Below, in pieces: positions 1 through 64,000 of a DNA stretch of 64,000 nucleotides. The DNA lies in assembly GCF_000519085.1 (NCBI RefSeq), contig NZ_KI912577.1, forward strand, positions 746,501-810,500, given 5' to 3'. Source of the DNA: Methylobacterium sp. 10. GTDB taxonomy: Bacteria; Pseudomonadota; Alphaproteobacteria; Rhizobiales; Beijerinckiaceae. The notes beneath the pieces were generated by a model. That model searched no databases. It saw nothing but the letters and a program-made list of their open reading frames with translations, and was not told the origin of the DNA. A program made the position numbers and the translations under genes. Position 1 is the stretch's first letter. Every line of letters begins with the position of its first letter.

Positions 1-608
1 TAGATCGTGATCGGCTGATGCGTCAGCGCCTGGACGATGAAGTTCGAGATCACCCGGCCATCCTGCGGGTGCATGTTCGGTCCGTAGGTGTTGAAGATCC
101 GCGCCACGCGCACCGACATCCGATGTTGTCGGCGGTAGTCGTGGAACAGCGTCTCGGCGCAGCGCTTGCCCTCGTCGTAACAGGCGCGCGGCCCGACGAT
201 GCTGACATGGCCGCAATAGCCCTCGGGCTGCGGGTGAACGTCCGGATCGCCATAGACCTCGCTGGTCGAGGCCTGGAGGATGCGAGCGTGAAGACGCTTG
301 GACAGGCCGAGCATGTTGATCGCCCCCATCACGCTGGTCTTCGTCGTCTGGACGGGGTCGCGTTGATAGTGAACCGGAGAAGCCGGGCAGGCGAGATTGT
401 AGATCTCGTCGACCTCCACGTAGAGCGGGAACGTCACGTCGTGGCGAAGGAGCTCGAAGGATTGGTGCGTGAGCAGCTTATCCAGGTTCGAGCGCGCACC
501 TGTCAGGAAGTTATCGACGCAGAGAACTTCGTTTCCCTGCTTGATCAGCCGTCCACAGAGATGAGACCCGATGAACCCGGCCCCACCCGTTACGAGGATG
601 CGCTTCAT
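1..608 (-). CDS. UDP-glucuronate decarboxylase (UDP-xylose synthase), cut by left edge
   Basis: Extended short-chain dehydrogenase. The reverse-strand frame starts at ATG 608 behind a GGAGGGG ribosome site and is open to the window edge, so about 202 N-terminal residues are present and the C-terminus is missing. Visible are the NAD-binding Rossmann motif [10 protein letters not shown] near residue 8, the family phrase [13 protein letters not shown], the TSEVYGDP stretch, and the catalytic YxxxK as YDEGK, followed by RIFNTYGP. This pattern is typical of UXS, which converts UDP-glucuronic acid to UDP-xylose via a 4-keto intermediate; the dTDP-glucose dehydratases are the nearest alternative. 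UDP-glucose dehydrogenase, which makes its substrate, lies at 28718-30109 in the same polysaccharide locus. It is transcribed away from the export gene at 1003. Confidence 0.88.
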
Positions 609-1002
609 TGTCGGTGCCCCTCCGGCTCATTCCCAGGACCGACGATGGTCGCGTCCGAGACTGGAACGAGCGTTCCGTCGGTGATCTCGCCCTACCGTCC
701 CCTCGGAGAGGAACTCGGAGCGTCGCTGAACCATGGAGGACAATCATCGCACACTACAAGTGGCGCATCCGGTGCATAGGACAGACTTCATGCCCGAATA
801 AGGAATAGTACCATCGAATATTACCGCGACTCGGCACCAAAAATCACCGGCTATAATTCAGAACATAGCCGTTCGTCGGAAGGATTAATTCCTTGTAGAA
901 CCGTGATCGTCCGAAAGGCGATGCCGGAGCCGGAGTTGCCGCAGTTTAGACTATCGGCGGTCCTGCGAGATAGGCCTCACCAGATAAGCGGTCGGTTGAT
1001 CC
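609..1002. other. Divergent intergenic region, probable promoters
   Basis: 394 bases between the UXS gene (leftward) and the export-protein gene (rightward). Positions 780-860 are clearly richer in A+T than the flanks. A TATAAT hexamer occurs at 852-857 on the plus strand, but no convincing -35 element lies at the right distance, so it is only a candidate -10 box. No coding frame is supported here. Confidence 0.4.
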
Positions 1003-2274
1003 ATGATGAGACAGCATCGACGGACGCGCTTGGCGCGCGTGCCCCACCGCATCGCGGCACTCGCCCTGTGGATCGCCCTCGGGGGGGCGGCCAGCGCCCA
1101 GGATTCCACTTACCGCCTCGCGCCCGGAGACCGGCTCGGATTGTCGGTCTATGGCCAAGCCGAACTCTCGGGGGAGTTCGTGGTCAATGGCAGCGGCGCC
1201 CTGTTCCTGCCCCTGGTCGGCGAAGTCTCCGTGTCGGCGATGACCTTGCCGGAGGCGCAGAAGCAGATCGTCAGCCATCTGGCCGACGGCTTCCTGCAGC
1301 AGCCGGTGGTGAGCCTGCGCATCACGGAGATGCGGCCGATCTACCTCCTCGGCGATGTGCGCGTCGCGGGGAGCTACCCGTTCCGCTACGGGGCCTCGGT
1401 CCTCAGCGGCATCGCCCTGGCCGGCGGCTTCGCCTTGCCCGAACAGGCGCAGATCTCCCAACGCACGGAGTTCCTGAGCGCCGATGAGCGGGTCCGGGTC
1501 CTGGAGGCGACCCTGCGCCTGCTCATGGTCCGGCGCGAGAGGCTGGAAGCACAGCGGCAAGACCGCGAGGATTTCACCCCGCCGCGCGGCAGTGAACGCG
1601 ACGAGGGCTTCACCCGCCTCCTCGCGGAGGAACGCGGGATCCTGAAGGCGCAGCGGAGTGCCTTCGCGCAATCCGCCGAGATGCTCCGTGCGCAGAAGCC
1701 GCGGATCGAGGCGGAGATCGCCGGCGTCGAGGCGCAACGCAAGGCGGAGGAGACCCAGCTCCGGCTGATCCAGTCCCATCTCGAAGATTACGAGAAGCTC
1801 ATCAGCAACGGTTTGGCGCGGCGATACCAGGGGATCGAACTGCAGCGCGAGGAGGCTCGGAACAAGGGAACCATCGCGCGGCTGAACTCCGAACTCGCCC
1901 GGCTCGATCTGGCGATCGGCGACCTCGCCCTGCGCGGCCAGGAAATCACCGATACTTATCATCGCCGCATCCTCACCGAACTTCAGGACGTGACCACGCG
2001 CCTGACGGAAGTGGAGATGCAGTTGCCGAGCGCCCGCGAGATCCGGGAGGCGCGCCTCCAATCCGGCGGCACGCTCGGTGCCGCCGGCCCCGGCACCCCG
2101 GCGCGGAAAGTCTTCATCACGCGCACCGTAGGCGAGGGGACGGAGACCTTCGAGGCGAACGAGCGTGCGCTCCTCCAGCCGGGCGACATCATCGACGTCC
2201 GCCGCGAGCCGCCGACGATTCCGATCCGGACGAGCCTGGCCCTGCCCGAACCGGGCTCCCTCCCTGCGCGCTGA
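1003..2274 (+). CDS. ExoF-type polysaccharide export protein (Wza/OPX family)
   Basis: Periplasmic/outer-membrane polysaccharide export protein of about 423 residues, close to the length of rhizobial ExoF. A signal peptide is visible (basic start, hydrophobic stretch at about 16-31, AxA-type cleavage before QDSTYRL). The Poly_export domain follows at about 35-120, with YRLAPGDRLGLSVYG at its start. An SLBB-like segment lies at about 110-150 (YLLGDVRVAGSYPF). A long charged coiled-coil-rich region spans about 160-350, and a short C-terminal SLBB-like segment (LLQPGDIIDVRR) lies near 390. In the family, such proteins pair with an ExoP/Wzc co-polymerase, here at 5292-7484, to move polymer across the envelope. 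The start has only a weak ribosome site; the next ATG is one codon downstream. Confidence 0.87.
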   Translation: MMRQHRRTRLARVPHRIAALALWIALGGAASAQDSTYRLAPGDRLGLSVYGQAELSGEFVVNGSGALFLPLVGEVSVSAMTLPEAQKQIVSHLADGFLQQPVVSLRITEMRPIYLLGDVRVAGSYPFRYGASVLSGIALAGGFALPEQAQISQRTEFLSADERVRVLEATLRLLMVRRERLEAQRQDREDFTPPRGSERDEGFTRLLAEERGILKAQRSAFAQSAEMLRAQKPRIEAEIAGVEAQRKAEETQLRLIQSHLEDYEKLISNGLARRYQGIELQREEARNKGTIARLNSELARLDLAIGDLALRGQEITDTYHRRILTELQDVTTRLTEVEMQLPSAREIREARLQSGGTLGAAGPGTPARKVFITRTVGEGTETFEANERALLQPGDIIDVRREPPTIPIRTSLALPEPGSLPAR

Positions 2275-2631
2275 CACGGGAACCGGCAGTTCCCCCCACG
2301 GCCGATGCGGCGGGCACCGACACGGTTGGGGCGTCGCGAGGCCGTCGGCGTCCCAACGACCATCCGCCTCGCACTTGCAGGATGCGTGTGGGCGCAGGCT
2401 CGCCCCACCACGGGCGGAGGCGGGAGCCGGCCGCCTTGGACACGAGGCTCGGCCTTGGTACCCGGATCGCCCACGCGCATCGCCAAATCTCAAATGCTAC
2501 GAATTAAAATACACTCTGATGTCGGAATTAGTACTTAATATTGTGCTATTTTACTGGAATTTTAATCAATACTCTGCAGAATACGAGTCTTCGCCATTGT
2601 TTGTTCCGAGTTTCTTGAAAGTATAGGCGAG
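2275..2631 (+). other. Intergenic region upstream of the Crp/Fnr gene
   Basis: 357 bases. The first 200 are GC-rich with no supported gene. From about 2490 to 2625 the sequence becomes strikingly A+T-rich, which in this genome marks a promoter region for the following regulator. No clean sigma-70 pair could be assigned by eye. Confidence 0.35.
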
Positions 2632-3381
2632 ATGCTTGCCGGAGCGTCACTAATGAACTCACGACTCCAGCCGCTCCAGGCGCCGTTGGTCGAAAACCGC
2701 CTCTTGCGGGCGCTTCCCATCGAAGTCTTCAGCCAGATGCTGCCGCAGCTCGAAGAGGTGGTGCTGACCGTCGGCGAGCGGATCGTCATGGCCAACGAGC
2801 CCATCCCGCACGCGTATTTCATCGAGAGCGGACTGGCCTCCGTCACCATGGCGATCGCCGAACGCGGCACCGTGGAAATCGCCGTCGTCGGGCGCGATGG
2901 AATGGTCAGCACCGCCCTCGTGCTCGGCATCGAGCATACGCCCCTCACGGTGGAAGTCCGCGTGGCGGGCCGCGCCCTGCGGATGGGCGCGGGTGCACTG
3001 CGCCAGGCAATGGCCCAGAGCAGTGCCCTGCGCGACATCCTCCTGCGCTACGTCCAGGTCGTCATCCTCTGGACCAGCCAGATGGCCCTGGCCAACCGGC
3101 ACCATTCGGTGGAGGAGCGCCTGGCGCTCTGCCTCCTCCTGGCCAGTGACAGGCTCGACGAGGGCCGCGTAGTGATGACTCACGAGATGCTGGCACTGAT
3201 GCTCGGCATGCACCGCCCGCGCGTCACCGTCGCCCTGCACGAGTTGGAGCGCACGCGGATGATCGTGATGCGGCGCGGGCAGATCACGATCCGTGACCGG
3301 CTCAAGCTCGTGGAACTGGCCGGCGACAGCTATGGGCTCGCCGAGGCCGAGTACGAGCGGCTGATCGGCCCCTTCATCTGA
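2632..3381 (+). CDS. Crp/Fnr family transcriptional regulator
   Basis: About 249 residues with the Crp/Fnr two-domain plan. An N-terminal cyclic-nucleotide-binding-like beta barrel (about 20-140) contains FIESGLASV and VEIAVVGRDGMV, the second fitting the EIAVVGxEG-type signature seen in many alphaproteobacterial homologues. A C-terminal winged helix (about 155-230) includes HEMLALMLGMHRPRVTVAL as the recognition region. There is no FNR-like N-terminal cysteine cluster, so iron-sulfur sensing is unlikely. The start could also be the ATG at 2653. It lies between polysaccharide export and flippase genes and is a reasonable candidate regulator of the locus, but that role is inferred from position only. 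Confidence 0.88.
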   Translation: MLAGASLMNSRLQPLQAPLVENRLLRALPIEVFSQMLPQLEEVVLTVGERIVMANEPIPHAYFIESGLASVTMAIAERGTVEIAVVGRDGMVSTALVLGIEHTPLTVEVRVAGRALRMGAGALRQAMAQSSALRDILLRYVQVVILWTSQMALANRHHSVEERLALCLLLASDRLDEGRVVMTHEMLALMLGMHRPRVTVALHELERTRMIVMRRGQITIRDRLKLVELAGDSYGLAEAEYERLIGPFI

Positions 3382-3718
3382 TACCTGAGGGTGGCGAGGG
3401 GAACTCCTCACTCTCTGCCCGCGCGATGGCGCGGCGGCTTGGGTCCGCCGAACGCGCCAAGGCCGAGCATCGGTCGGAACCTGTGCCGATTGCCATGACG
3501 GCGCGTTGGGTCTGCATGCCCAAACCGCAGAGGCACCGCGTAGCAGCCCCCCAGAAGCGCCTGACGATAAGGCTATTTGTTGGGGTGACCCACTCACGCT
3601 CGTCGCCCTGGTGCCCCCGTAAAGACTGGTCGGACAGGTGCCGGGAGGACCGGCGAGGCCCTGCGGCACCGGCGGATGCCCTCGTCCGCGGCGGGGCCGG
3701 ATTCGGCGTGAGCGCCGG
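3382..3718. other. Intergenic region between convergent genes
   Basis: 337 bases between the rightward Crp/Fnr gene and the leftward flippase gene. I see no supported gene. A short GAGG/CCTC hairpin near 3395-3410 could act as a weak terminator but has no T-tract. Confidence 0.4.
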
Positions 3719-5134
3719 TCAGGTCTGCCTCAGTTCCGAAGCCGGCATCGCCGCGACGCGTGACGCCACGGCGTTGCCCATGGCCTCACCCGGATCGTCC
3801 ACTGCGGAGCGGGGCGAGATTGGCTGGTCTCGCCCCCTGCCGGATGAAGTGTTGGCGGTGTCAGCAGCGATCATCCTGTTGAAGAGGAGATGCAGCACGC
3901 TCAGGCGCACGGCGTTCGCGAGGCAGAGAGCGATGCAGGCTCCGTTGAGGCCGAACCCGATGATGAGCGGGATAGCAATCGGGATCGTCGCCACGGCCCC
4001 GGCCGCATTCACGATCAGAGCTTGCTTGGCTTGTGAGACACCGTGGAAATAGGCGCACACGATGTCCGTCACGAACGCGGCGAGGGCCGCTACGGCGAGG
4101 AGCCGGACTGGGGTCGCGATGTCCACATAGGGAGACCCGGCGCCGTAGATGAGGCCGAGGACCGCGTGGGGAAAGGCGATGATGGCCGCCAGAAACACGA
4201 TCACAATGGGCATCCCCGACAGGACGAGGGGGTGGGTGGCACGCCATGCCTCTGCCTTTCCCCCGGCATGCGCCCGCGCGGAGACCTGAAGGATGACGTT
4301 ACCGAGCCCGATCATGAGCGGGTTGAGCAGGTTGACGATATTGAAGCCGGCCTGGAGCAGCGCCGGCAAAGCGGCCCCGGAAAGGGCGGCCAGGAACCAG
4401 AACAGGAACTGGACCCGCAGGGCGGCGCAGAGGTTGTTCGCCAGCGCCCATCCGCCGAGGCGCCAGAATTCCAGGGCGACGCTCCGGATGCGGCTCATCG
4501 CATGCCGGCGCAGGGAAAAACCCACCTGAATTCCCTGGAGGATGGCCGCCGCCGCCGATGTGACGGCCATGACATAGAGGGCGGTCTCCAGGGTCAGTTC
4601 ACCCCGGAGGGCGAGCCAGAGGGCGATCAGGATCTGCCCCATATAGCTGATGATCTCGCCGGGAACGGCGGCTCCGAAGCGCAGTTCCACGAACAGGTAG
4701 CGCCGAAACGCCTCCTGGATCTGCCAGATGAAGAAGTAGACGAGCAGTGCCGCGATGAGGTCCGGCCGACCGATGAGCAAGGCCGTGACGGCGAGGACGA
4801 GACCGGCCGGAACGCACAGACCGACGAGCAGGATGAAGCTCACGCTCATCAGTTCGGCGATGCGGCCCCGGTCCGCGGGATCGGCCAGGACCGACATCGG
4901 ATAGAACAGCACCGACGCCATGACGGTGTAGAGGATCATCAGGATCCCAAAGAGCAGCGCGAAGGCACCGTATTCCTGCGGCGGCAATGTCCGCGCGAGG
5001 GTGATCGTGAACAGGAAGTTGCCCAGGCTCGCGACGCCTTGATCGATCAGGGGCCAGGCGATCCGCGCAGCCCGCTCTCTAGCGAGCACCGGCCGGCTCC
5101 ACCGCCGGTCGCGTCTGGCCGGCACCGGCCACAT
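3719..5134 (-). CDS. Wzx-type polysaccharide flippase (MOP superfamily)
   Basis: Polytopic inner-membrane protein of about 471 residues with roughly 12-14 hydrophobic helices. The opening WPLIDQGVASLGNFLFTITLAR followed by LPPQEYGAF is typical of oligosaccharide flippases of the MATE-like MOP fold, which turn lipid-linked repeat units to the periplasmic side. The start chosen is ATG 5134. The frame continues upstream to 5260, but that stretch is a T-rich tandem repeat encoding a doubled FLARFF and looks like leader DNA rather than protein. It lies just downstream of the co-polymerase gene on the same strand, so the two are probably co-transcribed. Confidence 0.86.
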   Translation of the reverse strand: MWPVPARRDRRWSRPVLARERAARIAWPLIDQGVASLGNFLFTITLARTLPPQEYGAFALLFGILMILYTVMASVLFYPMSVLADPADRGRIAELMSVSFILLVGLCVPAGLVLAVTALLIGRPDLIAALLVYFFIWQIQEAFRRYLFVELRFGAAVPGEIISYMGQILIALWLALRGELTLETALYVMAVTSAAAAILQGIQVGFSLRRHAMSRIRSVALEFWRLGGWALANNLCAALRVQFLFWFLAALSGAALPALLQAGFNIVNLLNPLMIGLGNVILQVSARAHAGGKAEAWRATHPLVLSGMPIVIVFLAAIIAFPHAVLGLIYGAGSPYVDIATPVRLLAVAALAAFVTDIVCAYFHGVSQAKQALIVNAAGAVATIPIAIPLIIGFGLNGACIALCLANAVRLSVLHLLFNRMIAADTANTSSGRGRDQPISPRSAVDDPGEAMGNAVASRVAAMPASELRQT

Positions 5135-5204
5135 GGTGGCGCGGCGCGCCGCCTCCGCCGACAGGCGTGAACACGATGATGATCGAAGCCATGATCGACA
5201 TCCG

Positions 5205-5260
5205 CTGGATGGCCGCCAAGAAAAAAATCGCGCAAGAAAAAATCGCGCCAGAAACATCAC
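5205..5260 (-). repeat. T-rich tandem repeat in the leader of the flippase gene
   Basis: On the minus strand two near-identical 16-17 bp units occur back to back (GCGCGATTTTTTCTTG type; plus-strand copies around 5221-5253). They lie between the co-polymerase stop and the preferred flippase start. They may be slippage-prone or affect translation of the downstream gene. Confidence 0.5.
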
Positions 5261-5291
5261 GCAGGTCGGAATCGTGCCTGCGGAGTCCGTC

Positions 5292-7484
5292 CTATGAGGA
5301 CAGCTTGGACGGCAGCAGATTGCCTCGCGCGTGGTGCGACGCGGCTTCCTCGAAATGCCCCCGGTAATCGTTGTAATGGGAGCATTGGTCGACCACGCGG
5401 TAGTCCTTGTGCTCCGTCAGATTGACATGCGTCAGGACCATGCCGCGCAGACGCACGGAATTGTCCTGCAGCCGCCGCAACGCCGCCTGGACCGTCTCGC
5501 GCGGGGTCCGGTTCCAGTGAACGGCCATGACCGTGACGTCGGCGAGGCCGCCCATTGTCAGGACATCGACGGACAGCATCACGGGGGGAGCCTCGACGAG
5601 GACGAGATCGAAGCTTTCCCGAGCCCGTTCGATGAAACTCTCGAAGGCCGGCGTCAGGAATAGCTCGTGCGAGTCGCCGTGCTCGGCCCGATGCAGCACC
5701 ACGACCCTTCCGGAGTCGTTCTGCAACGGGAAGCCGGCAGGGTCACCGAACACGACATCCTCGAGACTGGGCTGGTCGGTCTCCGCATGGAGGCGCGGCG
5801 TACTGTCGATCACGAGGGTCCGAATGCCGCGCTGAGCCAGGAGGCTCGCCATCGCCATGCAGAGAAGCGATTTGCCCTCGCCGGGCACCGAGGACGTCAC
5901 CATGACGACGCGGGGCTCGGCCAGGGTGCGGGCTACGGTGAGCGATGCGCTGACGAGACGTATCGATTCGTCGAACATCCGGACCTCGGCGGCCGACGAG
6001 CCGCTGGTGAGTTCCGGCACCATGCCGAGGCAGCGGTGGGAGGTTTCGTGCGCTATCTCGGCATCGGACCGGAAGCCGGTGTCGCGCCGGTCCATCATCA
6101 CGGCATAGCCGATCCCCACGCCGCTCGCCCCGAGGACGCTGAGGCAGATCAGCATGAGCCGGTTCGGCCCCGACGGGACCGTCACGGGCTTGGCCGCCAT
6201 GACGATCTGCGTGGTCGAGGACTTCATCCCGGTGAGCGCCAGCGCCTGGGCATGGCCATCGCTCAGCAGCTTGAGGCGCTCGCGGATGGCCACCGCGTTG
6301 GTCTGCAGGCTCTGTAGCTTCGCGTCCTGCCCCATCCCCTCGACGAGGTTCGTCTTCATCACCCCGACCCTGTCGGCGAGGTTCGCCTCGTCGGCGATGG
6401 CCGCCTTGACGTCGCTTTCGAGGTTGCCGATCGCGCGCTTGATCTCCTCGCGAAGCCGCGATTGCGCGGCCTCGATATTCGCCTTGGCCTGCAGGTAGGC
6501 CGGATGACGCGGTCCAGTCGCGGCGACGTTGGCGAATTCCCGCGTGGCTGATTCCGCGCTCTCCAGCATCCTCTGGATCAGGGGCGCGCCGGACAGGTCC
6601 TGCGCCGAGGGGGTGCCGCCGGCGGCGAAGGCCTCCTGCGCCCGCGACAGGCGGCCTTCGGCGGCGATCCGAGTCTGGCGGGCGGCGGCGAGCTGTGCCA
6701 CGGCATCGCGCACCTCCTGCTGCGGCAGGCTCATGCCCTGCGTGCCGCCCTCCACATAGCCGGTCTCCCGCCTGTAGCGGTCGACGGCCGCCTCGGCGTT
6801 CTCGAGCTCCCGCCGGCTCTCGCCGATCTGCTCCTCGAGCCAGGTTCTGGTCCGCTCGGCCGCCGCCACCCCCATCTCCAGGCGGTTGCGCAGATAGGCG
6901 TCGACCACGGCGTTGACGATCCGCGCCGAACGCTCCGGTGAGGTCGAGTTGTAGGATACGTTGATCAGGTAGGCCCGCGTATCGTTGGTCACGGTCAGGT
7001 TCCGCGAGAGTTCGCGGGTCACCGCCTCCACCGAGGCTGTGGCATCGGCGGGCTGCTTCGCCGATCCTGGCAGCAGGGTCGAGAGGATGCGGGAGACGAT
7101 GCCCGGCCCCCGCGCAAAGGCCGGGTCATCCTGAAGCTTCAGATCCTCCACCGCGTGTCTCACGATGGCCAACGAGCGGATCACCCGCGCCTCGCTCTCG
7201 ACGATGGCGCCGGCATCGAGGCTGGTCGCTGCCTGCTGGTTCGGCGACGTGGCCTGAGAGGCGCCGACCCGGCTGAGATCGACCTGGATCAGGGATTCGG
7301 CGCTGTACTTGTCGGGCAGCGACCAGCAGATGGCCGTCGCGAGCACCAGGGCGGCGGCAGCGAGCCCGACGATCAACCGGCGGTGCCGAAGGATCGCGGT
7401 GAGGAACCCCAGGGTTTGGGCTTCGTAGGTCTGGCGGAGCACGACGCTGACCCCGCTCTTCGAGTGGTCCAGAACCCGGTTCAT
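5292..7484 (-). CDS. ExoP/Wzc-type polysaccharide co-polymerase with BY-kinase domain
   Basis: Inner-membrane chain-length regulator of about 730 residues. A first membrane helix (about 32-52) leads into a Wzz domain, then a long periplasmic coiled coil (about 190-420), a second helix (about 440-462) and a cytoplasmic BY-kinase-like ATPase. Walker A is present as SSVPGEGKS (Lys near 538). The A' motif reads VIDSTPR, lacking the second acidic residue of the usual DxDxR. Walker B reads LVEAPP, with Glu where Asp is usual. The C-terminus keeps several tyrosines, the normal autophosphorylation region. ATG 7484 was chosen because GAGGA sits just upstream; a longer GTG start at 7649 would add 55 residues without family resemblance. 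Confidence 0.86.
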   Translation of the reverse strand: MNRVLDHSKSGVSVVLRQTYEAQTLGFLTAILRHRRLIVGLAAAALVLATAICWSLPDKYSAESLIQVDLSRVGASQATSPNQQAATSLDAGAIVESEARVIRSLAIVRHAVEDLKLQDDPAFARGPGIVSRILSTLLPGSAKQPADATASVEAVTRELSRNLTVTNDTRAYLINVSYNSTSPERSARIVNAVVDAYLRNRLEMGVAAAERTRTWLEEQIGESRRELENAEAAVDRYRRETGYVEGGTQGMSLPQQEVRDAVAQLAAARQTRIAAEGRLSRAQEAFAAGGTPSAQDLSGAPLIQRMLESAESATREFANVAATGPRHPAYLQAKANIEAAQSRLREEIKRAIGNLESDVKAAIADEANLADRVGVMKTNLVEGMGQDAKLQSLQTNAVAIRERLKLLSDGHAQALALTGMKSSTTQIVMAAKPVTVPSGPNRLMLICLSVLGASGVGIGYAVMMDRRDTGFRSDAEIAHETSHRCLGMVPELTSGSSAAEVRMFDESIRLVSASLTVARTLAEPRVVMVTSSVPGEGKSLLCMAMASLLAQRGIRTLVIDSTPRLHAETDQPSLEDVVFGDPAGFPLQNDSGRVVVLHRAEHGDSHELFLTPAFESFIERARESFDLVLVEAPPVMLSVDVLTMGGLADVTVMAVHWNRTPRETVQAALRRLQDNSVRLRGMVLTHVNLTEHKDYRVVDQCSHYNDYRGHFEEAASHHARGNLLPSKLSS

Positions 7485-7890
7485 TCCGTCCTCGTTGATC
7501 GTGGCAAGCGCGGCGCTCCGGTCGGGGGATCGGACGTCTTCCGGGCATCCGGGGCGTGATGGGGGAGCTTCCATCCACCATCCGGCCGATCCACCGCTTG
7601 GTCGGTGCGATTGAGCGGGATTTCGGCTTCGCTTGGGAAGTGAGATCACGGACTAACCCGTTCGCCCCGGCGATCTAGACCGTTTTTCACCTTCCTTTCC
7701 GCGAGAATGAACGCTCACTGTTTTGAAAAATCCGGTACAGGGCCGGCGGCGTCGAGATTTCGTCCCGGCCGTGACTGTACCGGCAGGCAAAAGTGCTTCC
7801 TGAATGATCGGAGTTGTGGATGACCGCTCGGCAAAGGCCACATCGGCAGCGATGCCCGCCGCCCTCTTCGCTTACCGGGCGGCAGGAGCC
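7485..7890. other. Divergent intergenic region with interrupted inverted repeat
   Basis: About 400 bases between the co-polymerase and beta-helix genes. Perfect 9-base arms CCGGTACAG (7732-7740) and CTGTACCGG (7775-7783) flank inner arms GGCCGG (7741-7746) and CCGGCC (7765-7770). The whole can fold as a bulged stem. It sits about 110 bp before the beta-helix start and may be a regulatory structure or operator pair. No gene is supported in the interval. Confidence 0.45.
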
Positions 7891-9354
7891 ATGACGCGGT
7901 GCGCGCTCCGCCATGCGCTACCCCTCGCCGGACTGATCCTCTGGCAGGGGGGCGGCCCCGCAAGGGGAGAGGGGGCGGAAAGCGGCTGCCCCGCCACGGC
8001 CGTGCGCGTCGCCGCCGGCGAGTCCATCCAGCGGGCTGCGATCCGCGCCGGAGAAGGCGGGACCATCTGCATCGGCGCAGGCCTCTACCGGATGCAGGAG
8101 ATCGCCCCCTTGCGCGGTCAAACGTTCCTCGGCGAGCCCGGCAGCATCCTCGACGGCTCGCGCATCGTCCGGCAGTTCGAGCGGGTGGGCCCGTTCTGGG
8201 CCCTCACCGGATTGTACCCACGCCATGTGGGCGCCGGCCAGTGTCGCGGCGGCGGCTCGCTCTGTCTCCTGTCGCTGGCCGTGTTCCTCGACGGCCAGCC
8301 GCTCACCCGCGTCGCGTCGCGCGGTGATCTCAGTCCCGGACGTTACGTTGTGGAGGCAGCGGCCGGCCGAGCGATCCTCGCCGACAACCCGGAGGGACGT
8401 CGCGTCGAGGCCAGCGGGGCGCGCTTCGCCTTCCGCAGCCGGGCCGCCGATGTGCGGATCAGGGGACTCGTCGTCCAAAAATACGACACGCCGACCCAGA
8501 TGGGGGCGATCCGCGGCGGCGAGGGCACCGGGTGGCGCGTGGAGAATTCGCAGATCCGCCTGAATGCCGGGCTCGGCGTCGATGTCGGCACCGACGGGGC
8601 CATCACGGGCAGCACGATCGAGCGGAACGGCCAGCTCGGCGCGGCCGCGCAGGGCCGGCGGATCCTGATTGAGAACAACCGCATCGCTTCGAACAACACG
8701 TCCGGCTTCGACCCCGAATGGGAGGCCGGCGGCCTCAAGATCACCCAGAGCCAGGAGGTGGTCCTGCGCGGGAACCACGTCCACGACAATGCGGGTCCCG
8801 GCCTCTGGTGCGACATCGATTGCCGGGAGGTGCTGTTCGAGAGGAACAATGTGGAGAACAATTCCACCGCCGGGATCTTCTTCGAGATCTCCTACGACGC
8901 CGTGATCCGCGGGAACACGCTGCGCTTCAACGGCGCGGGCCATCCGGTCTGGTTCTGGGGGGCCGACATTCAGGTGGCGGCCTCGAGCGGCGTCGAGGTC
9001 TCCGACAACACCATCACCGTCCGGCCCGACGGCCGCGCCATCGTGCTCGTCGACCAGGGCCGCGAGAAGGACGGCGGCGGCTTCTACAGGACGACCGGAA
9101 ACCGCGTCCACGACAACCGGATCCTGTTCACCGGCAGAGGCAGCGCCGGCGGCGTCACGGATACGAACGAGGCCGCCCCGAATGCCCGGATCATCGAGGA
9201 GGGCGGCAACAGTTTCGACAGGAACACCTACGCCGCGCCTGCCGACGTGAAGCCGGTCTTCATCTGGGGGCGGACGCCCATCGACTATGCGGGCTTCCGC
9301 GATGCCGGGCAGGAGACGCTGGGCCGCCTCGTCACGCGGACGGCACCACCCTGA
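7891..9354 (+). CDS. Secreted right-handed parallel beta-helix protein
   Basis: About 487 residues. The start at ATG 7891 follows AGGAG and opens a signal peptide (MTRCALRHALPLAGLILW). The mature protein has repeated turns of the pectate-lyase/PbH1 type, such as IRLNAGLGVDVG, IENNRIASNN, LRGNHVHDNAGPGLW and VIRGNTLRFNG, over about 200-400. Such folds occur in polysaccharide lyases, epimerases and glycosidases of exopolysaccharide loci. I cannot identify catalytic residues, so trimming or modifying the polymer in the periplasm is inference. An upstream in-frame ATG at 7804 would bury the signal peptide and is less likely. It is divergent from the co-polymerase gene and convergent with the FkbM gene, overlapping its end by 23 bases. 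Confidence 0.8.
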   Translation: MTRCALRHALPLAGLILWQGGGPARGEGAESGCPATAVRVAAGESIQRAAIRAGEGGTICIGAGLYRMQEIAPLRGQTFLGEPGSILDGSRIVRQFERVGPFWALTGLYPRHVGAGQCRGGGSLCLLSLAVFLDGQPLTRVASRGDLSPGRYVVEAAAGRAILADNPEGRRVEASGARFAFRSRAADVRIRGLVVQKYDTPTQMGAIRGGEGTGWRVENSQIRLNAGLGVDVGTDGAITGSTIERNGQLGAAAQGRRILIENNRIASNNTSGFDPEWEAGGLKITQSQEVVLRGNHVHDNAGPGLWCDIDCREVLFERNNVENNSTAGIFFEISYDAVIRGNTLRFNGAGHPVWFWGADIQVAASSGVEVSDNTITVRPDGRAIVLVDQGREKDGGGFYRTTGNRVHDNRILFTGRGSAGGVTDTNEAAPNARIIEEGGNSFDRNTYAAPADVKPVFIWGRTPIDYAGFRDAGQETLGRLVTRTAPP

Positions 9355-10186
9355 GAAGCCCCCTTGTCGGCCAGCTCGACGTGTCGCCCCTGGCGGATGC
9401 GGCGGGGGACTTGAAGAGCATCAGGTTGTCGCCCGACAGGATCATCTCCCGCCGCTCGCGCAGGAGGCTGTCCTGCAGCGGAAAGCTGGTTCCATCGCCC
9501 GGCAGCATCCAGTCGTGCGGTTCGACGATGATCGCATGCGGCTCCGAGACCCAGCCGATCTCGCCGGAGAAAACGTCCTTCTCGAAGCCTTCGATATCGA
9601 TCTTGACGATCAGCAACTCGCCATTGGGGATCAGATCCTTGAGTTCCGCGATGACGGTGATCGGGATGCCGTGGTCCGACCGCCCGGTCGGCCCGCTGTC
9701 GGCGCCGCCGTTGCTGTAATCGAGATTGACGCACCCGCGCCGGCCGCCGAGGGCGGTGGGGACGACGCAGATATTGGCGCAGACCTCGGTGTTCTTACGG
9801 CAAACGACGAGGTTGTCCTTGTCCGGCTCCACCGCCAGCACGACCGCCCTTGGATAGGCCTTCGCGAAGTAGCGCGCCGCGATTCCCACATTGGCGCCTC
9901 CGTCGATGATGATCGGCGTCTTTCCGGCGGTGCAGATCCGCTCGTACTCGCTCCGGGTGGCCGCCCCCTGGCGGACCCGGTCGAGGTTGTAGGTCATGTC
10001 ACCGAAGACGGATCTCAGCACCTCCATGTCCGACGTGTGCGGCCGGATGTAGAACGCGCCGTGGACCGTCCGGACAAGACGGCCCTCGCGGGAGGATGCG
10101 CGGCGGTGGAGCCCGCGCAGGAGCACGGGCAGGCCGAGTTGCTTGACGTCGCTGTAGTTCCTGTAGGCGCGATCGACGAAATCCAT
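9332..10186 (-). CDS. FkbM family SAM-dependent methyltransferase
   Basis: About 284 residues with the FkbM fold. SAM-binding motif I appears as IIIDGGANVGIAARYF, followed by VLAVEPDKDN; the characteristic late motif IVKIDIEGFEKDV is present. FkbM proteins are usually O-methyltransferases acting on polyketides, sugars or glycolipids. ATG 10186 was chosen for its GGAGA site and family-like start; the frame is open further upstream to 10273. It follows the PKS gene on the same strand after a gap of about 110 bases, so it may methylate the NRPS-PKS product, although many FkbM genes in polysaccharide loci modify sugars instead. Confidence 0.85.
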   Translation of the reverse strand: MDFVDRAYRNYSDVKQLGLPVLLRGLHRRASSREGRLVRTVHGAFYIRPHTSDMEVLRSVFGDMTYNLDRVRQGAATRSEYERICTAGKTPIIIDGGANVGIAARYFAKAYPRAVVLAVEPDKDNLVVCRKNTEVCANICVVPTALGGRRGCVNLDYSNGGADSGPTGRSDHGIPITVIAELKDLIPNGELLIVKIDIEGFEKDVFSGEIGWVSEPHAIIVEPHDWMLPGDGTSFPLQDSLLRERREMILSGDNLMLFKSPAASARGDTSSWPTRGLLRVVPSA

Positions 10187-10298
10187 CTTCGGTCTCCCTG
10201 CCGGGCAACGGGGTATCGTCATGTGCGGAGCGGGGCGACGCAGACGCTCGGTCGGGCCTAGGCGATGCGGCATCCGGGGTGATCGGCCGGCGCCCGCA

Positions 10299-13200
10299 TC
10301 AGGCGCTCTTGCGCACGGGATAGTGCATCAGGGCGTCGAGCCTGCGCCGGAGGATGCCGGCGAGCTTGTCCACGGCGGGCTCCTGGAACAGCGTCTCGTG
10401 CGTCGCCGCGATCTTGTGGATGTCGATCCCCCCCTGGACGAGGCCGCCCCAGCCGAGATCCGGGCCGGCGAGGAGATAGGGGACATACGCATCCGTCGAG
10501 CGGAACAGCAGCATGCTCCCCGCATAGGGCTCCGGGGTGTAGCGGCTCTGCGCGACGAGGTAGGCGTTCATGATGTACTGCGCGCGGTACATGTCGGGGA
10601 TCGGGACGTTCGGGTCGAAGCGCTCCCGCGCGAATTCCGCGGCGCGGCGGCGGCGCTCGATCAGGCGGGACGGCCAGCCGAGCGTATAGCCGAGGCTCCA
10701 GCGGCGGACCGCCCAGAGCCGCTCGACGGTGCTGTGATGCCGTGCGGCGCTGGTGGCCGATAGGGTGTCGAAGAGGACGAGGAGCGCGATGGAATAGCCC
10801 GCGCGGGTCAGCTGCTGCGCGACCTCGTAGGCGATCACCCCGCCGCCGGAATAGCCCGCGATCCGGTAGGGACCATGCGCGTCGACCTCGCGGATGGCCG
10901 CGATGTAGGAGGCCGCCATCTCCTCGATGGATTCCAGCGGCGCGAGCCGCCCGTCGGCGCCGCGCGCCTGCAATCCGTAGAAGGGCTGGTCCCGGCCGAG
11001 GCGCCGGCTCAGCTTCTCGAAGTTGAGGACGTTGCCCTGGCCGCCATGGATGCAGAAGATCGGGGCCCGGGTGGGGACGCCCCGGCAGATCTCCACCAGG
11101 GGCGACCAGGCCACGGGCGGCATCGCCAGCACCTTGTCCGACGCCGCCGCTCCTTCGGTGCCGTCCGCCGCGGGTTCCGGCGCGATCATCCCGCCGACCA
11201 GGCTCGCCAGCTGGCGCAGGGTGGAGGCGCGGAACAGGGTGGCGATCGGCAAGTCCACGTCGTGGTTCTTGCGGATGCGGGCGAACAGCCGCACCGCCAG
11301 CAGCGAAAACCCGCCGAGCTCGAAGAAGTCGTCCTGGGGACGCACCGCGGGGACGCCGAGCAGGTCCGCCCAGTACCCGCCGATCTGGCGTTCGATCTCG
11401 CTCGCGTAGTCCGGCTCGCCGCCGGCCGGCCGGGCCGAACGCTGTGCCGCCACCGGCTTCGGGCGGATCGCGGCCAGGGCCTCCCGGCGCAGGTCGGACA
11501 GGGCGATCGACGACGCGACGATCCCGACGCCCCGGCACTCGAGGACCCGGCGGAACAGGTCGGGAGCGTCCGCCGCCATGATGCCGGCCTTGAGCCGCGC
11601 CTCGAGGCTCGGCGGATGCGCCTCGGCCTGCGAGGACTTCACCGCGCGGGACACGCTCTGCAGGGTGAAGCCTTCGAAGACGGCGAGCGGCACCCCGTTC
11701 ACATCGCCGATGACCACGTCGAACCGGGCGGAGGCGCCGTGCTGCAGCGCCGTGAGCCGGGCGTGACTGCGGATCCGGCAGGGCCAGCGGCCCGGCGCGA
11801 TCCGCATGCGCTCGATCGACGTCGGGACGTAGACCATGTCGTCGGCCGGGGGCGCGAGGAGATGCAGCCCGAAGGTGGTCGCGATATCGGTGAGCGCCGG
11901 GTGCGCCGTGATCCCGTCGAGGTCGCCCGCGAACTCGGCGGCCAGTTCGAGTTCGGCCACGGCCTCCCAATCGCCGCGCTCGATCCAGCGTATCGTGCGC
12001 CAGCGCGGCCCGAACGTCACGGTCTCGCCCTGCGGGAAGCCGAGGCCCGGAAGCGCGTGCACCCCCTCCCGGCGCGCCGCCCGGCGGGCTACCCGCCGGA
12101 CCGCCCAGGGCAGGGTCGATCCCGGCCACAGGGTGGCGCGGGCATGCTCGACCCATTCCTCGCCCAGGAGGGGGCGGCTCTCGACGGAGAGGGCGAAACC
12201 GCCGCCGTCGAGAGCCGTGAGCGTGGTGCGCACGAGGCGCTTCACGCCGGGCTCGAACACGAGGGGAAGATCGACCGTGAGCCCGCGCAGATCGACGCCG
12301 GAGGAGGTGAACCCCGCCGTGGCGGCCGCGAGCGCGATCTCCGCATAGGCCGCGCCGGGCAGGATCGGACGGCCGTCGAGGACGTGCTCCGCCAGCACCC
12401 ACATGCGGGCGGGGTCGTAGAGGGCCTGGAAGGTGATGGCGGTCTCGGTGCGGCCGGTCTCGACCCCGAGGAGCGGATGACCCTCGGGGGTACCGGACAT
12501 GGCCGCTCCCCCGTAGATCCGGGCCGCCATGCCGATATCGCCCCAGATTCCCCAGGCCACCGAGAGGCCGTCGCCGCGCCGGGCGGCCAGGGCGTCCAGG
12601 GCGGTGTTGGCCGCGGCGTAATCGACCTGGCCGGGCGGGCCGATCTGGGCGCTGGTGGAGGAGAACACCACGAACAGGTCGAGGCTTCCCTGCGGCAGCA
12701 GAGCGTCGAGGATCAGGCCACCGGCCAGCTTCGGCGCCATCACCCGACGGCTGGATTCGACGGTCTTCTCCATGATCGGGCCATCGTCGATGGAGCCCGC
12801 CGCGTGGAACACGCCGTGGAGCGCGCCGAAGCGTTGCCGCGCGGCGACGATGACCCGCTCCATGGCCGAGCGGTCGGTCACGTCGGCGCTCACCGCGAGG
12901 ATCTCCGCCCCCTCGGCTTCCAGATCGCGGATCGCCGCCACATGCGCGGAGGCATCGCGCCCCACCAGCACGAGCCGCGCGTTCACATCGCGCGCCAGCC
13001 ACCCGGCGAGGGCGAGGCCCAGGCCGCCGAACCCGCCGGTGACGAGATAGACGCCGCTCCGGCGCAGCCGATGGGGAAGCCCCGCCGGCCCCTCGATACG
13101 CGTGGGCACCATCCGCTGAACCAGTCGCGCGCCCGTGCGATAGGCCACGAGGTCGACGCCGTGCTCGGCATCGCATTCCGCGAGAACGAGGGCGGCTTCC

Positions 13201-16200
13201 GCCACCGGATCCTCGTCGCGGCTCGGAGCATCCTGGCCGCCGAGATCGATGACTTGCGTCGCCAGGCCCGGCATCTCGCGGGGCAGGACCCGGCACAGGC
13301 CGAGCAGGGTCGCGCGCTCCGGGTGCCGGGCCGCATGGTTCGGGGGCGACTGGCTCTCCCGCGTCACGACGCTCAGGCGCTGCGGCAATGCGACGTCGCA
13401 ATATTGTATTGCCTGGCAAAGGGCGAGAAGGCTGTCGAAGGCCAGCGCCTGTTCGGCGCAGGGTCGCTCCGGGGACGGGTCCGGCGCGCTCATCGACCAG
13501 AGGTGGAGGATGTGATCCGGCGCCATTCCCTCGCGGTCGAGGGCCGCGACGAGGTCCCGGTACTGGGTCGGCTGGTCGGGCCGCAGCTGGAACAGACGGT
13601 TGCGGATCGTGAAGGCCTCGCCGGACCGCACGACGGTCACGCTCGCGCCCCGCTTCTCCAGGGCCGCGAGGATCGCGGTGCTCAGGCGTGAGGCGTCGGC
13701 GAAGACCAGCCATGTCCGATCCGGCGCGGCCGCGCGGGACGCAACCGGCACCGGCATCCAGTGCGGCACCGAGAACCAGTTCTCCATGGAATCGAGGCGC
13801 TGGAGCCCGTCCGCCCCGGCATCGAGGGCCAACGGCATCGTTGCCGCCCGCACCGGCGCGATCCAGTGCCGGTGCTTCTCGAAGGCGTAGGTCGGCACCG
13901 GAACCCGGCGCGCGTCGTCGCCCCCGCGGATCGCCGCCCAATCGACGTCATGGCCGCAGGCCCAGAGCTTGCCGATCGCGGTCAGGGCGACGCAGACATC
14001 CGGTTCCGTATCGCCGGGCTGGCCCAAGGTGGGAGCAATGGCCAGCGGGGCGAAGCCCCCGCCTTCCGCGAGGCGCGCGAGAGCGCCGAGGCTGTGGCCC
14101 GGCCCGATCTCCAGAAGCGCGCGATCGGGCTCGGCCAGGATCGCCGAGACGCCGGCGCCGAAGCGAACGGTGTGCCGGAGATGCGACACCCAGTAGTCCG
14201 GCCGCGTGAGTTCACCGGGCCCGACGAACGCGCCGCTGAGATTCGAGACGAAGGGGATCGTCGGGTCGCGCAGGGTAATCGATGCCAGGCGCGCGCGGAA
14301 GCGGTCGAGGAAGGGGTCGAGCATGCGCGAATGGGCGGCGACGTCGATGCGCAGCCGGCGGAACTCGATCCCGTCCTCCGCCAGCCGCCGTTCGAGGGCG
14401 GCGATCTCGTGGACGGAGCCGGTCGCCACCGTGAGCGTCGCGGCGTTCTCCGCCGCGATGTCGAGGGCACCGCCGATGCGCTCGCGCAATTCCGCCGAGG
14501 GCAGCGACACCGACAGCATGGCGCCTGCGGGCACGGCCTCGAAGATCTGCCCGCGCAGGACGACGACAGAGAGGGCATCGGCGAGGGACATTACGCCGCC
14601 GATGCAGGCGGCGGCATACTCGCCCATGCTGTGCCCGATCACGGCGGCGGGCCGGATGTTCCAGGCGAGCATCATGCGCGCCGTGGCGTATTCGACGACG
14701 AACAGGGCCGGGATGGTGTAGCGCGGCCGCGCGAGGAGGGCGGCCGCGGCGGCGTCGCCCGGTTCGCTGTCGAGGAGCAGCGCCCGCAGGCCGTCCGGGG
14801 CATCGGGCGGCAGCAGCGCGAGGCAGGCCTCCAGCGCCTCGCGGAAGGCCGGGACGTCCCGGTAGAGATCGCGACCCATGCCCGGATACTGCGCCCCGCC
14901 GCCGGGGAACATGAAGACCGCGCCGACGGTCCCGGCACCGGCGTTGCCCAGGCCCATGCGGCGGTGTGTGTGGCTGGCCAGGATCTCGCACGCCCCCGCA
15001 TCATCGCGGGCGATGACGGCGCAGCGATGCGGAAAGGCACGGCGGCCGGCCTGGGTGGTGAAGGCCGCGTTTGCCAGCGTCAGCCCCGGCGAGGGGTCGG
15101 CCAGCCTCTCGCGCCATTTGCGTTTCGCCCCGTCGAGGGCCTCGGCAGTTCGTGCCGACAGGGCGAGGATCTGCCAGTCTCGCGCGGGACCCGGCACAGG
15201 CACGGGCGGTGCCTCCTCCAGGATGACGTGGGCGTTGGTGCCGCCGACCCCGAGGGAGTTCACCGCGGCGCGCCGGGGTGTCCCGGTCCGTGGCCAGGGT
15301 CTGGCCGTCGTGACCACGGCGAACGGGCTCGCGGCGAAATCGAACCGGCCGTTGGGCCGGGCGCAGTTCAGGCTCGCTGGCAGTTCCTCGTGATGCATGG
15401 CCAAGGCGACCTTGATCAGGCCCGCCACCCCAGCCGCCGTGTCGAGATGCCCGATATTGGTCTTGAGCGAGCCGATGCCGCAGAACTGGCGCCGGCCGGG
15501 GATGGAATAGGCCTCGCTGAGGGCCGCGAGCTCGATGGGGTCTCCCACCGGCGTGCCGGTTCCGTGCGCCTCGATGTAGCTGACGCTTCCGGGGGCGATC
15601 CCCCCGACGGCGAGGGCCTCGGCCGCCGCGCGCGCCTGTCCCTCGACGCTGGGGGCGAGGTAGCCGGCCTTGGTCGAGCCGTCGTTGTTGACCGCCGAGC
15701 CGCAGATGACCGCGTAGATGTGATCCCCGGCGGCGACGGCGTCCTCCAACCGGCGCAGGGCCACGATGCCGACCCCGCTGCCGAACAGGGTGCCGTTGGC
15801 CTCGTCGTCGAAGGCGCGGCAATGCCCGTCCGGCGACAGGATTTCGCCCTCGGCGGCCCGATAGCCCTGCCGGTGCGGCACTTCGATGGTCACCCCGCCG
15901 GCCAGCGCCATGTCGCATTCGCCGGACAGCAGGCTCTGGACCGCAAAATGGACTGCCACCAGTGAGGTCGAGCAGGCGGTCTGCACCGAGATGCTCGGCC
16001 CCTGCAGGTCGAGGAGGTAGGAGGCCCGGGTGGCGAGGAAGTCCTTGTCGTTGCCCGTGTGGCGCAGGAGGAAGAGCCCCACCTGATCGACGAGTTCGGC
16101 ATTCGTCATCAGGTTGTTGGCGAAATAGGCCTGCATCCCGCAGCCGGCAAAAACGCCGATCGGGCCCGGAAACGCCTCGGGACGATGGCCCGCATCCTCC

Positions 16201-16532
16201 AGTGCTTCCCAGGCGCATTCGAGGAAATGCCGGTGCTGGGGGTCGAGGATGGCGGCTTCCCGAGGGCTCAGGCCGAAGAAGCCCGCATCGAACGCCTCCA
16301 TGTCGGGCAGGACCATGCCGGCCTTGACGTAGCGCGGGTCGCGCAAGTGCGTGGCGGAGACGCCGGAGGCCAGCAGCTCCTCGTCGCTGAACCAATGGGT
16401 CGCCTCGCGTCCCGCCTTCAGCAGATTCCAGAGGTCGCCGGTCGTGGCGGCGTCCGGGAAACGCCCCGCCATGCCGATGATGGCGATCCGGCCGGGTGCA
16501 TCACCTGCTGTGTGGGGGGTCGGCGAATTCAT
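10299..16532 (-). CDS. Type I polyketide synthase, KS-AT-KR-DH-ACP-TE
   Basis: Single-module PKS of about 2077 residues. The KS (about 12-440) has active cysteine in TACSTS near 186, then EAHGTGT and NIGHLD. The AT (about 540-840) has GHSMG near 632. A KR with its structural half (about 890-1345) has TGGFGGLG near 1166 and the catalytic Ser and Tyr (SSTSAQ; VDYAAAN) near 1292-1304. The DH (about 1370-1680) carries HVLDGRPILP (HxxxGxxxxP, His near 1381). The ACP has GGFSLL near 1741, and the C-terminal thioesterase has GYSGGG near 1894. The order KR before DH is unusual, and there is no ER. It should add one malonate-type unit to the NRPS-bound acyl chain, reduce and dehydrate it, and release the product. 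ATG 16532 is chosen with a TGAGG site; it starts 34 bases after the NRPS stop. Confidence 0.93.
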   Translation of the reverse strand: MNSPTPHTAGDAPGRIAIIGMAGRFPDAATTGDLWNLLKAGREATHWFSDEELLASGVSATHLRDPRYVKAGMVLPDMEAFDAGFFGLSPREAAILDPQHRHFLECAWEALEDAGHRPEAFPGPIGVFAGCGMQAYFANNLMTNAELVDQVGLFLLRHTGNDKDFLATRASYLLDLQGPSISVQTACSTSLVAVHFAVQSLLSGECDMALAGGVTIEVPHRQGYRAAEGEILSPDGHCRAFDDEANGTLFGSGVGIVALRRLEDAVAAGDHIYAVICGSAVNNDGSTKAGYLAPSVEGQARAAAEALAVGGIAPGSVSYIEAHGTGTPVGDPIELAALSEAYSIPGRRQFCGIGSLKTNIGHLDTAAGVAGLIKVALAMHHEELPASLNCARPNGRFDFAASPFAVVTTARPWPRTGTPRRAAVNSLGVGGTNAHVILEEAPPVPVPGPARDWQILALSARTAEALDGAKRKWRERLADPSPGLTLANAAFTTQAGRRAFPHRCAVIARDDAGACEILASHTHRRMGLGNAGAGTVGAVFMFPGGGAQYPGMGRDLYRDVPAFREALEACLALLPPDAPDGLRALLLDSEPGDAAAAALLARPRYTIPALFVVEYATARMMLAWNIRPAAVIGHSMGEYAAACIGGVMSLADALSVVVLRGQIFEAVPAGAMLSVSLPSAELRERIGGALDIAAENAATLTVATGSVHEIAALERRLAEDGIEFRRLRIDVAAHSRMLDPFLDRFRARLASITLRDPTIPFVSNLSGAFVGPGELTRPDYWVSHLRHTVRFGAGVSAILAEPDRALLEIGPGHSLGALARLAEGGGFAPLAIAPTLGQPGDTEPDVCVALTAIGKLWACGHDVDWAAIRGGDDARRVPVPTYAFEKHRHWIAPVRAATMPLALDAGADGLQRLDSMENWFSVPHWMPVPVASRAAAPDRTWLVFADASRLSTAILAALEKRGASVTVVRSGEAFTIRNRLFQLRPDQPTQYRDLVAALDREGMAPDHILHLWSMSAPDPSPERPCAEQALAFDSLLALCQAIQYCDVALPQRLSVVTRESQSPPNHAARHPERATLLGLCRVLPREMPGLATQVIDLGGQDAPSRDEDPVAEAALVLAECDAEHGVDLVAYRTGARLVQRMVPTRIEGPAGLPHRLRRSGVYLVTGGFGGLGLALAGWLARDVNARLVLVGRDASAHVAAIRDLEAEGAEILAVSADVTDRSAMERVIVAARQRFGALHGVFHAAGSIDDGPIMEKTVESSRRVMAPKLAGGLILDALLPQGSLDLFVVFSSTSAQIGPPGQVDYAAANTALDALAARRGDGLSVAWGIWGDIGMAARIYGGAAMSGTPEGHPLLGVETGRTETAITFQALYDPARMWVLAEHVLDGRPILPGAAYAEIALAAATAGFTSSGVDLRGLTVDLPLVFEPGVKRLVRTTLTALDGGGFALSVESRPLLGEEWVEHARATLWPGSTLPWAVRRVARRAARREGVHALPGLGFPQGETVTFGPRWRTIRWIERGDWEAVAELELAAEFAGDLDGITAHPALTDIATTFGLHLLAPPADDMVYVPTSIERMRIAPGRWPCRIRSHARLTALQHGASARFDVVIGDVNGVPLAVFEGFTLQSVSRAVKSSQAEAHPPSLEARLKAGIMAADAPDLFRRVLECRGVGIVASSIALSDLRREALAAIRPKPVAAQRSARPAGGEPDYASEIERQIGGYWADLLGVPAVRPQDDFFELGGFSLLAVRLFARIRKNHDVDLPIATLFRASTLRQLASLVGGMIAPEPAADGTEGAAASDKVLAMPPVAWSPLVEICRGVPTRAPIFCIHGGQGNVLNFEKLSRRLGRDQPFYGLQARGADGRLAPLESIEEMAASYIAAIREVDAHGPYRIAGYSGGGVIAYEVAQQLTRAGYSIALLVLFDTLSATSAARHHSTVERLWAVRRWSLGYTLGWPSRLIERRRRAAEFARERFDPNVPIPDMYRAQYIMNAYLVAQSRYTPEPYAGSMLLFRSTDAYVPYLLAGPDLGWGGLVQGGIDIHKIAATHETLFQEPAVDKLAGILRRRLDALMHYPVRKSA

Positions 16533-16566
16533 GGCGTACCTCACGTGTCTTTAGATGGCCGAGGAC

Positions 16567-19500
16567 TCAGGCGACCGTCGCCGGCATCTCCTGGCGGCGT
16601 CGGAGCGCCTGCCGCGCCTTGGCCCGGTCGTGTCCCCGGTCCGCCGCCGAGGGGCCGGTGGCGAATCCTCCGAGATGCAGGGAGAGGGTGCGGATCGTGG
16701 GGAAGCGGAACAGGTCCGTGATCGCGATCTCGCGGCGGAGTTCCTCGCCGAGACGGCGCTGGACCTGCACCACGAGGAGGGAATGACCGCCGAGATCGAA
16801 GAAGTTCTCCGTGGTGGCGACGACCGGGCGCCCGAGCGCTTCGCCCCAGATGCCGGCGATCAGCGCTTCCACCGAGCTCATCGGCACCTCGGGCGATGCG
16901 GGTTGCGTCTCCGGTAACTGTTGCGGCGCGGGCAGCGCGCCGCGATCGACCTTGCCATTCAGGGTCATCGGGAGGGCGGGCAGGACGGCGATCACGGCCG
17001 GCACCATGAAGGCGGGCAGGGTCGATGCGACCGCCTCGCGCAGGGCCTCGGGCCGCAGGACCGCGCCGTCCCTGGCGGTGACGTAGCCCACCAGGCGCTG
17101 GTCCCCGTCGCTGTCCTCGCGCGCCACCACGATTGCGGCGGCGATGCCGGGCTGCCGCGCCAAGGCGGCCTCGATCTCGCCGAGCTCGATGCGGTGCCCC
17201 CGGACCTTTACTTGGTGATCGAGCCGCCCGAGGAAAACCAACGCTCCCGAGGCGTCCCGGCGGACGAGGTCGCCCGTCCTGTAGAGCCGTCCCGGACCGA
17301 AGGGATTGGGGACGAACCGCTCCGCCGTCAGGTCCTCGCGGCCGAGATAGCCACGGGCGAGGCCCTCCCCGCCGATATGGAGTTCGCCCGCCACATGGGC
17401 CGGGCACGGGCGCCGGTGCGCGTCGAGCACGTGCAACGTGGTGTTGGCGATGGGCTCGCCGAGAGTCATGGCGCGTCCGACGCCGTCGATTTCGACCACC
17501 GCCGACCAGATCGTCGTCTCCGTCGGCCCGTACATGCAGAGAAGCTTGCCGGGCAGGAGGTCGCGCAGCCGGCCGGCGAGCTCCGCGCTCAGCGCCTCGC
17601 CGCCCACCATCATGGTTCCGAGCTGCCCCAGGGCGTGGCGGCCCGCCGCATCGGCCACCAGCATCCGGGCCATGGAGGGCGTGCACTGGAAGTGGGTGAC
17701 CCGGTGCCGGACGATGTCCTCGGGCACCGAGGCCGGCACCGTCGCGGTGAGGGTTCCGGCCATGACCATCAGCCGCTTCAGGTTCTCGAGATGGTCGAGG
17801 GCGAGATCGGTCGGCACCCCGAAATCGATGAGACAGGCGATCTCGTCGGTCCCGATGCGCCGCACCGCCTCGACCATGCCGAGGCAGGATTCCGGGGTGC
17901 CGAACAGGCCGCTGGTGCGGTGATAGCGCTCGAAGGCGTGGTCCAGCAGCGCGTCGCGATCGGCGGCCGACAAATCCCCGGCATCGAGGATGTCGGCCGG
18001 CGTGCGGCCGTCGGACGCCGCGCGCTGGACGAAGGTCGGGAAGGTCCAGGCGGCCTGCCTGACCAAGTCCATCGCGCTGCCGAGATAGCGCTTCATCGGC
18101 TCGCGGACGGTCTCGCGGACCAAATCCTCGTCCTCGCCCACGAAGGTATGGAGCATGAGGGTCACGTGCCCCTCGCCGGCATGACCGGCATCCCGCCACG
18201 CCATGCGGTATTGGCGGATCTTGTCGGCCAGTTCCTCGAGGGTCTGGCCGAGGAGATGGGTGAGGACGCCGCATCCGAGCCGCCCGGCCTGGACGAAGGT
18301 GTCGGGATTGCCGGCGGCCGTCAGCCACATCGGCAGTTCGGGCTGGATCGGCCGGGGCATCGTGCCGATCTCCACGATCTTGCCCAGCGGGTTGGGGAAC
18401 GGCAGGCGCTCGCCGCGCCAGAGGCGGCGGATGTCGTCGATCTGCCCCGCCATTCTCTCCTTGCGCTCCGCGAAGCGCTCGGGCGCCAGGACGAAGTCGT
18501 TCGGCTGCCAACCCGACGCGAAGGCGATGCCGGCCCGTCCCTTCGACAGGTTGTCGATCATCGCCCAGTCTTCGGCGACGCGCAGGGGATGGTGGAGCGG
18601 CAGGACGCAGCTTCCCGCCCGGATCTTGACGCGCTCCGTGCAGCTGGCGAGGGCGGCGGCGCTGAGGGCCGCATTGGGGTAGAGGCCGCCGAAGGCGTGG
18701 AAATGCCGCTCTGGCGTCCACACCGCCTCGAAACCGTTGCGGTCGGCAAAGCGCGCGCCCTCCAGCAGGAGGCGATACTTGTCCTGCGGGTCCGCCGCGT
18801 CGTCGTTCGAGAAGTAGAACAGGCTGAATCCGGGGCCGGAACTCGGCTCGGAGCGCTGGCCGTGCAGCACCAATGTGAAGCCGCGCGCCAGGGTCCAGAG
18901 GATTTCGAGCACCGAGATATCGAAGGACAGGCTCGTCGCCGCGAGCCAGATGCCGGGGGGATCGTGCGGGATGCGGGCATCCATGCCGGCGCAGAAATTC
19001 ATCAGGTTGCGATGGGTGATCGCGACGCCCTTGGGCCGGCCGGTGGAACCCGAGGTGTAGATGACGTAGGCGAGGTCCGCACCGCCGGCACGCCCGGGCG
19101 GCGAGGCGACCTCGCCTTGGGCTTCCGCGGTGTAGAGCACCGTCGTCGAGGCGAAGGCCAGGCGCTCCTGGATGGGGCGGCTCGTCAGCAGCACCTCGGC
19201 GCCGGAATCCTCGAGCATGTAGGCGAGGCGCTCGCGCGGATACTCGGCATCGAGGGGCAGGTAGGCAGCACCCGCCTTCAGGGTCGCGAGGACGGCGACG
19301 ACGAGGTCGGGCACCCGCTCGTGGCAGATGCCGACGATGGTCCCCGGCCCGATCCCGGCCGCGACGAGGCGGCCGGCGAGTTCCCCGGCCGAGCGGTCGA
19401 GGTCGCCATAGGTGAGGCGGGCCTTACCGGCGATCACGGCATCCCGCTCCGGTGACGCTGCGGCCCTGGCGGCGATCTCGTCGTGGATGCTGCGATCCTC

Positions 19501-21246
19501 CGCGAAGGGCGCGGTGGTGGCATTGAGCGCGGCCACGATCGCCGCCTCTTCCTCCGGCACGAGGGGGAGCGCTCCGAGGCGGATTCCGGGATCGGCCAGG
19601 AACGCCTTGAGGAAGGCCGCGAACTGCCCGGCCATGGCCTCGGCGACCTCAACCTCGAAGGTCCGGCCGCAGATGAGGAGCCGAGCCCGGTCCCCGCTCT
19701 CGCTCAGAACCAGCAACAACTCGGAGCCGGAACGCGCCAGGAGACCCGGTTTCGCACCGCCATGGGCCATGCCGATCTTGCGCCATCCGACGGCCCTTTC
19801 GCGCAAGTCCGGCGAGGCGACGCGTGGCGGTAGATCGGCGGCCAGAATCCCCCTGGCGGCGAGGTCCGCGCGCGTTTGTCCGTATGCGGCCCGGAGGTCC
19901 GAGACGGTGCCGTCCCGGTCGAGGGCCAGGGTCAGGGGACGGTCCGGCAGGAACCACGGCTCCAGCCCGCTCCCCGTTTCGTCCTCGGACTTGGTCTCGG
20001 TCTTGGTCTCGGACTTGGTCTCGGACTTGGCCTCCCCGCTCAGCGCCACAGTGACCCGTGGAGCGTCGCAGACGAGGCCGATCCAGGCGACGAAGGCCGC
20101 CGCCGTGTCGTCCAGGCTCGCGGTCCGGGCAAGCGGGATGGCGACGGAATACGGCGCGGCGTCGGTGCCGCCGGACCCGCGACGGGGATAGGGCAGCGTC
20201 GGCGCGGCGACATCGGCCATGCGCTCGATCCAGAACGCCTCGTGGGCGGCGGCAACGCGCTGGGCGGCGGTGATCGCCTCGGCGCGCGGCCCTTCGATCT
20301 CCGGCAGGACCGTGCCGACGTCGAACATCGCCCCGGCCGGCTCGCCACGCGGAGTCGTGAGGCCGGTGAGGACGATCTCGCGATCGGCTGTGGCGACGCA
20401 GACGAGATCGGGCCCCACCCGCGTGATCGTGCCGGGCCGCCGATGATCGGAGGCGGGACCGATGTCCGCGCCCCGGACGAGAACGAGATCCTGCCCGGTG
20501 AAGATTTTCGGCCGCGCCAGCGGATTGTGCACCGGGCCGAAATCGAGGGCGCGGACGAGGGCCGCGATCCTGGCGGCGGGCTGGTGGAAATCCAGGGTCG
20601 CCGCACGATCCGGGCGCTTGAGCCGGCCATGGTAGCTGCGCTCGCCCCTCTGCGGCCTCGCTTCCGCGCGGCCCGAGACGAGCCCGTCGAGGAGGGCGGC
20701 GAAACTGGAGGCTCCGGCTTCGTAGCAGCGGCCATTGAGGCTGAAGACGGTATCATTGGGCAGGATGTCGAAATGCTCCTGCGCCAGGATGGCGCCGGTA
20801 TCGACGGTCTCGTCGATCTGATGCCACGTCACGGCATGGGAGGTCTCCCCGGCGAGGATCGCCCAGGTCGTGGCATGGAGGCCGGCATGCCTCGGCAGGG
20901 GGCCATCGTGAAAGTTGATCGCGCGGCGCCGGACACGGGCGAGGGCCGCCGGCGGGATCACATCGAGGTTGCCGACGCTGAACAGGAAATCGACCGGTGC
21001 CTGGCCCTGGCCCCCCTTCAGGAACGCATCCTTCTCGATGATGGCGAGCCCCGCGCGGCGCGCCCAGTCGGCGGCGCGGGGATCTCGCGTCACAACGGCG
21101 GAGATCGAATGCCCCGCGGCCAGGAAGAGCTCCGCGCATCGGATCAGGAGCGTCCCATCGCCGATGAAGCAGGCGGTGGGTCTCGCATCGTCCTCAGCGT
21201 GATGTGCGACCGTATCGTCCCGAGGACGGTTCCCGATGAATTCCAT
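16567..21246 (-). CDS. NRPS initiation module: formyltransferase - A (with inserted luciferase-like monooxygenase) - PCP
   Basis: About 1559 residues. The N-terminal formyltransferase (about 25-310) keeps the Asn/His/Asp set (INFHDGPLPRHAG near 114; DETVDTG). Next comes a condensation-like remnant (about 360-600) without HHxxxDG, broken by a Ser/Glu/Thr/Lys-rich stretch. The adenylation domain has YTSGSTGRPKG near 735 and FDISVLE with the Asp that contacts the amino group. It is interrupted at about 805-1155 by an FMN-dependent luciferase-like monooxygenase (WTPERHFHAFGG, FASGWQPNDFVLAPERF), then resumes with MYGPTETTIWS and NGKVDR (Lys). The PCP carries GGHSLL near 1487. The inserted domain resembles the MupA/Atu3671 group found in NRPS-PKS genes. 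Likely role: load, N-formylate and oxidise one amino acid, then pass it to the PKS. ATG 21246 (GGAG site) is preferred over GTG 21264. Confidence 0.92.
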   Translation of the reverse strand: MEFIGNRPRDDTVAHHAEDDARPTACFIGDGTLLIRCAELFLAAGHSISAVVTRDPRAADWARRAGLAIIEKDAFLKGGQGQAPVDFLFSVGNLDVIPPAALARVRRRAINFHDGPLPRHAGLHATTWAILAGETSHAVTWHQIDETVDTGAILAQEHFDILPNDTVFSLNGRCYEAGASSFAALLDGLVSGRAEARPQRGERSYHGRLKRPDRAATLDFHQPAARIAALVRALDFGPVHNPLARPKIFTGQDLVLVRGADIGPASDHRRPGTITRVGPDLVCVATADREIVLTGLTTPRGEPAGAMFDVGTVLPEIEGPRAEAITAAQRVAAAHEAFWIERMADVAAPTLPYPRRGSGGTDAAPYSVAIPLARTASLDDTAAAFVAWIGLVCDAPRVTVALSGEAKSETKSETKTETKSEDETGSGLEPWFLPDRPLTLALDRDGTVSDLRAAYGQTRADLAARGILAADLPPRVASPDLRERAVGWRKIGMAHGGAKPGLLARSGSELLLVLSESGDRARLLICGRTFEVEVAEAMAGQFAAFLKAFLADPGIRLGALPLVPEEEAAIVAALNATTAPFAEDRSIHDEIAARAAASPERDAVIAGKARLTYGDLDRSAGELAGRLVAAGIGPGTIVGICHERVPDLVVAVLATLKAGAAYLPLDAEYPRERLAYMLEDSGAEVLLTSRPIQERLAFASTTVLYTAEAQGEVASPPGRAGGADLAYVIYTSGSTGRPKGVAITHRNLMNFCAGMDARIPHDPPGIWLAATSLSFDISVLEILWTLARGFTLVLHGQRSEPSSGPGFSLFYFSNDDAADPQDKYRLLLEGARFADRNGFEAVWTPERHFHAFGGLYPNAALSAAALASCTERVKIRAGSCVLPLHHPLRVAEDWAMIDNLSKGRAGIAFASGWQPNDFVLAPERFAERKERMAGQIDDIRRLWRGERLPFPNPLGKIVEIGTMPRPIQPELPMWLTAAGNPDTFVQAGRLGCGVLTHLLGQTLEELADKIRQYRMAWRDAGHAGEGHVTLMLHTFVGEDEDLVRETVREPMKRYLGSAMDLVRQAAWTFPTFVQRAASDGRTPADILDAGDLSAADRDALLDHAFERYHRTSGLFGTPESCLGMVEAVRRIGTDEIACLIDFGVPTDLALDHLENLKRLMVMAGTLTATVPASVPEDIVRHRVTHFQCTPSMARMLVADAAGRHALGQLGTMMVGGEALSAELAGRLRDLLPGKLLCMYGPTETTIWSAVVEIDGVGRAMTLGEPIANTTLHVLDAHRRPCPAHVAGELHIGGEGLARGYLGREDLTAERFVPNPFGPGRLYRTGDLVRRDASGALVFLGRLDHQVKVRGHRIELGEIEAALARQPGIAAAIVVAREDSDGDQRLVGYVTARDGAVLRPEALREAVASTLPAFMVPAVIAVLPALPMTLNGKVDRGALPAPQQLPETQPASPEVPMSSVEALIAGIWGEALGRPVVATTENFFDLGGHSLLVVQVQRRLGEELRREIAITDLFRFPTIRTLSLHLGGFATGPSAADRGHDRAKARQALRRRQEMPATVA
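19980..20035 (-). repeat. Short in-frame tandem repeat inside the NRPS
   Basis: Imperfect 12-bp units (GGTCTCGGACTT type on the plus strand) are repeated about four times and encode alternating Ser/Glu/Thr/Lys residues in the condensation-like remnant. Slippage here would change linker length in steps of four residues without breaking the frame. Confidence 0.65.
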
Positions 21247-21541
21247 CTCGACAGGCTCCGGCACCGCTGCACGTCATGGGAATCGATGGCATGAAACAAG
21301 AAAACAGCTTTCGAATGTCGGACATCGAGACGAAAGGCTTGTTTCCGGCAAACAATGACGTCAATTACAATAACAATTTGGGATGAAGATCGAATATTGG
21401 ATAACGATCCGGACAAAATCCGCACCCGTCATCATTCCTGAAAGGGATTATTGAGACGAACCCGGGGCCGCATGACGCACCGAAATCGTTTCATCGACCT
21501 TCCAAATAAAGAATGCTGTTTTAATCCGCGCAAGAGAAGCG
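21247..21541 (-). promoter_or_regulatory. Probable promoter region of the NRPS-PKS-fkbM genes
   Basis: 295 bases, A+T-rich relative to its surroundings, directly upstream of the NRPS start and downstream of the coiled-coil gene. It holds two small inverted repeats: ATGTC/GACAT around a single G at 21315-21325, and TTGTTT (21339-21344) with AAACAA (21350-21355). These are candidate operators. No -35/-10 pair could be assigned confidently. Confidence 0.45.
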
Positions 21542-22609
21542 CTACTTCGGATTACTGAGCTTTTTCCCCGAGGGCGCCCCGTCGCCGCGGGCGGATTTCA
21601 ATTGCGGCGCCCCCTGGGTCAGCGGCGGGCGTGTGAGTGACGAAACCGGAAGACGCGAGGCCCGGACCGGTTCGTGGACCTCGCCGTTCGGGCCGGCGCC
21701 TCCGTCATCGGACCGCGCCTTCGCGGTGGGGGAAGACTCTGCCGGTGCCGGCGCGGCGGCGTTCGCCGGGGGCCGCCCGCGATTCGGGCGCGGTGACGCG
21801 CGGCGGAGGACGGGGGGCGTCGGCGTCGCTTTCGGCTTCGATGGGGCGATGCCCCTCGCATAGGACAGGGCGTCGAGGGAGGCGAAGGTGGCGCCGCCGA
21901 GCGTCAACCATCTCGGGCGCAGGTCGCTCACGGGCGCATCGTCCACCGGCGCGAGCTCCGGGACCTTGGCGGCAGCGGCCCGCGCCGCGCCGGACCCGCC
22001 CTCCGCAACGTCGGCCTTGGCGGCGTCGATTGCCGCGTCGGCATCGACTGACGCCAGCTCCATCCGCGCCGGGGCATCCCCATCGCGGGCGAGCCCGGCC
22101 TCCGCCAGGGCGGTCTCGGACACCCGGCGGGCCTCATCCGCCAGCGTCTGCGCCCGGATCGCGGCATCGGCGCGGGCCTGGAGATCCGCAGCCTCGGACC
22201 GGAGGGTCGACACCTCCCCGCGACTGGCCTCGAACTGCCCTTCGAGGCGCCGGAGCGCCTGCTCGCGGTCCTCCGCGCGGGCGGACAGGAGCTGGCGATC
22301 GTAACGCGTCCGCTTCAGGTCGGCCTCCACGGCCTCCAGCGCCCGGCGCCCCTCATCGACCTGCCGGCCCAGGAGGGAGCGGGCGATCTCGGCCGCGTCC
22401 TTCTCCGAACGAAGCTCCAGGGCGAGGGTCGTGATCCTGTCCTCGGCCTGCTGCAAGGCGGCTCGATATCCGTCCTGAGTCTGGCGCGCCTCGCGTGCTC
22501 CCACGGACCGGGTCGTCTCGACGACGAAGCCGAACACGATCGCGCTGAGGATGGAGGTCGCGGCCAGCAGCCAATAGAGGTTGCCCGAAAAGCGGGACCC
22601 CGGCCGCAT
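21542..22609 (-). CDS. Membrane-anchored coiled-coil protein of unknown function
   Basis: I do not recognise a family. From ATG 22609 the protein has about 355 residues: one N-terminal membrane helix (LLAATSILSAIVFGFVV), a charged, Glu/Arg/Ala-rich coiled coil over about 30-185, then a Pro/Ala/Ser-rich, probably disordered C-terminus (about 200-355). The frame is open upstream to 23041, with another ATG at 22771, but the extra sequence is not protein-like and runs into A+T-rich DNA. The topology recalls accessory proteins of polysaccharide secretion. It precedes the NRPS gene on the same strand with about 300 bases between them, so it is probably a separate unit. Confidence 0.6.
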   Translation of the reverse strand: MRPGSRFSGNLYWLLAATSILSAIVFGFVVETTRSVGAREARQTQDGYRAALQQAEDRITTLALELRSEKDAAEIARSLLGRQVDEGRRALEAVEADLKRTRYDRQLLSARAEDREQALRRLEGQFEASRGEVSTLRSEAADLQARADAAIRAQTLADEARRVSETALAEAGLARDGDAPARMELASVDADAAIDAAKADVAEGGSGAARAAAAKVPELAPVDDAPVSDLRPRWLTLGGATFASLDALSYARGIAPSKPKATPTPPVLRRASPRPNRGRPPANAAAPAPAESSPTAKARSDDGGAGPNGEVHEPVRASRLPVSSLTRPPLTQGAPQLKSARGDGAPSGKKLSNPK

Positions 22610-23195
22610 CGGGCCGACGAGGTCGGCATGGTCGTGTCGGAACGACTCGGCCCACCCCCCTCCCCCGGGAAACGGCGCGCGGACCGAACCGGCCTGCGCC
22701 GGATCGCAGGAGCCGATCGATCTCTTGGAGCCGGCAAAGCTGTTATGAGTGTCCAACCACCTGCCCAACATATCGAATCTCACATGACTGCAGCTGTATG
22801 CCGCCGATTGTACCTCGCACTGCCAGTCATCGGAGATCGAAAGAGACCTACTCCGAACGGACGATCTGGGCGTATGACCCGACCCGAACGATCCGAGCGG
22901 AATCAATACAGTCCCTGAATGTGAGATGCCGCAGGAATCCGCGAGTGCACCTCTCAATGTTCGCACAGAAAACCGTCGCAAATTAGCATTTGCGTAGATA
23001 TTCCAGATGGACCGGAGAAGTCGGAATCTGCCATCGATCAAATGGGATGACCAAATAAGGATTATCTAACCCATTTTTCATTGACGATTAGATTGTTCCA
23101 ATTCATACCAGACTCTCAATTTAATGTATCGAACTGTACATTACTTGAAGACGGAGAGATCGATTTATTCAACGCGATTTGGTGGGGGTCCAGCG
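22610..23195. other. Divergent intergenic region, A+T-rich
   Basis: About 585 bases between the coiled-coil gene and the LuxR-type regulator. From about 22780, and most clearly from 22980 to 23130, A+T content is far above the local average. This suggests promoters for one or both genes. No supported gene. Confidence 0.4.
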
Positions 23196-23999
23196 ATGAT
23201 TCATGTATCGGGAACTACCTTTCCACGACTCAATTTTGCTCCCGCAAAACGTCCGGCCATCGTCATTAGCGGTGGAACGGCGCTCTACAGGGAAGGTTTA
23301 CGCTATATCTTGATAAAGAGCGGCTTCGACGTGGTTTCCATGGTGGGAAGCCTGGATCAAGTCCAAGATTTTAACGAAACATTTGAATCAAATCTTATTA
23401 TTATCATGAGTCTTCAACCGAAAGCAGATGCGCCGACCGAAGACATCCTTGGCGCTCGTCTTCGTTTTCCCCATAGCTTCATCATCTGCATCTGCGCGAC
23501 CTGTGAAGCCGAGCATGTGGCTCCGATGCTGGAAAGCGGCGCGGCGGCCATCCTTCTCTCCAGCGCCGGTTCGGATACGCTGGTGCAGGCCCTGGAACTG
23601 ATCCTTCTCGATCACTGCGTCGTGCCGCACCTGTCCATTCGTGCGAATGTGAAGACCGAGCCATGCCAGGAGGAGGATCAGGCACCCGCGTCCACCAGCG
23701 AGGATCGACCTCCCTCGGACGATCAGGCATTCCATCTCTCGGAGCGGGAACTCAGCATCATCGCCTGCCTGATCAAGGGCGATTCGAACCGCGCGATCGC
23801 CGAGCGCCTGGCCATTGCCGAAGGGCGCGTGAAGGGCAACGTGAAGTCGATCCTCCGGAAGATCAATGTTCGAAATAGAACACAGGCCGCTCTCTGGGGT
23901 ATCAAATACTGTAACGCCGGAGACCGGACCCGTCTGGTCGTGCATCATCCGGGTGTCGCGTCCCTGAACGACGTGCTCGAAGGTATGGCGGCCGTGTAG
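23196..23999 (+). CDS. LuxR-family regulator with degenerate receiver domain
   Basis: About 267 residues from ATG 23196 (GGTGGGGG upstream). The N-terminal half (about 20-140) follows the fold pattern of a response-regulator receiver (AIVISGGTALYREGLRYIL at its start), but where the phospho-accepting Asp should lie the strand reads LIIIMSLQ, so ordinary phosphorylation is unlikely. The C-terminal LuxR/GerE helix-turn-helix (about 190-250) has LSERELSIIACLIKGDSNRAI and a run ending INVRNRTQAA. It is closely related to the regulator at 34867-35652. Together they bracket the sugar-nucleotide/glycosyltransferase block, suggesting control of polysaccharide genes. Confidence 0.82.
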   Translation: MIHVSGTTFPRLNFAPAKRPAIVISGGTALYREGLRYILIKSGFDVVSMVGSLDQVQDFNETFESNLIIIMSLQPKADAPTEDILGARLRFPHSFIICICATCEAEHVAPMLESGAAAILLSSAGSDTLVQALELILLDHCVVPHLSIRANVKTEPCQEEDQAPASTSEDRPPSDDQAFHLSERELSIIACLIKGDSNRAIAERLAIAEGRVKGNVKSILRKINVRNRTQAALWGIKYCNAGDRTRLVVHHPGVASLNDVLEGMAAV

Positions 24000-24007
24000 T
24001 ACCAAGT

Positions 24008-24043
24008 CTCGGTGACCCTGACCCATAGGTCAGGGTCACCGAG
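24008..24043 (+). terminator. Strong hairpin just after the LuxR-type gene
   Basis: Perfect 16-base arms (24008-24023 and 24028-24043, beginning CTCGGTGACC) with a four-base CATA loop, 8 bases after the stop codon. The stem is strong enough to end transcription, but no T-tract follows, so it may instead be a palindromic repeat or RNA-stabilising structure. Confidence 0.5.
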
Positions 24044-24775
24044 GTCCGGCGGACGACCGCCGCCGCGCCGTCGCGCGGGCGGACCTCGATGAGTCAGGCT
24101 CGTCGAGGTCCGGCATAAGTGCCTGCTCTGCTCGTTTTTCCAACGATTGACCTCAGCCTGAAACGCCGCGTAGCGGCCTCGAAGGAGGGTTCCAGGGATC
24201 GCTTCGGCGTCTGGAGGTCTCCTTCGAGGCCCTTTGCTTGAGCAAAGGGCACCTCAGGACGAGGAGATCTGTTTGGATGATCGACTTTGGCATGAGCATC
24301 CTCTGAGAAATTCGAGCGAGCGGGCTCCGAGAATCTCACGCAACGTCCGGTGACGAGGGGCTCTCGCCCCGAGCACGACAGCGCAGCGGGAGTCTCGCGA
24401 GAGACGCATCGAGACCGCCCGCGAGACCCTTGGCCCCGCCGAGACCGTACCGAGCCGCTTTCGGCACCGGCCATGCCCCCATCCGCGACGGCGTCGCCAC
24501 GCCGATCCCGTCGACTGACGCACCATGCGCTGCCCTGCCCCGATGTCGGGCACCAACGGTCATGTCCAGTCGATCGGCGCGGATGAAGCCTGTCGCATCA
24601 GAAATTGCCCCGACTAACCCCTTCGAGCACCAGCTTGCCTTGACTGGGCACGATCGAAGACATCGGTTTTCATTAGTTATTAGTCCGATTGTTCTTTTGA
24701 TTTACAAAATCCATCACATTAAATTGATGATCAAGACTAATGAAGATCGTTTTCATGACGTGATGGAAGAGAGCC
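24044..24775. other. Long non-coding interval with repeat element and promoter-like end
   Basis: About 730 bases without a supported gene. It contains the 114-bp palindromic repeat at 24152-24265. Its last 120 bases (about 24660-24775) are A+T-rich and probably hold the promoter of the epimerase gene. Small open frames in the middle lack family resemblance and ribosome sites. Confidence 0.5.
24152..24265. repeat. 114-bp imperfect palindromic element, copy 1
   Basis: Can fold as a long hairpin: outer arms CCTCAGCCTG/CTCAGGACGAGG, middle arms CCTCGAAGGAG/CTCCTTCGAGG, inner arms TTCCAG/CTGGAG. A second element of exactly the same length and most of the same sequence lies at 28484-28597. Both are intergenic. 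Confidence 0.85.
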
Positions 24776-25867
24776 ATGAACGCAAGAATTGCTGTTACGG
24801 GGGCCGGCGGATATATCGGATCCGTCATGGTCGGAGAACTGCTTCGCCACGGATACAGGGTCAGGGCCATCGACACGTTCTATTTCGGAACGCCTACCCT
24901 TTCGAAGTACGACGGCCACCCGAAGCTCGAGCTCGTCAAGCAGGATATCAGAACCATCGACCACCGCGCCTATGACGACTGCGATTATGCCATCGATCTC
25001 GCCGCCTTATCGAACGATCCCTCCGGCGATCTCGACCCGGAGCTGACACGATCCATCAACGAGAAGGGCCGGATACGGGCCGCGATGGCCGCCAAGCGTG
25101 CCGGCGTCTGCCGCTACCTCTTCGCCAGTTCCTGCGCGGTCTACGGCGCCGGCCAGGACATGTTCCTCACCGAGGACACGCCGCTACGCCCGCTCACCGT
25201 CTACGCGCAGACCTGCGCCAGGGCAGAAGAGGCCGTGCTCGCCCTGAACACCGGCCATTTCGTCGCCACCGCGCTCAGGAACGCCACCGTCTTCGGCCTG
25301 TCGCCGCGCATGCGGTTCGACCTCGTCGTCAACCAGATGACCTTCGACGCCCTGGATCGCGGCCGCATCACGGTGGGGGGCGATGGCTCGCAATGGCGCC
25401 CCCTGGTCCATGTGCGGGACGTGGCCGCCGCGTTCCTCGGCGCCCTGCGCGCTCCCGCCGGAGCCGTCGCCGGGGAGGCCTTCAACGTCGGCTGGGACAA
25501 TCGCCAGATCGTCGACATCGCGCTCGCGGTAAAGAACACCGTCACGAGGCCGAGCGAGATCGAGTTCATGCCCGGCGGACCCGACCGGCGCGATTACCAT
25601 GTGAGCTTCGCCAAGGCGCGTGAACACTTCGGCTTCGGGGCACGGCACCGGATCGAAGACGCCGTCATCGAGATCCAGAACGCCATCGAAGCCAAGCTCC
25701 TGCGCAACACGCCCGCCTGCAACACGGTCAAGTGGTACAAGATGCTGCTCGCCGATCCGCTCCAGGGGTTGAGCCTGCCCATCGCGGCCGAGGAGACCGT
25801 CGCCGCGAGCCCGAGCGTCTTCCCCCGTCCGCAATTCGAGACCGCCGCGGACGTGGCGCGCGCCTGA
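24776..25867 (+). CDS. NAD-dependent epimerase/dehydratase-like protein lacking the catalytic lysine
   Basis: Extended SDR of 363 residues. The N-terminal cofactor motif is GAGGYIGS; SSCAVYG and the substrate-side phrase ATVFGLSPRMRFDLVVN are clear and match sugar-nucleotide epimerases. The catalytic YxxxK is replaced: Tyr143 is followed by AQT and then Cys147 instead of Lys. Either chemistry is altered or the protein binds rather than converts its substrate. It begins the rightward operon with the GT4 and DegT genes, so a sugar-nucleotide role in the polysaccharide locus is likely. The A+T-rich DNA upstream is the probable promoter. Confidence 0.82.
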   Translation: MNARIAVTGAGGYIGSVMVGELLRHGYRVRAIDTFYFGTPTLSKYDGHPKLELVKQDIRTIDHRAYDDCDYAIDLAALSNDPSGDLDPELTRSINEKGRIRAAMAAKRAGVCRYLFASSCAVYGAGQDMFLTEDTPLRPLTVYAQTCARAEEAVLALNTGHFVATALRNATVFGLSPRMRFDLVVNQMTFDALDRGRITVGGDGSQWRPLVHVRDVAAAFLGALRAPAGAVAGEAFNVGWDNRQIVDIALAVKNTVTRPSEIEFMPGGPDRRDYHVSFAKAREHFGFGARHRIEDAVIEIQNAIEAKLLRNTPACNTVKWYKMLLADPLQGLSLPIAAEETVAASPSVFPRPQFETAADVARA

Positions 25868-25927
25868 ACAGGACGCGCCTTGCGCGGATCCGGACCCGCG
25901 CCTCCCATCGACCGGCCCAAGAGTGCC

Positions 25928-25982
25928 GTGTCGCAGGTTTTCGATCGCAGAACCGGGGGCCACTTCTGCGAAACCTGCTTTG
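25928..25982. repeat. AACCGGT-core palindromic repeat, copy A
   Basis: Nested inverted repeats in the short gap before the GT4 gene: outer GCAGGTTT (25933-25940)/AAACCTGC (25971-25978), inner CGCAGAA (25946-25952)/TTCTGCG (25964-25970) around an AACCGGGGGCCAC core. It has the same layout as the copy at 57129-57180. Confidence 0.75.
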
Positions 25983-25992
25983 GAGGACAGCC

Positions 25993-27267
25993 ATGCGAGC
26001 CTATGACATGCCTTCCTCGTCCCCGGTCCGACGGCCGGATGGCGGCTCCCCGCTGTCCGTCCGTCACGTCATCATCGAGAACAAGGAGGGATATCCTTCC
26101 TTCGCCAACGGTATTCATCAGAATACCCGCTCCCTCGTCACCGAACAGACCCTGTCGGGCGAGGCGTCCCGCATCCTGTTCCTGTCGCGCGATCCGTTCG
26201 GGATGACGGTGCCGGCGGGCATCCGGCTGGATCATATCCCGCTGGACGGGCGCAGGATCCTCGGCCGCACGGTCAGCCTGTCGCGCCGCTCCCGCGAGGC
26301 TTTCCTCGACGGGGCCGACACGCGGACGATCTTTCATTTCCACGGGGCGCGCCAACCGCTCCTGGTCCCGCTGACACGGATGCTGCGGCGGCGCGGCATC
26401 CCTTACGTCATCAGCCTCCACGCCTGCTTCTCGCATTTCTACGATCGGGCGGGCCGGCTGGTGAAGCCGTCGACGGCCCTCTACGTCCGGCTGCTGGAGC
26501 GCAGGGTTCTCGAAGGCGCGCGCTTCGTCCACGTCATCACCGCCCTGGAACAGGCCGAACTGCGCCGCCTGGCGCCGAAGGCCCGGTCGGTCCTCGTGCC
26601 CCACGGGGTCTATTCGAGCGCGGTCGGCGGGCGTCCGGGATTCGTCGACAGGCCCGGCCCGGCCGGAGGCTCGCCCGTCTTCGGCTTCTGCGGCCGGCTC
26701 GCGACGTTCCACAAGGGCCTCGACCTCCTGATCGAGGGGTTCGCCCTCTACCGGCGGCAGGGCGGCGCGGGCCGCCTCGTCGTCATGGGCCCCGGCGACG
26801 AGCGCGAGGCACTGGCGGCGATGGCCCGCCGCCTCGGGGTCGACACCGCCGTGATTTTCGAGGCGCCGCGCTACGGAGCCGACCGGGACGAGGTCGTGCG
26901 GGCCTGGGACTTCTTCGCCTTTCCCTCGCGGCTCGACCGCTGGCCGACGGCGGCACTGGAAGCGCAGATCCTCGGCGTGCCGCTCCTCATCACCGCCGAG
27001 GCGGGCATGACCGAGGCGATGGCACGCCACGGCGCCGGCCTTCTCATCGAGGATCTGACGGCCGAGGCCGTGGCCCGGTCCCTCGCCCGGGCCTCTTCCC
27101 TCGATTCCGCGGAATGGCAGGCGATGTCGCGCGGCGCCCACCGGATGGGGTGCTCGGCCGACTGGACCGTGGTCGCGGCGCGCCTGCAGGCCCTCTACCG
27201 AACCACACCGGCATCGCCGGCCCTCAGCGACCCCATGGAGGCAACCGATGGCAGTCCCGTTCTATAG
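25993..27267 (+). CDS. GT4-family glycosyltransferase
   Basis: 424 residues from ATG 25993, preceded by GGAGG. It has a GT-B layout: an N-terminal half with FHFHGARQPLLVPLTRML and HACFSHFY, and a C-terminal GT4 domain from about 225 with FGFCGRLATFHKGLDLLIEG, VVMGPGDE and the donor-binding region WDFFAFPSRLDRWPTAALEA. It is predicted to transfer a sugar from a nucleotide donor to the lipid-linked polysaccharide unit at the cytoplasmic face. Its last 20 bases overlap the aminotransferase gene, implying translational coupling. The frame is open upstream into the palindromic repeat, which is not part of the protein. Confidence 0.87.
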   Translation: MRAYDMPSSSPVRRPDGGSPLSVRHVIIENKEGYPSFANGIHQNTRSLVTEQTLSGEASRILFLSRDPFGMTVPAGIRLDHIPLDGRRILGRTVSLSRRSREAFLDGADTRTIFHFHGARQPLLVPLTRMLRRRGIPYVISLHACFSHFYDRAGRLVKPSTALYVRLLERRVLEGARFVHVITALEQAELRRLAPKARSVLVPHGVYSSAVGGRPGFVDRPGPAGGSPVFGFCGRLATFHKGLDLLIEGFALYRRQGGAGRLVVMGPGDEREALAAMARRLGVDTAVIFEAPRYGADRDEVVRAWDFFAFPSRLDRWPTAALEAQILGVPLLITAEAGMTEAMARHGAGLLIEDLTAEAVARSLARASSLDSAEWQAMSRGAHRMGCSADWTVVAARLQALYRTTPASPALSDPMEATDGSPVL

Positions 27268-28405
27268 GCATGCGCTCTCGCCCGACTACGCCGTGCGGGT
27301 CGCCTCGGTGCTGGGCAGCGCGTTCCTGACGACAGGCCCCGAAGGCGCGCGCGTCGAAGATCTGCTCCGGGACTTCTTCGCGGTGCCGCATGCCAAGCTC
27401 ACCTCGAGCTGGACGCAAGGGGCGGTGGCGACCCTCCTCGCCCTGGGGATCGGCCCCGGCGACGAGGTCATCGTGCCGGCCATGACCTTCGCGGCGACGG
27501 CCAACGTGGTGCGGCTCGTGGGCGCGACGCCGGTCTTCGTGGACAGCGACCCGAACACGCTCCTCATCGATCTCGCCCTGGCGGCGGCGGCCGTGACGGA
27601 GCGGACGCGGGCGATCATCCCGGTCCATCTCTACGGCCAGATGGTGGACATCCCGGCTCTGCGGGCGGCGATCCCGTCCGCGATCCGGATCATCGAGGAC
27701 GCGGCCCATTGCTTCGAGGGCAGCCGCAACGGGCGCCGGCCGGGGCAGGACGGCGATGCGGCGATCTTCTCCTTCTACGCCACGAAGAACGTGACCTGCG
27801 GCGAGGGCGGCGCCGTCGTCACCCGCGATCCGGTCCTCGCCCGGATTCTGGTCCAGACGGTGCTGCACGGGATGTCCGCCGGCGCGGCCCAGCGCTTCCA
27901 GGGCGGCACCTACAACCATTGGGACATCGACCGCCTCGGCACCAAGGCCAACCTGCCGGACCTGCTCGCCGTCCTGCTCGCCCCCCAGATCGAGCAGGTC
28001 GAGGTCCAGTGCGCCCGGCGCGAGGCGTTGAGCCGGCGCTACGAGGCCGCGCTCGCCGGGACCCCGTTCACCTGTCCGGCCATGGAGCCGGGCGTGGTCT
28101 CGGCGCGCCACCTGTTCCCGATCCACGTGCCCGACGGGCGGCGCGACGACATGCTCCGGGCGCTGGGCGAGGCCCGCATCGGCACGACGGTGAATTACCG
28201 CAGCGTGCCCACGCTGACCCTCTACCGCGACGTACCGGAAGCATCGTCCCTGCCCGTCGCCCGGGAATGGGGCGAGGGCACGCTCTCGTTGCCGCTCTTC
28301 CCGGACCTGCGCATCGACGAGCAGGACGAGGTGATCGAGACCGTGCTGGCCCAGGCCTCCGCGTTCTGGCCGAAGCCCGCCCTGAGGACCGCGACCGGAC
28401 GGTGA
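27248..28405 (+). CDS. DegT/DnrJ/EryC1/StrS sugar aminotransferase
   Basis: 385 residues, the usual length. PLP-dependent fold type I: the cofactor lysine is Lys180 in SFYATKNVTCGEGG, with EDAAHCFEG upstream and VPAMTFAATANVV in the N-terminal half. These enzymes transaminate 3- or 4-keto sugar nucleotides to amino sugars. The specific substrate cannot be told from sequence alone; the epimerase-like protein at 24776 may supply a keto-sugar. The start codon lies inside the end of the GT4 gene, 20 bases before its stop, with GGAGG just ahead. Confidence 0.9.
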   Translation: MAVPFYRHALSPDYAVRVASVLGSAFLTTGPEGARVEDLLRDFFAVPHAKLTSSWTQGAVATLLALGIGPGDEVIVPAMTFAATANVVRLVGATPVFVDSDPNTLLIDLALAAAAVTERTRAIIPVHLYGQMVDIPALRAAIPSAIRIIEDAAHCFEGSRNGRRPGQDGDAAIFSFYATKNVTCGEGGAVVTRDPVLARILVQTVLHGMSAGAAQRFQGGTYNHWDIDRLGTKANLPDLLAVLLAPQIEQVEVQCARREALSRRYEAALAGTPFTCPAMEPGVVSARHLFPIHVPDGRRDDMLRALGEARIGTTVNYRSVPTLTLYRDVPEASSLPVAREWGEGTLSLPLFPDLRIDEQDEVIETVLAQASAFWPKPALRTATGR

Positions 28406-28717
28406 GCAGGGGGCCGATGACGGGAGCCTCGCTCCCGCATCGCGCCTGCCGAGCACCGTTTCCCCCGTCATCCCGGATATCTACCTCATCCTGAGGCGCC
28501 GCGAAGCGGCCTCGAAGGGGGGCTCCAGGACTCGCTAGGCGAACTGGAGGACTCCTTCGAGGCCCTTTGCTTGCGCAAAGCGCACCTCAGGATGAGGCGA
28601 GCGGGTGGGAGGGTCCGTCACCGTGAGACAAGACCGACTTTTCCAAGTAGATCCGATGCACGACAGCCGCCCCGTATTTGCGCGGCGGCTGTCGTTCAAC
28701 GGATTGCCCCCGCTGGA
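28406..28717. other. Intergenic region between convergent genes
   Basis: 312 bases between the aminotransferase and ugd stops. The main content is the 114-bp palindromic element at 28484-28597; the remainder has no supported gene. Confidence 0.5.
28484..28597. repeat. 114-bp imperfect palindromic element, copy 2
   Basis: Same length, orientation and layout as the element at 24152-24265. The arms are better preserved: CCTCATCCTGAG at the left end and CTCAGGATGAGG at the right end are exact complements, with CCTCGAAGG/CCTTCGAGG and CTCCAG/CTGGAG inside. It lies between two convergent genes and could act as a bidirectional transcription barrier. Confidence 0.87.
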
Positions 28718-30109
28718 TTACCCCGCCGCAACCGCGAGTTCCGGCAGGACGGCGCCCTGCGGCTGGGTGAGCTCGATCCGTGGCGCCGGGCGCTCCGCCG
28801 TGACGCTGCGGCGGCCGATGCCCACGTGGCGGAAGCCCGCCTCCGTCGCGTCCGCCGCCGGGATGATGTTGCGGTAATCGACGAGGACCGGGCCGGCCAT
28901 GCGTGCCCGGAGACGGGCGAGGTCGAGGGTGCGGAACATGCTCCATTCCGTGACGATCGCCACGGCATGGGCGCCCGCCACGCAGGAATAGGGATCGGTG
29001 GCGTAGGCGATGTCCGGCATCAGGGTCCGGGCCTGGTCCATCCCTTGCGGATCGTAGGCGCGGATCTCGGCGCCCTCGTCCTCCAGGGCGGTGATGATCG
29101 AGGTGGCCGGCGCCTCGCGGACGTCGTCGGTATCCGCCTTGAAGGTCAGGCCGAGCACCGCGATGGTCAGCCCCCGGACGGAGCCGCCGCAGGCCTTGAT
29201 GAGGCGGCGCGCCATCAATCGCTTGCGCTGCTCGTTGGCGGCGGCCACCGTCTCGATGATGCGGGAGGGGACGCCGTAATCCTGCGCCGACTTGATCAGC
29301 GCCTGGATGTCCTTGGGAAAGCACGAGCCGCCGAAGCCCGGGCCGGGCTGGAGGAACTGCGCGCCGATCCGCCGGTCGAGGCCGATCCCGTAGGCGACGC
29401 CCGCTACATCGGCGTCCGCCCGCTCGCAGAGATCGGCCATCTCGTTGACGAAGCCGATCTTCATGGCGAGGAAGGCGTTGGCGGCGTATTTCACCAGCTC
29501 GGCGGTGCGCCGGGTGGTGAAGAACAGGGGCACCGCGGCCTCCGCCAGGGGCCGGTAGAGGTTGGTCATGATCGCCCGCGCCCGCTCGTCCTGGGTGCCG
29601 ATGACGATCCGGTCGGGATGCTGGAAATCCGCGATGGCCGCGCCCTCGCGCAGGAACTCCGGGTTCGAGACGACGGCGAAGGCCCCCTGGGGCTGGACGA
29701 CGCGCATGATGTGCTCGACCCGGTCCCCCGTCCCTACCGGGACGGTCGATTTCGTCACCACCACGGTATAGCCCTGGATCGCCCCGGCGATGTCGCGGCA
29801 ACAGGCGAAGACGTGGGCGAGGTCGGCATGGCCGTCACCGCGCCGGGCGGGCGTGCCGACGGCGATGAACACCACCTCCGCGTCGCGGACCGCCGCCGCG
29901 AGGTCGGTGCCGAAGGTCAGGCGGCCGGCCGCGACGTTGTCGGCGACGAGGGCATCGAGATGCGGCTCGTAGATCGGCATCCGGCCGGCGCACAGGGCGG
30001 CGATCCGCTGAGGGTCCTTGTCCACGCAATGCACATGGTGCCCAAATTGGGCAAAGCACGCCCCGGATACGAGCCCGACATATCCGACGCCGATGACCGC
30101 CACCCGCAT
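28718..30109 (-). CDS. ugd: UDP-glucose 6-dehydrogenase
   Basis: 463 residues. The N-terminal NAD domain opens with MRVAVIGVGYVGLVSG; TKSTVPVGTGD and NPEFLREG follow, then the catalytic cysteine near 260 in GFGGSCFPKD, and a C-terminal UDP-binding domain with LGLTFKADTDDVREAP. It oxidises UDP-glucose to UDP-glucuronate, the substrate of the UXS enzyme at the left edge and a likely polysaccharide precursor. ATG 30109 was chosen because GGAGG lies upstream and the family starts here; the open frame beyond it encodes only a tandem repeat. It is transcribed leftward, divergent from the GME-like gene. Confidence 0.95.
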   Translation of the reverse strand: MRVAVIGVGYVGLVSGACFAQFGHHVHCVDKDPQRIAALCAGRMPIYEPHLDALVADNVAAGRLTFGTDLAAAVRDAEVVFIAVGTPARRGDGHADLAHVFACCRDIAGAIQGYTVVVTKSTVPVGTGDRVEHIMRVVQPQGAFAVVSNPEFLREGAAIADFQHPDRIVIGTQDERARAIMTNLYRPLAEAAVPLFFTTRRTAELVKYAANAFLAMKIGFVNEMADLCERADADVAGVAYGIGLDRRIGAQFLQPGPGFGGSCFPKDIQALIKSAQDYGVPSRIIETVAAANEQRKRLMARRLIKACGGSVRGLTIAVLGLTFKADTDDVREAPATSIITALEDEGAEIRAYDPQGMDQARTLMPDIAYATDPYSCVAGAHAVAIVTEWSMFRTLDLARLRARMAGPVLVDYRNIIPAADATEAGFRHVGIGRRSVTAERPAPRIELTQPQGAVLPELAVAAG

Positions 30110-30576
30110 TCCAGCCTCCATGGATCGTTCAGATGAGATGGATCGTTCAGATGAGCGAAGGCGGTCGCTTGTGTCGAACAGCAACCTCCGCGAGCGACAA
30201 CCTTAGAATATCATCCTGTCCCGGAGAACATCTCTTCCGAGTGGGCATCGCATAGTCCGAAAGCTACGTGACCGACGCGAATTATTCGCGTTGAACAGTC
30301 GTTCCAGCATTCCTGCACCCCGATTCGGTAGCCCGACAGGATCCGCGTGGGACGGGATTCGGGGAATCCGGACGATGCGGATGGCTTTCGCGCCCCAGTG
30401 CCCATGACCCAAGGCCGCCAAGTCGGCCTCGCCCCCGCCAAGTTCGGCTCGTCCGGCGCAAGGGGGCTATACGCGGCGGGCCGAACGCTTTCGATCTAAC
30501 TCTCAAGTTTCCTACCAATACAGTCGACGATCATGCAGTCCTTCTGGCGGCACGCATTGAATAAGGGCTGTCTGTC
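30110..30576. other. Divergent intergenic region between ugd and the GME-like gene
   Basis: 467 bases. Next to ugd lies the 18-bp tandem repeat (30120-30155). A small inverted repeat ACGCGAA (30275-30281)/TTCGCGT (30285-30291) is a possible operator. No gene is supported. Confidence 0.4.
30120..30155. repeat. Perfect 18-bp tandem duplication in the ugd leader
   Basis: ATGGATCGTTCAGATGAG is repeated twice with no mismatch, immediately upstream of the ugd ribosome site. Being two units of 18, it keeps frame with ugd, so an upstream start would add a duplicated SSERS-type peptide. Confidence 0.8.
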
Positions 30577-31563
30577 ATGAAAAAGATACTTGTGACCGGG
30601 GCCGGTGGGTTCATCGGACACCATCTCGTCAAAAGCCTCGTCAGCAAGGGCTATTGGGTCCGCGGGGCCGACATCAAGCTCCCGCAATACGAGGCCTCGG
30701 CCGCGCACGACTTCCTGCAGGTCGATCTTCGCATGCGTGACAATTGCGCCATCGCCGTCAAGGACATGGACGAGGTCTATCACCTCGCGGCCGACATGGG
30801 CGGCATCGGCTTCATCAGCGGCTCGCATGCCGAGATCACCCTCAACAACACCCTGATCAGCGCGCATATGATCGAGGCCGCGCGCGACAGCAGCCTGGAG
30901 AAGTTCCTCTTCTCCTCCTCGGCCTGCGTCTATCCCCAGCACCTCCAGCTCTCGCCCGACGTCACCCCCCTCGCCGAGGACGTCGCCTGGCCGGCCCAGC
31001 CGGAGGAAGGCTACGGGCTCGAGAAGATCTACATGGAGAAGATGTGCCAATACATGACCGAGGATTGGAAGATCCCGACCCGGTCCGTGCGGTTCCACAA
31101 TGTCTATGGTCCGCTCGGCACCTATGACGGCGGCCGGGAGAAGGCGCCCGCCGCGATCTCGCGCAAGGTGGTGCTCTGCCCCGACGGCGGCGAGATCGAG
31201 GTCTGGGGCGACGGTCTTCAGACCCGCTCCTTCATGTATATCGACGATTGCGTCGAGGGCCTGTACCGGCTGATGGGCGCCGATTACTCGGCCCCGATCA
31301 ATCTCGGCACCGACGAGATGATCAGCATCAACGATCTTGTCGACATCGCGGCGGAGATCGCGGGCAAGACGATCACCAAGCGCCATGACCTGACGAAGCC
31401 CCAGGGCGTGCGCGGGCGCAACAGCGACAACGGCCTGATCCGCAAGGTCCTCAATTGGGAACCCACGATCATGATCCGCGAGGGGCTCGTGCCGACCTAT
31501 CGCTGGATCGAGGAAGAGATCGCCCAGGCCCATCCGGTCCGGCATTCTGTCGCCGCCGAGTAA
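30577..31563 (+). CDS. GDP-mannose 3,5-epimerase-like SDR
   Basis: 328 residues. NAD motif GAGGFIGHHL; HLAADMGGIGFI, SSSACVYP, the catalytic YGLEK (Tyr near 147, Lys near 151), and HNVYGPLGTYDGGREKAPAA are hallmarks shared with GDP-mannose 3,5-epimerases, which make GDP-L-galactose and GDP-L-gulose. In a bacterial polysaccharide locus this would supply an L-sugar donor. Related NAD-dependent epimerases with other substrates cannot be excluded. It heads a rightward run with a GT4 transferase and the polymerase. Confidence 0.85.
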   Translation: MKKILVTGAGGFIGHHLVKSLVSKGYWVRGADIKLPQYEASAAHDFLQVDLRMRDNCAIAVKDMDEVYHLAADMGGIGFISGSHAEITLNNTLISAHMIEAARDSSLEKFLFSSSACVYPQHLQLSPDVTPLAEDVAWPAQPEEGYGLEKIYMEKMCQYMTEDWKIPTRSVRFHNVYGPLGTYDGGREKAPAAISRKVVLCPDGGEIEVWGDGLQTRSFMYIDDCVEGLYRLMGADYSAPINLGTDEMISINDLVDIAAEIAGKTITKRHDLTKPQGVRGRNSDNGLIRKVLNWEPTIMIREGLVPTYRWIEEEIAQAHPVRHSVAAE

Positions 31564-31712
31564 CGGCGCGCCCGTCGGCGCCTCGGACGAGACGCCTGCA
31601 CCCGTGCCCGGCGCCGCATCCGCTTTCCCCTTCATGGAGGCGGCTGCGGCCTCGCGCCGCCACGGGATGACGACGCAGCAGCAGTCACAGCAACGACCGT
31701 GAGGCGATCCGG

Positions 31713-32888
31713 ATGTCGAAGCGCGTATTGATCGTCCACAACGAGTACCAGTTCCATGGCGGCGAGGATTCCGTCGTGGCCCAGGAGATCGGCGCCCTCG
31801 AACGGGCCGGGTGCGACGTCCGGCTCTTCACCTTGAGCAACACATCCATCGTCACGCCGATCGACCGCCTGCGCGCAGCGTTCCAGTCGGTGAATTCGCC
31901 CAAGAACATCGGCCTCGTCCTGAAGGAGGTCGATGATTTCCGGCCGGACGTGGTCCACGTGCACAATTACTTCCCGCTGATCTCGCCGATGGTGCATGTG
32001 GCCGTCCGCAAGACGGGAACACCGACGATCCAGACGCTCCACAATTACCGGATCATCTGCGCCAATGCGATGCTGACGCGAAACGGCGCGCCCTGTGAGG
32101 TCTGCGTCGGCGGCTCCGCCTACAATGCGGTGCTGCACCGGTGCTACCGGGATTCCCGGCTCGGATCGCTGGCGGTGGCGCGATCGATCCAGCATCACAA
32201 GCAGATCGGCACCTGGGCGAACCATGTGGATCGCTTCATCGCCCTCACCGAATTCGAACGCGGGCGGTTCATCGCGGCAGGCCTGCCCGGCGGCCGCATC
32301 GCCGTGAAGGCGAACGGGCTCGCCGATCCCGGCCCGGTCGGGGCCGGCGAGCGGGAAGGATTGCTGTTCGTGGGGCGTCTCACCAGCGAGAAGGGCATCG
32401 AGACGCTGATCGCGGCAGCGAAGATCGCCGGCCGCAGGGTCACGGTCGTCGGCACGGGGCCGCTGGCGGACCAGGTCGCCGCCTCGCCCGATCTCGACTA
32501 CCGGGGCCAGGTCACCCCCGCGCAGGTCCGCGCGGCGATGAGCGAGGCCAGGGCCCTGATCGTCCCCTCGCTCTGGTACGAGGGATTGCCGATGGTGGTG
32601 GTCGAGGCCTTCGCCATGGGCCTGCCGGTGATCGCGTCGCGGATCGGCTCTCTCGCCGAGATCGTTTCGGATGACGTGACCGGCCTGCATTCCGCCCCGG
32701 GCGACGCCGCCGACCTCGCCCGCGCCATGACGCGGATCCTGACGGACCGCGCCGCCTCCGAGCGCATGAGCCGGGCGGCACGGTCGAAATACGAATCGTG
32801 CTGGAGCGAGACCGTCACAACGAACCAGCTCCTGGGGATCTACGCCGAGGCGATGGGATCGCACCGGACGATGCCGATCGCGGTCTAG
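31713..32888 (+). CDS. GT4-family glycosyltransferase
   Basis: 391 residues. The N-terminal GT-B half begins KRVLIVHNEYQFHGGEDSVV and contains VVHVHNYFPLISP and TLHNYRIIC; the cysteine-containing segment CEVCVGGSAYNAVLHRCY is typical of this subfamily. The C-terminal half has FVGRLTSEKGIETLI and the donor site SLWYEGLPMVVVEAFAMGLPV. It is predicted to add a hexose or deoxyhexose to the growing repeat unit. It lies between the GME-like and polymerase genes on the same strand, about 150 bases after the former and about 50 before the latter. Confidence 0.9.
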   Translation: MSKRVLIVHNEYQFHGGEDSVVAQEIGALERAGCDVRLFTLSNTSIVTPIDRLRAAFQSVNSPKNIGLVLKEVDDFRPDVVHVHNYFPLISPMVHVAVRKTGTPTIQTLHNYRIICANAMLTRNGAPCEVCVGGSAYNAVLHRCYRDSRLGSLAVARSIQHHKQIGTWANHVDRFIALTEFERGRFIAAGLPGGRIAVKANGLADPGPVGAGEREGLLFVGRLTSEKGIETLIAAAKIAGRRVTVVGTGPLADQVAASPDLDYRGQVTPAQVRAAMSEARALIVPSLWYEGLPMVVVEAFAMGLPVIASRIGSLAEIVSDDVTGLHSAPGDAADLARAMTRILTDRAASERMSRAARSKYESCWSETVTTNQLLGIYAEAMGSHRTMPIAV

Positions 32889-32936
32889 GAGCCGTATCCG
32901 GTCGCCGCCCCGGCCCCGTCGAATGAGGTCGCCCGC

Positions 32937-34262
32937 GTGATCCAGTCCCGCCTCGACACCGCCCTTCCCCTCGGCCGGTCCGCCGACGACTTCAACGAGC
33001 GCTACTCCCGGGCCCTCGTCATCGTGCTCCTGGGCTACGCCATCCTGGGCAAGACCTTCGCCTATCTGGGCATCCCGCCGCTCTTCGTCGGCGAGATGGC
33101 CCTGGCCGGAGGGCTCATCGCCCTGCTGCGGTCGGGATGCTGGCTCGCCGTCCTGGCGACGCCGGCGAGCCGCATGCTCATCGTCCTGATGGGCTGGGTA
33201 ATCTACCGGACCGTGCCGTATGTGGGCCCCTACGGGATGGACGCCCCCCGCGACAGCGTGCTGGCCCTCTACGGCCTGTTCGCCCTGATCGTCGTCGCCC
33301 TGCTGCTGGAGGAGCCCGGCCGGTTCTGGCGGGCCATCGACACCTATGGCCGGTTCGCGCGGTTCTATGCCCTGGCCGGCGGCATCGTGTACGGCCTGAG
33401 TTCGGCGTTCCTGAAGATCCCGGGCACCGAGATCCAGATCCCCAGCGTCCGGGCCGGCGAGGCCGCCAGCCACCTCGCGGCCATCGCCGTCTTCGTCATG
33501 CTCGGGCTCGGCCGCTTCTCGCGGCTCTGGATCGCGGTGCTGATGGCGAGCATGATCGTCGTCACGTCGAGCCGCGGCGCCATGCTGACCTGCCTCGTGC
33601 CGGTGGTGGTTGCGGCCATAGCCGGGCGCCGGCTGCGGCAGTTCATGCCCATCGTCCTGGTCTTCCTCGTCGCCGCGATCATCGCGACGGTGTTCGATCT
33701 CAGCATCCAGCTCCCCGGCAACGAGCGGGCGACCGGACCCAAGCAGCTCGTCGAGGGCCTGAAGAGCGTGGTCGGCGTCAGCGAGACCTCGAATTTCGAG
33801 GCCACCAAGGAGTTCCGCCTGCGCTGGTGGGCGACGATCCAGGACTACACCCTGCGCGGGCCGTATTTCTGGACGGGCAAGGGCTTCGGCGTGAACATCG
33901 CCCTCGAGGACGGCTACAAGCAATGGGTGACGGCCGACGCGGTGCTGCGCAGCCCTCACAACGTGAACATGACCTATCTGGCGCGGTCGGGCGTCCCCGG
34001 CCTCGTGTTGTGGCTCGGCGTCCTGGCGACCTGGTTCACGATGCTGCTCCACAGCCTGCTCTGGGCCCGCCGGCGCGGAGAGGAGCACTGGGCCAAGCTG
34101 TTCATCTGGATCGCCTGCTACGGCCTCGGCATGTTCGTGGACGCGTGTTTCGACGTGGCGCTCGAAGGACCGATGCTGGGCATCTGGTTCTGGTGCGTCT
34201 TCGGTTTCGGCATCGGTGCCAGCATGATCTTCCGCTCCCCTCTCGGGCGCAACGTACAATAG
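32937..34262 (+). CDS. O-antigen ligase/polymerase-type membrane protein (Wzy-like)
   Basis: 441 residues, about ten hydrophobic helices, with a long periplasmic loop in the second half (about 245-345) followed by helices near 350-430. This is the topology of Wzy polymerases and WaaL ligases. Motif-like parts include SSRGAMLTCLVPVVV, and RSPHNVNMTYLARSGVPGLVLW, which fits the H-N-x-x-L-x-x-x-x-x-G region seen in the family. It probably links repeat units into polymer in the periplasm. It starts with GTG at 32937 behind GAGGT. It closes the rightward operon. Confidence 0.82.
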   Translation: MIQSRLDTALPLGRSADDFNERYSRALVIVLLGYAILGKTFAYLGIPPLFVGEMALAGGLIALLRSGCWLAVLATPASRMLIVLMGWVIYRTVPYVGPYGMDAPRDSVLALYGLFALIVVALLLEEPGRFWRAIDTYGRFARFYALAGGIVYGLSSAFLKIPGTEIQIPSVRAGEAASHLAAIAVFVMLGLGRFSRLWIAVLMASMIVVTSSRGAMLTCLVPVVVAAIAGRRLRQFMPIVLVFLVAAIIATVFDLSIQLPGNERATGPKQLVEGLKSVVGVSETSNFEATKEFRLRWWATIQDYTLRGPYFWTGKGFGVNIALEDGYKQWVTADAVLRSPHNVNMTYLARSGVPGLVLWLGVLATWFTMLLHSLLWARRRGEEHWAKLFIWIACYGLGMFVDACFDVALEGPMLGIWFWCVFGFGIGASMIFRSPLGRNVQ

Positions 34263-34866
34263 AAGGTCGCCGGACGCGCAATTAGAGCTCTGCCCGTGCC
34301 GTCGATGGTCGTCGCCGTGCTTCGATCATCGACAGTCTTCGATAGAATTCGATCTAAGTAGTCATACCACGGCACAGATTCCGACAAGGTCTCGCTGATC
34401 CAGGCTGTGCGGGGCCTCGTTGCCGGCGCGCACCCACCGGGGCACGTCGAGGTTTCGATCTGCGAGTAAGAGCGCCGCAAGGGGCGAATCTATCCGAAAC
34501 GGATGCTTTGCCGGACTCCGGCGACATCGGGCTACACCGATTTCGACGACACGAATGCCATGAATTAGAGTTCCCATTTTTGCTTGTGACGCTCGATATT
34601 GTCGTGTTAGCTGACTGCAGCGAAATTCAATATTCGAAAGGGGCGCCGAGGGGTCGGTAGATTTATTAACATATAATAATAATTGCGAACATTCAAATTC
34701 GCTTCGGCTGATACGGACGGTTATTTCAGACTTGCTGAAATACGAGTGAGTTTTGCCTCTTCGGCGCAAGGACGACCCTGCCAATCGAGCGGCGGCCAGA
34801 TCCGTCACTGTCGGCAGAATGTTGCCAATGCCAGCGATTTCCCAAATCCAAATTGGAGTAAGTCAG
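34263..34866 (+). other. Intergenic region with A+T-rich promoter-like section
   Basis: About 600 bases between the polymerase and the second LuxR-type gene. Positions 34600-34700 are strongly A+T-rich, with TTATTAACATATAATAATAA around 34662-34682, and probably hold the regulator's promoter. No gene is supported in the interval. Confidence 0.4.
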
Positions 34867-35652
34867 ATGCCAGTCAGTGCCACAGCTGCCTCAGAACCTC
34901 CCAAATCCGATTTCATTCCCAGCATCATCGGCAGACCGGACGATCGGATGCCTTCCCTTGCAAGCATACCCGCCATCATTATTGGGCCGCGGGGCCTGGA
35001 GCGCGACGGACTCGTCGGAATTTTGAACCAGAACGGATATTCGATCCTCGATTCCATCGATAACATCTCCGACATGAGCCCCGGACACCTGCCGGCCCTG
35101 ATCATCCTCACGGAGTTCGGCCAGGAGCAGATCGAGGCGGCGCTGGTTCCGGTGGTGCAATCCCACTTTCCCCTGGCCCGCATCGTCGCCTTGACGGCCG
35201 AGACCGATCCGGCGGTGCCGCGGTACCTGCTTCAGATGGGCATCCAGGCCTGCCTCAACCGGAGCGCGCAGCCGATCGCGCTGATCCGATCGCTGAACGT
35301 GGTGATGGGCGGCAACATCGTGATCTCCATCGGCGCCGCGTCTCACCTGACCGGCGGGGCGTACGGCTTCCCGAAACCGTCCCTCATGACGTTTCCGAAG
35401 ACCGCCGACGGGTCCACGGCGACGGCCTCGGATCTCTCCAACCGCGAGATCGAGGTTCTGGCCTGCCTGGCCACAGGGCATTCGAACAAGTCCATCGCCC
35501 GGGAATTGCGGATCTCCGAGGCGACCGTGAAGATCCACGTGAAGAACGTGCTGAGAAAGATCAACGTCAGCAACCGGACGCAGGCCGCGGTCTGGGTCTC
35601 GAAGCACGGAACGCCGAAGGTCGGCGCCCGGCGCAACGGGCGGGCCGCGTGA
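34867..35652 (+). CDS. LuxR-family regulator with degenerate receiver domain (second paralogue)
   Basis: 261 residues from ATG 34867 with GGAG nine bases upstream. The N-terminal half resembles a receiver (AIIIGPRGLERDGLVGIL at its start), but the phospho-acceptor strand reads LIILTEFG with no Asp at the expected place. The C-terminal LuxR helix-turn-helix (about 185-245) has LSNREIEVLACLATGHSNKSI and ends INVSNRTQAAVW, very close to the paralogue at 23196-23999. Upstream in-frame ATGs (34753, 34822, 34831) would add residues without family likeness. Confidence 0.82.
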   Translation: MPVSATAASEPPKSDFIPSIIGRPDDRMPSLASIPAIIIGPRGLERDGLVGILNQNGYSILDSIDNISDMSPGHLPALIILTEFGQEQIEAALVPVVQSHFPLARIVALTAETDPAVPRYLLQMGIQACLNRSAQPIALIRSLNVVMGGNIVISIGAASHLTGGAYGFPKPSLMTFPKTADGSTATASDLSNREIEVLACLATGHSNKSIARELRISEATVKIHVKNVLRKINVSNRTQAAVWVSKHGTPKVGARRNGRAA

Positions 35653-35660
35653 GCTGAACC

Positions 35661-35692
35661 GGCGGCGCGTCCGATGAGGGCGCGCCGCCTTA
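35661..35692 (+). terminator. Hairpin after the second LuxR-type gene
   Basis: Perfect 9-base arms GGCGGCGCG (35661-35669) and CGCGCCGCC (35681-35689), followed by only two T residues, 8 bases after the stop codon. The position fits a terminator but the T-tract is nearly absent. Confidence 0.45.
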
Positions 35693-35757
35693 GAGCTGCG
35701 CCCGACCACGTTGTGTCGGGGCACATCTCTGGGCCTTTGTCGTGCCGCGCTCTTCTT

Positions 35758-35782
35758 CGCCGAACCGGTATCCACTTCGGCG
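35758..35782. repeat. AACCGGT-core palindromic repeat, copy C
   Basis: CGCCGAA (35758-35764) and TTCGGCG (35776-35782) flank CCGGTATCCAC. The core matches the other copies near 25.9, 39.5 and 57.1 kb. It lies just past the yjbQ stop codon. Confidence 0.7.
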
Positions 35783-35791
35783 CAGAGCGCT

Positions 35792-36268
35792 CTACGCCCC
35801 GGCGACGTGCAGGACGATGTCGCGCCGATGCGGCCGGTCGCGATGCTCGATCAGATAGATGCCCTGCCACGTGCCGAGGACGAGCCGCCCGTCGGTGACG
35901 GGGATCGTGAGCCCCGAATCCGTCAGGAGGGTGCGGATATGCGCCGGCATGTCGTCGGGGCCTTCCGCCGAATGGATGTACCCGCCACCGGGGAGGCGCG
36001 GGGCGAGGCCGTCCAGCGCCGTCATCAGGTCGCTCCGCACATCCGGGTCGGCATTTTCCTGGATCGTCAGGGAGGCCGAGGTGTGCCGGCAGAACAGGGT
36101 GAGCAGGCCCTGCCCGATGCCGCTGCGCCGCAGGAAATCGGCCACGGACGCGGTGATGTCCGTGAATCCCTGCCCCGGCGTCGAGACGGTGAATCGGGCG
36201 CTCGCCTGGCGCCGGATCTCGCCCTCCTGAAAGCCTTCGATCCCGCCGATCCTGCCCGAACCTCTCAT
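35792..36268 (-). CDS. yjbQ: YjbQ/UPF0047 family protein
   Basis: 158 residues covering the whole YjbQ fold. GQGFTDITASVADFLRRSGIGQGLLTLF leads into CRHTSASLTIQENADPDV, the conserved family core, then HSAEGPDDMPAHIR and LGTWQGIYLIEHRD. Members have weak thiamin-phosphate synthase activity in some species, but their physiological role is unsettled. The start ATG overlaps the ligase stop (ATGA), so it is translationally coupled to the ligase gene. Confidence 0.93.
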   Translation of the reverse strand: MRGSGRIGGIEGFQEGEIRRQASARFTVSTPGQGFTDITASVADFLRRSGIGQGLLTLFCRHTSASLTIQENADPDVRSDLMTALDGLAPRLPGGGYIHSAEGPDDMPAHIRTLLTDSGLTIPVTDGRLVLGTWQGIYLIEHRDRPHRRDIVLHVAGA

Positions 36269-38259
36269 GCTGTCTCTCCCTCGATGACGGCGCCCGGCGC
36301 GATCTCGCGCTCGCCGCGGGCCAGGATGGTCTCCAGGGCCTCGATCCGGTCGGCCTCGGCCGCCGGCTTGTCCCAGCGGATGCGGTGGACCCGGGGGAAG
36401 CGCATGGCGACACCGGATTTGTGTCGGGTGGAGCGTTGCACGCCCTCGAAGGCGATCTCCAGCACCAGCCCCTCGTCGAGGCCGTAGGCCACCTCGCGCA
36501 CCGGGCCGAAGCGCTTCGTCGTGTTGTTGCGGACGTAGCGGTCGAGCTTGGCCAGTTCCGCATCGGTGAAGCCGTGATAGGCCTTGCCCACCGGCACCAG
36601 TTCGCGGCCGCCCTCCGGCCGCTCGCGCCAGACCCCGAACGTGTAGTCCGAATAGAAGGACGAGCGTTTCCCGTGGCCGCGCTGGGCATACATCATCACC
36701 GCGTCGACGAGGTGCGGCTCGCGCTTCCACTTCCACCACGGCCCCTTGGGGCGTCCGGGGAGATAGGGGCTGTCGCGCAGCTTCAGCATCACCCCCTCGA
36801 TGGCGTCGGCATCCTCGCCCGCCCCCACCGAAGCCGGGTCGGCGCGGGCCTCGGCGAGATCGTCCCAGGTGGCGAAGGTCACGAGCGGCGAGAGGTCGAT
36901 GCGGGCGTGATCCAAGGCGGCGACGAACCCCTCCAGCCGGGCGCGGCGCTCGGCGAAGGGCAGCGGGCGCAGGTCCTCGCCCTCCGCCGTGAGGAGGTCG
37001 TAGGCCCGGACATGGGCGGGGAACTCCTCCAACAGCTTTGGCGTGACGGCTTTCCGGTTGAGGCGCTGCTGCAGGACGTTGAAGCTCTGAACCCGCTCCT
37101 CCCGCAGGATCAGCAACTCGCCGTCGATGGTGCCGGTGAAGGCGATCGCCTCGGCGAGATCGGGGAAGGCATGCGTGATGTCCTCGCCGGTGCGCGAATA
37201 GACCCGCGCCACCTGTTCGCCGACCTCGTCGCGGCCACCGCTGAGCTGGACGCGGATGCCGTCCCATTTCCACTCCCCCGAGAAGGCGGACGGGTCGAGT
37301 TTCGCGAAATCCGTTTCCTCGTCGATGGGGTGGGACAGCATCGGCGGGCGGAACGGCGCCGGGTTGAGGGTGGTGGGGCGCTCCCCCCTCCCCTCGACCC
37401 AGGCGAACAGGCCGAGATACGGCGGCTCGAGCCCGTGCCAGACCTCCTCCACCGCATCGGCCTCGTGGCCGCCGAGCGCCCCCACGGCCGTCTTGGCGAG
37501 GCGCGCCGAGACGCCCACGCGGAGCGCCCCGGTGATGAGCTTCAACAGCGCCCAGCGCCCGGTCTCGTCGAGGGCATCGAGCCAATCGGCGATATGGCCG
37601 GGAAGATCGGACTTTTTCGTCGTCGCGAGGGTTTGCACCACCTCGGAGAGACTGGGGATGTGCGGAGGTGGGTTGTTGTGGCCGGGGCCTATCAAAGGAT
37701 CGCCCGCCAGGTAGGCACGAGGCGCGACGGGCTCCCTCTCCTGCAAGGAGAGGGTTGGGGTGAGGTGTGGTCCATCTCCGGAGAGGTCGCACACCTCACC
37801 CTGTCCCTCTCCTTCCAGGAGAGAGGACCCGCGCTGCCCGCGAGATTGTGGCAGCCGGGGGTGAGGGGGCGAATCCGAACGAGCCTCGTCCGGTGACACC
37901 CCCTCACCCTCGCCCTGCGGGTTTGCCGCGCCGACGCCGAGGTCGTCGCGGCCCTCCCCTCGCCCAGCGGGGAGGGGGGGAGCAGCGAGCGGCGGCCAGA
38001 TCAGGGCCGTGGTCTCGGCGAGATCGCCGACATAGTTGTGCGAGAGCGCGAACAGCACCGGATCGACCCGTGCCTCCACCAGCCCGCGGATCATCGCCGG
38101 CTTGGCCTCGCGGAAGCTGAGGTTGCCCGTCATGGCGGCGAGCGCCCAGCCCCGATCCGGGTCCGACGCATGGGCGAAGTAATCCTGCAGCAGGCGCAGC
38201 TTGGCGTTGCGGCGCGGCTCGTAGGCGAGGCGGTCGAGGAGATGGGCGAAGTCGTTCAT
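36265..38259 (-). CDS. ATP-dependent DNA ligase with a large in-frame insertion
   Basis: 664 residues, about 100 more than I expect for this bacterial ligase family. The N-terminal domain (about 1-90) is followed by an insertion at about 88-195 that is Gly/Glu/Pro/Ser-rich and matches palindromic repeat DNA. Family sequence then resumes (SLSEVVQTLA, TGRWALLKLITGALRVGVSARLAK). The adenylation core has the AMP-accepting lysine near 331 in GEWKWDGIRVQL, then DGELLI; the C-terminal OB fold ends near 650. This ligase usually pairs with a beta-lactamase-fold exonuclease, a DEXH helicase and the phosphoesterase PdeM; only the exonuclease is here, overlapping by ATGA. Role: repair-associated end joining. 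Confidence 0.9.
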   Translation of the reverse strand: MNDFAHLLDRLAYEPRRNAKLRLLQDYFAHASDPDRGWALAAMTGNLSFREAKPAMIRGLVEARVDPVLFALSHNYVGDLAETTALIWPPLAAPPLPAGRGEGRDDLGVGAANPQGEGEGVSPDEARSDSPPHPRLPQSRGQRGSSLLEGEGQGEVCDLSGDGPHLTPTLSLQEREPVAPRAYLAGDPLIGPGHNNPPPHIPSLSEVVQTLATTKKSDLPGHIADWLDALDETGRWALLKLITGALRVGVSARLAKTAVGALGGHEADAVEEVWHGLEPPYLGLFAWVEGRGERPTTLNPAPFRPPMLSHPIDEETDFAKLDPSAFSGEWKWDGIRVQLSGGRDEVGEQVARVYSRTGEDITHAFPDLAEAIAFTGTIDGELLILREERVQSFNVLQQRLNRKAVTPKLLEEFPAHVRAYDLLTAEGEDLRPLPFAERRARLEGFVAALDHARIDLSPLVTFATWDDLAEARADPASVGAGEDADAIEGVMLKLRDSPYLPGRPKGPWWKWKREPHLVDAVMMYAQRGHGKRSSFYSDYTFGVWRERPEGGRELVPVGKAYHGFTDAELAKLDRYVRNNTTKRFGPVREVAYGLDEGLVLEIAFEGVQRSTRHKSGVAMRFPRVHRIRWDKPAAEADRIEALETILARGEREIAPGAVIEGETA
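37734..37985. repeat. Cluster of intergenic-type palindromes inside the DNA ligase gene
   Basis: At least three hairpin-forming units lie in the coding sequence: CCCTCTCCT (37734-37742)/AGGAGAGGG (37746-37754); GGTGAGGTGTG (37759-37769)/CACACCTCACC (37790-37800); and a CCCTCCCC/GGGGAGGG pair near 37950-37980. Together with spacer DNA they encode the extra residues of the ligase without breaking the frame. Confidence 0.75.
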
Positions 38260-39344
38260 GCCACGGCCTCGTCCGAAATCGCCGGAGCCTCGTCCACTGC
38301 CGCCGCAGGCTCCTCTCGTGCCGCCGCAGGCTCGGCCTCGCCGTCGTCGCCATAGCCGAGCATGTGCAACGGCTTCGCCGCGATCCCTTGTGTCCCGCAC
38401 CAATGTACCAGGGCGTCCTCCTGCCCGTGCGTGACCCAGACCTCGCCGGCCCCGGTCTCGCGGATGGTGCGGCACAGGTCGGGCCAGTCGGAATGGTCGG
38501 AGATGACGAGGGGCAGTTCGGCGCCCTTCTGCCGGGCGCGGGCGCGCACCCGCATCCAGCCCGAGGCGAAGGAGGTGACGGGATCGGGGAACTTGCGCGA
38601 CCACACGTCCTGGATCGCCGAGGGCGGGCAGAGCACGATGGCCCCGTGGAGTTTGCCGCGCTCCGCCGCGACCACCTTCGGCGTCTCGCCCAGGGGAATG
38701 CCCTCGCGCTTGTAGAGCTCGGTCAACTTCTCCATGGCGCCGTGGAGATAGATCGGTTCGTCGTAGCCCGCCTCCCGCAGCAGGGCCATCACCCGCTGCG
38801 CTTTGCCGAGCGCATAGGCGCCGACGATATGGGCGCGCTCGGGGAACAGGGCGACGGAATCGAGGAGCTTGCGGACCTCGCCCGCCGTGTCCGGCATCCG
38901 GAAGACCGGCAGGCCGAAGGTCGCCTCGGTGATGAAGACGTCGCAGGGAACGACCTCGAAGGGCAGGCAGGTCGGGTCGTAGGCGCGCTTGTAATCGCCC
39001 GACACCACCACCCGCACGCCCTGGGCCTCGATGGAGATCTGGGCCGAGCCGAGGACGTGGCCTGCGGGTGCGAAGCGCACGGTGACGTCGCCGATGCGGA
39101 TCTCCTGCCCGAGCACCGCCTCCTGGCGTGCTTCGCAGAAATCCTCGCCGTAGCGCACGGCCATGATCCGCAGGGTCTGGCCGGTGGCCAGCACCTTGCC
39201 GTGGCCGGACCGGGCATGGTCGGCATGGCCGTGGGTGATCAGCGCACGCGGCACCGGCCAGGTCGGGTCCACATGGAATCCGCCCAGCGGGCAGTACAGG
39301 CCCTCGCGGGTCTGGGTCAGGAGGTCGCCCGCGCGAAGGCTCAT
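38256..39344 (-). CDS. Ligase-associated DNA exonuclease (metallo-beta-lactamase fold)
   Basis: 362 residues from ATG 39344. The family start GDLLTQTREGLYCPLGGFHVDP is followed by the metal-binding motif THGHADHA near 45, VRFAPAGHVLGSAQI and VVSGDYKR, then SDHSDWPDL near 300. This matches the ligase-associated (mRNA 3'-end processing/SNM1-like) exonucleases encoded next to ATP-dependent ligases. A low-complexity Ala/Glu tail occupies the last 35 residues. It overlaps the ligase start by four bases. The frame is open further upstream but that DNA holds the 39395-39438 palindrome and no family sequence. Confidence 0.92.
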   Translation of the reverse strand: MSLRAGDLLTQTREGLYCPLGGFHVDPTWPVPRALITHGHADHARSGHGKVLATGQTLRIMAVRYGEDFCEARQEAVLGQEIRIGDVTVRFAPAGHVLGSAQISIEAQGVRVVVSGDYKRAYDPTCLPFEVVPCDVFITEATFGLPVFRMPDTAGEVRKLLDSVALFPERAHIVGAYALGKAQRVMALLREAGYDEPIYLHGAMEKLTELYKREGIPLGETPKVVAAERGKLHGAIVLCPPSAIQDVWSRKFPDPVTSFASGWMRVRARARQKGAELPLVISDHSDWPDLCRTIRETGAGEVWVTHGQEDALVHWCGTQGIAAKPLHMLGYGDDGEAEPAAAREEPAAAVDEAPAISDEAVA

Positions 39345-39394
39345 GCGCGGGGCCGAAGATCGGGATGGCAGCTCATGCGACGTGATATAGGGCG

Positions 39395-39438
39395 CCCAGG
39401 CCGGTTCGCGTCGGCTCGCCAACGCGAACCGGCCTGGG
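39395..39438. repeat. Perfect 17-bp inverted repeat between divergent genes
   Basis: CCCAGGCCGGTTCGCGT (39395-39411) and its exact complement (39422-39438) are separated by a 10-base loop. It lies between the exonuclease and methyltransferase starts. On the plus strand TCTTTT follows, giving a terminator-like shape; an operator is the alternative. Confidence 0.75.
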
Positions 39439-39455
39439 TCTTTTGTGCCGCGGGT

Positions 39456-39492
39456 CGTCGACGCAAAACCGGTGACCACTTTTGCGGACCCT
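39456..39492. repeat. AACCGGT-core palindromic repeat, copy B
   Basis: CGCAAAA (39462-39468) and TTTTGCG (39480-39486) flank the core CCGGTGACCAC. This is identical in core to the copy at 57148-57171 and ends 13 bases before the methyltransferase start. Confidence 0.78.
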
Positions 39493-39498
39493 GCCGAG

Positions 39499-40467
39499 AT
39501 GAACCCGCGAGCGCTCACGTCCCTCCAGAACAGCTCCGGCGACCTCCTCGCCGACCGGCGCTACGCCTATGCCGAGGCCTGCCTCGTGGAGGGCGACGCG
39601 CAGGGCGCGGCGGAGATGGCCGAGCAGGCCCTGGAGATCGCGCCGCGCTACGCGGCAGCCTGGTTCCTCCTCGGGAGGGCACGGGAGGCGCGCCACCTCG
39701 CCACGGCGGACCCCGGCGATCACCACGCCGCGCTCAGGGCCTACGGCAACGCCCTCGATCTCGACCCGCACGACGAACTCGGGGCGCGGCTGCGCCTCGT
39801 CCAGATCGGCCAGGGCGACGCCCTGGGCTCGATCTCGCCGGCCTATATCCGCGCCCTGTTCGACGGCTACGCCCCCCGCTTCGAGCGCCACCTCGTGAAC
39901 GATTTGCACTATCGCGGGCCGGAACTCCTGGTGGCGGCCCTCGACGCCCTGGAAGCGGCGCCGGAGAGCTTCGGCGACGTGCTCGACCTGGGCTGCGGCA
40001 CCGGCCTGATGGGCGAGGCGCTGGCCGGCCGGGCCCGGACCCTCACGGGGATCGACGTCTCTCCCGGCATGCTCGCGCAGGCCGCCCGGGGCAAGCGCTA
40101 CCACCGTCTGGTGGAGGGGGATCTCACCCGCCTTCTCGCGGACGAGCCCCCGGACAGTGCCGACCTCGTCGTGGCGGCGGACGTCTTCATCTATGTGGGC
40201 GGCCTCACAAGGGTGATGACGGAGGCGGCCCGCATCCTGCGGCCCTCGGGGCTCGTCGCCTTCACGGTGCAGTGGCACCCCGAGGGCGGCCTCGTCCTCG
40301 GGATGGACGCCCGCTACGCCCATGGCGACCGCTACCTCCGGCAGGTTGCGGACGAGGCCGGTTTCGATCTCGCGAGCCTCGATCCGGCCGCGATCCGCCG
40401 CGAGCGCGGGATCGACGTTCCGGGACGAGTGGTGGTGCTGCGCAAGACCGGGCCCTGCGATCCGTAA
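39499..40467 (+). CDS. Class I SAM-dependent methyltransferase with N-terminal TPR repeats
   Basis: 322 residues from ATG 39499. The first 110 residues form TPR-like helices (AEACLVEGDAQGAAEMAEQALEIAP, ALDLDPHDELG). After the family phrase ALFDGYAPRFERHLV comes the Rossmann methyltransferase with motif I VLDLGCGTGLMGEAL near 170, then GIDVSPGMLAQA and DLVVAADVFIYVG. This architecture is common in alphaproteobacteria; the substrate is unknown. The open frame starts earlier (39445) but that part is translated repeat DNA. Confidence 0.85.
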   Translation: MNPRALTSLQNSSGDLLADRRYAYAEACLVEGDAQGAAEMAEQALEIAPRYAAAWFLLGRAREARHLATADPGDHHAALRAYGNALDLDPHDELGARLRLVQIGQGDALGSISPAYIRALFDGYAPRFERHLVNDLHYRGPELLVAALDALEAAPESFGDVLDLGCGTGLMGEALAGRARTLTGIDVSPGMLAQAARGKRYHRLVEGDLTRLLADEPPDSADLVVAADVFIYVGGLTRVMTEAARILRPSGLVAFTVQWHPEGGLVLGMDARYAHGDRYLRQVADEAGFDLASLDPAAIRRERGIDVPGRVVVLRKTGPCDP

Positions 40468-40641
40468 TCCCGATTGTGCACGATTGGGTTGAACCGAACC
40501 CCCTCGTCATGTGTTGCACGGCACGGCACTCCCCAGCCCTGTCCGTCGAGCGGACGCCGGCGGTTCCTCCGCGGCGCCCGATCGGTAAGGTCGGGCCTCA
40601 ATCAGTCCGATCCGTTCTTCCGAAGGAGCCTGTGCAGACGC

Positions 40642-41376
40642 ATGGCCGACAAGACCGACAAGTCGTTTCCCGCCAGCCCGACGACGCGCATCCCCTTCGC
40701 CCTCGCCCTCTCGGCGCTGGCCGGCTGCGCCGATTCCATCGGCTTCCTCGAATTCTCACAGCTCTTCATGTCGTTCATGAGCGGCAACACCACCCGCTTC
40801 GGCGTGTCGGTGAGCAAGTTCGACTGGGAGAGCACGGCGCGGGTCAGCTCGGTCATCGTCATGTTCTGCTTCGGCGCCTTCGCGGGGACGCTGATCGCGG
40901 CCTGGGTCGGCCGCTGGCGGCTCTCGGTGATGCTGCTGCTGCAGGCGGTGCTCCTCGCCATCGGCCTCGTCATGCCCTACGGCACCTTCTCCTGGCCGCT
41001 GCACGTCTATCCCATCGTGATCGCGCTCGGCCTCCAAAACGCCACGCTGCAGGACGAGGCCGGGCGCAGCCTCGCCCTCACCTACGTCACGGGCGCAGTG
41101 GTGCGCTTCGGGACCGGGCTCGCCAACCTCATGATGGGCAAGGTCGCGCCCTCGTTCTGGATCCAGGCCCCCCTCTGGGGAGCCCTGAGCACCGGCGCGG
41201 TGACCGGCGGCTTCCTCCAGACCCATTACGGCGAGGATGCCTTCCTGTTCCCGGCGGCCCTCGCGGCGCTCCTCGCTCTCGTCGCCATCGCGCTCACCGT
41301 CCTGAAGCCCGGCAGCGCCTATGTCACCGGCGCCGAGGAGTACCATCCGCCGGACGCCCGGGGACCGGTGAAGTAA
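40642..41376 (+). CDS. YoaK-type DUF1275 membrane protein
   Basis: 244 residues with about six membrane helices. The N-terminal phrase ALALSALAGCADSIGF followed by FMSFMSGNTTRFG is the DUF1275 (YoaK) signature, and ALGLQNATLQ occurs mid-protein, as in the family. Function in the family is unknown; a transport role is only guessed. The start is ATG 40642, with GGAG 13 bases upstream. It converges with arfB, the two stops being one base apart. Confidence 0.87.
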   Translation: MADKTDKSFPASPTTRIPFALALSALAGCADSIGFLEFSQLFMSFMSGNTTRFGVSVSKFDWESTARVSSVIVMFCFGAFAGTLIAAWVGRWRLSVMLLLQAVLLAIGLVMPYGTFSWPLHVYPIVIALGLQNATLQDEAGRSLALTYVTGAVVRFGTGLANLMMGKVAPSFWIQAPLWGALSTGAVTGGFLQTHYGEDAFLFPAALAALLALVAIALTVLKPGSAYVTGAEEYHPPDARGPVK

Positions 41377-41377
41377 C

Positions 41378-41809
41378 TCAATCGCCCCCGCCGTCGCTGC
41401 GCAGGCGCTTGGTGGCGCCGCGGCGGGATTTCTCGTCGAGGCGGCGCTTCTTCGAGGCGAGGGTCGGGCGTGTCGCCCGGCGCGGCGTCGGCGGCACCGC
41501 GGCTTCGGCGACGAGGGCGGCGAGGCGCTCGCGCGCATCGGCCCGGTTGCGGTCCTGCGTCCGGAACTGCTGGGCCATGATGACGATGACGCCGTCCAGC
41601 GTCAGCCGCCGCCCGGCGAGGCGCATCAGGCGCACCGCCACGGCGTCGGGCAGGGATTGCGAGCGCCGCGCATCGAAGCGGAGCTGCACCGCCGTGGAGA
41701 GCTTGTTGACGTTCTGCCCCCCCGGCCCCGAGGAGCGCACGAAGGTCTCTTCGAGTTCCGCCTCGTCGATGGCGAGATGCGGGGTGCATTGCAGGGCCAT
41801 CGCCACCAT
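41378..41809 (-). CDS. arfB: Alternative ribosome-rescue factor ArfB (release-factor-like)
   Basis: 143 residues, the length of YaeJ/ArfB. The GGQ motif lies at residues 30-32 within SSGPGGQNVNK, which triggers peptidyl-tRNA hydrolysis. The basic C-terminal tail (KKRRLDEKSRRGATKRLR) inserts into the empty mRNA channel of stalled ribosomes in characterised members. The start may be either ATG 41809 or ATG 41800. It is followed on the same strand by no other gene and preceded by bolA. Confidence 0.93.
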   Translation of the reverse strand: MVAMALQCTPHLAIDEAELEETFVRSSGPGGQNVNKLSTAVQLRFDARRSQSLPDAVAVRLMRLAGRRLTLDGVIVIMAQQFRTQDRNRADARERLAALVAEAAVPPTPRRATRPTLASKKRRLDEKSRRGATKRLRSDGGGD

Positions 41810-41831
41810 CTTCCTCGTCTGCCGGGACCGT

Positions 41832-42110
41832 TCAGGCGGCCTCGGACGGCGCCTTCGCCTTCACCGCGAGGGCGTGGAGCCCGCGCTTGAACGCCTCGTC
41901 GAGGACGCCGTTCACGATGCGGTGGCGATCGACCCGGCTCTTCCCCTCGAAGGCGGCCGAGACGATCTCCACCCGGAAATGCGTCTCCCCCTCGGGCCGT
42001 GAGCCCGAATGGCCCGCATGGAGGTGGGATTCGTCCACCACCACCAGGGCCTGCGGCGCCAGTTGCGCGTCGAGCGCTCCGGTGATCCAATCCTTGAGCG
42101 TGCCGGCCAT
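41832..42110 (-). CDS. bolA: BolA family protein
   Basis: 92 residues. The BolA core is clear: ESHLHAGHSG, ETHFRVEIVSAAFEGKSRVDRHRIVNGVL. The conserved His residues used to bind [2Fe-2S] with monothiol glutaredoxins are present. Role: iron-sulfur trafficking and stress adaptation, cytoplasmic. It starts at ATG 42110 with GAGG upstream, precedes arfB by 22 bases and is divergent from the J-domain gene, an arrangement common in alphaproteobacteria. Confidence 0.93.
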   Translation of the reverse strand: MAGTLKDWITGALDAQLAPQALVVVDESHLHAGHSGSRPEGETHFRVEIVSAAFEGKSRVDRHRIVNGVLDEAFKRGLHALAVKAKAPSEAA

Positions 42111-42250
42111 CGTGTCCTCGCGTTTGCGTCGCTTCGTTCCCGTCCCGTAGGCGCCTGGAGGCTTCGGGGTCGTCAACCCCCGATCTCCGCATGCGTCATC
42201 AGGCCCGCCGCCCTTGTGTCTCGGACACGCCCTCTCATAATCGCCCCACC

Positions 42251-42883
42251 ATGGATCTCAACTCGCGTCTGTTCGACAGCATCCGCATCAAGCGCAAGCC
42301 CACCTGCGACGAGGCCAAGGCCGCGTCCCAGACGGGCTGCGAGACCCCCGGCTGCACCAATGCCGGGCTCTACCGGGCCCCCAAGGGCCGCAAGGCGGAA
42401 GGCCAGTACTGGCGTTTCTGCATCGACCACGTGCGCGCCTACAACGCCACCTACAACTACTTCGACGGCATGAACGACGCCGCCGTCCAGGCCTACCAGA
42501 AGGACGCCGTGATCGGGCACCGCCCGACCTGGGCCATGGGCGTGAACCCGGCGACGCGGGCGGCCGGGGCGAAGCCGGGCGATCCGAAGCGCGACTGGGC
42601 CTATGTCGACCCCCTCGACATCCTGCGCAGCGAAGGCGTCGGCGAGACCTCGCGCCGGGCCAAGCCCGAGCCGAGCCGGCCGCGCCTCACGGTGGCCGCC
42701 CTGAAGGCCCTCGACGTCCTCGGCCTCGACGAGAACGCAGACACCGCCGCCATCAAGGCGCAGTACAAGGTGCTGGTGAAGCGCTTCCACCCCGACGCCA
42801 ATGGCGGCGACCGCTCGTTCGAGGAGCGCCTGCGCGACATCATCCGCGCCCACGACACCCTGCGCGCCGCCGGCCTGTGCTGA
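42251..42883 (+). CDS. J-domain (DnaJ-like) protein with N-terminal Cys/His motif
   Basis: 210 residues from ATG 42251. The J domain is at the C-terminus (about 150-208), with the essential HPD in KRFHPDANGG, so it should stimulate an Hsp70 partner such as DnaK. The N-terminal region has CETPGCTNAGLYRAPKGR and, further on, FCIDHVRAYNATYNYF, a Cys/His arrangement that may bind zinc. This small alphaproteobacterial type usually sits between bolA and cobS, as here; the client is unknown. Confidence 0.9.
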   Translation: MDLNSRLFDSIRIKRKPTCDEAKAASQTGCETPGCTNAGLYRAPKGRKAEGQYWRFCIDHVRAYNATYNYFDGMNDAAVQAYQKDAVIGHRPTWAMGVNPATRAAGAKPGDPKRDWAYVDPLDILRSEGVGETSRRAKPEPSRPRLTVAALKALDVLGLDENADTAAIKAQYKVLVKRFHPDANGGDRSFEERLRDIIRAHDTLRAAGLC

Positions 42884-43119
42884 GCCCGATTCCGGAACGC
42901 GGCACGATCGATGCAGCGTTTTTCGAAATCTCGGGCGGCGTGAGGCGGCAATCCGCGCGAGAGGCCCTATATCGAGTCTTCGCACCCCTTGGCGTCCGCC
43001 GACGCAGCCCCTTACAAGGTGGCATTCCACATCCTGCCCCGCGCGGGAACCGGCAATGCCCACCGTGATAGATCCCGCGAGCCCGGTCCATGCCGGAGCC
43101 CGCCCCGACGAGGTCCCGT

Positions 43120-44103
43120 ATGCTCTCTGACGACACCCCCGCCTCGCTTCCCGACCGGATGGTCTCCGTCCGCGAGGCCTTCGGCATCGATCTCGACCTC
43201 AAGGTGCCGGCCTTCTCGGCGAGCGCGGAGCACGTTCCCGATCTCGACCCGGATTACATCTTCGACCGCGAGACCACCCTGGCGATCCTGGCGGGCTTCG
43301 CCCGCAACCGCCGCGTCATGGTCACCGGCTATCACGGCACGGGCAAGTCGACCCATATCGAGCAGGTCGCTGCCCGCCTGAACTGGCCCTGCATCCGGAT
43401 CAACCTCGACAGCCACGTCTCGCGCATCGACCTCGTCGGCAAGGACGCGATCGTGCTGAAGGACGGCAAGCAGATCACAGCCTTCCAGGACGGCATCCTG
43501 CCCTGGGCGCTGCAGAACAACGTGGCCCTGGTCTTCGACGAGTACGATGCCGGCCGCCCGGACGTGATGTTCGTGATCCAGCGCGTGCTCGAGGTCTCGG
43601 GCAGGCTGACGCTCCTCGACCAGAAGCGCGTGATCCGGCCCCACCCGGCCTTCCGGCTGTTTGCCACCGCCAACACCGTGGGCCTCGGCGACACGTCCGG
43701 CCTCTATCACGGCACCCAGCAGATCAACCAGGGCCAGATGGACCGCTGGTCGATCGTGACGACGCTCAACTACCTCGCCCATGACCGCGAGGTGGACATC
43801 GTCCTGTCGAAGGCGGCGCATTACCAGCGCGACGGCGGCCGCGACATCGTCAACCGCATGGTCCGGGTCGCCGACCTGACCCGCAACGCCTTCATGAACG
43901 GCGACCTCTCCACCGTCATGAGCCCGCGCACGGTGATCACCTGGGCCGAGAACGCCGACATCTTCCAGGATATCGGCTTCGCCTTCCGGGTGACCTTCCT
44001 CAACAAGTGCGACGAGCTGGAGCGCACCCTGGTGGCCGAATTCTACCAGCGCGCCTTCGGCAAGGAACTGCCCGAGAGCGCGATGAACGTGGCCCTGAGC
44101 TGA
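43120..44103 (+). CDS. cobS: Cobaltochelatase subunit CobS
   Basis: 327 residues, the standard length. AAA+ ATPase with Walker [10 protein letters not shown] (Lys near 75), Walker [11 protein letters not shown], and [33 protein letters not shown], all typical of CobS. With CobT and CobN it inserts cobalt into hydrogenobyrinate diamide in aerobic B12 synthesis. The start at ATG 43120 follows GAGGT; an ATG at 43090 is possible. It is followed by a DUF29 gene and cobT on the same strand. Confidence 0.96.
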
Positions 44104-44123
44104 GGAACGACGCGGAGGACGCG

Positions 44124-44621
44124 ATGGCCGAACCGGCCTTGAAGGGTGAACCGACCGAAGGCGCGACCTCCCGCTCGGGCCGGACGCGCTACGAGGACGA
44201 CCTCTACACCTGGGTTCAGGAGCAGGTCGCCCTGCTCCGGGCCGGGCGGGTCGATGCACTCGACGTCGAACACATCGCCGAGGAGCTGGAAGGGTTGTCG
44301 AAGAGCGAGTTCGCCAAGCTCCAGAGCGCCCTGCGCGTCCTCGTGATGCACATGCTCAAATGGGACCAGCAGCCGGAGCATCGCACGGCGAGTTGGATCT
44401 TCTCGATCCGCGAGCAGCGGCGGCGTTATTCGCGGATCCTGGCGAGCAACCCCGGTCTCAAGCCCCGCATCGACGAGGCCTTGAGCAACGCCTACCCGGA
44501 TGCACGCGACTGGGCCGCCGACGAGACCCATCTGCCGCCGGATGAGTTTCCCTCCGAATGCCCCTATTCCTGGGACGACATCCTGCGCCGTCCCTTCGAT
44601 TTCGACTCGGTGAAGAAGTAG
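44124..44621 (+). CDS. DUF29 family protein between cobS and cobT
   Basis: 165 residues. The DUF29 pattern is clear: [58 protein letters not shown], and a C-terminal [13 protein letters not shown]. The family's function is unknown; it is small, helical and cytoplasmic. It starts 20 bases after cobS (GGAGG upstream) and ends 5 bases before the cobT start, so it is part of the same transcript. It appears to be an extra gene in what is usually a cobS-cobT pair. Confidence 0.88.
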
Positions 44622-44626
44622 CGATC

Positions 44627-46531
44627 GTGGCCATCTCGAACCGCAAAGCCGGCGAACGCCGGGAGCCCATCGCCGAGCCGCTCAAGCGCTCGGTGGCCGG
44701 ATGCCTGCGCGCCATCGCCAAGCGCTCCGAGATCGAGGTGGTCTATGCCAGCGACCGGCCCGCGCTTACCGGCGACAAGGCGCGCCTGCCCGAGCCGCCG
44801 CGCAAGCTGACCCCGGAGGACGTGGCGATCCTGCGCGGCAACGCCGATTCGATGGCGCTGCGCCTCGGCTGCCACGATGTGGCCGTCCATCGCCGCCTGG
44901 CCCCGGAAAATGCCGGCGCGCGGGCGGTATTCGATGCCGTCGAGCAGGCGCGCGTGGAGGCCATCGGCTCCCGCCGCATGGCCGGCGTCGCCTCGAACCT
45001 CTCGGCCATGCTGGAGGACCGCTATCATCGCGGCGGCAAGTACGAGGACATCACCGACCGGGCCGACGCCCCCATGGAGGATGCCGTCGCCCTGATGGTG
45101 CGCGAGCGCCTGACCGGCGAGGCTCCGCCCAAAGCCGCGCGCAAGATCGTGGAATTGTGGCGCTCCCATATCGAGGAGAAGGCCGGCCCCAGCCTCGACG
45201 GCCTCATCGGCAATCTCGAGAACCAGCGCTCCTTCGCCCGCTCCGTGCGCGAGTTGCTGTCCTCCCTCGACATGGCGGACGAGACGCCGCTGGACCCCGA
45301 GGACGACGACAACGAGGACGAGAACGAGGGGCAGGACGACGAGCAGACCCCGAGCGAGGGCGAGGCCGAGGAGCAGTCTCAGGGCGACAAGTCCGAGATG
45401 GAGACGTCCGAGGAGGCGTCCGACGAGTTGCAGGACGGTGCGACGGAAGCCGCCGACGCGCCCTCGGGCGAGTTGCCGGACGAGTCCGAGAACGCCGAAT
45501 CCGAGGAGGCCTCCGAGGCCAAGCGTCCGCCCAACAACCGGCCCGTCGAGCCGCGCGGCCCCGAATACAAGGTGTTCAACCCGCGCTTCGACGAGATGAT
45601 CGACGCCGAGGACCTATGCGACGCCGAGGAGCTCGCGCGCCTGCGCACCTATCTCGACAAGCAGTTGGCCCATCTCCAGGGCGTGGTCGGGCGGCTCGCC
45701 AACCGGCTGCAGCGCCGTTTGCTGGCGCAGCAGAACCGGGCCTGGGAATTCGACCTCGAAGAAGGCCAGCTCGATCCCGCGCGCCTCGTGCGGGTGATGA
45801 CCGATCCGTTCCAGCCGCTCTCGTTCAAGCGCGAGAAGGACACGAATTTTCGCGATACGGTGGTGACGCTGCTTCTCGACAATTCGGGCTCCATGCGCGG
45901 GCGGCCGATCACGGTGGCGGCCACCTGCGCCGACATCCTGGCGCGGACCCTGGAGCGCTGCGGCGTGAAGGTGGAGATCCTGGGCTTCACCACCCGCGCC
46001 TGGAAGGGCGGCCAATCGCGCGAGGCGTGGCTGGCGGCGGGCAAGCCCAACGCGCCGGGCCGCCTCAACGACCTGCGCCACATCGTCTACAAGTCGGCGG
46101 ATGCGCCGTGGCGCCGGGCGCGAAAAAACCTCGGGCTGATGATGCGCGAGGGGCTGCTCAAGGAGAACATCGACGGCGAGGCCCTGGACTGGGCGCACAA
46201 GCGCCTGCTCGCCCGGCCGGAGCAGCGCAAGATCCTGATGGTGATCTCGGACGGCGCGCCGGTCGACGATTCGACCCTCTCGGTCAATCCGGGCAACTAT
46301 CTCGAACGCCACCTGCGCTGGATGATCGAGGACATCGAGACCCGCTCCCCGGTGGAACTGCTGGCCATCGGCATCGGTCACGACGTCACCCGCTACTACC
46401 GCCGCGCCGTCACCATCATCGACGCCGAGGAACTCGGCGGCGCGATGACGGAGAAGCTGGCGGAATTGTTCGAGGAGGATGCCGGCGGTGGCGCCGTGCC
46501 GAGGCGCAGGGCTGCGGGCGGGCGGCGCTAG
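44627..46531 (+). CDS. cobT: Cobaltochelatase subunit CobT
   Basis: 634 residues from GTG 44627, close to the typical CobT length. The N-terminal domain is followed by a very acidic linker (about 220-310, Glu/Asp-rich), then a C-terminal von Willebrand A domain with the MIDAS motif DNSGSMRG near 418 and [13 protein letters not shown]. CobT and CobS form the AAA+ chaperone that drives cobalt insertion by CobN. CobN itself is not in this window. The frame is open back to 44558, inside the DUF29 gene, but the family begins at the GTG. Confidence 0.95.
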
Positions 46532-46747
46532 TTTCCATCATCTGGCAGTAGAAACGTGCGTGCGGAAGCGGGATGATTGGCCCTCTGTTCGGTTCTTGCT
46601 GAAGACTGGACGGAGTGCCGGACCCGCCATCTCCGCGCGACGACCCGGGCGACCCGGTTTCGGTTTCAAATCAGATCGGATGCGCTATCGTGCCACCCGT
46701 GCATTGGACGGAACGGCCCGTACTGCATCAATGGAGCTGATCGACCC

Positions 46748-47224
46748 ATGTTGGACGAATACGGCTTTCTCCGTGGCGCTGAGTTGGACGAGGGCGCGCT
46801 ACCCGCTCTTTATCATTTCGTCTATTGCAGCCGTGCCGCCGACGGCGTCGATGACGCGGAGGTCGGCCGTATCGTGGAGTCGGCCCAGCGCCACAACCTT
46901 GCGCGTGGCATCACCGGCGTATTGGTTTTCGGCAGCGGCATCTTCTTCCAGTGGATCGAGGGACCGGCCGCGCAGATGCAAAACCTCATCGCGAGCCTGC
47001 ACCATGATTCACGCCATCACGACATCGTTACGCTGAGCCAGAGCGAGGAAGAGCGGGAGCGTCTCTATCCGAACTGGGACATGGAGAAGGTCGAAGCCGA
47101 CGATATCCGCCTCGTCCTACAGGACGCCCTCGAAAGCACCGATGACAAAGACAATGTCGCGGCACTGACGCGAATAATCCAGCAACTCGACTCGGGTCCC
47201 ATCCATTCACTTGGACGAAGCTAG
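46748..47224 (+). CDS. BLUF-domain blue-light photoreceptor 1
   Basis: 158 residues. The BLUF domain spans about 18-115: the FAD-contacting Tyr26 in LYHFVYCSRA and Gln68 in IFFQWIEGP are both present with the usual 42-residue spacing, and RGITGVLVFG lies between. A short C-terminal helix follows. It has no fused effector domain, so it should signal through a partner protein. It is followed by the B12-binding protein and a second BLUF gene on the same strand. The start is ATG 46748; earlier in-frame starts give no family sequence. Confidence 0.9.
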   Translation: MLDEYGFLRGAELDEGALPALYHFVYCSRAADGVDDAEVGRIVESAQRHNLARGITGVLVFGSGIFFQWIEGPAAQMQNLIASLHHDSRHHDIVTLSQSEEERERLYPNWDMEKVEADDIRLVLQDALESTDDKDNVAALTRIIQQLDSGPIHSLGRS

Positions 47225-47477
47225 TTAGAACAGCGCCCGGTAGCCTTATCCCGATCCGGCATCTGCGTCGTGCCCATGATCATCATGGCCGCGACCCCGG
47301 CGAAAAGACGTGACGTCATTGCCGGCCCTCCCGACGGATCGGATGCAATCCGGACCCGGAACTTTTTTGCAAGCTCCTTTACATTTTTTCGGAGCGGCGT
47401 TCTGATGTGCCCAAGAGGTGCACGGCATCGACCGGCAAGTGCCCCCTGCAAAGGAAGAGAGTTCAGGGGAGCGGACC

Positions 47478-48392
47478 ATGTCAAACCTCGCTTCGTCCAT
47501 CGCTGCGTGGACCGACCCGTCGGCGCGTCAAGCCGGTTGGGTCTCGGAGGCTCGGCTTGCATATGCGCGCAAACGCACGGCCGAGGAAAGCCGCCATCGC
47601 GCCCTCGCTCTCAGCCGCATCGTCGAAACTGACATCATCCCTCGGTTGAAGCTGCTTCACCCGCAGCTCGCGCCCGCGGCGAGCGCTCCGCTCGCCAAAC
47701 CCAATGCGCAGCAGATCGAAGCCTTCACGCAGCTCCTCCTCGGTTCGGACCTCGCGCCAGCATCGGACGCCGTCAGAGATCATCTGGCCAAAGGCTACTC
47801 CGCCGAGAGCATGTTCCTCGAACTTCTGGCGCCTGCCGCGTCCTTGCTTGGACGCTTATGGGACGAAGATTTCTGCGACTTCATCGAGGTGACCGTGGGC
47901 GTCGCTCGCCTTCAGCTGCTCCTCTCGCAATACAGATCCGAACCAAAGGCTTCCTCCCGCGACGAGCGCCGCTCCGCACTGTTGATGGGAGCGCCAGGCG
48001 AGTTGCATACGTTCGGCATCGCCGTCGTCGAACAGTTCCTGCAAGTCGCCGAATGGCAGGTCGTGAGCGGCCTGGCGTCCAGCCCTGATCAGATCTCGAG
48101 CCTCGTAGGTTCCACCTGGTTCGACGTCGTGGGGCTGACGCTGAGCTGCGAGACTCGCATCGATGGGCTGACGGCCTCGATCCGGTCGATCCGCGACGTC
48201 TCACGCAATCGTCACGTGGGCATCATGGTGGGCGGCCCCGTCTTCCTCGACAAGCCCGAACTCGTCGAGCGTGTCGGAGCGGACGCATCGGCCGTCGACG
48301 CACCGACGGCTGTCCTGTTGGCTCAGAGGCTCCTCGACATCAGTCTCGAAACCAGGCTTCGCCCCGATACGAAGGCCATGACTTCAGCGTGA
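47478..48392 (+). CDS. AerR/PpaA-like B12-binding regulator
   Basis: 304 residues from ATG 47478 (GGGGAG upstream). The middle helical part (about 85-150) has LLAPAASLLGRLWDEDFCDFIEVTVGVARLQLLL, typical of cobalamin-binding cap domains. The C-terminal Rossmann-type domain (about 165-290) has GAPGELHTFG with His177 at the position of the cobalt-ligating histidine in AerR/PpaA and AppA-SCHIC proteins. There is no DNA-binding domain. In purple bacteria such proteins modulate PpsR/CrtJ in response to light and B12. It lies between two BLUF genes. Confidence 0.85.
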   Translation: MSNLASSIAAWTDPSARQAGWVSEARLAYARKRTAEESRHRALALSRIVETDIIPRLKLLHPQLAPAASAPLAKPNAQQIEAFTQLLLGSDLAPASDAVRDHLAKGYSAESMFLELLAPAASLLGRLWDEDFCDFIEVTVGVARLQLLLSQYRSEPKASSRDERRSALLMGAPGELHTFGIAVVEQFLQVAEWQVVSGLASSPDQISSLVGSTWFDVVGLTLSCETRIDGLTASIRSIRDVSRNRHVGIMVGGPVFLDKPELVERVGADASAVDAPTAVLLAQRLLDISLETRLRPDTKAMTSA

Positions 48393-48432
48393 TCCCAGAG
48401 TTTCAGACCTAACTCGATGTGAGGCTGATACA

Positions 48433-48855
48433 ATGAACCTCGTGCAGCTCATCTATGCGTCCCGTCCGTTCGGGTTCGATCACTCTGCCCTGGATAGCAT
48501 CCTCGCCCAGTCGCGGCGCTGCAATACGCGGGACGGTCTGACGGGCGCCCTGATTTGTCGTGGAGACATCTACCTTCAGCTTCTGGAAGGCGAGGCGGAC
48601 GCCATCGATGCGACGTATGCGCGGATCGTCAGAGACGATCGACATCTCGAGATCAATCGCCTGTCCTATGAAGTCACGACCAAGCGTCTTTTCCCGGCCT
48701 GGGCCATGCGTAGCGATCCCGCACGTTCCTGGATGTGGTCCCAGGATGAAGTGGCCAACGGGGCAGCGACTCGGGCGTCGCCGGAACACGTGCTCGGGAT
48801 TTTTCGACGGCTCGCAGCCGAGCCGACTGAACGGCCTCAGCTCACCATCGTATGA
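48433..48855 (+). CDS. BLUF-domain blue-light photoreceptor 2
   Basis: 140 residues, a short single-domain BLUF protein. Tyr8 in LVQLIYASR, Gln49 in IYLQLLEGE, and Trp90/Met92 in FPAWAM occupy the flavin-site positions. It begins about 40 bases after the B12-binding gene, so both are probably co-transcribed. It is clearly distinct in sequence from BLUF protein 1, so it is not a recent tandem duplicate. Confidence 0.92.
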   Translation: MNLVQLIYASRPFGFDHSALDSILAQSRRCNTRDGLTGALICRGDIYLQLLEGEADAIDATYARIVRDDRHLEINRLSYEVTTKRLFPAWAMRSDPARSWMWSQDEVANGAATRASPEHVLGIFRRLAAEPTERPQLTIV

Positions 48856-48941
48856 TGTGCGATCGAACGGCTCGCATCGATGAGATGACCGCTTCGCGTT
48901 CGAACTGACGTGAAAGCGGGCACCACGCCGTCAGGGGTCGC

Positions 48942-49502
48942 CTACACCGACACCAACCGCCCTTCCAACCGCCCCAGCATCCGGCCGAACACGGCCGGAT
49001 CGGCGAGGGCGCGGGCGAGGACGAGGCCGCCCTGGATCGTCAGGACGGCATCCTCGGCGAGAGAGTCCGCCTCGGCGGCCGGGCGCCCGGCACGGAGGAG
49101 GGCCTGCGCCAGGGCGGCTCGCCAATCCCGGAAGTAACCGGCGATCCGGTCCGCGAACCCGTCGCGCCCCTCCGTGAGGGCGAAGGCGCCCACGAGGCAG
49201 ATTCTCCGGCCGGAGCGGAAATAGGCGTCCGTCTCCGACAGCATGAGCCGTATCGCCGCCCGCGGATCGGGATCGTCGCGCAGGGGCGCGTAGACCTTGT
49301 CCTCGAACCAGCCGCCGATGGCGTCGAGGACGGCCTCGGCCATCTCGGCCTTGCCGTTGGGAAAGGCGTGATAGAGGCTGCCCTTGCCGAGACCGGTGCG
49401 GGCTCCGATGAGGGCGAGGCTCGCCCCCTCGTAGCCATACTCGCGAAAAACCTCGGCGATGGCGGGCAACGCGTCCTCCCGCGCCACCGGCTTCTTCGCC
49501 AT
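48942..49502 (-). CDS. TetR/AcrR family transcriptional repressor
   Basis: 186 residues. The N-terminal helix-turn-helix (about 8-52) includes FREYGYEGASLALIGARTGLGKGSLYHAFPNG, typical of TetR/AcrR proteins related to LmrA/YxaF. The C-terminal ligand domain (about 65-186) is helical with no recognised ligand motif. It starts at ATG 49502, only 7 bases after the stop of the NTF2-like gene on the same strand, so both form one unit. A perfect palindrome upstream of that unit (50007-50022) is a good candidate for its own operator. Confidence 0.9.
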   Translation of the reverse strand: MAKKPVAREDALPAIAEVFREYGYEGASLALIGARTGLGKGSLYHAFPNGKAEMAEAVLDAIGGWFEDKVYAPLRDDPDPRAAIRLMLSETDAYFRSGRRICLVGAFALTEGRDGFADRIAGYFRDWRAALAQALLRAGRPAAEADSLAEDAVLTIQGGLVLARALADPAVFGRMLGRLEGRLVSV

Positions 49503-49509
49503 ATTCCGG

Positions 49510-49983
49510 TCAGAGCCCGAGATCGGTGAGGCCGGGATGGTCGTCGGGGCGCGGCGCGGCGCGGTCCCAGTGGAACTTGCGCTCCGATTCGGGGATCGCG
49601 AGGTCGTTGATGCTGGCATGGCGCATCCGCATCAGACCATGGGCATCGAACTCCCAGTTCTCGTTGCCGTAGGCCCGGAACCAGTCGCCGGCGGCGTCGT
49701 GGAACTCGTAGGCGAAGCGCACGGCGATCCTGTCCTCGGTGAAGGCCCAGATCTCCTTGATGAGCCGGTATTCGTGCTCTTTCGCCCACTTGCGGGTGAG
49801 GAACCCGACGATGGCCGCGCGGCCCGAGAAGAATTCCGATCGGTTCCGCCAGCGGCTGTCCGCCGTGTAGGCGAGAGAGACCTTTTCGGGGTTGCAGCCG
49901 TTCCAGCCGTTCTCGGCGGCGCGGACCTTCTGGATCGCGGTCTCGCGGGTGAAGGGGGGCAGCGGTGGGCGGGATTCGGACAT
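49510..49983 (-). CDS. NTF2-like DUF1348 protein
   Basis: 157 residues. The DUF1348 signature is present: [54 protein letters not shown] and [23 protein letters not shown]. The fold is the NTF2/SnoaL cone, which binds small hydrophobic ligands; enzymatic role is unknown. The tetR gene follows immediately on the same strand, suggesting a regulator-controlled detoxification-type unit. Confidence 0.9.
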
Positions 49984-50006
49984 CGGCTCAGGCTCCTGCT
50001 ATATTC

Positions 50007-50022
50007 TGTACCGATCGGTACA
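50007..50022 (-). promoter_or_regulatory. Perfect 16-bp palindrome, probable TetR operator
   Basis: TGTACCGATCGGTACA is a perfect palindrome 24 bases upstream of the NTF2-like gene start. It matches the size and symmetry of TetR-family operators and sits where it could block transcription of the NTF2-like/tetR unit. Confidence 0.8.
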
Positions 50023-50054
50023 AACAAGCGCAGCGCCGGTCAAGGGGACCGAGT

Positions 50055-50984
50055 TCAGGCGTGGCCGAGGATCGACAGCCAGGCGATGGTCGTCGCGGCC
50101 GCGAGCAGGGTCGAGAGCATGACGGCGGCGGCGATCAGCCCGGTTTCGGTCTTGTAGCGCGCGGCCAGCAGGTAGGAGTTGATGCCCACGGGCATCGCCG
50201 CGAACAGGGTGGCGACCCCGGCATAGGCAGGCGGCATGGTGAAGACGTGGAAGGCGAGCACCCAGACCGCCAGCGGATGCAGGACGAGTTTCAAGGTGGT
50301 CACCACCATGGCGCCGGGCAGGTCGTGCAGCACCCGGTAGCGCACGAGGCCGGCGCCGAGGGCGATGAGCGCGCAGGTGGAGGCGGTGCCGGCCAGCGCA
50401 TCCACCAGCGACTTGACCATGCCGCCCGGCGCGATGCCGACGCCTTTCAGGGTGAGGCCGATCATCAGCGACAGAAAGATCGGGTTGCGGAAGAGGACGA
50501 GGCCGAGTCCCTTCAGCCGCTGGAGGACCGATTGCTGCCCGTCCGATTCGATGAGGAAGGTGGCGCAGCCCATCATCAGCGGCAGGTGGACGGCCAGCAG
50601 CATGAAGAGCGGGAACGCGCCCGCGTCGCCATAGGCCTGGAGGATCATCGGCACGCCGATGAAGATCGTATTCGACTGGCTCGCCGCGAATCCGTGCAGG
50701 ATCGCCCCCGTCCGTCCGACGCCCTCGCGACGCAGGCCGATCAGCGACCCGACGAGCCAGGACAGGGCGGCGCCGCCGAAATAGCTGAACCAGTACGACC
50801 AGGTGATCTCGCCGGTGAGACCCGGCCGGGTCAGCGTCGCGATGATGAGGGCCGGCACCGCGATGGCGAAGACGTATTCGGAGAGGCCGTCGCTGACCTT
50901 CTCCGACAGGAACCCGGCGAGCGCCGCCACCCAGCCGATGAGGATCAGCCCGAAGATCGGGGCGATGAGCGACAGCACGGTCAT
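50055..50984 (-). CDS. AEC-family transporter
   Basis: 309 residues, about ten membrane helices in two halves, as in the auxin efflux carrier (AEC) family. Start region APIFGLILIGWVAALAGF, VFAIAVPALIIATL, and the mid-protein FIGVPMILQAYG are family features. Bacterial members export or import small organic acids (malonate, malate) in some cases; the substrate here is unknown. It lies upstream of the NTF2-like/tetR unit on the same strand, separated by the 16-bp palindrome, and downstream of rpmB. Confidence 0.9.
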   Translation of the reverse strand: MTVLSLIAPIFGLILIGWVAALAGFLSEKVSDGLSEYVFAIAVPALIIATLTRPGLTGEITWSYWFSYFGGAALSWLVGSLIGLRREGVGRTGAILHGFAASQSNTIFIGVPMILQAYGDAGAFPLFMLLAVHLPLMMGCATFLIESDGQQSVLQRLKGLGLVLFRNPIFLSLMIGLTLKGVGIAPGGMVKSLVDALAGTASTCALIALGAGLVRYRVLHDLPGAMVVTTLKLVLHPLAVWVLAFHVFTMPPAYAGVATLFAAMPVGINSYLLAARYKTETGLIAAAVMLSTLLAAATTIAWLSILGHA

Positions 50985-51021
50985 CGGGGAGAGCCGGATA
51001 GTGGGTCAGTCGGAATCAACG

Positions 51022-51062
51022 CGAACGGCCGCCGCATGCGTGGTGCATGCGGCGGCCGTTCG
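51022..51062 (-). terminator. Perfect 18-bp hairpin downstream of rpmB
   Basis: Arms 51022-51039 and 51045-51062 (CGAACGGCCGCCGCATGC and its complement) with a five-base loop. It lies 64 bases past the rpmB stop and before the AEC gene. The stem is very stable; there is no long T-run on either side, though ATTAAAAT follows on the plus strand. Confidence 0.7.
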
Positions 51063-51126
51063 AGATTAAAATGAGACGTCGAGCGTGATCGAAGCGGGCT
51101 CTCGCCGGCGCTTCGATATCGCACCC

Positions 51127-51432
51127 TCAGGCGGCGGCCGGGGTCTCGACTTCGGCGAGCTTCTTGTGGAGCTCACGCTTGATCAGGCGGGCCGTCTGCG
51201 ACAGCTCGATCTCGCGGGCCTTGATCAGGAAGGCATCGAGGCCGCCGCGGTGCTCCACCGAGCGCAGGGCGTGGGCCGTGACGCGCAGGCGGACCCGGCG
51301 CTTCAGGGCGTCCGACTGCAGGGTGACCTGGCACAGGTTCGGCAGGAACCGGCACTTGGTCTTACGGTTCGAGTGGCTCACGAGGTGGCCGGTCTGCACG
51401 GCTTTGCCCGTGAGTTCGCAACGGCGCGACAT
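51127..51432 (-). CDS. rpmB: 50S ribosomal protein L28
   Basis: 101 residues, the alphaproteobacterial L28 length. It begins [33 protein letters not shown], the standard L28 opening, and continues [22 protein letters not shown]. It is a component of the large ribosomal subunit. It is monocistronic, with a good sigma-70-type promoter upstream and a strong hairpin downstream. Confidence 0.98.
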
Positions 51433-51551
51433 TGATCTACTTCCCGTCTCGTTCCGCGTCAGACCGGGCGTTGGCGGAAGGCCGGTCGCAATGCGCCACG
51501 GGCCTCACGCACGCCAGAACCGATCGAGCGGCGTCTCATTGAAGGCGCGAG

Positions 51552-51581
51552 CCTATAGGGGAGCGGCAGGGTATCCGTCAA
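51552..51581 (-). promoter_or_regulatory. Sigma-70-type promoter of rpmB
   Basis: On the minus strand TTGACG (51581-51576) and TATAGG (51557-51552) are separated by 18 bases. This fits housekeeping consensus and the expected strong expression of a ribosomal-protein gene. The leader would be about 110 bases. Confidence 0.7.
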
Positions 51582-51695
51582 GGGCGGAGCTGCGTTTTGC
51601 CCATGGGAAAAGCCGTGCTCCAAGGCCGGCGCAGCGGCATTCACGAGGCCTCGCGCCGCGTCATCCATACGATGTGTTAACCACGAGCGGAGACG

Positions 51696-52670
51696 ATGGC
51701 GGAACAATGCCGTCCGGTCTCTTACGCCGCACGGCTCCAAGCCCTGGAACCTCAGAGCCTCACCGCCATGTGCGCCACGCGCCTCCTCCGCGCCAGCCTC
51801 CTCGCCGCCCTCGGCGTAATTCCCGCCTCCGAGGGATTCGCCCGGCCGAAAGCCACCTCCGCCCGATCCGCCGCCCCGGCGACGGTCACCGTCGATTACG
51901 GCATCGCGCTCGCGGGCATTCCCATCGGCACCGCGCAGGTCTCGGGCCAGTTCGAGAGCGCGCGCTACCGCATGGACGTCTCGGCCCGGCTCACCGGCCT
52001 CGTGGGCGCGGTGACCGGGGGCATGGGCTCGGCCCGCGCCAGCGGCCTGATCGCCGAGGGGCCGCAGCCGAGCGCCTTCGCCATCTCCACCAAGACCTCG
52101 AATTCCGGCATCGCCGTGCGGATGGCGCTGGCGCGCGGCAACGTCACCCAATCGGAGGTGACGCCGCCCCTCATCGACATGGGCGACCGGGTGCCGGTGA
52201 CCCCGGCCAACAAGCGCGGCATCGTCGATCCGGCGAGCGCTCTTATGATGCCGGCGGTGAGCCGGGGCGACCTCACCGACCAGGCCAATTGCAACCGCAC
52301 CATCCCGGTCTTCGACGGCGCGACGCGCTTCAACGTGGTGCTCAGCTACGGCGAGACGCGCACCATCGAGAAGCCGGGCTATGCCGGCCCCGTCCTGGTC
52401 TGCAACGCCCGCTATCAGGCCATCGCCGGGCACCGTCCCGACCGGCCGGGGGTGAAGTTCATGGAGGACAACCGCGACATGTCGGTGTGGCTGGCGCCCG
52501 TGGAGGGCACCCGCGTGCTGCTGCCGGTGCGCATCTCGGTGCGCACGACGCTGGGCACCAACATCATCGAGGCGACCCGGTGGAACCGCGTCGGACCCCA
52601 GATCGTGACCGCTCGAGCCGAAGGGCAGCCGTCGGACCCGGTGGTCCAGGCGACCCTGGTCGATCAATAG
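51696..52670 (+). CDS. DUF3108 periplasmic protein
   Basis: 324 residues, or about 300 if ATG 51768 is used. The later start gives a normal signal peptide (MCATRLLRASLLAALGVIPASEGFA), so it may be the true one. The mature part shows the DUF3108 pattern: VDYGIALAGIPIGTAQVSGQF near the start, RGIVDPASALMMPAV and CNRTIPVFDGATRFNVVLSY in the middle. The family is predicted to be an envelope beta-structure protein; its function is unknown. The same neighbour order (rpmB, DUF3108, helicase) occurs in many alphaproteobacteria. Confidence 0.82.
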   Translation: MAEQCRPVSYAARLQALEPQSLTAMCATRLLRASLLAALGVIPASEGFARPKATSARSAAPATVTVDYGIALAGIPIGTAQVSGQFESARYRMDVSARLTGLVGAVTGGMGSARASGLIAEGPQPSAFAISTKTSNSGIAVRMALARGNVTQSEVTPPLIDMGDRVPVTPANKRGIVDPASALMMPAVSRGDLTDQANCNRTIPVFDGATRFNVVLSYGETRTIEKPGYAGPVLVCNARYQAIAGHRPDRPGVKFMEDNRDMSVWLAPVEGTRVLLPVRISVRTTLGTNIIEATRWNRVGPQIVTARAEGQPSDPVVQATLVDQ

Positions 52671-52723
52671 AAATGGCTCCGGCCGGCTGGGCGGGAATCG
52701 TCTGAACGAGGAAGAGGCAAGCC

Positions 52724-53266
52724 GTGGACGGGCAGGTCGACATCGCGGTCTCGCGCCTTCGCTCGGCGGGGCTGTTCCTCATCGCCGTCGGGTTCACGGC
52801 CGCCGCCGCATGGATGCTCCATGCGCGTCCGGAAACGCGGGGGCATGCGATGGCGCCCGGCGGGTACACCGAATTCATGCTTTGGTTCGGCCTGATCTTC
52901 TTCGGCGCGGCCAGCCTCGTCGGCGCTCCCCGGATGTTCCGCTCGGGCACGATGGTGTCCGTCGGACGCAGCGGGATCTTCGACCGGCGCCTGTCGACGG
53001 ACTGGATCCCGTGGGACGCGATCGAGGACCTGCGGCCGGTCATGCTCGGCCGCCAGCGCTTCTTCGTGCTGCGTGTCGATCCGGAGCGGTCGGCCGCATT
53101 GCCGATTCTCCCCCGGCGCAGGGCGAGCGCGCGCTTCACAGGCCTCGGGGCGCACGGCTATGCCCTGTCCGGCAACGATCTCGAGGGCGGGTTCGCGGCC
53201 CTCGGCGAGGCCCTGTCCGGTACGGCCGCCTGGCGCATTCCTCCCGGACTTGAGGCGACCCGATGA
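52724..53266 (+). CDS. Small membrane protein, possibly STM3941-like
   Basis: 180 residues, starting with GTG 52724 behind a GAGGAAGAGG stretch. Two N-terminal membrane helices (about 13-31 and 49-67) are followed by a soluble PH-like part with VGRSGIFDRRLSTDWIPWDAIEDL and FFVLRVD. This arrangement resembles the STM3941-type proteins, but I cannot confirm the family by eye. The stop overlaps the next start (ATGA), so the two small genes are coupled. Confidence 0.7.
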   Translation: MDGQVDIAVSRLRSAGLFLIAVGFTAAAAWMLHARPETRGHAMAPGGYTEFMLWFGLIFFGAASLVGAPRMFRSGTMVSVGRSGIFDRRLSTDWIPWDAIEDLRPVMLGRQRFFVLRVDPERSAALPILPRRRASARFTGLGAHGYALSGNDLEGGFAALGEALSGTAAWRIPPGLEATR

Positions 53267-53628
53267 AGCGCGGCTCCGTCCCTCTCACTGGACTCCTCGC
53301 TCTCGTCGCGATCCTGATCGGCGCGCCGGGAGGATCAGGCCCGGCCCGTGCCGGCGGGCTGAGCACGGACATCTTGCCCTGCGGGGGCGATGCCTATTCC
53401 TCCGCCGAGGTGATCGAGGGCCGGCCGCCCCGGCGCGGGCCCCTCATCGCCATGCCCGACACGCTCTGCGCCGATCTCGCGCCGCAGCGGCCGGCGGACC
53501 CGGTGGAGATCTACGTCGATCCTTATGGATACCGGGGCGGTGGCTATCGGGGCGGTGGCGCCCCATATGGCGGGGAGACGCAGCGTGGGACCCGGCCGCC
53601 CGGACGGCCCCTGCGCAGTGGTGACTGA
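53263..53628 (+). CDS. Small secreted protein of unknown function
   Basis: 121 residues. A signal peptide is visible (MKRGSVPLTGLLALVAILIG, with an ARA cleavage site near 29). The mature part is short, with two cysteines, and ends in a Gly/Tyr/Arg/Pro-rich tail (YGYRGGGYRGGG). No family is recognised. It is coupled to the preceding membrane protein by a four-base overlap. Confidence 0.65.
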   Translation: MKRGSVPLTGLLALVAILIGAPGGSGPARAGGLSTDILPCGGDAYSSAEVIEGRPPRRGPLIAMPDTLCADLAPQRPADPVEIYVDPYGYRGGGYRGGGAPYGGETQRGTRPPGRPLRSGD

Positions 53629-53710
53629 ATACTAGGGCGGCCCTCACGACGGGCTGTTCCCGAGCCCCCCGCCGCCGGCCTCTTTCGCCGAAGGGACCAG
53701 CCCCTCGCAC

Positions 53711-56700
53711 ATGACGCGCCGCTCCCTCCCCCCGCAGGCCCGCTCGCGCGGCGTCACGGCGGTGCTCGGGCCGACCAATACCGGCAAGACCCATCTCGCC
53801 ATCGAGCGGATGCTCGCGCATCCCACCGGGATGATCGGGCTGCCCCTGCGCCTGCTGGCGCGGGAGGTCTACCTGCGCGTGGTGGCGCGGGTGGGGGTGG
53901 AGCACGTCGCCCTCGTCACCGGCGAGGAGAAGATCAAGCCGGACCGGCCGCGCTACTGGATCTCCACCATCGAGGCGATGCCGCGCGACCTCGACGTGGC
54001 GTATGTGGCCATCGACGAGATCCAGCTCGCCGCCGACATGGACCGCGGCTACGTCTTCACAGACCGCCTGCTGCACCAGCGCGGGCGCGAGGAGACGCTG
54101 CTCATCGGCTCCTCGACCATGCTGCCCCTGGTGCAGTCGCTGATTCCCGGCGTGCACACCACCACCCGCCCCCGCCTCTCGAAACTCACCTATGCCGGCG
54201 AGAAGAAGCTCGGGCGCCTGCCCCGGCGCACGGCCATCGTCGCCTTCTCGGCCGAGGAGGTCTACGCCATCGCCGAGCTGATCCGGCGCCAGCGCGGCGG
54301 GGCCGCCGTGGTCCTCGGTGCGTTGTCTCCGCGCACCCGCAACGCCCAGGTGGAGCTCTACCAGTCGGGCGACGTCGATTACCTCATCGCCACCGACGCG
54401 GTGGGGATGGGCCTCAACCTCGACGTCGATCACGTCGCCTTCGCGGCGAACTGGAAATACGACGGCACGCGCTTCCGCAGGCTGACGCCCCCCGAGATGG
54501 GGCAGATCGCGGGACGCGCCGGTCGTCACCTCTCGGACGGCACCTTCGGCTCGACGGGACGCTGCGCCCCGTTCGAGCCCGAGATGATCGAGGCCCTGGA
54601 GAACCATGATTTCGAGCCCCTGCGGGTACTGCAATGGCGCAATCCCGACCTCGACTTTTCCTCGCTGAAAGCCCTTCAGGAGAGTCTGGACGCGCATCCC
54701 AACGAGAAGGGGCTGACCCGCGCGCCCATGGGCGAGGACCAGTCGGCCCTCGAAATCCTGATGCGCGAGGACGATATCCGCGACATCGCCACCAATCCGA
54801 CGGTGGTGCGCCGCCTGTGGGACACCTGCGGCGTGCCCGATTACCGCAAGGTCCACCCCCAGACCCATGCGGATCTCGTCGCCCAGCTGTTCCGCTTCCT
54901 CATGCGGGGCATGGCCGGGCGCATTCCCAACGACTGGTTCGCCAAGCACGTGGCGATGATCGACCGCACCGACGGCGACATCGACGCCCTGTCCCAGCGC
55001 ATCGCGCAGGGGCGAACCTGGACCTTCGTCGCCAATCGGCCCGATTGGCTGATTGATCCCGTCCATTGGCAGGGCGAGACACGTCGGGTAGAGGACAGAC
55101 TGTCTGACGCCCTGCACGAGCGCCTTGCGAGCCGTTTCGTCGATCGGCGCACTAGCGTCCTGATGCGGCGCCTGAGAGAGAATACGATGTTGGAAGCTGA
55201 GATCACCGCCGGCGGGGACGTTACCGTCGAGGGCCAGCATGTCGGCCATCTGCACGGGTTCCAGTTCGTCGCCGACCCGGGCGCGGAAGGCCACGAGGCC
55301 AAGACCCTGCGCAGTGCCGCCGAAAAGGCGCTCGGCGGCGAGATCGAGGCGCGCGCCGAGCGCTTCTCGGCCGCGGCGGATTCGTCCCTGGTCCTGTCCC
55401 ATGACGGCATCATCCGCTGGACCGGAGACCCGGTCGCCAAGCTGACGCCGGGCGACAAGCTGTTCGAGCCGCATGTGCGGCTGCTGGCCGACGAGCAGCT
55501 CACGGGCCCGGCCCGCGACAAGGTCGAGACCCGGCTGGTCGCCTGGCTCAAGGCCTATGTGGTCCGCCTCCTCGGTCCGCTGATCGAGATCGAGACGGCG
55601 GCCGACCTCGTCGGCCTCTCGAAGGGCATCGGCTATCAGGTGGTCGAATCGCTCGGCGTCCTGGAACGCTCGAAGGTGATGCACGAGATGCGCACCCTCG
55701 ATCAGGAAGGACGCGGGGCGCTGCGCCGCCACGGGGTCCGCTTCGGCGCCTATCACATCTTCCTGCCGGCTCTGCTCAAGCCGGCGCCCCGCACCCTCGC
55801 CGCCCAGCTCTGGGCGCTGAAGAACGGCGGCCTCGACCAGCGCGGCCTCGACGAGATCGCGCATCTGGCCGGCTCCGGCCGCACCTCGATCAAGGTCGAT
55901 CCCGAGATCGCCAAGGGCCTCTACCGCGCTGCCGGCTTCCGCGTCTGCGGCGAGCGCGCCGTGCGCGTCGACATCCTGGAGCGCCTCGCCGACCTGATCC
56001 GCCCGGCGGTGACCTATGTGCCCGGCACCACCCCCGGCGAGGCCCCGGCCGGCACCGCCGACGGCGATGCCTTCGTCGCCACCGTGGGGATGACCTCCCT
56101 CGTCGGCTGTTCGGGCGAGGATTTCGGATCGATCCTGAAATCCCTCGGCTACGTCGCCGAGAGCCGGCCCGGGCCCGCCATCACCGTGCCGCTGCGCCCC
56201 GCCGCCGCGACCCAGCCCATCGCCCCGGTGACCGCATCCACCGACGAGGCGGTGACGGTGTCCGAGGAGGCCGCACCCGCCACCGACGACGAGACCAAGC
56301 CCGAAGGCGAAATAACGTCCGAAGGCGAGACCACTTCCGAGAACGGGACGACTTCCGAAGCCGAGACCTCGCCCGACACGGCCGAGCCCGTGGCGGAGGG
56401 CGTGCCCGATCCCGAGGCTGTGTCCGAGGAGGCCGCCCCGACCGAGACCGGCACCGTCGAGGCGGAGCAGGGACCCGCCGTCGCCGAGACATCGGCGGAT
56501 GCCGCGGAGGAGCCCGAGGCGGCTCCCGTCCCCGTGGCGGAATCAGCGACCCTCGCGGGTATCGAGCCGGACGCGGTCGAGACGGCCTCCGGTGACGAGA
56601 CCCAGCCCGAGACTGCTACGGAATCCGCCTCGCCCGAGCCGGTGCTGGTGGAAATCTGGCGTCTCCAGCGGCATCAGCGCAGTTCCGCCCCGCGGCAGAA

Positions 56701-57079
56701 CCGCCCACGCGGCGGCCGTGACGGCGCGCCCGCGGGCAGCCGCGCTCCCGGCGAGGGCCGTCAGGATCGGCGCCCCGCTCATGCCGGCGCTCCCCGTGCG
56801 GCCGGCGCCGAAGGGGCCGAGCGCAACCGCAGCGGACAGGGCGACCGGCCCGAAGGGGGACGTCGCGATGGCGGTCGGCCCGAGGGGGGACGTCCCCCCC
56901 GCCGCGAGCGGTTCGAGCCCGGCCGGGTCCGTCCCGAGCGCCGCGACGAGGGCCGGCCCGCAGCGCAGCAGGAGCAGCGCCCGCAACGCCGCGAGCGGGC
57001 TCCGGACCCGGATTCGCCCTTCGCCAAGCTCGCGGCGCTCAAGGCTCAGCTCGAAGCCGGCGATGGCGGCAAGCGCTGA
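53711..57079 (+). CDS. SUV3-like superfamily 2 RNA/DNA helicase with long disordered tail
   Basis: 1122 residues. The helicase core occupies about 1-330: Walker A GPTNTGKTH near 20, DEIQ box (AIDEIQ), LIGSSTM, and motif VI QIAGRAGRH near 275. This matches mitochondrial SUV3/SUPV3L1-type helicases, which unwind RNA for degradation in mitochondria. A family-specific region extends to about 770. The last 320 residues are low-complexity: first an acidic Glu/Thr/Ser/Ala part, then an Arg/Gly-rich part (PEGGRRDGGRPEGGRPPRRE) that may bind RNA. It lies in a conserved run with the S4 RNA-binding gene and fdxA. Confidence 0.9.
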   Translation: MTRRSLPPQARSRGVTAVLGPTNTGKTHLAIERMLAHPTGMIGLPLRLLAREVYLRVVARVGVEHVALVTGEEKIKPDRPRYWISTIEAMPRDLDVAYVAIDEIQLAADMDRGYVFTDRLLHQRGREETLLIGSSTMLPLVQSLIPGVHTTTRPRLSKLTYAGEKKLGRLPRRTAIVAFSAEEVYAIAELIRRQRGGAAVVLGALSPRTRNAQVELYQSGDVDYLIATDAVGMGLNLDVDHVAFAANWKYDGTRFRRLTPPEMGQIAGRAGRHLSDGTFGSTGRCAPFEPEMIEALENHDFEPLRVLQWRNPDLDFSSLKALQESLDAHPNEKGLTRAPMGEDQSALEILMREDDIRDIATNPTVVRRLWDTCGVPDYRKVHPQTHADLVAQLFRFLMRGMAGRIPNDWFAKHVAMIDRTDGDIDALSQRIAQGRTWTFVANRPDWLIDPVHWQGETRRVEDRLSDALHERLASRFVDRRTSVLMRRLRENTMLEAEITAGGDVTVEGQHVGHLHGFQFVADPGAEGHEAKTLRSAAEKALGGEIEARAERFSAAADSSLVLSHDGIIRWTGDPVAKLTPGDKLFEPHVRLLADEQLTGPARDKVETRLVAWLKAYVVRLLGPLIEIETAADLVGLSKGIGYQVVESLGVLERSKVMHEMRTLDQEGRGALRRHGVRFGAYHIFLPALLKPAPRTLAAQLWALKNGGLDQRGLDEIAHLAGSGRTSIKVDPEIAKGLYRAAGFRVCGERAVRVDILERLADLIRPAVTYVPGTTPGEAPAGTADGDAFVATVGMTSLVGCSGEDFGSILKSLGYVAESRPGPAITVPLRPAAATQPIAPVTASTDEAVTVSEEAAPATDDETKPEGEITSEGETTSENGTTSEAETSPDTAEPVAEGVPDPEAVSEEAAPTETGTVEAEQGPAVAETSADAAEEPEAAPVPVAESATLAGIEPDAVETASGDETQPETATESASPEPVLVEIWRLQRHQRSSAPRQNRPRGGRDGAPAGSRAPGEGRQDRRPAHAGAPRAAGAEGAERNRSGQGDRPEGGRRDGGRPEGGRPPRRERFEPGRVRPERRDEGRPAAQQEQRPQRRERAPDPDSPFAKLAALKAQLEAGDGGKR

Positions 57080-57128
57080 GCAGGTTCGCATTGGCAACCC
57101 AACGCTTCACCTTGCTTAGGCCTTTGGT

Positions 57129-57180
57129 GTGTCGCAGGTTTTGGGGACGCAAAACCGGTGACCACTTTTGCTAAACCTGC
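57129..57180. repeat. AACCGGT-core palindromic repeat, copy D
   Basis: Outer GCAGGTTT (57134-57141)/AAACCTGC (57173-57180), inner CGCAAAA (57148-57154)/TTTTGC (57166-57171). It lies in the gap between the helicase and S4 genes, 10 bases before the S4 start. Confidence 0.8.
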
Positions 57181-57190
57181 TTAGGTCTGG

Positions 57191-57490
57191 ATGAAGCCGG
57201 GGCGGCAGCGTCTCGACAAGTGGCTCTGGTTCACCCGCTTCGCGCGGAGCCGGTCCCTTGCCGCTGCCCTGGTGGAGGACGGCTTCGTCCGCGTGAACGG
57301 GACGCGCGCCGACAACCCCGCCAAGGGGATCGGCATCGGTGACGTGGTCACCGTCGCCGCCGCCCATGTGACGGCGGTGGTGCGGGTGGTGGATCTCGGT
57401 GATCGGCGCGGCCCCGCCCCCGAGGCGCGGGGCCTCTACGACATCCTGTCGGGCGGCCCGTCCCCGGACTCCGACGACGGCACGGCGTGA
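57191..57490 (+). CDS. S4-domain RNA-binding protein (Hsp15-like)
   Basis: 99 residues. The S4 fold is clear: RQRLDKWLWFTRFARSRSLAAALVEDGFVRVNGTRADNPA, with KGIGIGDVVTV following. Hsp15 (HslR) homologues bind 50S subunits carrying stalled nascent chains. It follows the helicase gene on the same strand after an interval containing a palindromic repeat. The start at ATG 57191 fits family length. Confidence 0.9.
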   Translation: MKPGRQRLDKWLWFTRFARSRSLAAALVEDGFVRVNGTRADNPAKGIGIGDVVTVAAAHVTAVVRVVDLGDRRGPAPEARGLYDILSGGPSPDSDDGTA

Positions 57491-57741
57491 TCCGCTTCTC
57501 CTCCGAGGGTGTGGCACGGACGCACCGGCCGCCGCCGGCATGGGCCGCGGCTGCTTGTCAGCCACTCTGGCAGGGGATAGAGCCGTGCGGAAATGACGGA
57601 CGGGGCGGTCGGCGCGCCGTCCGCGAGGCGCGTGACACACGGACGCGTTAACCGAGCCGTGCGGGAGGCCGGTCTAGAATCGGGGCCAAAGCGGGCTCGG
57701 GTCTTGCGATCCATCCCACCACGGATAAGGCTGAAGGGCAC

Positions 57742-58080
57742 ATGACCTACGTCGTCACCGACAATTGCATCAAGTGCAAGTACATGGACTGCGTGGAAGT
57801 CTGCCCCGTGGATTGCTTCTACGAGGGCGAGAACATGCTCGTCATCCACCCCGACGAGTGCATCGATTGCGGCGTCTGCGAGCCGGAATGCCCCGCCGAG
57901 GCGATCAAGCCCGACACCGAGCCGAGCCTGGAGACCTGGCTGAAGCTCAACGCCGACTACGCGCGGAGCTGGCCCAACATCACGCAGAAGAAGGACGCCC
58001 CGTCCGACGCCAAGGACTGGGACGGCGTCGGCGGCAAGCTCGAGGCGCATTTCTCGGCCTCCCCCGGCACCGGCGACTGA
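57742..58080 (+). CDS. fdxA: 7Fe ferredoxin FdxA
   Basis: 112 residues. The cysteines fit a [3Fe-4S][4Fe-4S] ferredoxin: Cys9, Cys17 and Cys50 for the 3Fe cluster, and Cys21, Cys40, Cys43 and Cys46 for the 4Fe cluster, with additional Cys12 and Cys25. Sequence [20 protein letters not shown] in the C-terminal tail is typical of alphaproteobacterial FdxA. It is a low-potential electron carrier in the cytoplasm. It begins about 250 bases after the S4 gene. Confidence 0.95.
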
Positions 58081-58644
58081 TCTCCGCCTCCGGGCCGGTG
58101 GGCCGGGATTCCGGGTCGGGCGAAGGACACGGGTCCTTCACGGAGCCGCGGATGGCGGGTCGAACGGTGAAACCGTCCGCCTGGCAACTCTCCGGGGGGT
58201 TTCTCCCCGGAGCGTCACGCCCCGCGTCCATCGAGCGCCGTCCGAAGCCCGGCCCGGCCGGTCGCGCGCGCATGCCCTGCGTCGGCAATCCTTTGATTCG
58301 GCGCCCGGTTTGTGGTAGGTAGACCACCTGCCGTCGTTCGTGCCTGACGTGCTGCCCTTGGCTACCTGACCGGTGGTTTCCAAACTTTTCGACAGAGTCG
58401 GCTTCCCATCTTCGTGGGACGCTACCTCGGCGAGACGAGGCGGCATGTGATCGACCGCTGGAGGCGCATGCGCCTTCCGCGGCCCTGATCGCATGGTGTG
58501 GATGATCGGCTAGCCTGGGACCCGCTCGGCCGATGCATGACGCATCGATGGCCGGCGGACAAGGGGCTCAAGCCGGGTCACCCACCCCGGGAATGAAGGT
58601 TCGGCGCGATTCGACCCGCGCGATGTTCTGGAGGCGCTTCTCGC
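58081..58644 (+). other. Intergenic region upstream of carD
   Basis: 564 bases between fdxA and carD. I see no supported gene. It probably holds the carD promoter, but no convincing -35/-10 pair stands out. Confidence 0.4.
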
Positions 58645-59247
58645 ATGACCACAGCCAAGAAGACGACGGCAGGCCGCCAAGGCTTCAAGACCGGCGAAGC
58701 GGTGGTGTATCCAGCTCATGGCGTCGGCCGCATCACTGCGATCGAGGAGCAGGAAATCGCCGGCTACAAGCTCGAGCTGTTCGTCGTCTCGTTCGAGAAG
58801 GACAAGATGGTCCTGCGCGTGCCCACTGCAAAGGCCAACAGCGTCGGCATGCGTAAGCTCGCCGAGCCCGAACTCGTCAAGAAGGCCCTCGACGTGCTTA
58901 CCGGCCGCGCTCGGATCAAGCGCACCATGTGGTCGCGCCGCGCCCAGGAATACGAGGCCAAGATCAATTCCGGCGACCTGCTGTCGGTGACCGAGGTGGT
59001 TCGCGACCTCTACCGTTCGGAGGCCCAGCCCGAGCAATCCTACAGCGAGCGCCAGCTCTACGAAGCCGCCCTCGACCGCGTGCTGCGCGAGATCTCTTCG
59101 GTGAACAAGATCACCGAGACGGAGGCGCTCAAGCTCATCGAGCAGAGCCTCGCCAAGTCGCCCCGCCGCGCCAAGGGCGAGGCGGAAGCCGAGGGCGATG
59201 CCGAGGCGGATGGCGAAGGCGACGACATCCGGGAAGAGGCCGCCTGA
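58645..59247 (+). CDS. carD: CarD family transcriptional regulator
   Basis: 200 residues. The RNA-polymerase-interacting CarD/CdnL/TRCF domain (about 12-75) has FKTGEAVVYPAHGVGRITAIEEQEI and FEKDKMVLRVP. A helical C-terminal DNA-contacting domain (about 85-165) includes WSRRAQEYEAKINSGD. A low-complexity acidic tail follows. It stabilises open complexes at rRNA and housekeeping promoters in studied bacteria. It is monocistronic, with a Rho-independent terminator directly downstream. Confidence 0.96.
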   Translation: MTTAKKTTAGRQGFKTGEAVVYPAHGVGRITAIEEQEIAGYKLELFVVSFEKDKMVLRVPTAKANSVGMRKLAEPELVKKALDVLTGRARIKRTMWSRRAQEYEAKINSGDLLSVTEVVRDLYRSEAQPEQSYSERQLYEAALDRVLREISSVNKITETEALKLIEQSLAKSPRRAKGEAEAEGDAEADGEGDDIREEAA

Positions 59248-59280
59248 TCGGCCTGCCATCCTAGACATATTCGTTCGATC

Positions 59281-59312
59281 AAAAGGCCCGGCGCACCAGC
59301 GCCGGGCTTTTT
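59281..59312 (+). terminator. Rho-independent terminator of carD
   Basis: GCCCGGCGC (59286-59294), loop ACCA, GCGCCGGGC (59299-59307), then TTTTT. The preceding AAAA makes it a possible bidirectional terminator. It lies about 35 bases after the carD stop. Confidence 0.9.
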
Positions 59313-59539
59313 GCTGTGCCGGCCTCCTCGAAAGGCGTCCCTCGGGTGCTCGCGAGTGACGCAGCGTCGCGTCCCCTCCCCGTCCACCCATGCGGAACTA
59401 TCGGTGCAACGGCTCCGTTGTCCGGGTGCCTGGGCCATGCCCCCAGGTCAGTGCCCACGCTTTTCGGATCCTTCGGGTCGCTCGACCTGGAGAGCCCCTC
59501 GCGGCGCGCGCACGCAACGGACGAAAGGCGGAGGCGGGA

Positions 59540-60412
59540 ATGGCGGACATCGCGGGGATACGGCGACAGTTCATTCGTACGGCCATGGAGGCGCCCTTCC
59601 TGGCGCGAGACGAGGAACGTGGTCTCGCCGTCCGCTGGAAGGACGAGCGTGACGAACATGCGCTCCACCGCCTGATCTCCGCGCATATGCGTCTCGTCAT
59701 CGCCATTGCCGGACGCTTCCGGCATTACGGCCTGCCCATGGCCGACCTCGTTCAGGAAGGGCATGTGGGCTTGATGGAAGCGGCGGCTCGGTTCGAGCCG
59801 GAGCGGGAAGTCCGCTTCTCCACCTATGCCACGTGGTGGATCAGGGCCTCGATCCAGGATTACATCCTGCGCAACTGGTCCATCGTCCGCGGCGGCACGA
59901 GTTCGGCCCAGAAGGCTTTGTTCTTCAATTTGCGCCGTCTTCGCGCCAAGCTGATGCAATCCACCGAGGAGCATGTGGGCGACGAGATCCATCGTCGCAT
60001 CGCCACCGCCATCGGCGTATCCCGCGAGGACGTGGCCCTGATGGATGCGCGACTGTCCGGACCGGACATGTCCCTGAACGCCCCCGTAGGCGAGGAGAGC
60101 GAGGCCTCCTCCGAACGGATGGACTTCCTCGTGGACGGCTCCGACCTGCCCGACGAGACGGTCTCCGCCTCGGTGGATGGCGAACGCCGGCTCACCTGGC
60201 TCAACGAGGCGCTCACCGTCCTGTCCGAGCGCGAGTTGCGGATCCTGCGAGAGCGCAGGCTGACGGAGGATCAGGCCACCCTGGAGGCCCTCGGCCGCCG
60301 CCTCGGCATCTCGAAGGAGCGTGTCCGGCAGATCGAGAACCGTGCCCTGGAGAAGCTTCGACGTGCGCTTGCCGAGCGTTTTCCACAGACCGCCGGCAAC
60401 GTGTACGTCTGA
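59540..60412 (+). CDS. rpoH: RNA polymerase sigma-32 factor
   Basis: 290 residues from ATG 59540 (GGAGGCGGG upstream). Region 2 has HMRLVIAIAGRFRHYGLPMADLVQEGHVGLMEAAARFEP and RFSTYATWWIRASIQDYILRNWSIVR, and the RpoH box reads QKALFFNLRRLRAK. Region 4 (about 220-275) has LSERELRILRERRL and LGISKERVRQIENRALEKL. It directs transcription of heat-shock genes. Many alphaproteobacteria have more than one rpoH; this may be one of several. The longer open frame back to 59390 is not family sequence. Confidence 0.95.
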   Translation: MADIAGIRRQFIRTAMEAPFLARDEERGLAVRWKDERDEHALHRLISAHMRLVIAIAGRFRHYGLPMADLVQEGHVGLMEAAARFEPEREVRFSTYATWWIRASIQDYILRNWSIVRGGTSSAQKALFFNLRRLRAKLMQSTEEHVGDEIHRRIATAIGVSREDVALMDARLSGPDMSLNAPVGEESEASSERMDFLVDGSDLPDETVSASVDGERRLTWLNEALTVLSERELRILRERRLTEDQATLEALGRRLGISKERVRQIENRALEKLRRALAERFPQTAGNVYV

Positions 60413-60492
60413 CCTGACGGCGCTTGCCGCCTGAGCCCGGCCCCGGCACATTACAGCTTCGGCTATCCCATTGGTGGGGTGCACGATCGGTG

Positions 60493-60738
60493 ATGCTGTC
60501 GAGGCGCGTGGTGCAGAACGTCAACGACACGAACGGTGCGACGCACAAGCCGTTGATGGCGCTCGCGGTGATCCTGGTCGCGAGCATGGCGATCGCCGCC
60601 GCCTTCGTCGGCAAGCACGATCTCTCATGGCCGGCGGCCGTGGGGACGTTCTACGGTCTCGTCGCCCTTTGCCAGATCGCCTATCTCGGCCTCGTCGTCC
60701 TTCAAGAGTGGGACGGCGCACCCGGCCGATCGATCTGA
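60493..60738 (+). CDS. Small two-helix membrane protein, possibly SyrA/ExoX-like
   Basis: 81 residues. Two membrane helices: about 21-38 and 48-67, with LCQIAYLGLVVLQEW closing the second. The length, topology and the L-x-Q-x-x-Y-x-x-x-V pattern near the end resemble the rhizobial SyrA/ExoX group that represses exopolysaccharide production, but the similarity is short and I could not test it. It lies between rpoH and the phosphopantetheinyl transferase. ATG 60493 was chosen; a TTG at 60424 would extend it. Confidence 0.6.
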   Translation: MLSRRVVQNVNDTNGATHKPLMALAVILVASMAIAAAFVGKHDLSWPAAVGTFYGLVALCQIAYLGLVVLQEWDGAPGRSI

Positions 60739-60741
60739 CGA

Positions 60742-61524
60742 GTGAGCGCTGCTTCTCCGAAAGAGCCGATGGGCGACGAGACGCCGGATCGCGCGGGCCC
60801 GGATGCCCCCGTGACGGTCTGGGACGTCGACCTCACCCAGGCCATCGACCACCGGGCGAAGTGCCGGGACGTTCTCTCCGACGACGAGATCGCGCGCGCC
60901 ACCAGATTCGTCCGCGACGTGGATCGCTGGCGGTTCGAGGCGAGCCATGCGGCCCTGCGGCTCGTGCTCGGGCATCGGCTCGGCTCGGACCCGCGGGGCA
61001 TCGTCTTCGGCACGACGCCCTCCGGCAAGCCGCATCTCGTGGGCGAGCAGGCCGGATCATGCCGCTTCAGCCTGTCCCATTCCGGCAGCCGTGCCCTGAT
61101 CGGGCTCTCCTCCCTCGTGGAGATCGGCGTCGATGTGGAAGAAATACGCCCGATGCCCGATCTGCTGCGCATCGCGCGGGCCCATTTCGCGCGACGGGAG
61201 ATCGCCGCCCTGGAAGCCCTCGGGCCACGCGACCTCACGGCGGGGTTCTTCGCCTGCTGGACGCGCAAGGAGGCCGTGGCCAAGGCCACCGGCCAGGGCC
61301 TCTCCCTGTCCCTCGACAGCTTTGCCGTCTCCGTGACGCCGGAGACGGCGGAGTTGCTGGCGATGCCGGACGGGACGACGGCGTGGAGCCTGCGCGCCCT
61401 TTCCACGGCACCGGGCTATGCCGCCGCCATCGCCATCATGGCGGCGAATGTTGGCTGCGTCCGCCGCACCCTTGCCCCCGATTGGGCCGCCGGTCTCTCG
61501 GCCATATCGCAACAAGGGCCATGA
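60742..61524 (+). CDS. 4'-phosphopantetheinyl transferase (Sfp type)
   Basis: 260 residues from GTG 60742, or 251 from ATG 60769, which has a better ribosome site. Sfp-type motifs: SCRFSLSHSGSRALIG, the Mg-binding GVDVEEI near 130, and FFACWTRKEAVAKATGQGL near 170. It attaches phosphopantetheine from CoA to carrier-protein serines. Sfp-type enzymes usually serve NRPS/PKS carrier proteins, so the PCP (16567-21246) and ACP (10299-16532) in this window are likely substrates. The gene begins 3 bases after the small membrane protein stop. Confidence 0.93.
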   Translation: MSAASPKEPMGDETPDRAGPDAPVTVWDVDLTQAIDHRAKCRDVLSDDEIARATRFVRDVDRWRFEASHAALRLVLGHRLGSDPRGIVFGTTPSGKPHLVGEQAGSCRFSLSHSGSRALIGLSSLVEIGVDVEEIRPMPDLLRIARAHFARREIAALEALGPRDLTAGFFACWTRKEAVAKATGQGLSLSLDSFAVSVTPETAELLAMPDGTTAWSLRALSTAPGYAAAIAIMAANVGCVRRTLAPDWAAGLSAISQQGP

Positions 61525-61530
61525 TGGCGC

Positions 61531-61559
61531 TTGCGGCTCCGCGCCGGCCTCGCTATACG
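61531..61559 (+). promoter_or_regulatory. Promoter of tRNA-Pro
   Basis: TTGCGG (61531-61536) and TATACG (61554-61559) with a 17-base spacer, about 28 bases before the mature tRNA 5' end. The spacing is ideal for a housekeeping sigma factor. Confidence 0.65.
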
Positions 61560-61587
61560 TCCGCTCGCCGGTGGAGACGCCGGCCGT

Positions 61588-61664
61588 CGGAGTGTAGCGC
61601 AGTCTGGTAGCGCACCACGTTCGGGACGTGGGGGTCGCAGGTTCAAATCCTGCCACTCCGACCA
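61588..61664 (+). tRNA. tRNA-Pro (anticodon CGG)
   Basis: 77 nucleotides with encoded CCA. Acceptor arms CGGAGTG and CACTCCG pair fully. The anticodon stem CCACG/CGTGG encloses loop TTCGGGA with anticodon CGG, reading CCG codons for proline. The T arm carries GGTTCAAATCC. No integrase or repeated tRNA end flanks it, so there is no sign of use as an attachment site. Confidence 0.97.
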
Positions 61665-61803
61665 ATTCAAGACCGGTTCTGGACGCTGTCCCGACAGTTG
61701 AACCGAGAGAATCCCCCCGCAAAGCCGGTTGTCGAGATTCGTGCGAGATGCCGCTTGGCCGGAGCCGCAAAGGCTCTTGGCATAGTGAGGCCGGCTGCGA
61801 TGA

Positions 61804-62796
61804 ATGAGATCCATGCGACGCTGCTTCGTCTGTGAGGCCGATAGCCTCGAGCCGACGGACCGGCACATCGTCCATGAGGGTGGGCAACGGCGGGCGTTTC
61901 CCTTCGCCTGCGCCTCGTGCGGCGTGCTGGTCGAGGCCGGGGCGGATTCCTCCGCTTGCTGGGCCCATCTCGCACGGGGGCTGGCCGGGCGCGCGTTCCG
62001 CCTTGATCCCGAGGCGCCCTACGGCCTCGACATCTACACCCTGCGCCTTGCCGCGACCCGCCTCCGCCGTGGCGTGCGGGCGGTCCGCGAGGCCGACCGC
62101 GTGGCCCTGCTGCATCCGCATTCCGAACGGGCCGCCGCCGGAGACCTGTTCGATCTGAACGCCGCGTTGCCGGCAACGGTCTCGCTCGGCCTCCTCTGCC
62201 GGCCGCAGGATCTGGAGACCGTACTGGCCCGCCTCCCCGCCCATGCGGCCTGGACCAGCGACGTGGCGATCCTCGTCGACGCCCCCGACGGCCCGCCCTC
62301 CGCCGCGCCCATCCGCGGCTATTCCACCGGCGCCGTGCGCATCGCCGCCCGTCCCCTCGCCGGCGATTTCGCGGCCCAGCGCAACGCGCTGCAGGATCTG
62401 TCGCGGCGTGCCTGGATGCTCCAGCTCGATGCCGACGAGGACTTGGCACCCGCCGTGAGTGAGCTGCTTCCGGCGCTGGCCGCCCTGGCCGAGGAGGGGG
62501 ACATCCTCTCCATCGGCCTGCCCCGGCGCAACCGCGTCGACGGGATCTTGTCCGATGTCTATCCGGACGTTCAGTACCGATTGAATCGCGCGCATGTCCG
62601 CTTCCGCGGGCGTGTTCACGAGCGTCCCGATCTCGGCGGCGCGTGGCGGCGGGGCTTCATCACCCTCCACGGCGCCATCGAGCACCGGCTCTCGCGTGCC
62701 CATGTGGAGGCGCGGTCCCGGCGCTACGAGGCGATGGACCCCGGCCGGGGGCGGCCGGAGGAGGAGACGGCGCTGCTGCGGCCCTACCGGCCCTGA
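61804..62796 (+). CDS. GT2-like glycosyltransferase with N-terminal CxxC pairs
   Basis: 330 residues. The first 40 residues have two cysteine pairs (CFVCEADS and CASCGVL) that may form a zinc ribbon. The rest is GT-A-like: AAQRNALQDLSRRAWMLQLDADEDL near 200-225 matches the RN...DADE signature of GT2 transferases, where the acidic residues bind the metal-nucleotide donor; FRGRVHERPDLGG and HGAIEHRL follow. Substrate is unknown. It begins about 140 bases after tRNA-Pro. Its last 13 bases overlap the convergent GT4 gene. Confidence 0.75.
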   Translation: MRSMRRCFVCEADSLEPTDRHIVHEGGQRRAFPFACASCGVLVEAGADSSACWAHLARGLAGRAFRLDPEAPYGLDIYTLRLAATRLRRGVRAVREADRVALLHPHSERAAAGDLFDLNAALPATVSLGLLCRPQDLETVLARLPAHAAWTSDVAILVDAPDGPPSAAPIRGYSTGAVRIAARPLAGDFAAQRNALQDLSRRAWMLQLDADEDLAPAVSELLPALAALAEEGDILSIGLPRRNRVDGILSDVYPDVQYRLNRAHVRFRGRVHERPDLGGAWRRGFITLHGAIEHRLSRAHVEARSRRYEAMDPGRGRPEEETALLRPYRP

Positions 62797-63974
62797 CGCG
62801 TTCCCGCGATGGCCCGTTCGTAGAGCGCCAGGGTCTCGGCCCCGAGCCGCGCCCGATCGAACGCGCCGCTCGCCGCCAGGGCGCGGTCCCGCAGGCGCAG
62901 GCGCAGGACGGAATCCAAGAGCAGCGGACGGATGGCCTCGGCCAGGGCCACCCCCGTCGCCTCCCGCGCGAGGGTCCCTGCCCCCGGCACGCCGATAAAG
63001 GCGCGGGCGCTGGCATCCTCGGCGCAGGCCACCACCGGGCGGCCATGGGCCAGGGCCTCCTGGTAGACGAGGCCGAAGCTCTCGTAGCGCGAGGGGGCGA
63101 GCACCGCATGCGCCCGCGCATAGGCGGCCTCAAGGGCCGCGGCATCGATCCGGCCGAGGGGGCGCAGGCGCCGTCGCGCGGCAACGGGACAATCCACCGG
63201 GAGGTCGGCCTCGGCTACGCCGACGAGGGCGATCTCGAAGGAGGGAAGCGTTCCGGCCTCGCCTTCGGCACCGAGGATCGCGGCGGCGGCCAGCAGCAGA
63301 TCGAACCCCTTGCGCGGCTCGGCCCGGCCGACGAACAGCAGGCGGACCGGACCGTCCCTGGCCTCCGGATAGGGCGCGGCGCGGGCGCGTTCCAGCATCT
63401 CCGGGGGCAGGCTCAGGCCGATCACCGCGTGGGGTCGGGCGGGGCGGAGATCATAGAGCGCCGTCATTCGCGCCGCATGCTCGCCGGTGTTCGAGATGAG
63501 GCCGGCGCTCGCCCTGGCCTGCCGGCGTTCCAGCCGGTCGGCAGCGAGACCGTCGAGGCGGTTGCGCAGGGAGGTGGCCGGTTCGCGCGAGAAGGCGGCG
63601 GGCGTCGAGTTGCGGGTCACCAGGGGCGGGGCATCGCCGCCTCCGAGGAGGGAGGCCGGCCCATACCAGTTCGTGGCCTCGATGCAATCGAAGGGATGCC
63701 GGGCATGAGCCCGCAGCACCGCCCGGCGGAAGGCCATCGGCGCAGCGAGGTGCCCGGCCGATCCCCACAGGCGCAGCCGCGCGAGGGAGGAGCCCGGCGG
63801 GAGGCCGATCCCCTCGATTCCCACGCCCGCATGGTCGCCGGACCCGGTGCGGTCGAGGGTGAACACCGTGACAGTGACGCCGAGCGCGCTCAGGCTCTCG
63901 GCGATCTCGCGTGCGGCGGTGGAGAGCCCGCTCGGGGCCGGGGGATAGTCCCAGGCGAGGAGCGCCGTGCGCAT
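62784..63974 (-). CDS. GT4-family glycosyltransferase
   Basis: 396 residues from ATG 63974, preceded by GAGGGGG; a GTG at 63986 is possible. GT-B layout: N-terminal LLAWDYPPAPSGLSTAAREIAESL, FDCIEATNWYGPASLL; C-terminal RLLFVGRAEPRKGFDLLLAAA near 210 and the donor-site pattern LAPSRYESFGLVYQEALAHGRPVVA near 300. It overlaps the end of the convergent GT2-like gene by 13 bases. It may begin a further envelope-glycan gene group beyond the right edge. Confidence 0.88.
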   Translation of the reverse strand: MRTALLAWDYPPAPSGLSTAAREIAESLSALGVTVTVFTLDRTGSGDHAGVGIEGIGLPPGSSLARLRLWGSAGHLAAPMAFRRAVLRAHARHPFDCIEATNWYGPASLLGGGDAPPLVTRNSTPAAFSREPATSLRNRLDGLAADRLERRQARASAGLISNTGEHAARMTALYDLRPARPHAVIGLSLPPEMLERARAAPYPEARDGPVRLLFVGRAEPRKGFDLLLAAAAILGAEGEAGTLPSFEIALVGVAEADLPVDCPVAARRRLRPLGRIDAAALEAAYARAHAVLAPSRYESFGLVYQEALAHGRPVVACAEDASARAFIGVPGAGTLAREATGVALAEAIRPLLLDSVLRLRLRDRALAASGAFDRARLGAETLALYERAIAGTRQGR

Positions 63975-64000
63975 GCGCCCCCTCACCGGCCGAGCAGGCG

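Follow-up and report, generated by a model that had tools for sequence, protein, structure and literature searches.

How does a DNA ligase come to carry about 100 residues encoded by palindromes of the kind usually found between genes, and is the gene that carries them still alive? Protein-coding palindromes have their best-known home in Rickettsia, whose genomes are reduced and AT-rich. The ligase considered here lies in a window of 64,000 nucleotides, which is the whole stretch of DNA that was analysed, from Methylobacterium sp. 10 (contig NZ_KI912577.1, positions 746,501 to 810,500 of the forward strand). The original prediction, made from the letters of this window, was that a repeat element had entered the protein in frame. 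We compared the ligase and its linker across Methylobacterium and related genera, followed the repeats into other genes, and set them beside palindromic repeats that have already been described. The genome from which the window is taken is referred to below as the source genome, or G000 where it is listed with others.

The ligase gene and its palindromic insert

The features on which the argument rests are as follows, with coordinates given within the window.

36265-38259, minus strand: ATP-dependent DNA ligase of 664 amino acids, stop included, from its stop-free translation and a match to TIGR04120
37684-37992, minus strand: whole in-frame insert, residues 90-192, from the linker comparison of 56 Methylobacterium ligases
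37850-37979, minus strand: unit A (positions 12-141 of the insert query), other genomic copies about 70-84% identical
37714-37851, minus strand: core of unit B (query positions 140-277), peptide SSLLEGEGQGEVCDLSGDGPHLTPTLSLQERE, dispersed copies 82-96% identical
37728-37831, no strand: inverted-repeat arms of unit B, 52 nt, 79% complementary and spacer-free
37856-37912, no strand: inverted-repeat arms of unit A, 28 nt, 79% complementary
38256-39344, minus strand: ligase-associated DNA damage response exonuclease (TIGR04122, E 1.4e-143)

The ligase aligns from end to end with the NCBIfam model TIGR04120 ('cisplatin damage response ATP-dependent DNA ligase'; E 1e-249), its residues 2-646 corresponding to 526 model positions, so that the protein exceeds the model by 119 residues. 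NF006701 is concordant, with residues 1-648 matching model positions 1-537. The KWDG motif containing the lysine (residues 331-334) is invariant in all 46 aligned sequences and the 664 residues are free of stops, which bears out the expectation that the frame had been kept and the catalytic core left intact. The exonuclease gene lies upstream in the same direction and overlaps the start of the ligase by 4 nt; its own start at 39344 was picked by eye within a full open reading frame of 38256-39518. Just upstream of it, at 39395-39438, is an inverted repeat of 21 bp (95%) with a terminator-like shape.

The insert consists of 103 extra residues between the peptides ALIWP and GHNNPPP that are absent from compact orthologues, and it is built of two palindromes, units A and B, each of which recurs in the genome. 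The claim that some 100 residues have no family counterpart and are encoded by hairpins thus holds, on the comparison with compact orthologues, the inverted repeats and a shuffle test, while the extent first given for them (37667-37990, or residues 88-195 or so) is revised to 37684-37992 and residues 90-192. Folding of 37667-37990 gave -200.5 kcal/mol as against -153.4 (sd 5.4) for dinucleotide shuffles, a difference of 8.7 sd, and none of 100 shuffles was equally stable. No known Rfam RNA family was recognised in the insert: at the permissive threshold of E <= 1 the region 37500-38200 gave 38 matches of which none reached its gathering score, and 37 of these were to miRNA models. The peptide GHNNPPP that adjoins the insert (residues 193-199, 37663-37683) is found, identical or nearly so, right after the linker in ligases of Methylobacterium, Microvirga and many Bradyrhizobium (L031-L088, L101-L180), and is absent from the compact linkers read in Bosea and Ancylobacter.

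In an AlphaFold model (46 sequences) the insert falls between a helix that ends at residue 87 and another that starts at residue 204, with pLDDT below 50 over residues 102-193, and the modelled fold resembles archaeal and human DNA ligases. Together these features place the loop, on the model, inside the DNA-binding domain between its two helical halves, and suggest that it is probably disordered. What had been described as a repeat colonising the protein at a domain linker is therefore better described as a dispersed repeat lying in frame in a loop within a domain.

Rates of substitution also differ between the insert and its surroundings. Among G000, G034 and G004, all of which bear inserts, dN/dS of the flanks was 0.12, 0.07 and 0.09, and the flanks look to be under strong purifying selection, as would be expected of a living gene. 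With these values and a stop-free reading frame there is no sign of the dead or frameshifted gene that had been named as one outcome that would refute the proposal. Values for the insert, which rest on few substitutions and in which the left half of G004 is of another type and hence non-homologous in the alignment, were 0.77, 0.52 and 0.38; those for unit B alone, again from few changes, were 1.42, 0.79 and 0.46. Judged from these sequences, the residues of the insert look little constrained apart from their frame.

The ligase loop in Methylobacterium and related genera

A ligase match was present in all 59 Methylobacterium genomes searched. Linkers were fetched from 58 and could be read in 56, with G014 (a ligase fragment) and L048 and L050 (unreadable linkers) dropped. 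Of these linkers 29 are compact, with 8-24 residues, and 27 are filled, with 31-122 residues, and the reading frame is kept across every one of the 56. The alignment of orthologues proposed with the original prediction therefore finds the insert lacking in 29 of 56 congeners, and it is neither ancient nor universally conserved. When sorted by peptide motif the filled linkers fall into types S (13, including L064, which was moved there from 'other' by eye), B (5), T (5), R (2) and V (2), and the B-type linkers of G000 and G034 contain unit A as well. For 24 of the 27 inserts the fold is more stable, base for base, than that of any window of equal length from the core of their own gene; L072, L077 and L081 do not stand out by this comparison. 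On a tree of the ligase core, which is a gene tree and not a species tree, the Fitch minimum was 17 state changes, as against an average of 24.9 and a lowest value of 20 in 500 shuffles, which indicates inheritance within clades together with much turnover. In their ligases G003 and G008 carry the S unit in opposite orientations, with flanks of different length.

Beyond the genus, filling of the linker is confined to some genera. In an order-level sample a ligase was detected in 42 of 76 genomes (E <= 1e-40), and 40 of the 42 matched in one stretch with no large insert, the exceptions being the source genome and G090. A separate set of 80 named loci, 75 of which had both halves of the ligase, was skewed to long matches and excluded from rates; within it the linkers of many Bradyrhizobium, Microvirga, Xanthobacteraceae, Jiella and others resemble, by eye, translations of palindromes. 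Insertions of at least 12 amino acids were counted against a compact ligase in 131 rows (the 56 Methylobacterium and 75 named sequences, some genomes occurring twice), and of the 155 counted the linker holds 114 and the C-terminal tail 35, with 6 at other places.

A further sample, like the order-level one less biased than the named loci, came from the genus to which the genome bearing the Bradyrhizobium sp. BTAi1 locus belongs, and a ligase was found in 59 of its 60 genomes. In 26 of the 59 it matched in one stretch and in 33 it was split at the linker. The halves of 30 split ligases lie in an open frame of the same length, those of one (G152) do not, and those of two are on different contigs. 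The frame change across the filled linker of G152 (L319) is at a single-base run, and so is perhaps a sequencing slip, or else a broken allele. The smallest gap, in G194, is a remnant of 63 bases that is free of hairpins. Linkers were fetched from 29 of the 33 split ligases, together with that of G090; G059 and G062 were read through the named loci, and G149 and G195 are those with halves on different contigs. Of the 29, 27 were readable, 25 by script and 2 by eye. Among the 30 fetched linkers 25 fold below all 40 of their shuffles, and five (L296, L299, L303, L313 and L314) do not. Halves of the ligase on separate contigs were met in G022, G042, G149 and G195, as could be expected if a multicopy repeat breaks the assembly.

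Dispersed copies and their insertion into other genes

A search of the source genome with the insert gave at least 79 matches among those listed, with 40 of 149 first-look candidates scored, and these span both units, although the number of real copies is smaller since many of the matches are the two strands of one palindrome. That both A and B recur in the genome is as the original prediction would have it. Copies of unit A are found, for example, at C1:3962256-3962376 and C1:3822461-3822573, and 26 copies of unit B, the ligase copy included, were followed at their loci (E <= 1e-20). Across the genus, unit B was detected in 36 and the S unit in 57 of 59 genomes (E <= 1e-5), and copy counts for both are lower bounds because 14 candidates were scored per genome. 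The T-type linker of G027 matched between 3 and 47 places per genome in all seven genomes searched, and since it is 80% identical over 118 positions to unit A of the ligase in the source genome (G000:C1:784360-784481), T and A are taken to be one family. The ligase linker of Bradyrhizobium sp. BTAi1 has at least 40 matches in its own genome, itself included. Copy number was thus examined for units A/T, B and S and one Bradyrhizobium linker.

Intact S units are 124-135 bp in length, with sharp ends, and lie in unrelated contexts. Each is built of two hairpin ends in inverted orientation with a spacer between them, and the terminal inverted repeats, read by eye, are 25 bp. Several frames of such units are free of stops: three of six are open in the ligase copy of unit B and five of six in the S unit tested. 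It had been considered that unit B might be open in the ligase frame alone, but over the longer element that frame is open in 8 of the 26 copies and two others are open in 9 and 12, so the idea was not supported.

Insertions into other genes were counted only where a known domain lies on both sides of the element. In the source genome 25 long open reading frames over unit copies were scanned with Pfam and ten of them rescanned with NCBIfam. Unit B was found in this way, in frame, in BchB (TIGR01278), urea carboxylase (TIGR02712) and a MoeA/PBP fusion (NF011068). A prephenate dehydrogenase has two unit copies in its nucleotide-binding domain and is a probable fourth case among the 25, its model match beginning after the copies and the preceding part having been read by eye. 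The first copies in all four genes have the orientation and frame of the ligase copy. Two further frames, OEP and 6PGD, were rejected, as their best domain matches start downstream of the element. For the S unit 20 further loci were fetched, ten each from G000 and G008, and of the 16 overlying reading frames that were scanned one passed. This is the ligase-associated DEXH helicase of G008 (TIGR04121), in which the unit lies in frame between the DEAD and helicase C domains and is 99% identical to the S copy in the ligase of the same genome. The ABC permease, outer-membrane and TIGR03915 candidates were rejected because the gene starts after the element.

Linkers of bchB were read in 30 of 58 matching genomes and the frame was kept in all 30. 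Unit B is present in G000 and G034 and unit S in G004, G008 and G003; no full unit was recognised in the other 25, of which L196 may hold part of one. The S alleles (L183-L185) and B alleles (L181-L182) have common outermost ends at the same position in the gene. In G034 (unit B) and G008 (unit S) these are the S-type ends CCCTCCCCCCTCTGCGG and CCCCGCAGAGG, with differing interiors, a pattern that suggests exchange of the interior between common ends, or nesting. Helicase linkers were taken from the best 30 of 59 matches, a set that leans to filled loops because the query itself carries an S unit, and no rate is claimed from it. The frame is again kept in all 30; unit B is clear in G034 and G004, about 15 linkers are S-like by eye, and G000 has a different unit. 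When the same five close species are grouped by the repeat that they carry, the ligase places G000, G034 and G004 (with B) against G008 and G003 (with S), bchB places G000 and G034 against the other three, and the helicase places G000 by itself, G034 with G004, and G008 with G003. Turnover has thus been separate for each gene.

Origin of the insert and its relation to known repeats

We consider it likely that dispersed REP- or MITE-like palindromes, presumed to be mobile, have lodged in a tolerant and disordered loop of the ligase in the manner of the Rickettsia elements, and that the loop has been used more than once. Under this explanation two dispersed hairpin-forming repeats would have come to lie in the loop of the DNA-binding domain, where only insertions that are stop-free and keep the frame survive. 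GC-rich palindromes would supply several stop-free frames and the loop would tolerate a long disordered peptide, and with both in place the ligase would remain active as a single, longer protein, its added residues being nearly neutral. The loop would then have been filled repeatedly, in some genera of Hyphomicrobiales and with different repeat types, through fresh insertions and, probably, exchange between copies with common ends as well. The insert is presumably translated as part of the ligase and near-neutral for its function.

The means of arrival is less directly indicated. A resident RAYT as the mover of the units was rejected, since no match to PF01797 (Y1/RAYT) was found in the source genome, whereas 5 of 14 control genomes gave matches. 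Only 5 of 59 genomes in the genus have one, and none of G000, G034, G004, G008 and G003 is among them. None of 17 S copies is flanked by a target-site duplication of 3 nt or longer, and matches of 2 nt at their flanks numbered 2 as against 1.4 expected; some transposases make no such duplication. With no resident PF01797, no duplications and ends in bchB that look like the product of exchange, transposition is a step that we infer only.

It is possible, though we think it doubtful, that one or a few old insertions in the loop were later rewritten by ectopic gene conversion or cassette exchange among copies that share ends. The common S-type ends and differing interiors at one position in bchB of G034 and G008 would be accounted for in this way, as would short linkers such as NPPPAEGGG (L046, G058) that resemble collapsed S units, the 80% identity over 118 positions between unit A of the source genome and the T-type linker of G027, which are yet distant in the ligase tree, and the 97-99% similarity of the closest S copies, whether from one species or from two. 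However, not all of the S, V, R and Bradyrhizobium types in the ligase have common ends, the ligase S units of G003 and G008 are inverted with unequal flanks, the partitions of five species point to separate turnover in ligase, bchB and helicase, and compact linkers dominate across the order. A quite different idea, which we regard as very improbable, is that the gene is split or dying, the hairpin ending translation and the core being made from an internal start, or the whole being a pseudogene. The hairpin in the insert is indeed strong and the ligase of G152 is broken in frame, but the frame is kept in 56 of 56 Methylobacterium ligases, in 30 of 31 same-contig splits in the Bradyrhizobium genus, and in 30 of 30 linkers of both bchB and the helicase, and the ligase flanks are under purifying selection.

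Selection might instead have kept the inserts, if disordered spacers in ligase and helicase altered repair, for example through mutation rate or the binding of partners. Two ligase-associated repair proteins do have such loops in the same species, and many repair proteins that bear REPs, with speculation on mutators, are reported in PMC3733652. This adaptive explanation is nevertheless quite unlikely, given that the sequence, length and type of insert vary freely and constraint is weak, that the same repeats are carried by BchB, urea carboxylase and the MoeA fusion, none of which acts in repair, and that 29 of 56 congeners have no insert. A related and also unlikely proposal is that the ligase and helicase loops are preferred, perhaps selected, landing pads for unrelated palindromes in several Hyphomicrobiales genera, tuning repair or mutation rate; it has a parallel in the speculation of the same authors on repair genes with REPs. 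Returning to tolerated insertion of mobile palindromes, we ask next how far the repeats resemble those already known.

The Rickettsia palindromic elements (RPEs) are multicopy palindromes of several families that lie in frame within unrelated genes (PMC10969869, PMC3733652). The Methylobacterium units are likewise multicopy, palindromic and dispersed, and they occur in frame in ligase, BchB, urea carboxylase, MoeA/PBP and the DEXH helicase, the continued function of such genes being judged from dN/dS for the ligase only. They differ from RPEs in being GC-rich, in belonging to a Methylobacterium/Hyphomicrobiales lineage, and in that one loop takes different repeat types across genera. The similarity in principle that had been drawn at the outset holds for the presence of dispersed palindromes in frame within unrelated genes, and by this analogy an RPE-like mode of action is supported; it concerns mode only, and we do not assign the units to the RPE, REPIN or tagged REP families.

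In-frame palindromes and REPs inside genes, repair genes included, are of a kind already published. Di Nocera and colleagues (2013; PMC3733652) described GTAG/CGTC REPs within the reading frames of many bacteria, often in repair genes, among them a DNA ligase of O. terrae and recB of two Xanthomonas with REPs at about the same site. In their view an insertion that falls in a flexible linker or loop may be neutral, and they speculated about mutators in connection with repair genes that bear REPs. The main text of that paper holds no occurrence of Methylobacterium. Our units resemble these REPs in being palindromes inside coding regions, including those of repair genes, but the class is defined by a tag at one end of a palindrome of 20-40 nt, and units B and S do not fit this definition; by eye no GTAG/CGTC tag was seen at the ends of units A, B and S. 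Type V alone begins CGTCATTCC, that is with CGTC, and from its sequence may belong to the class. Recurrence at one site is also much greater in the ligase loop than for the intragenic REPs described in that main text.

Other classes offer partial likenesses. With its two inverted hairpin ends round a spacer the S unit recalls a REPIN or BIME; in contrast to a REPIN/RAYT system, however, the source genome lacks PF01797, which occurs in just 5 of the 59 congeners. The S unit also recalls a MITE in its dispersal, its sharp ends and its size, about 130 bp with terminal inverted repeats of some 25 bp, but none of the 17 copies has a target-site duplication of at least 3 nt, and a parent transposon was sought through PF01797 only. 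Br-REP1 and Br-REP2 are multicopy palindromes of Bradyrhizobium in 3' untranslated and intergenic regions (PMC5082802), and that genus also has an often-filled ligase loop; the core printed for Br-REP1 is, however, not evident by eye in the ligase linkers examined. In the open-access literature we found no report of this ligase site being filled by different types in several genera, or of a twin loop in the partner helicase.

The original prediction did not anticipate that one site would be filled by various repeat types in several genera, or that other genes would carry the same repeats. What appears to be a Rickettsia-like process thus takes place in a GC-rich lineage with cultured members, where a single loop provides dozens of natural replicates, both filled and empty. 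These make it possible to test whether new protein segments, translated and tolerated, can arise from mobile repeats, and whether tolerance or selection causes REPs to gather in repair genes. The repeats also account for the variable linkers, with peptides such as EGQGEV, SAGEG and SPARGEG, in the ligases and helicases of these genera. A further repeat type, running PPCGEELEVGV .. PSPQGGG, is found in the ligase linker of G004 (L033) and the helicase linker of G013 (L279).
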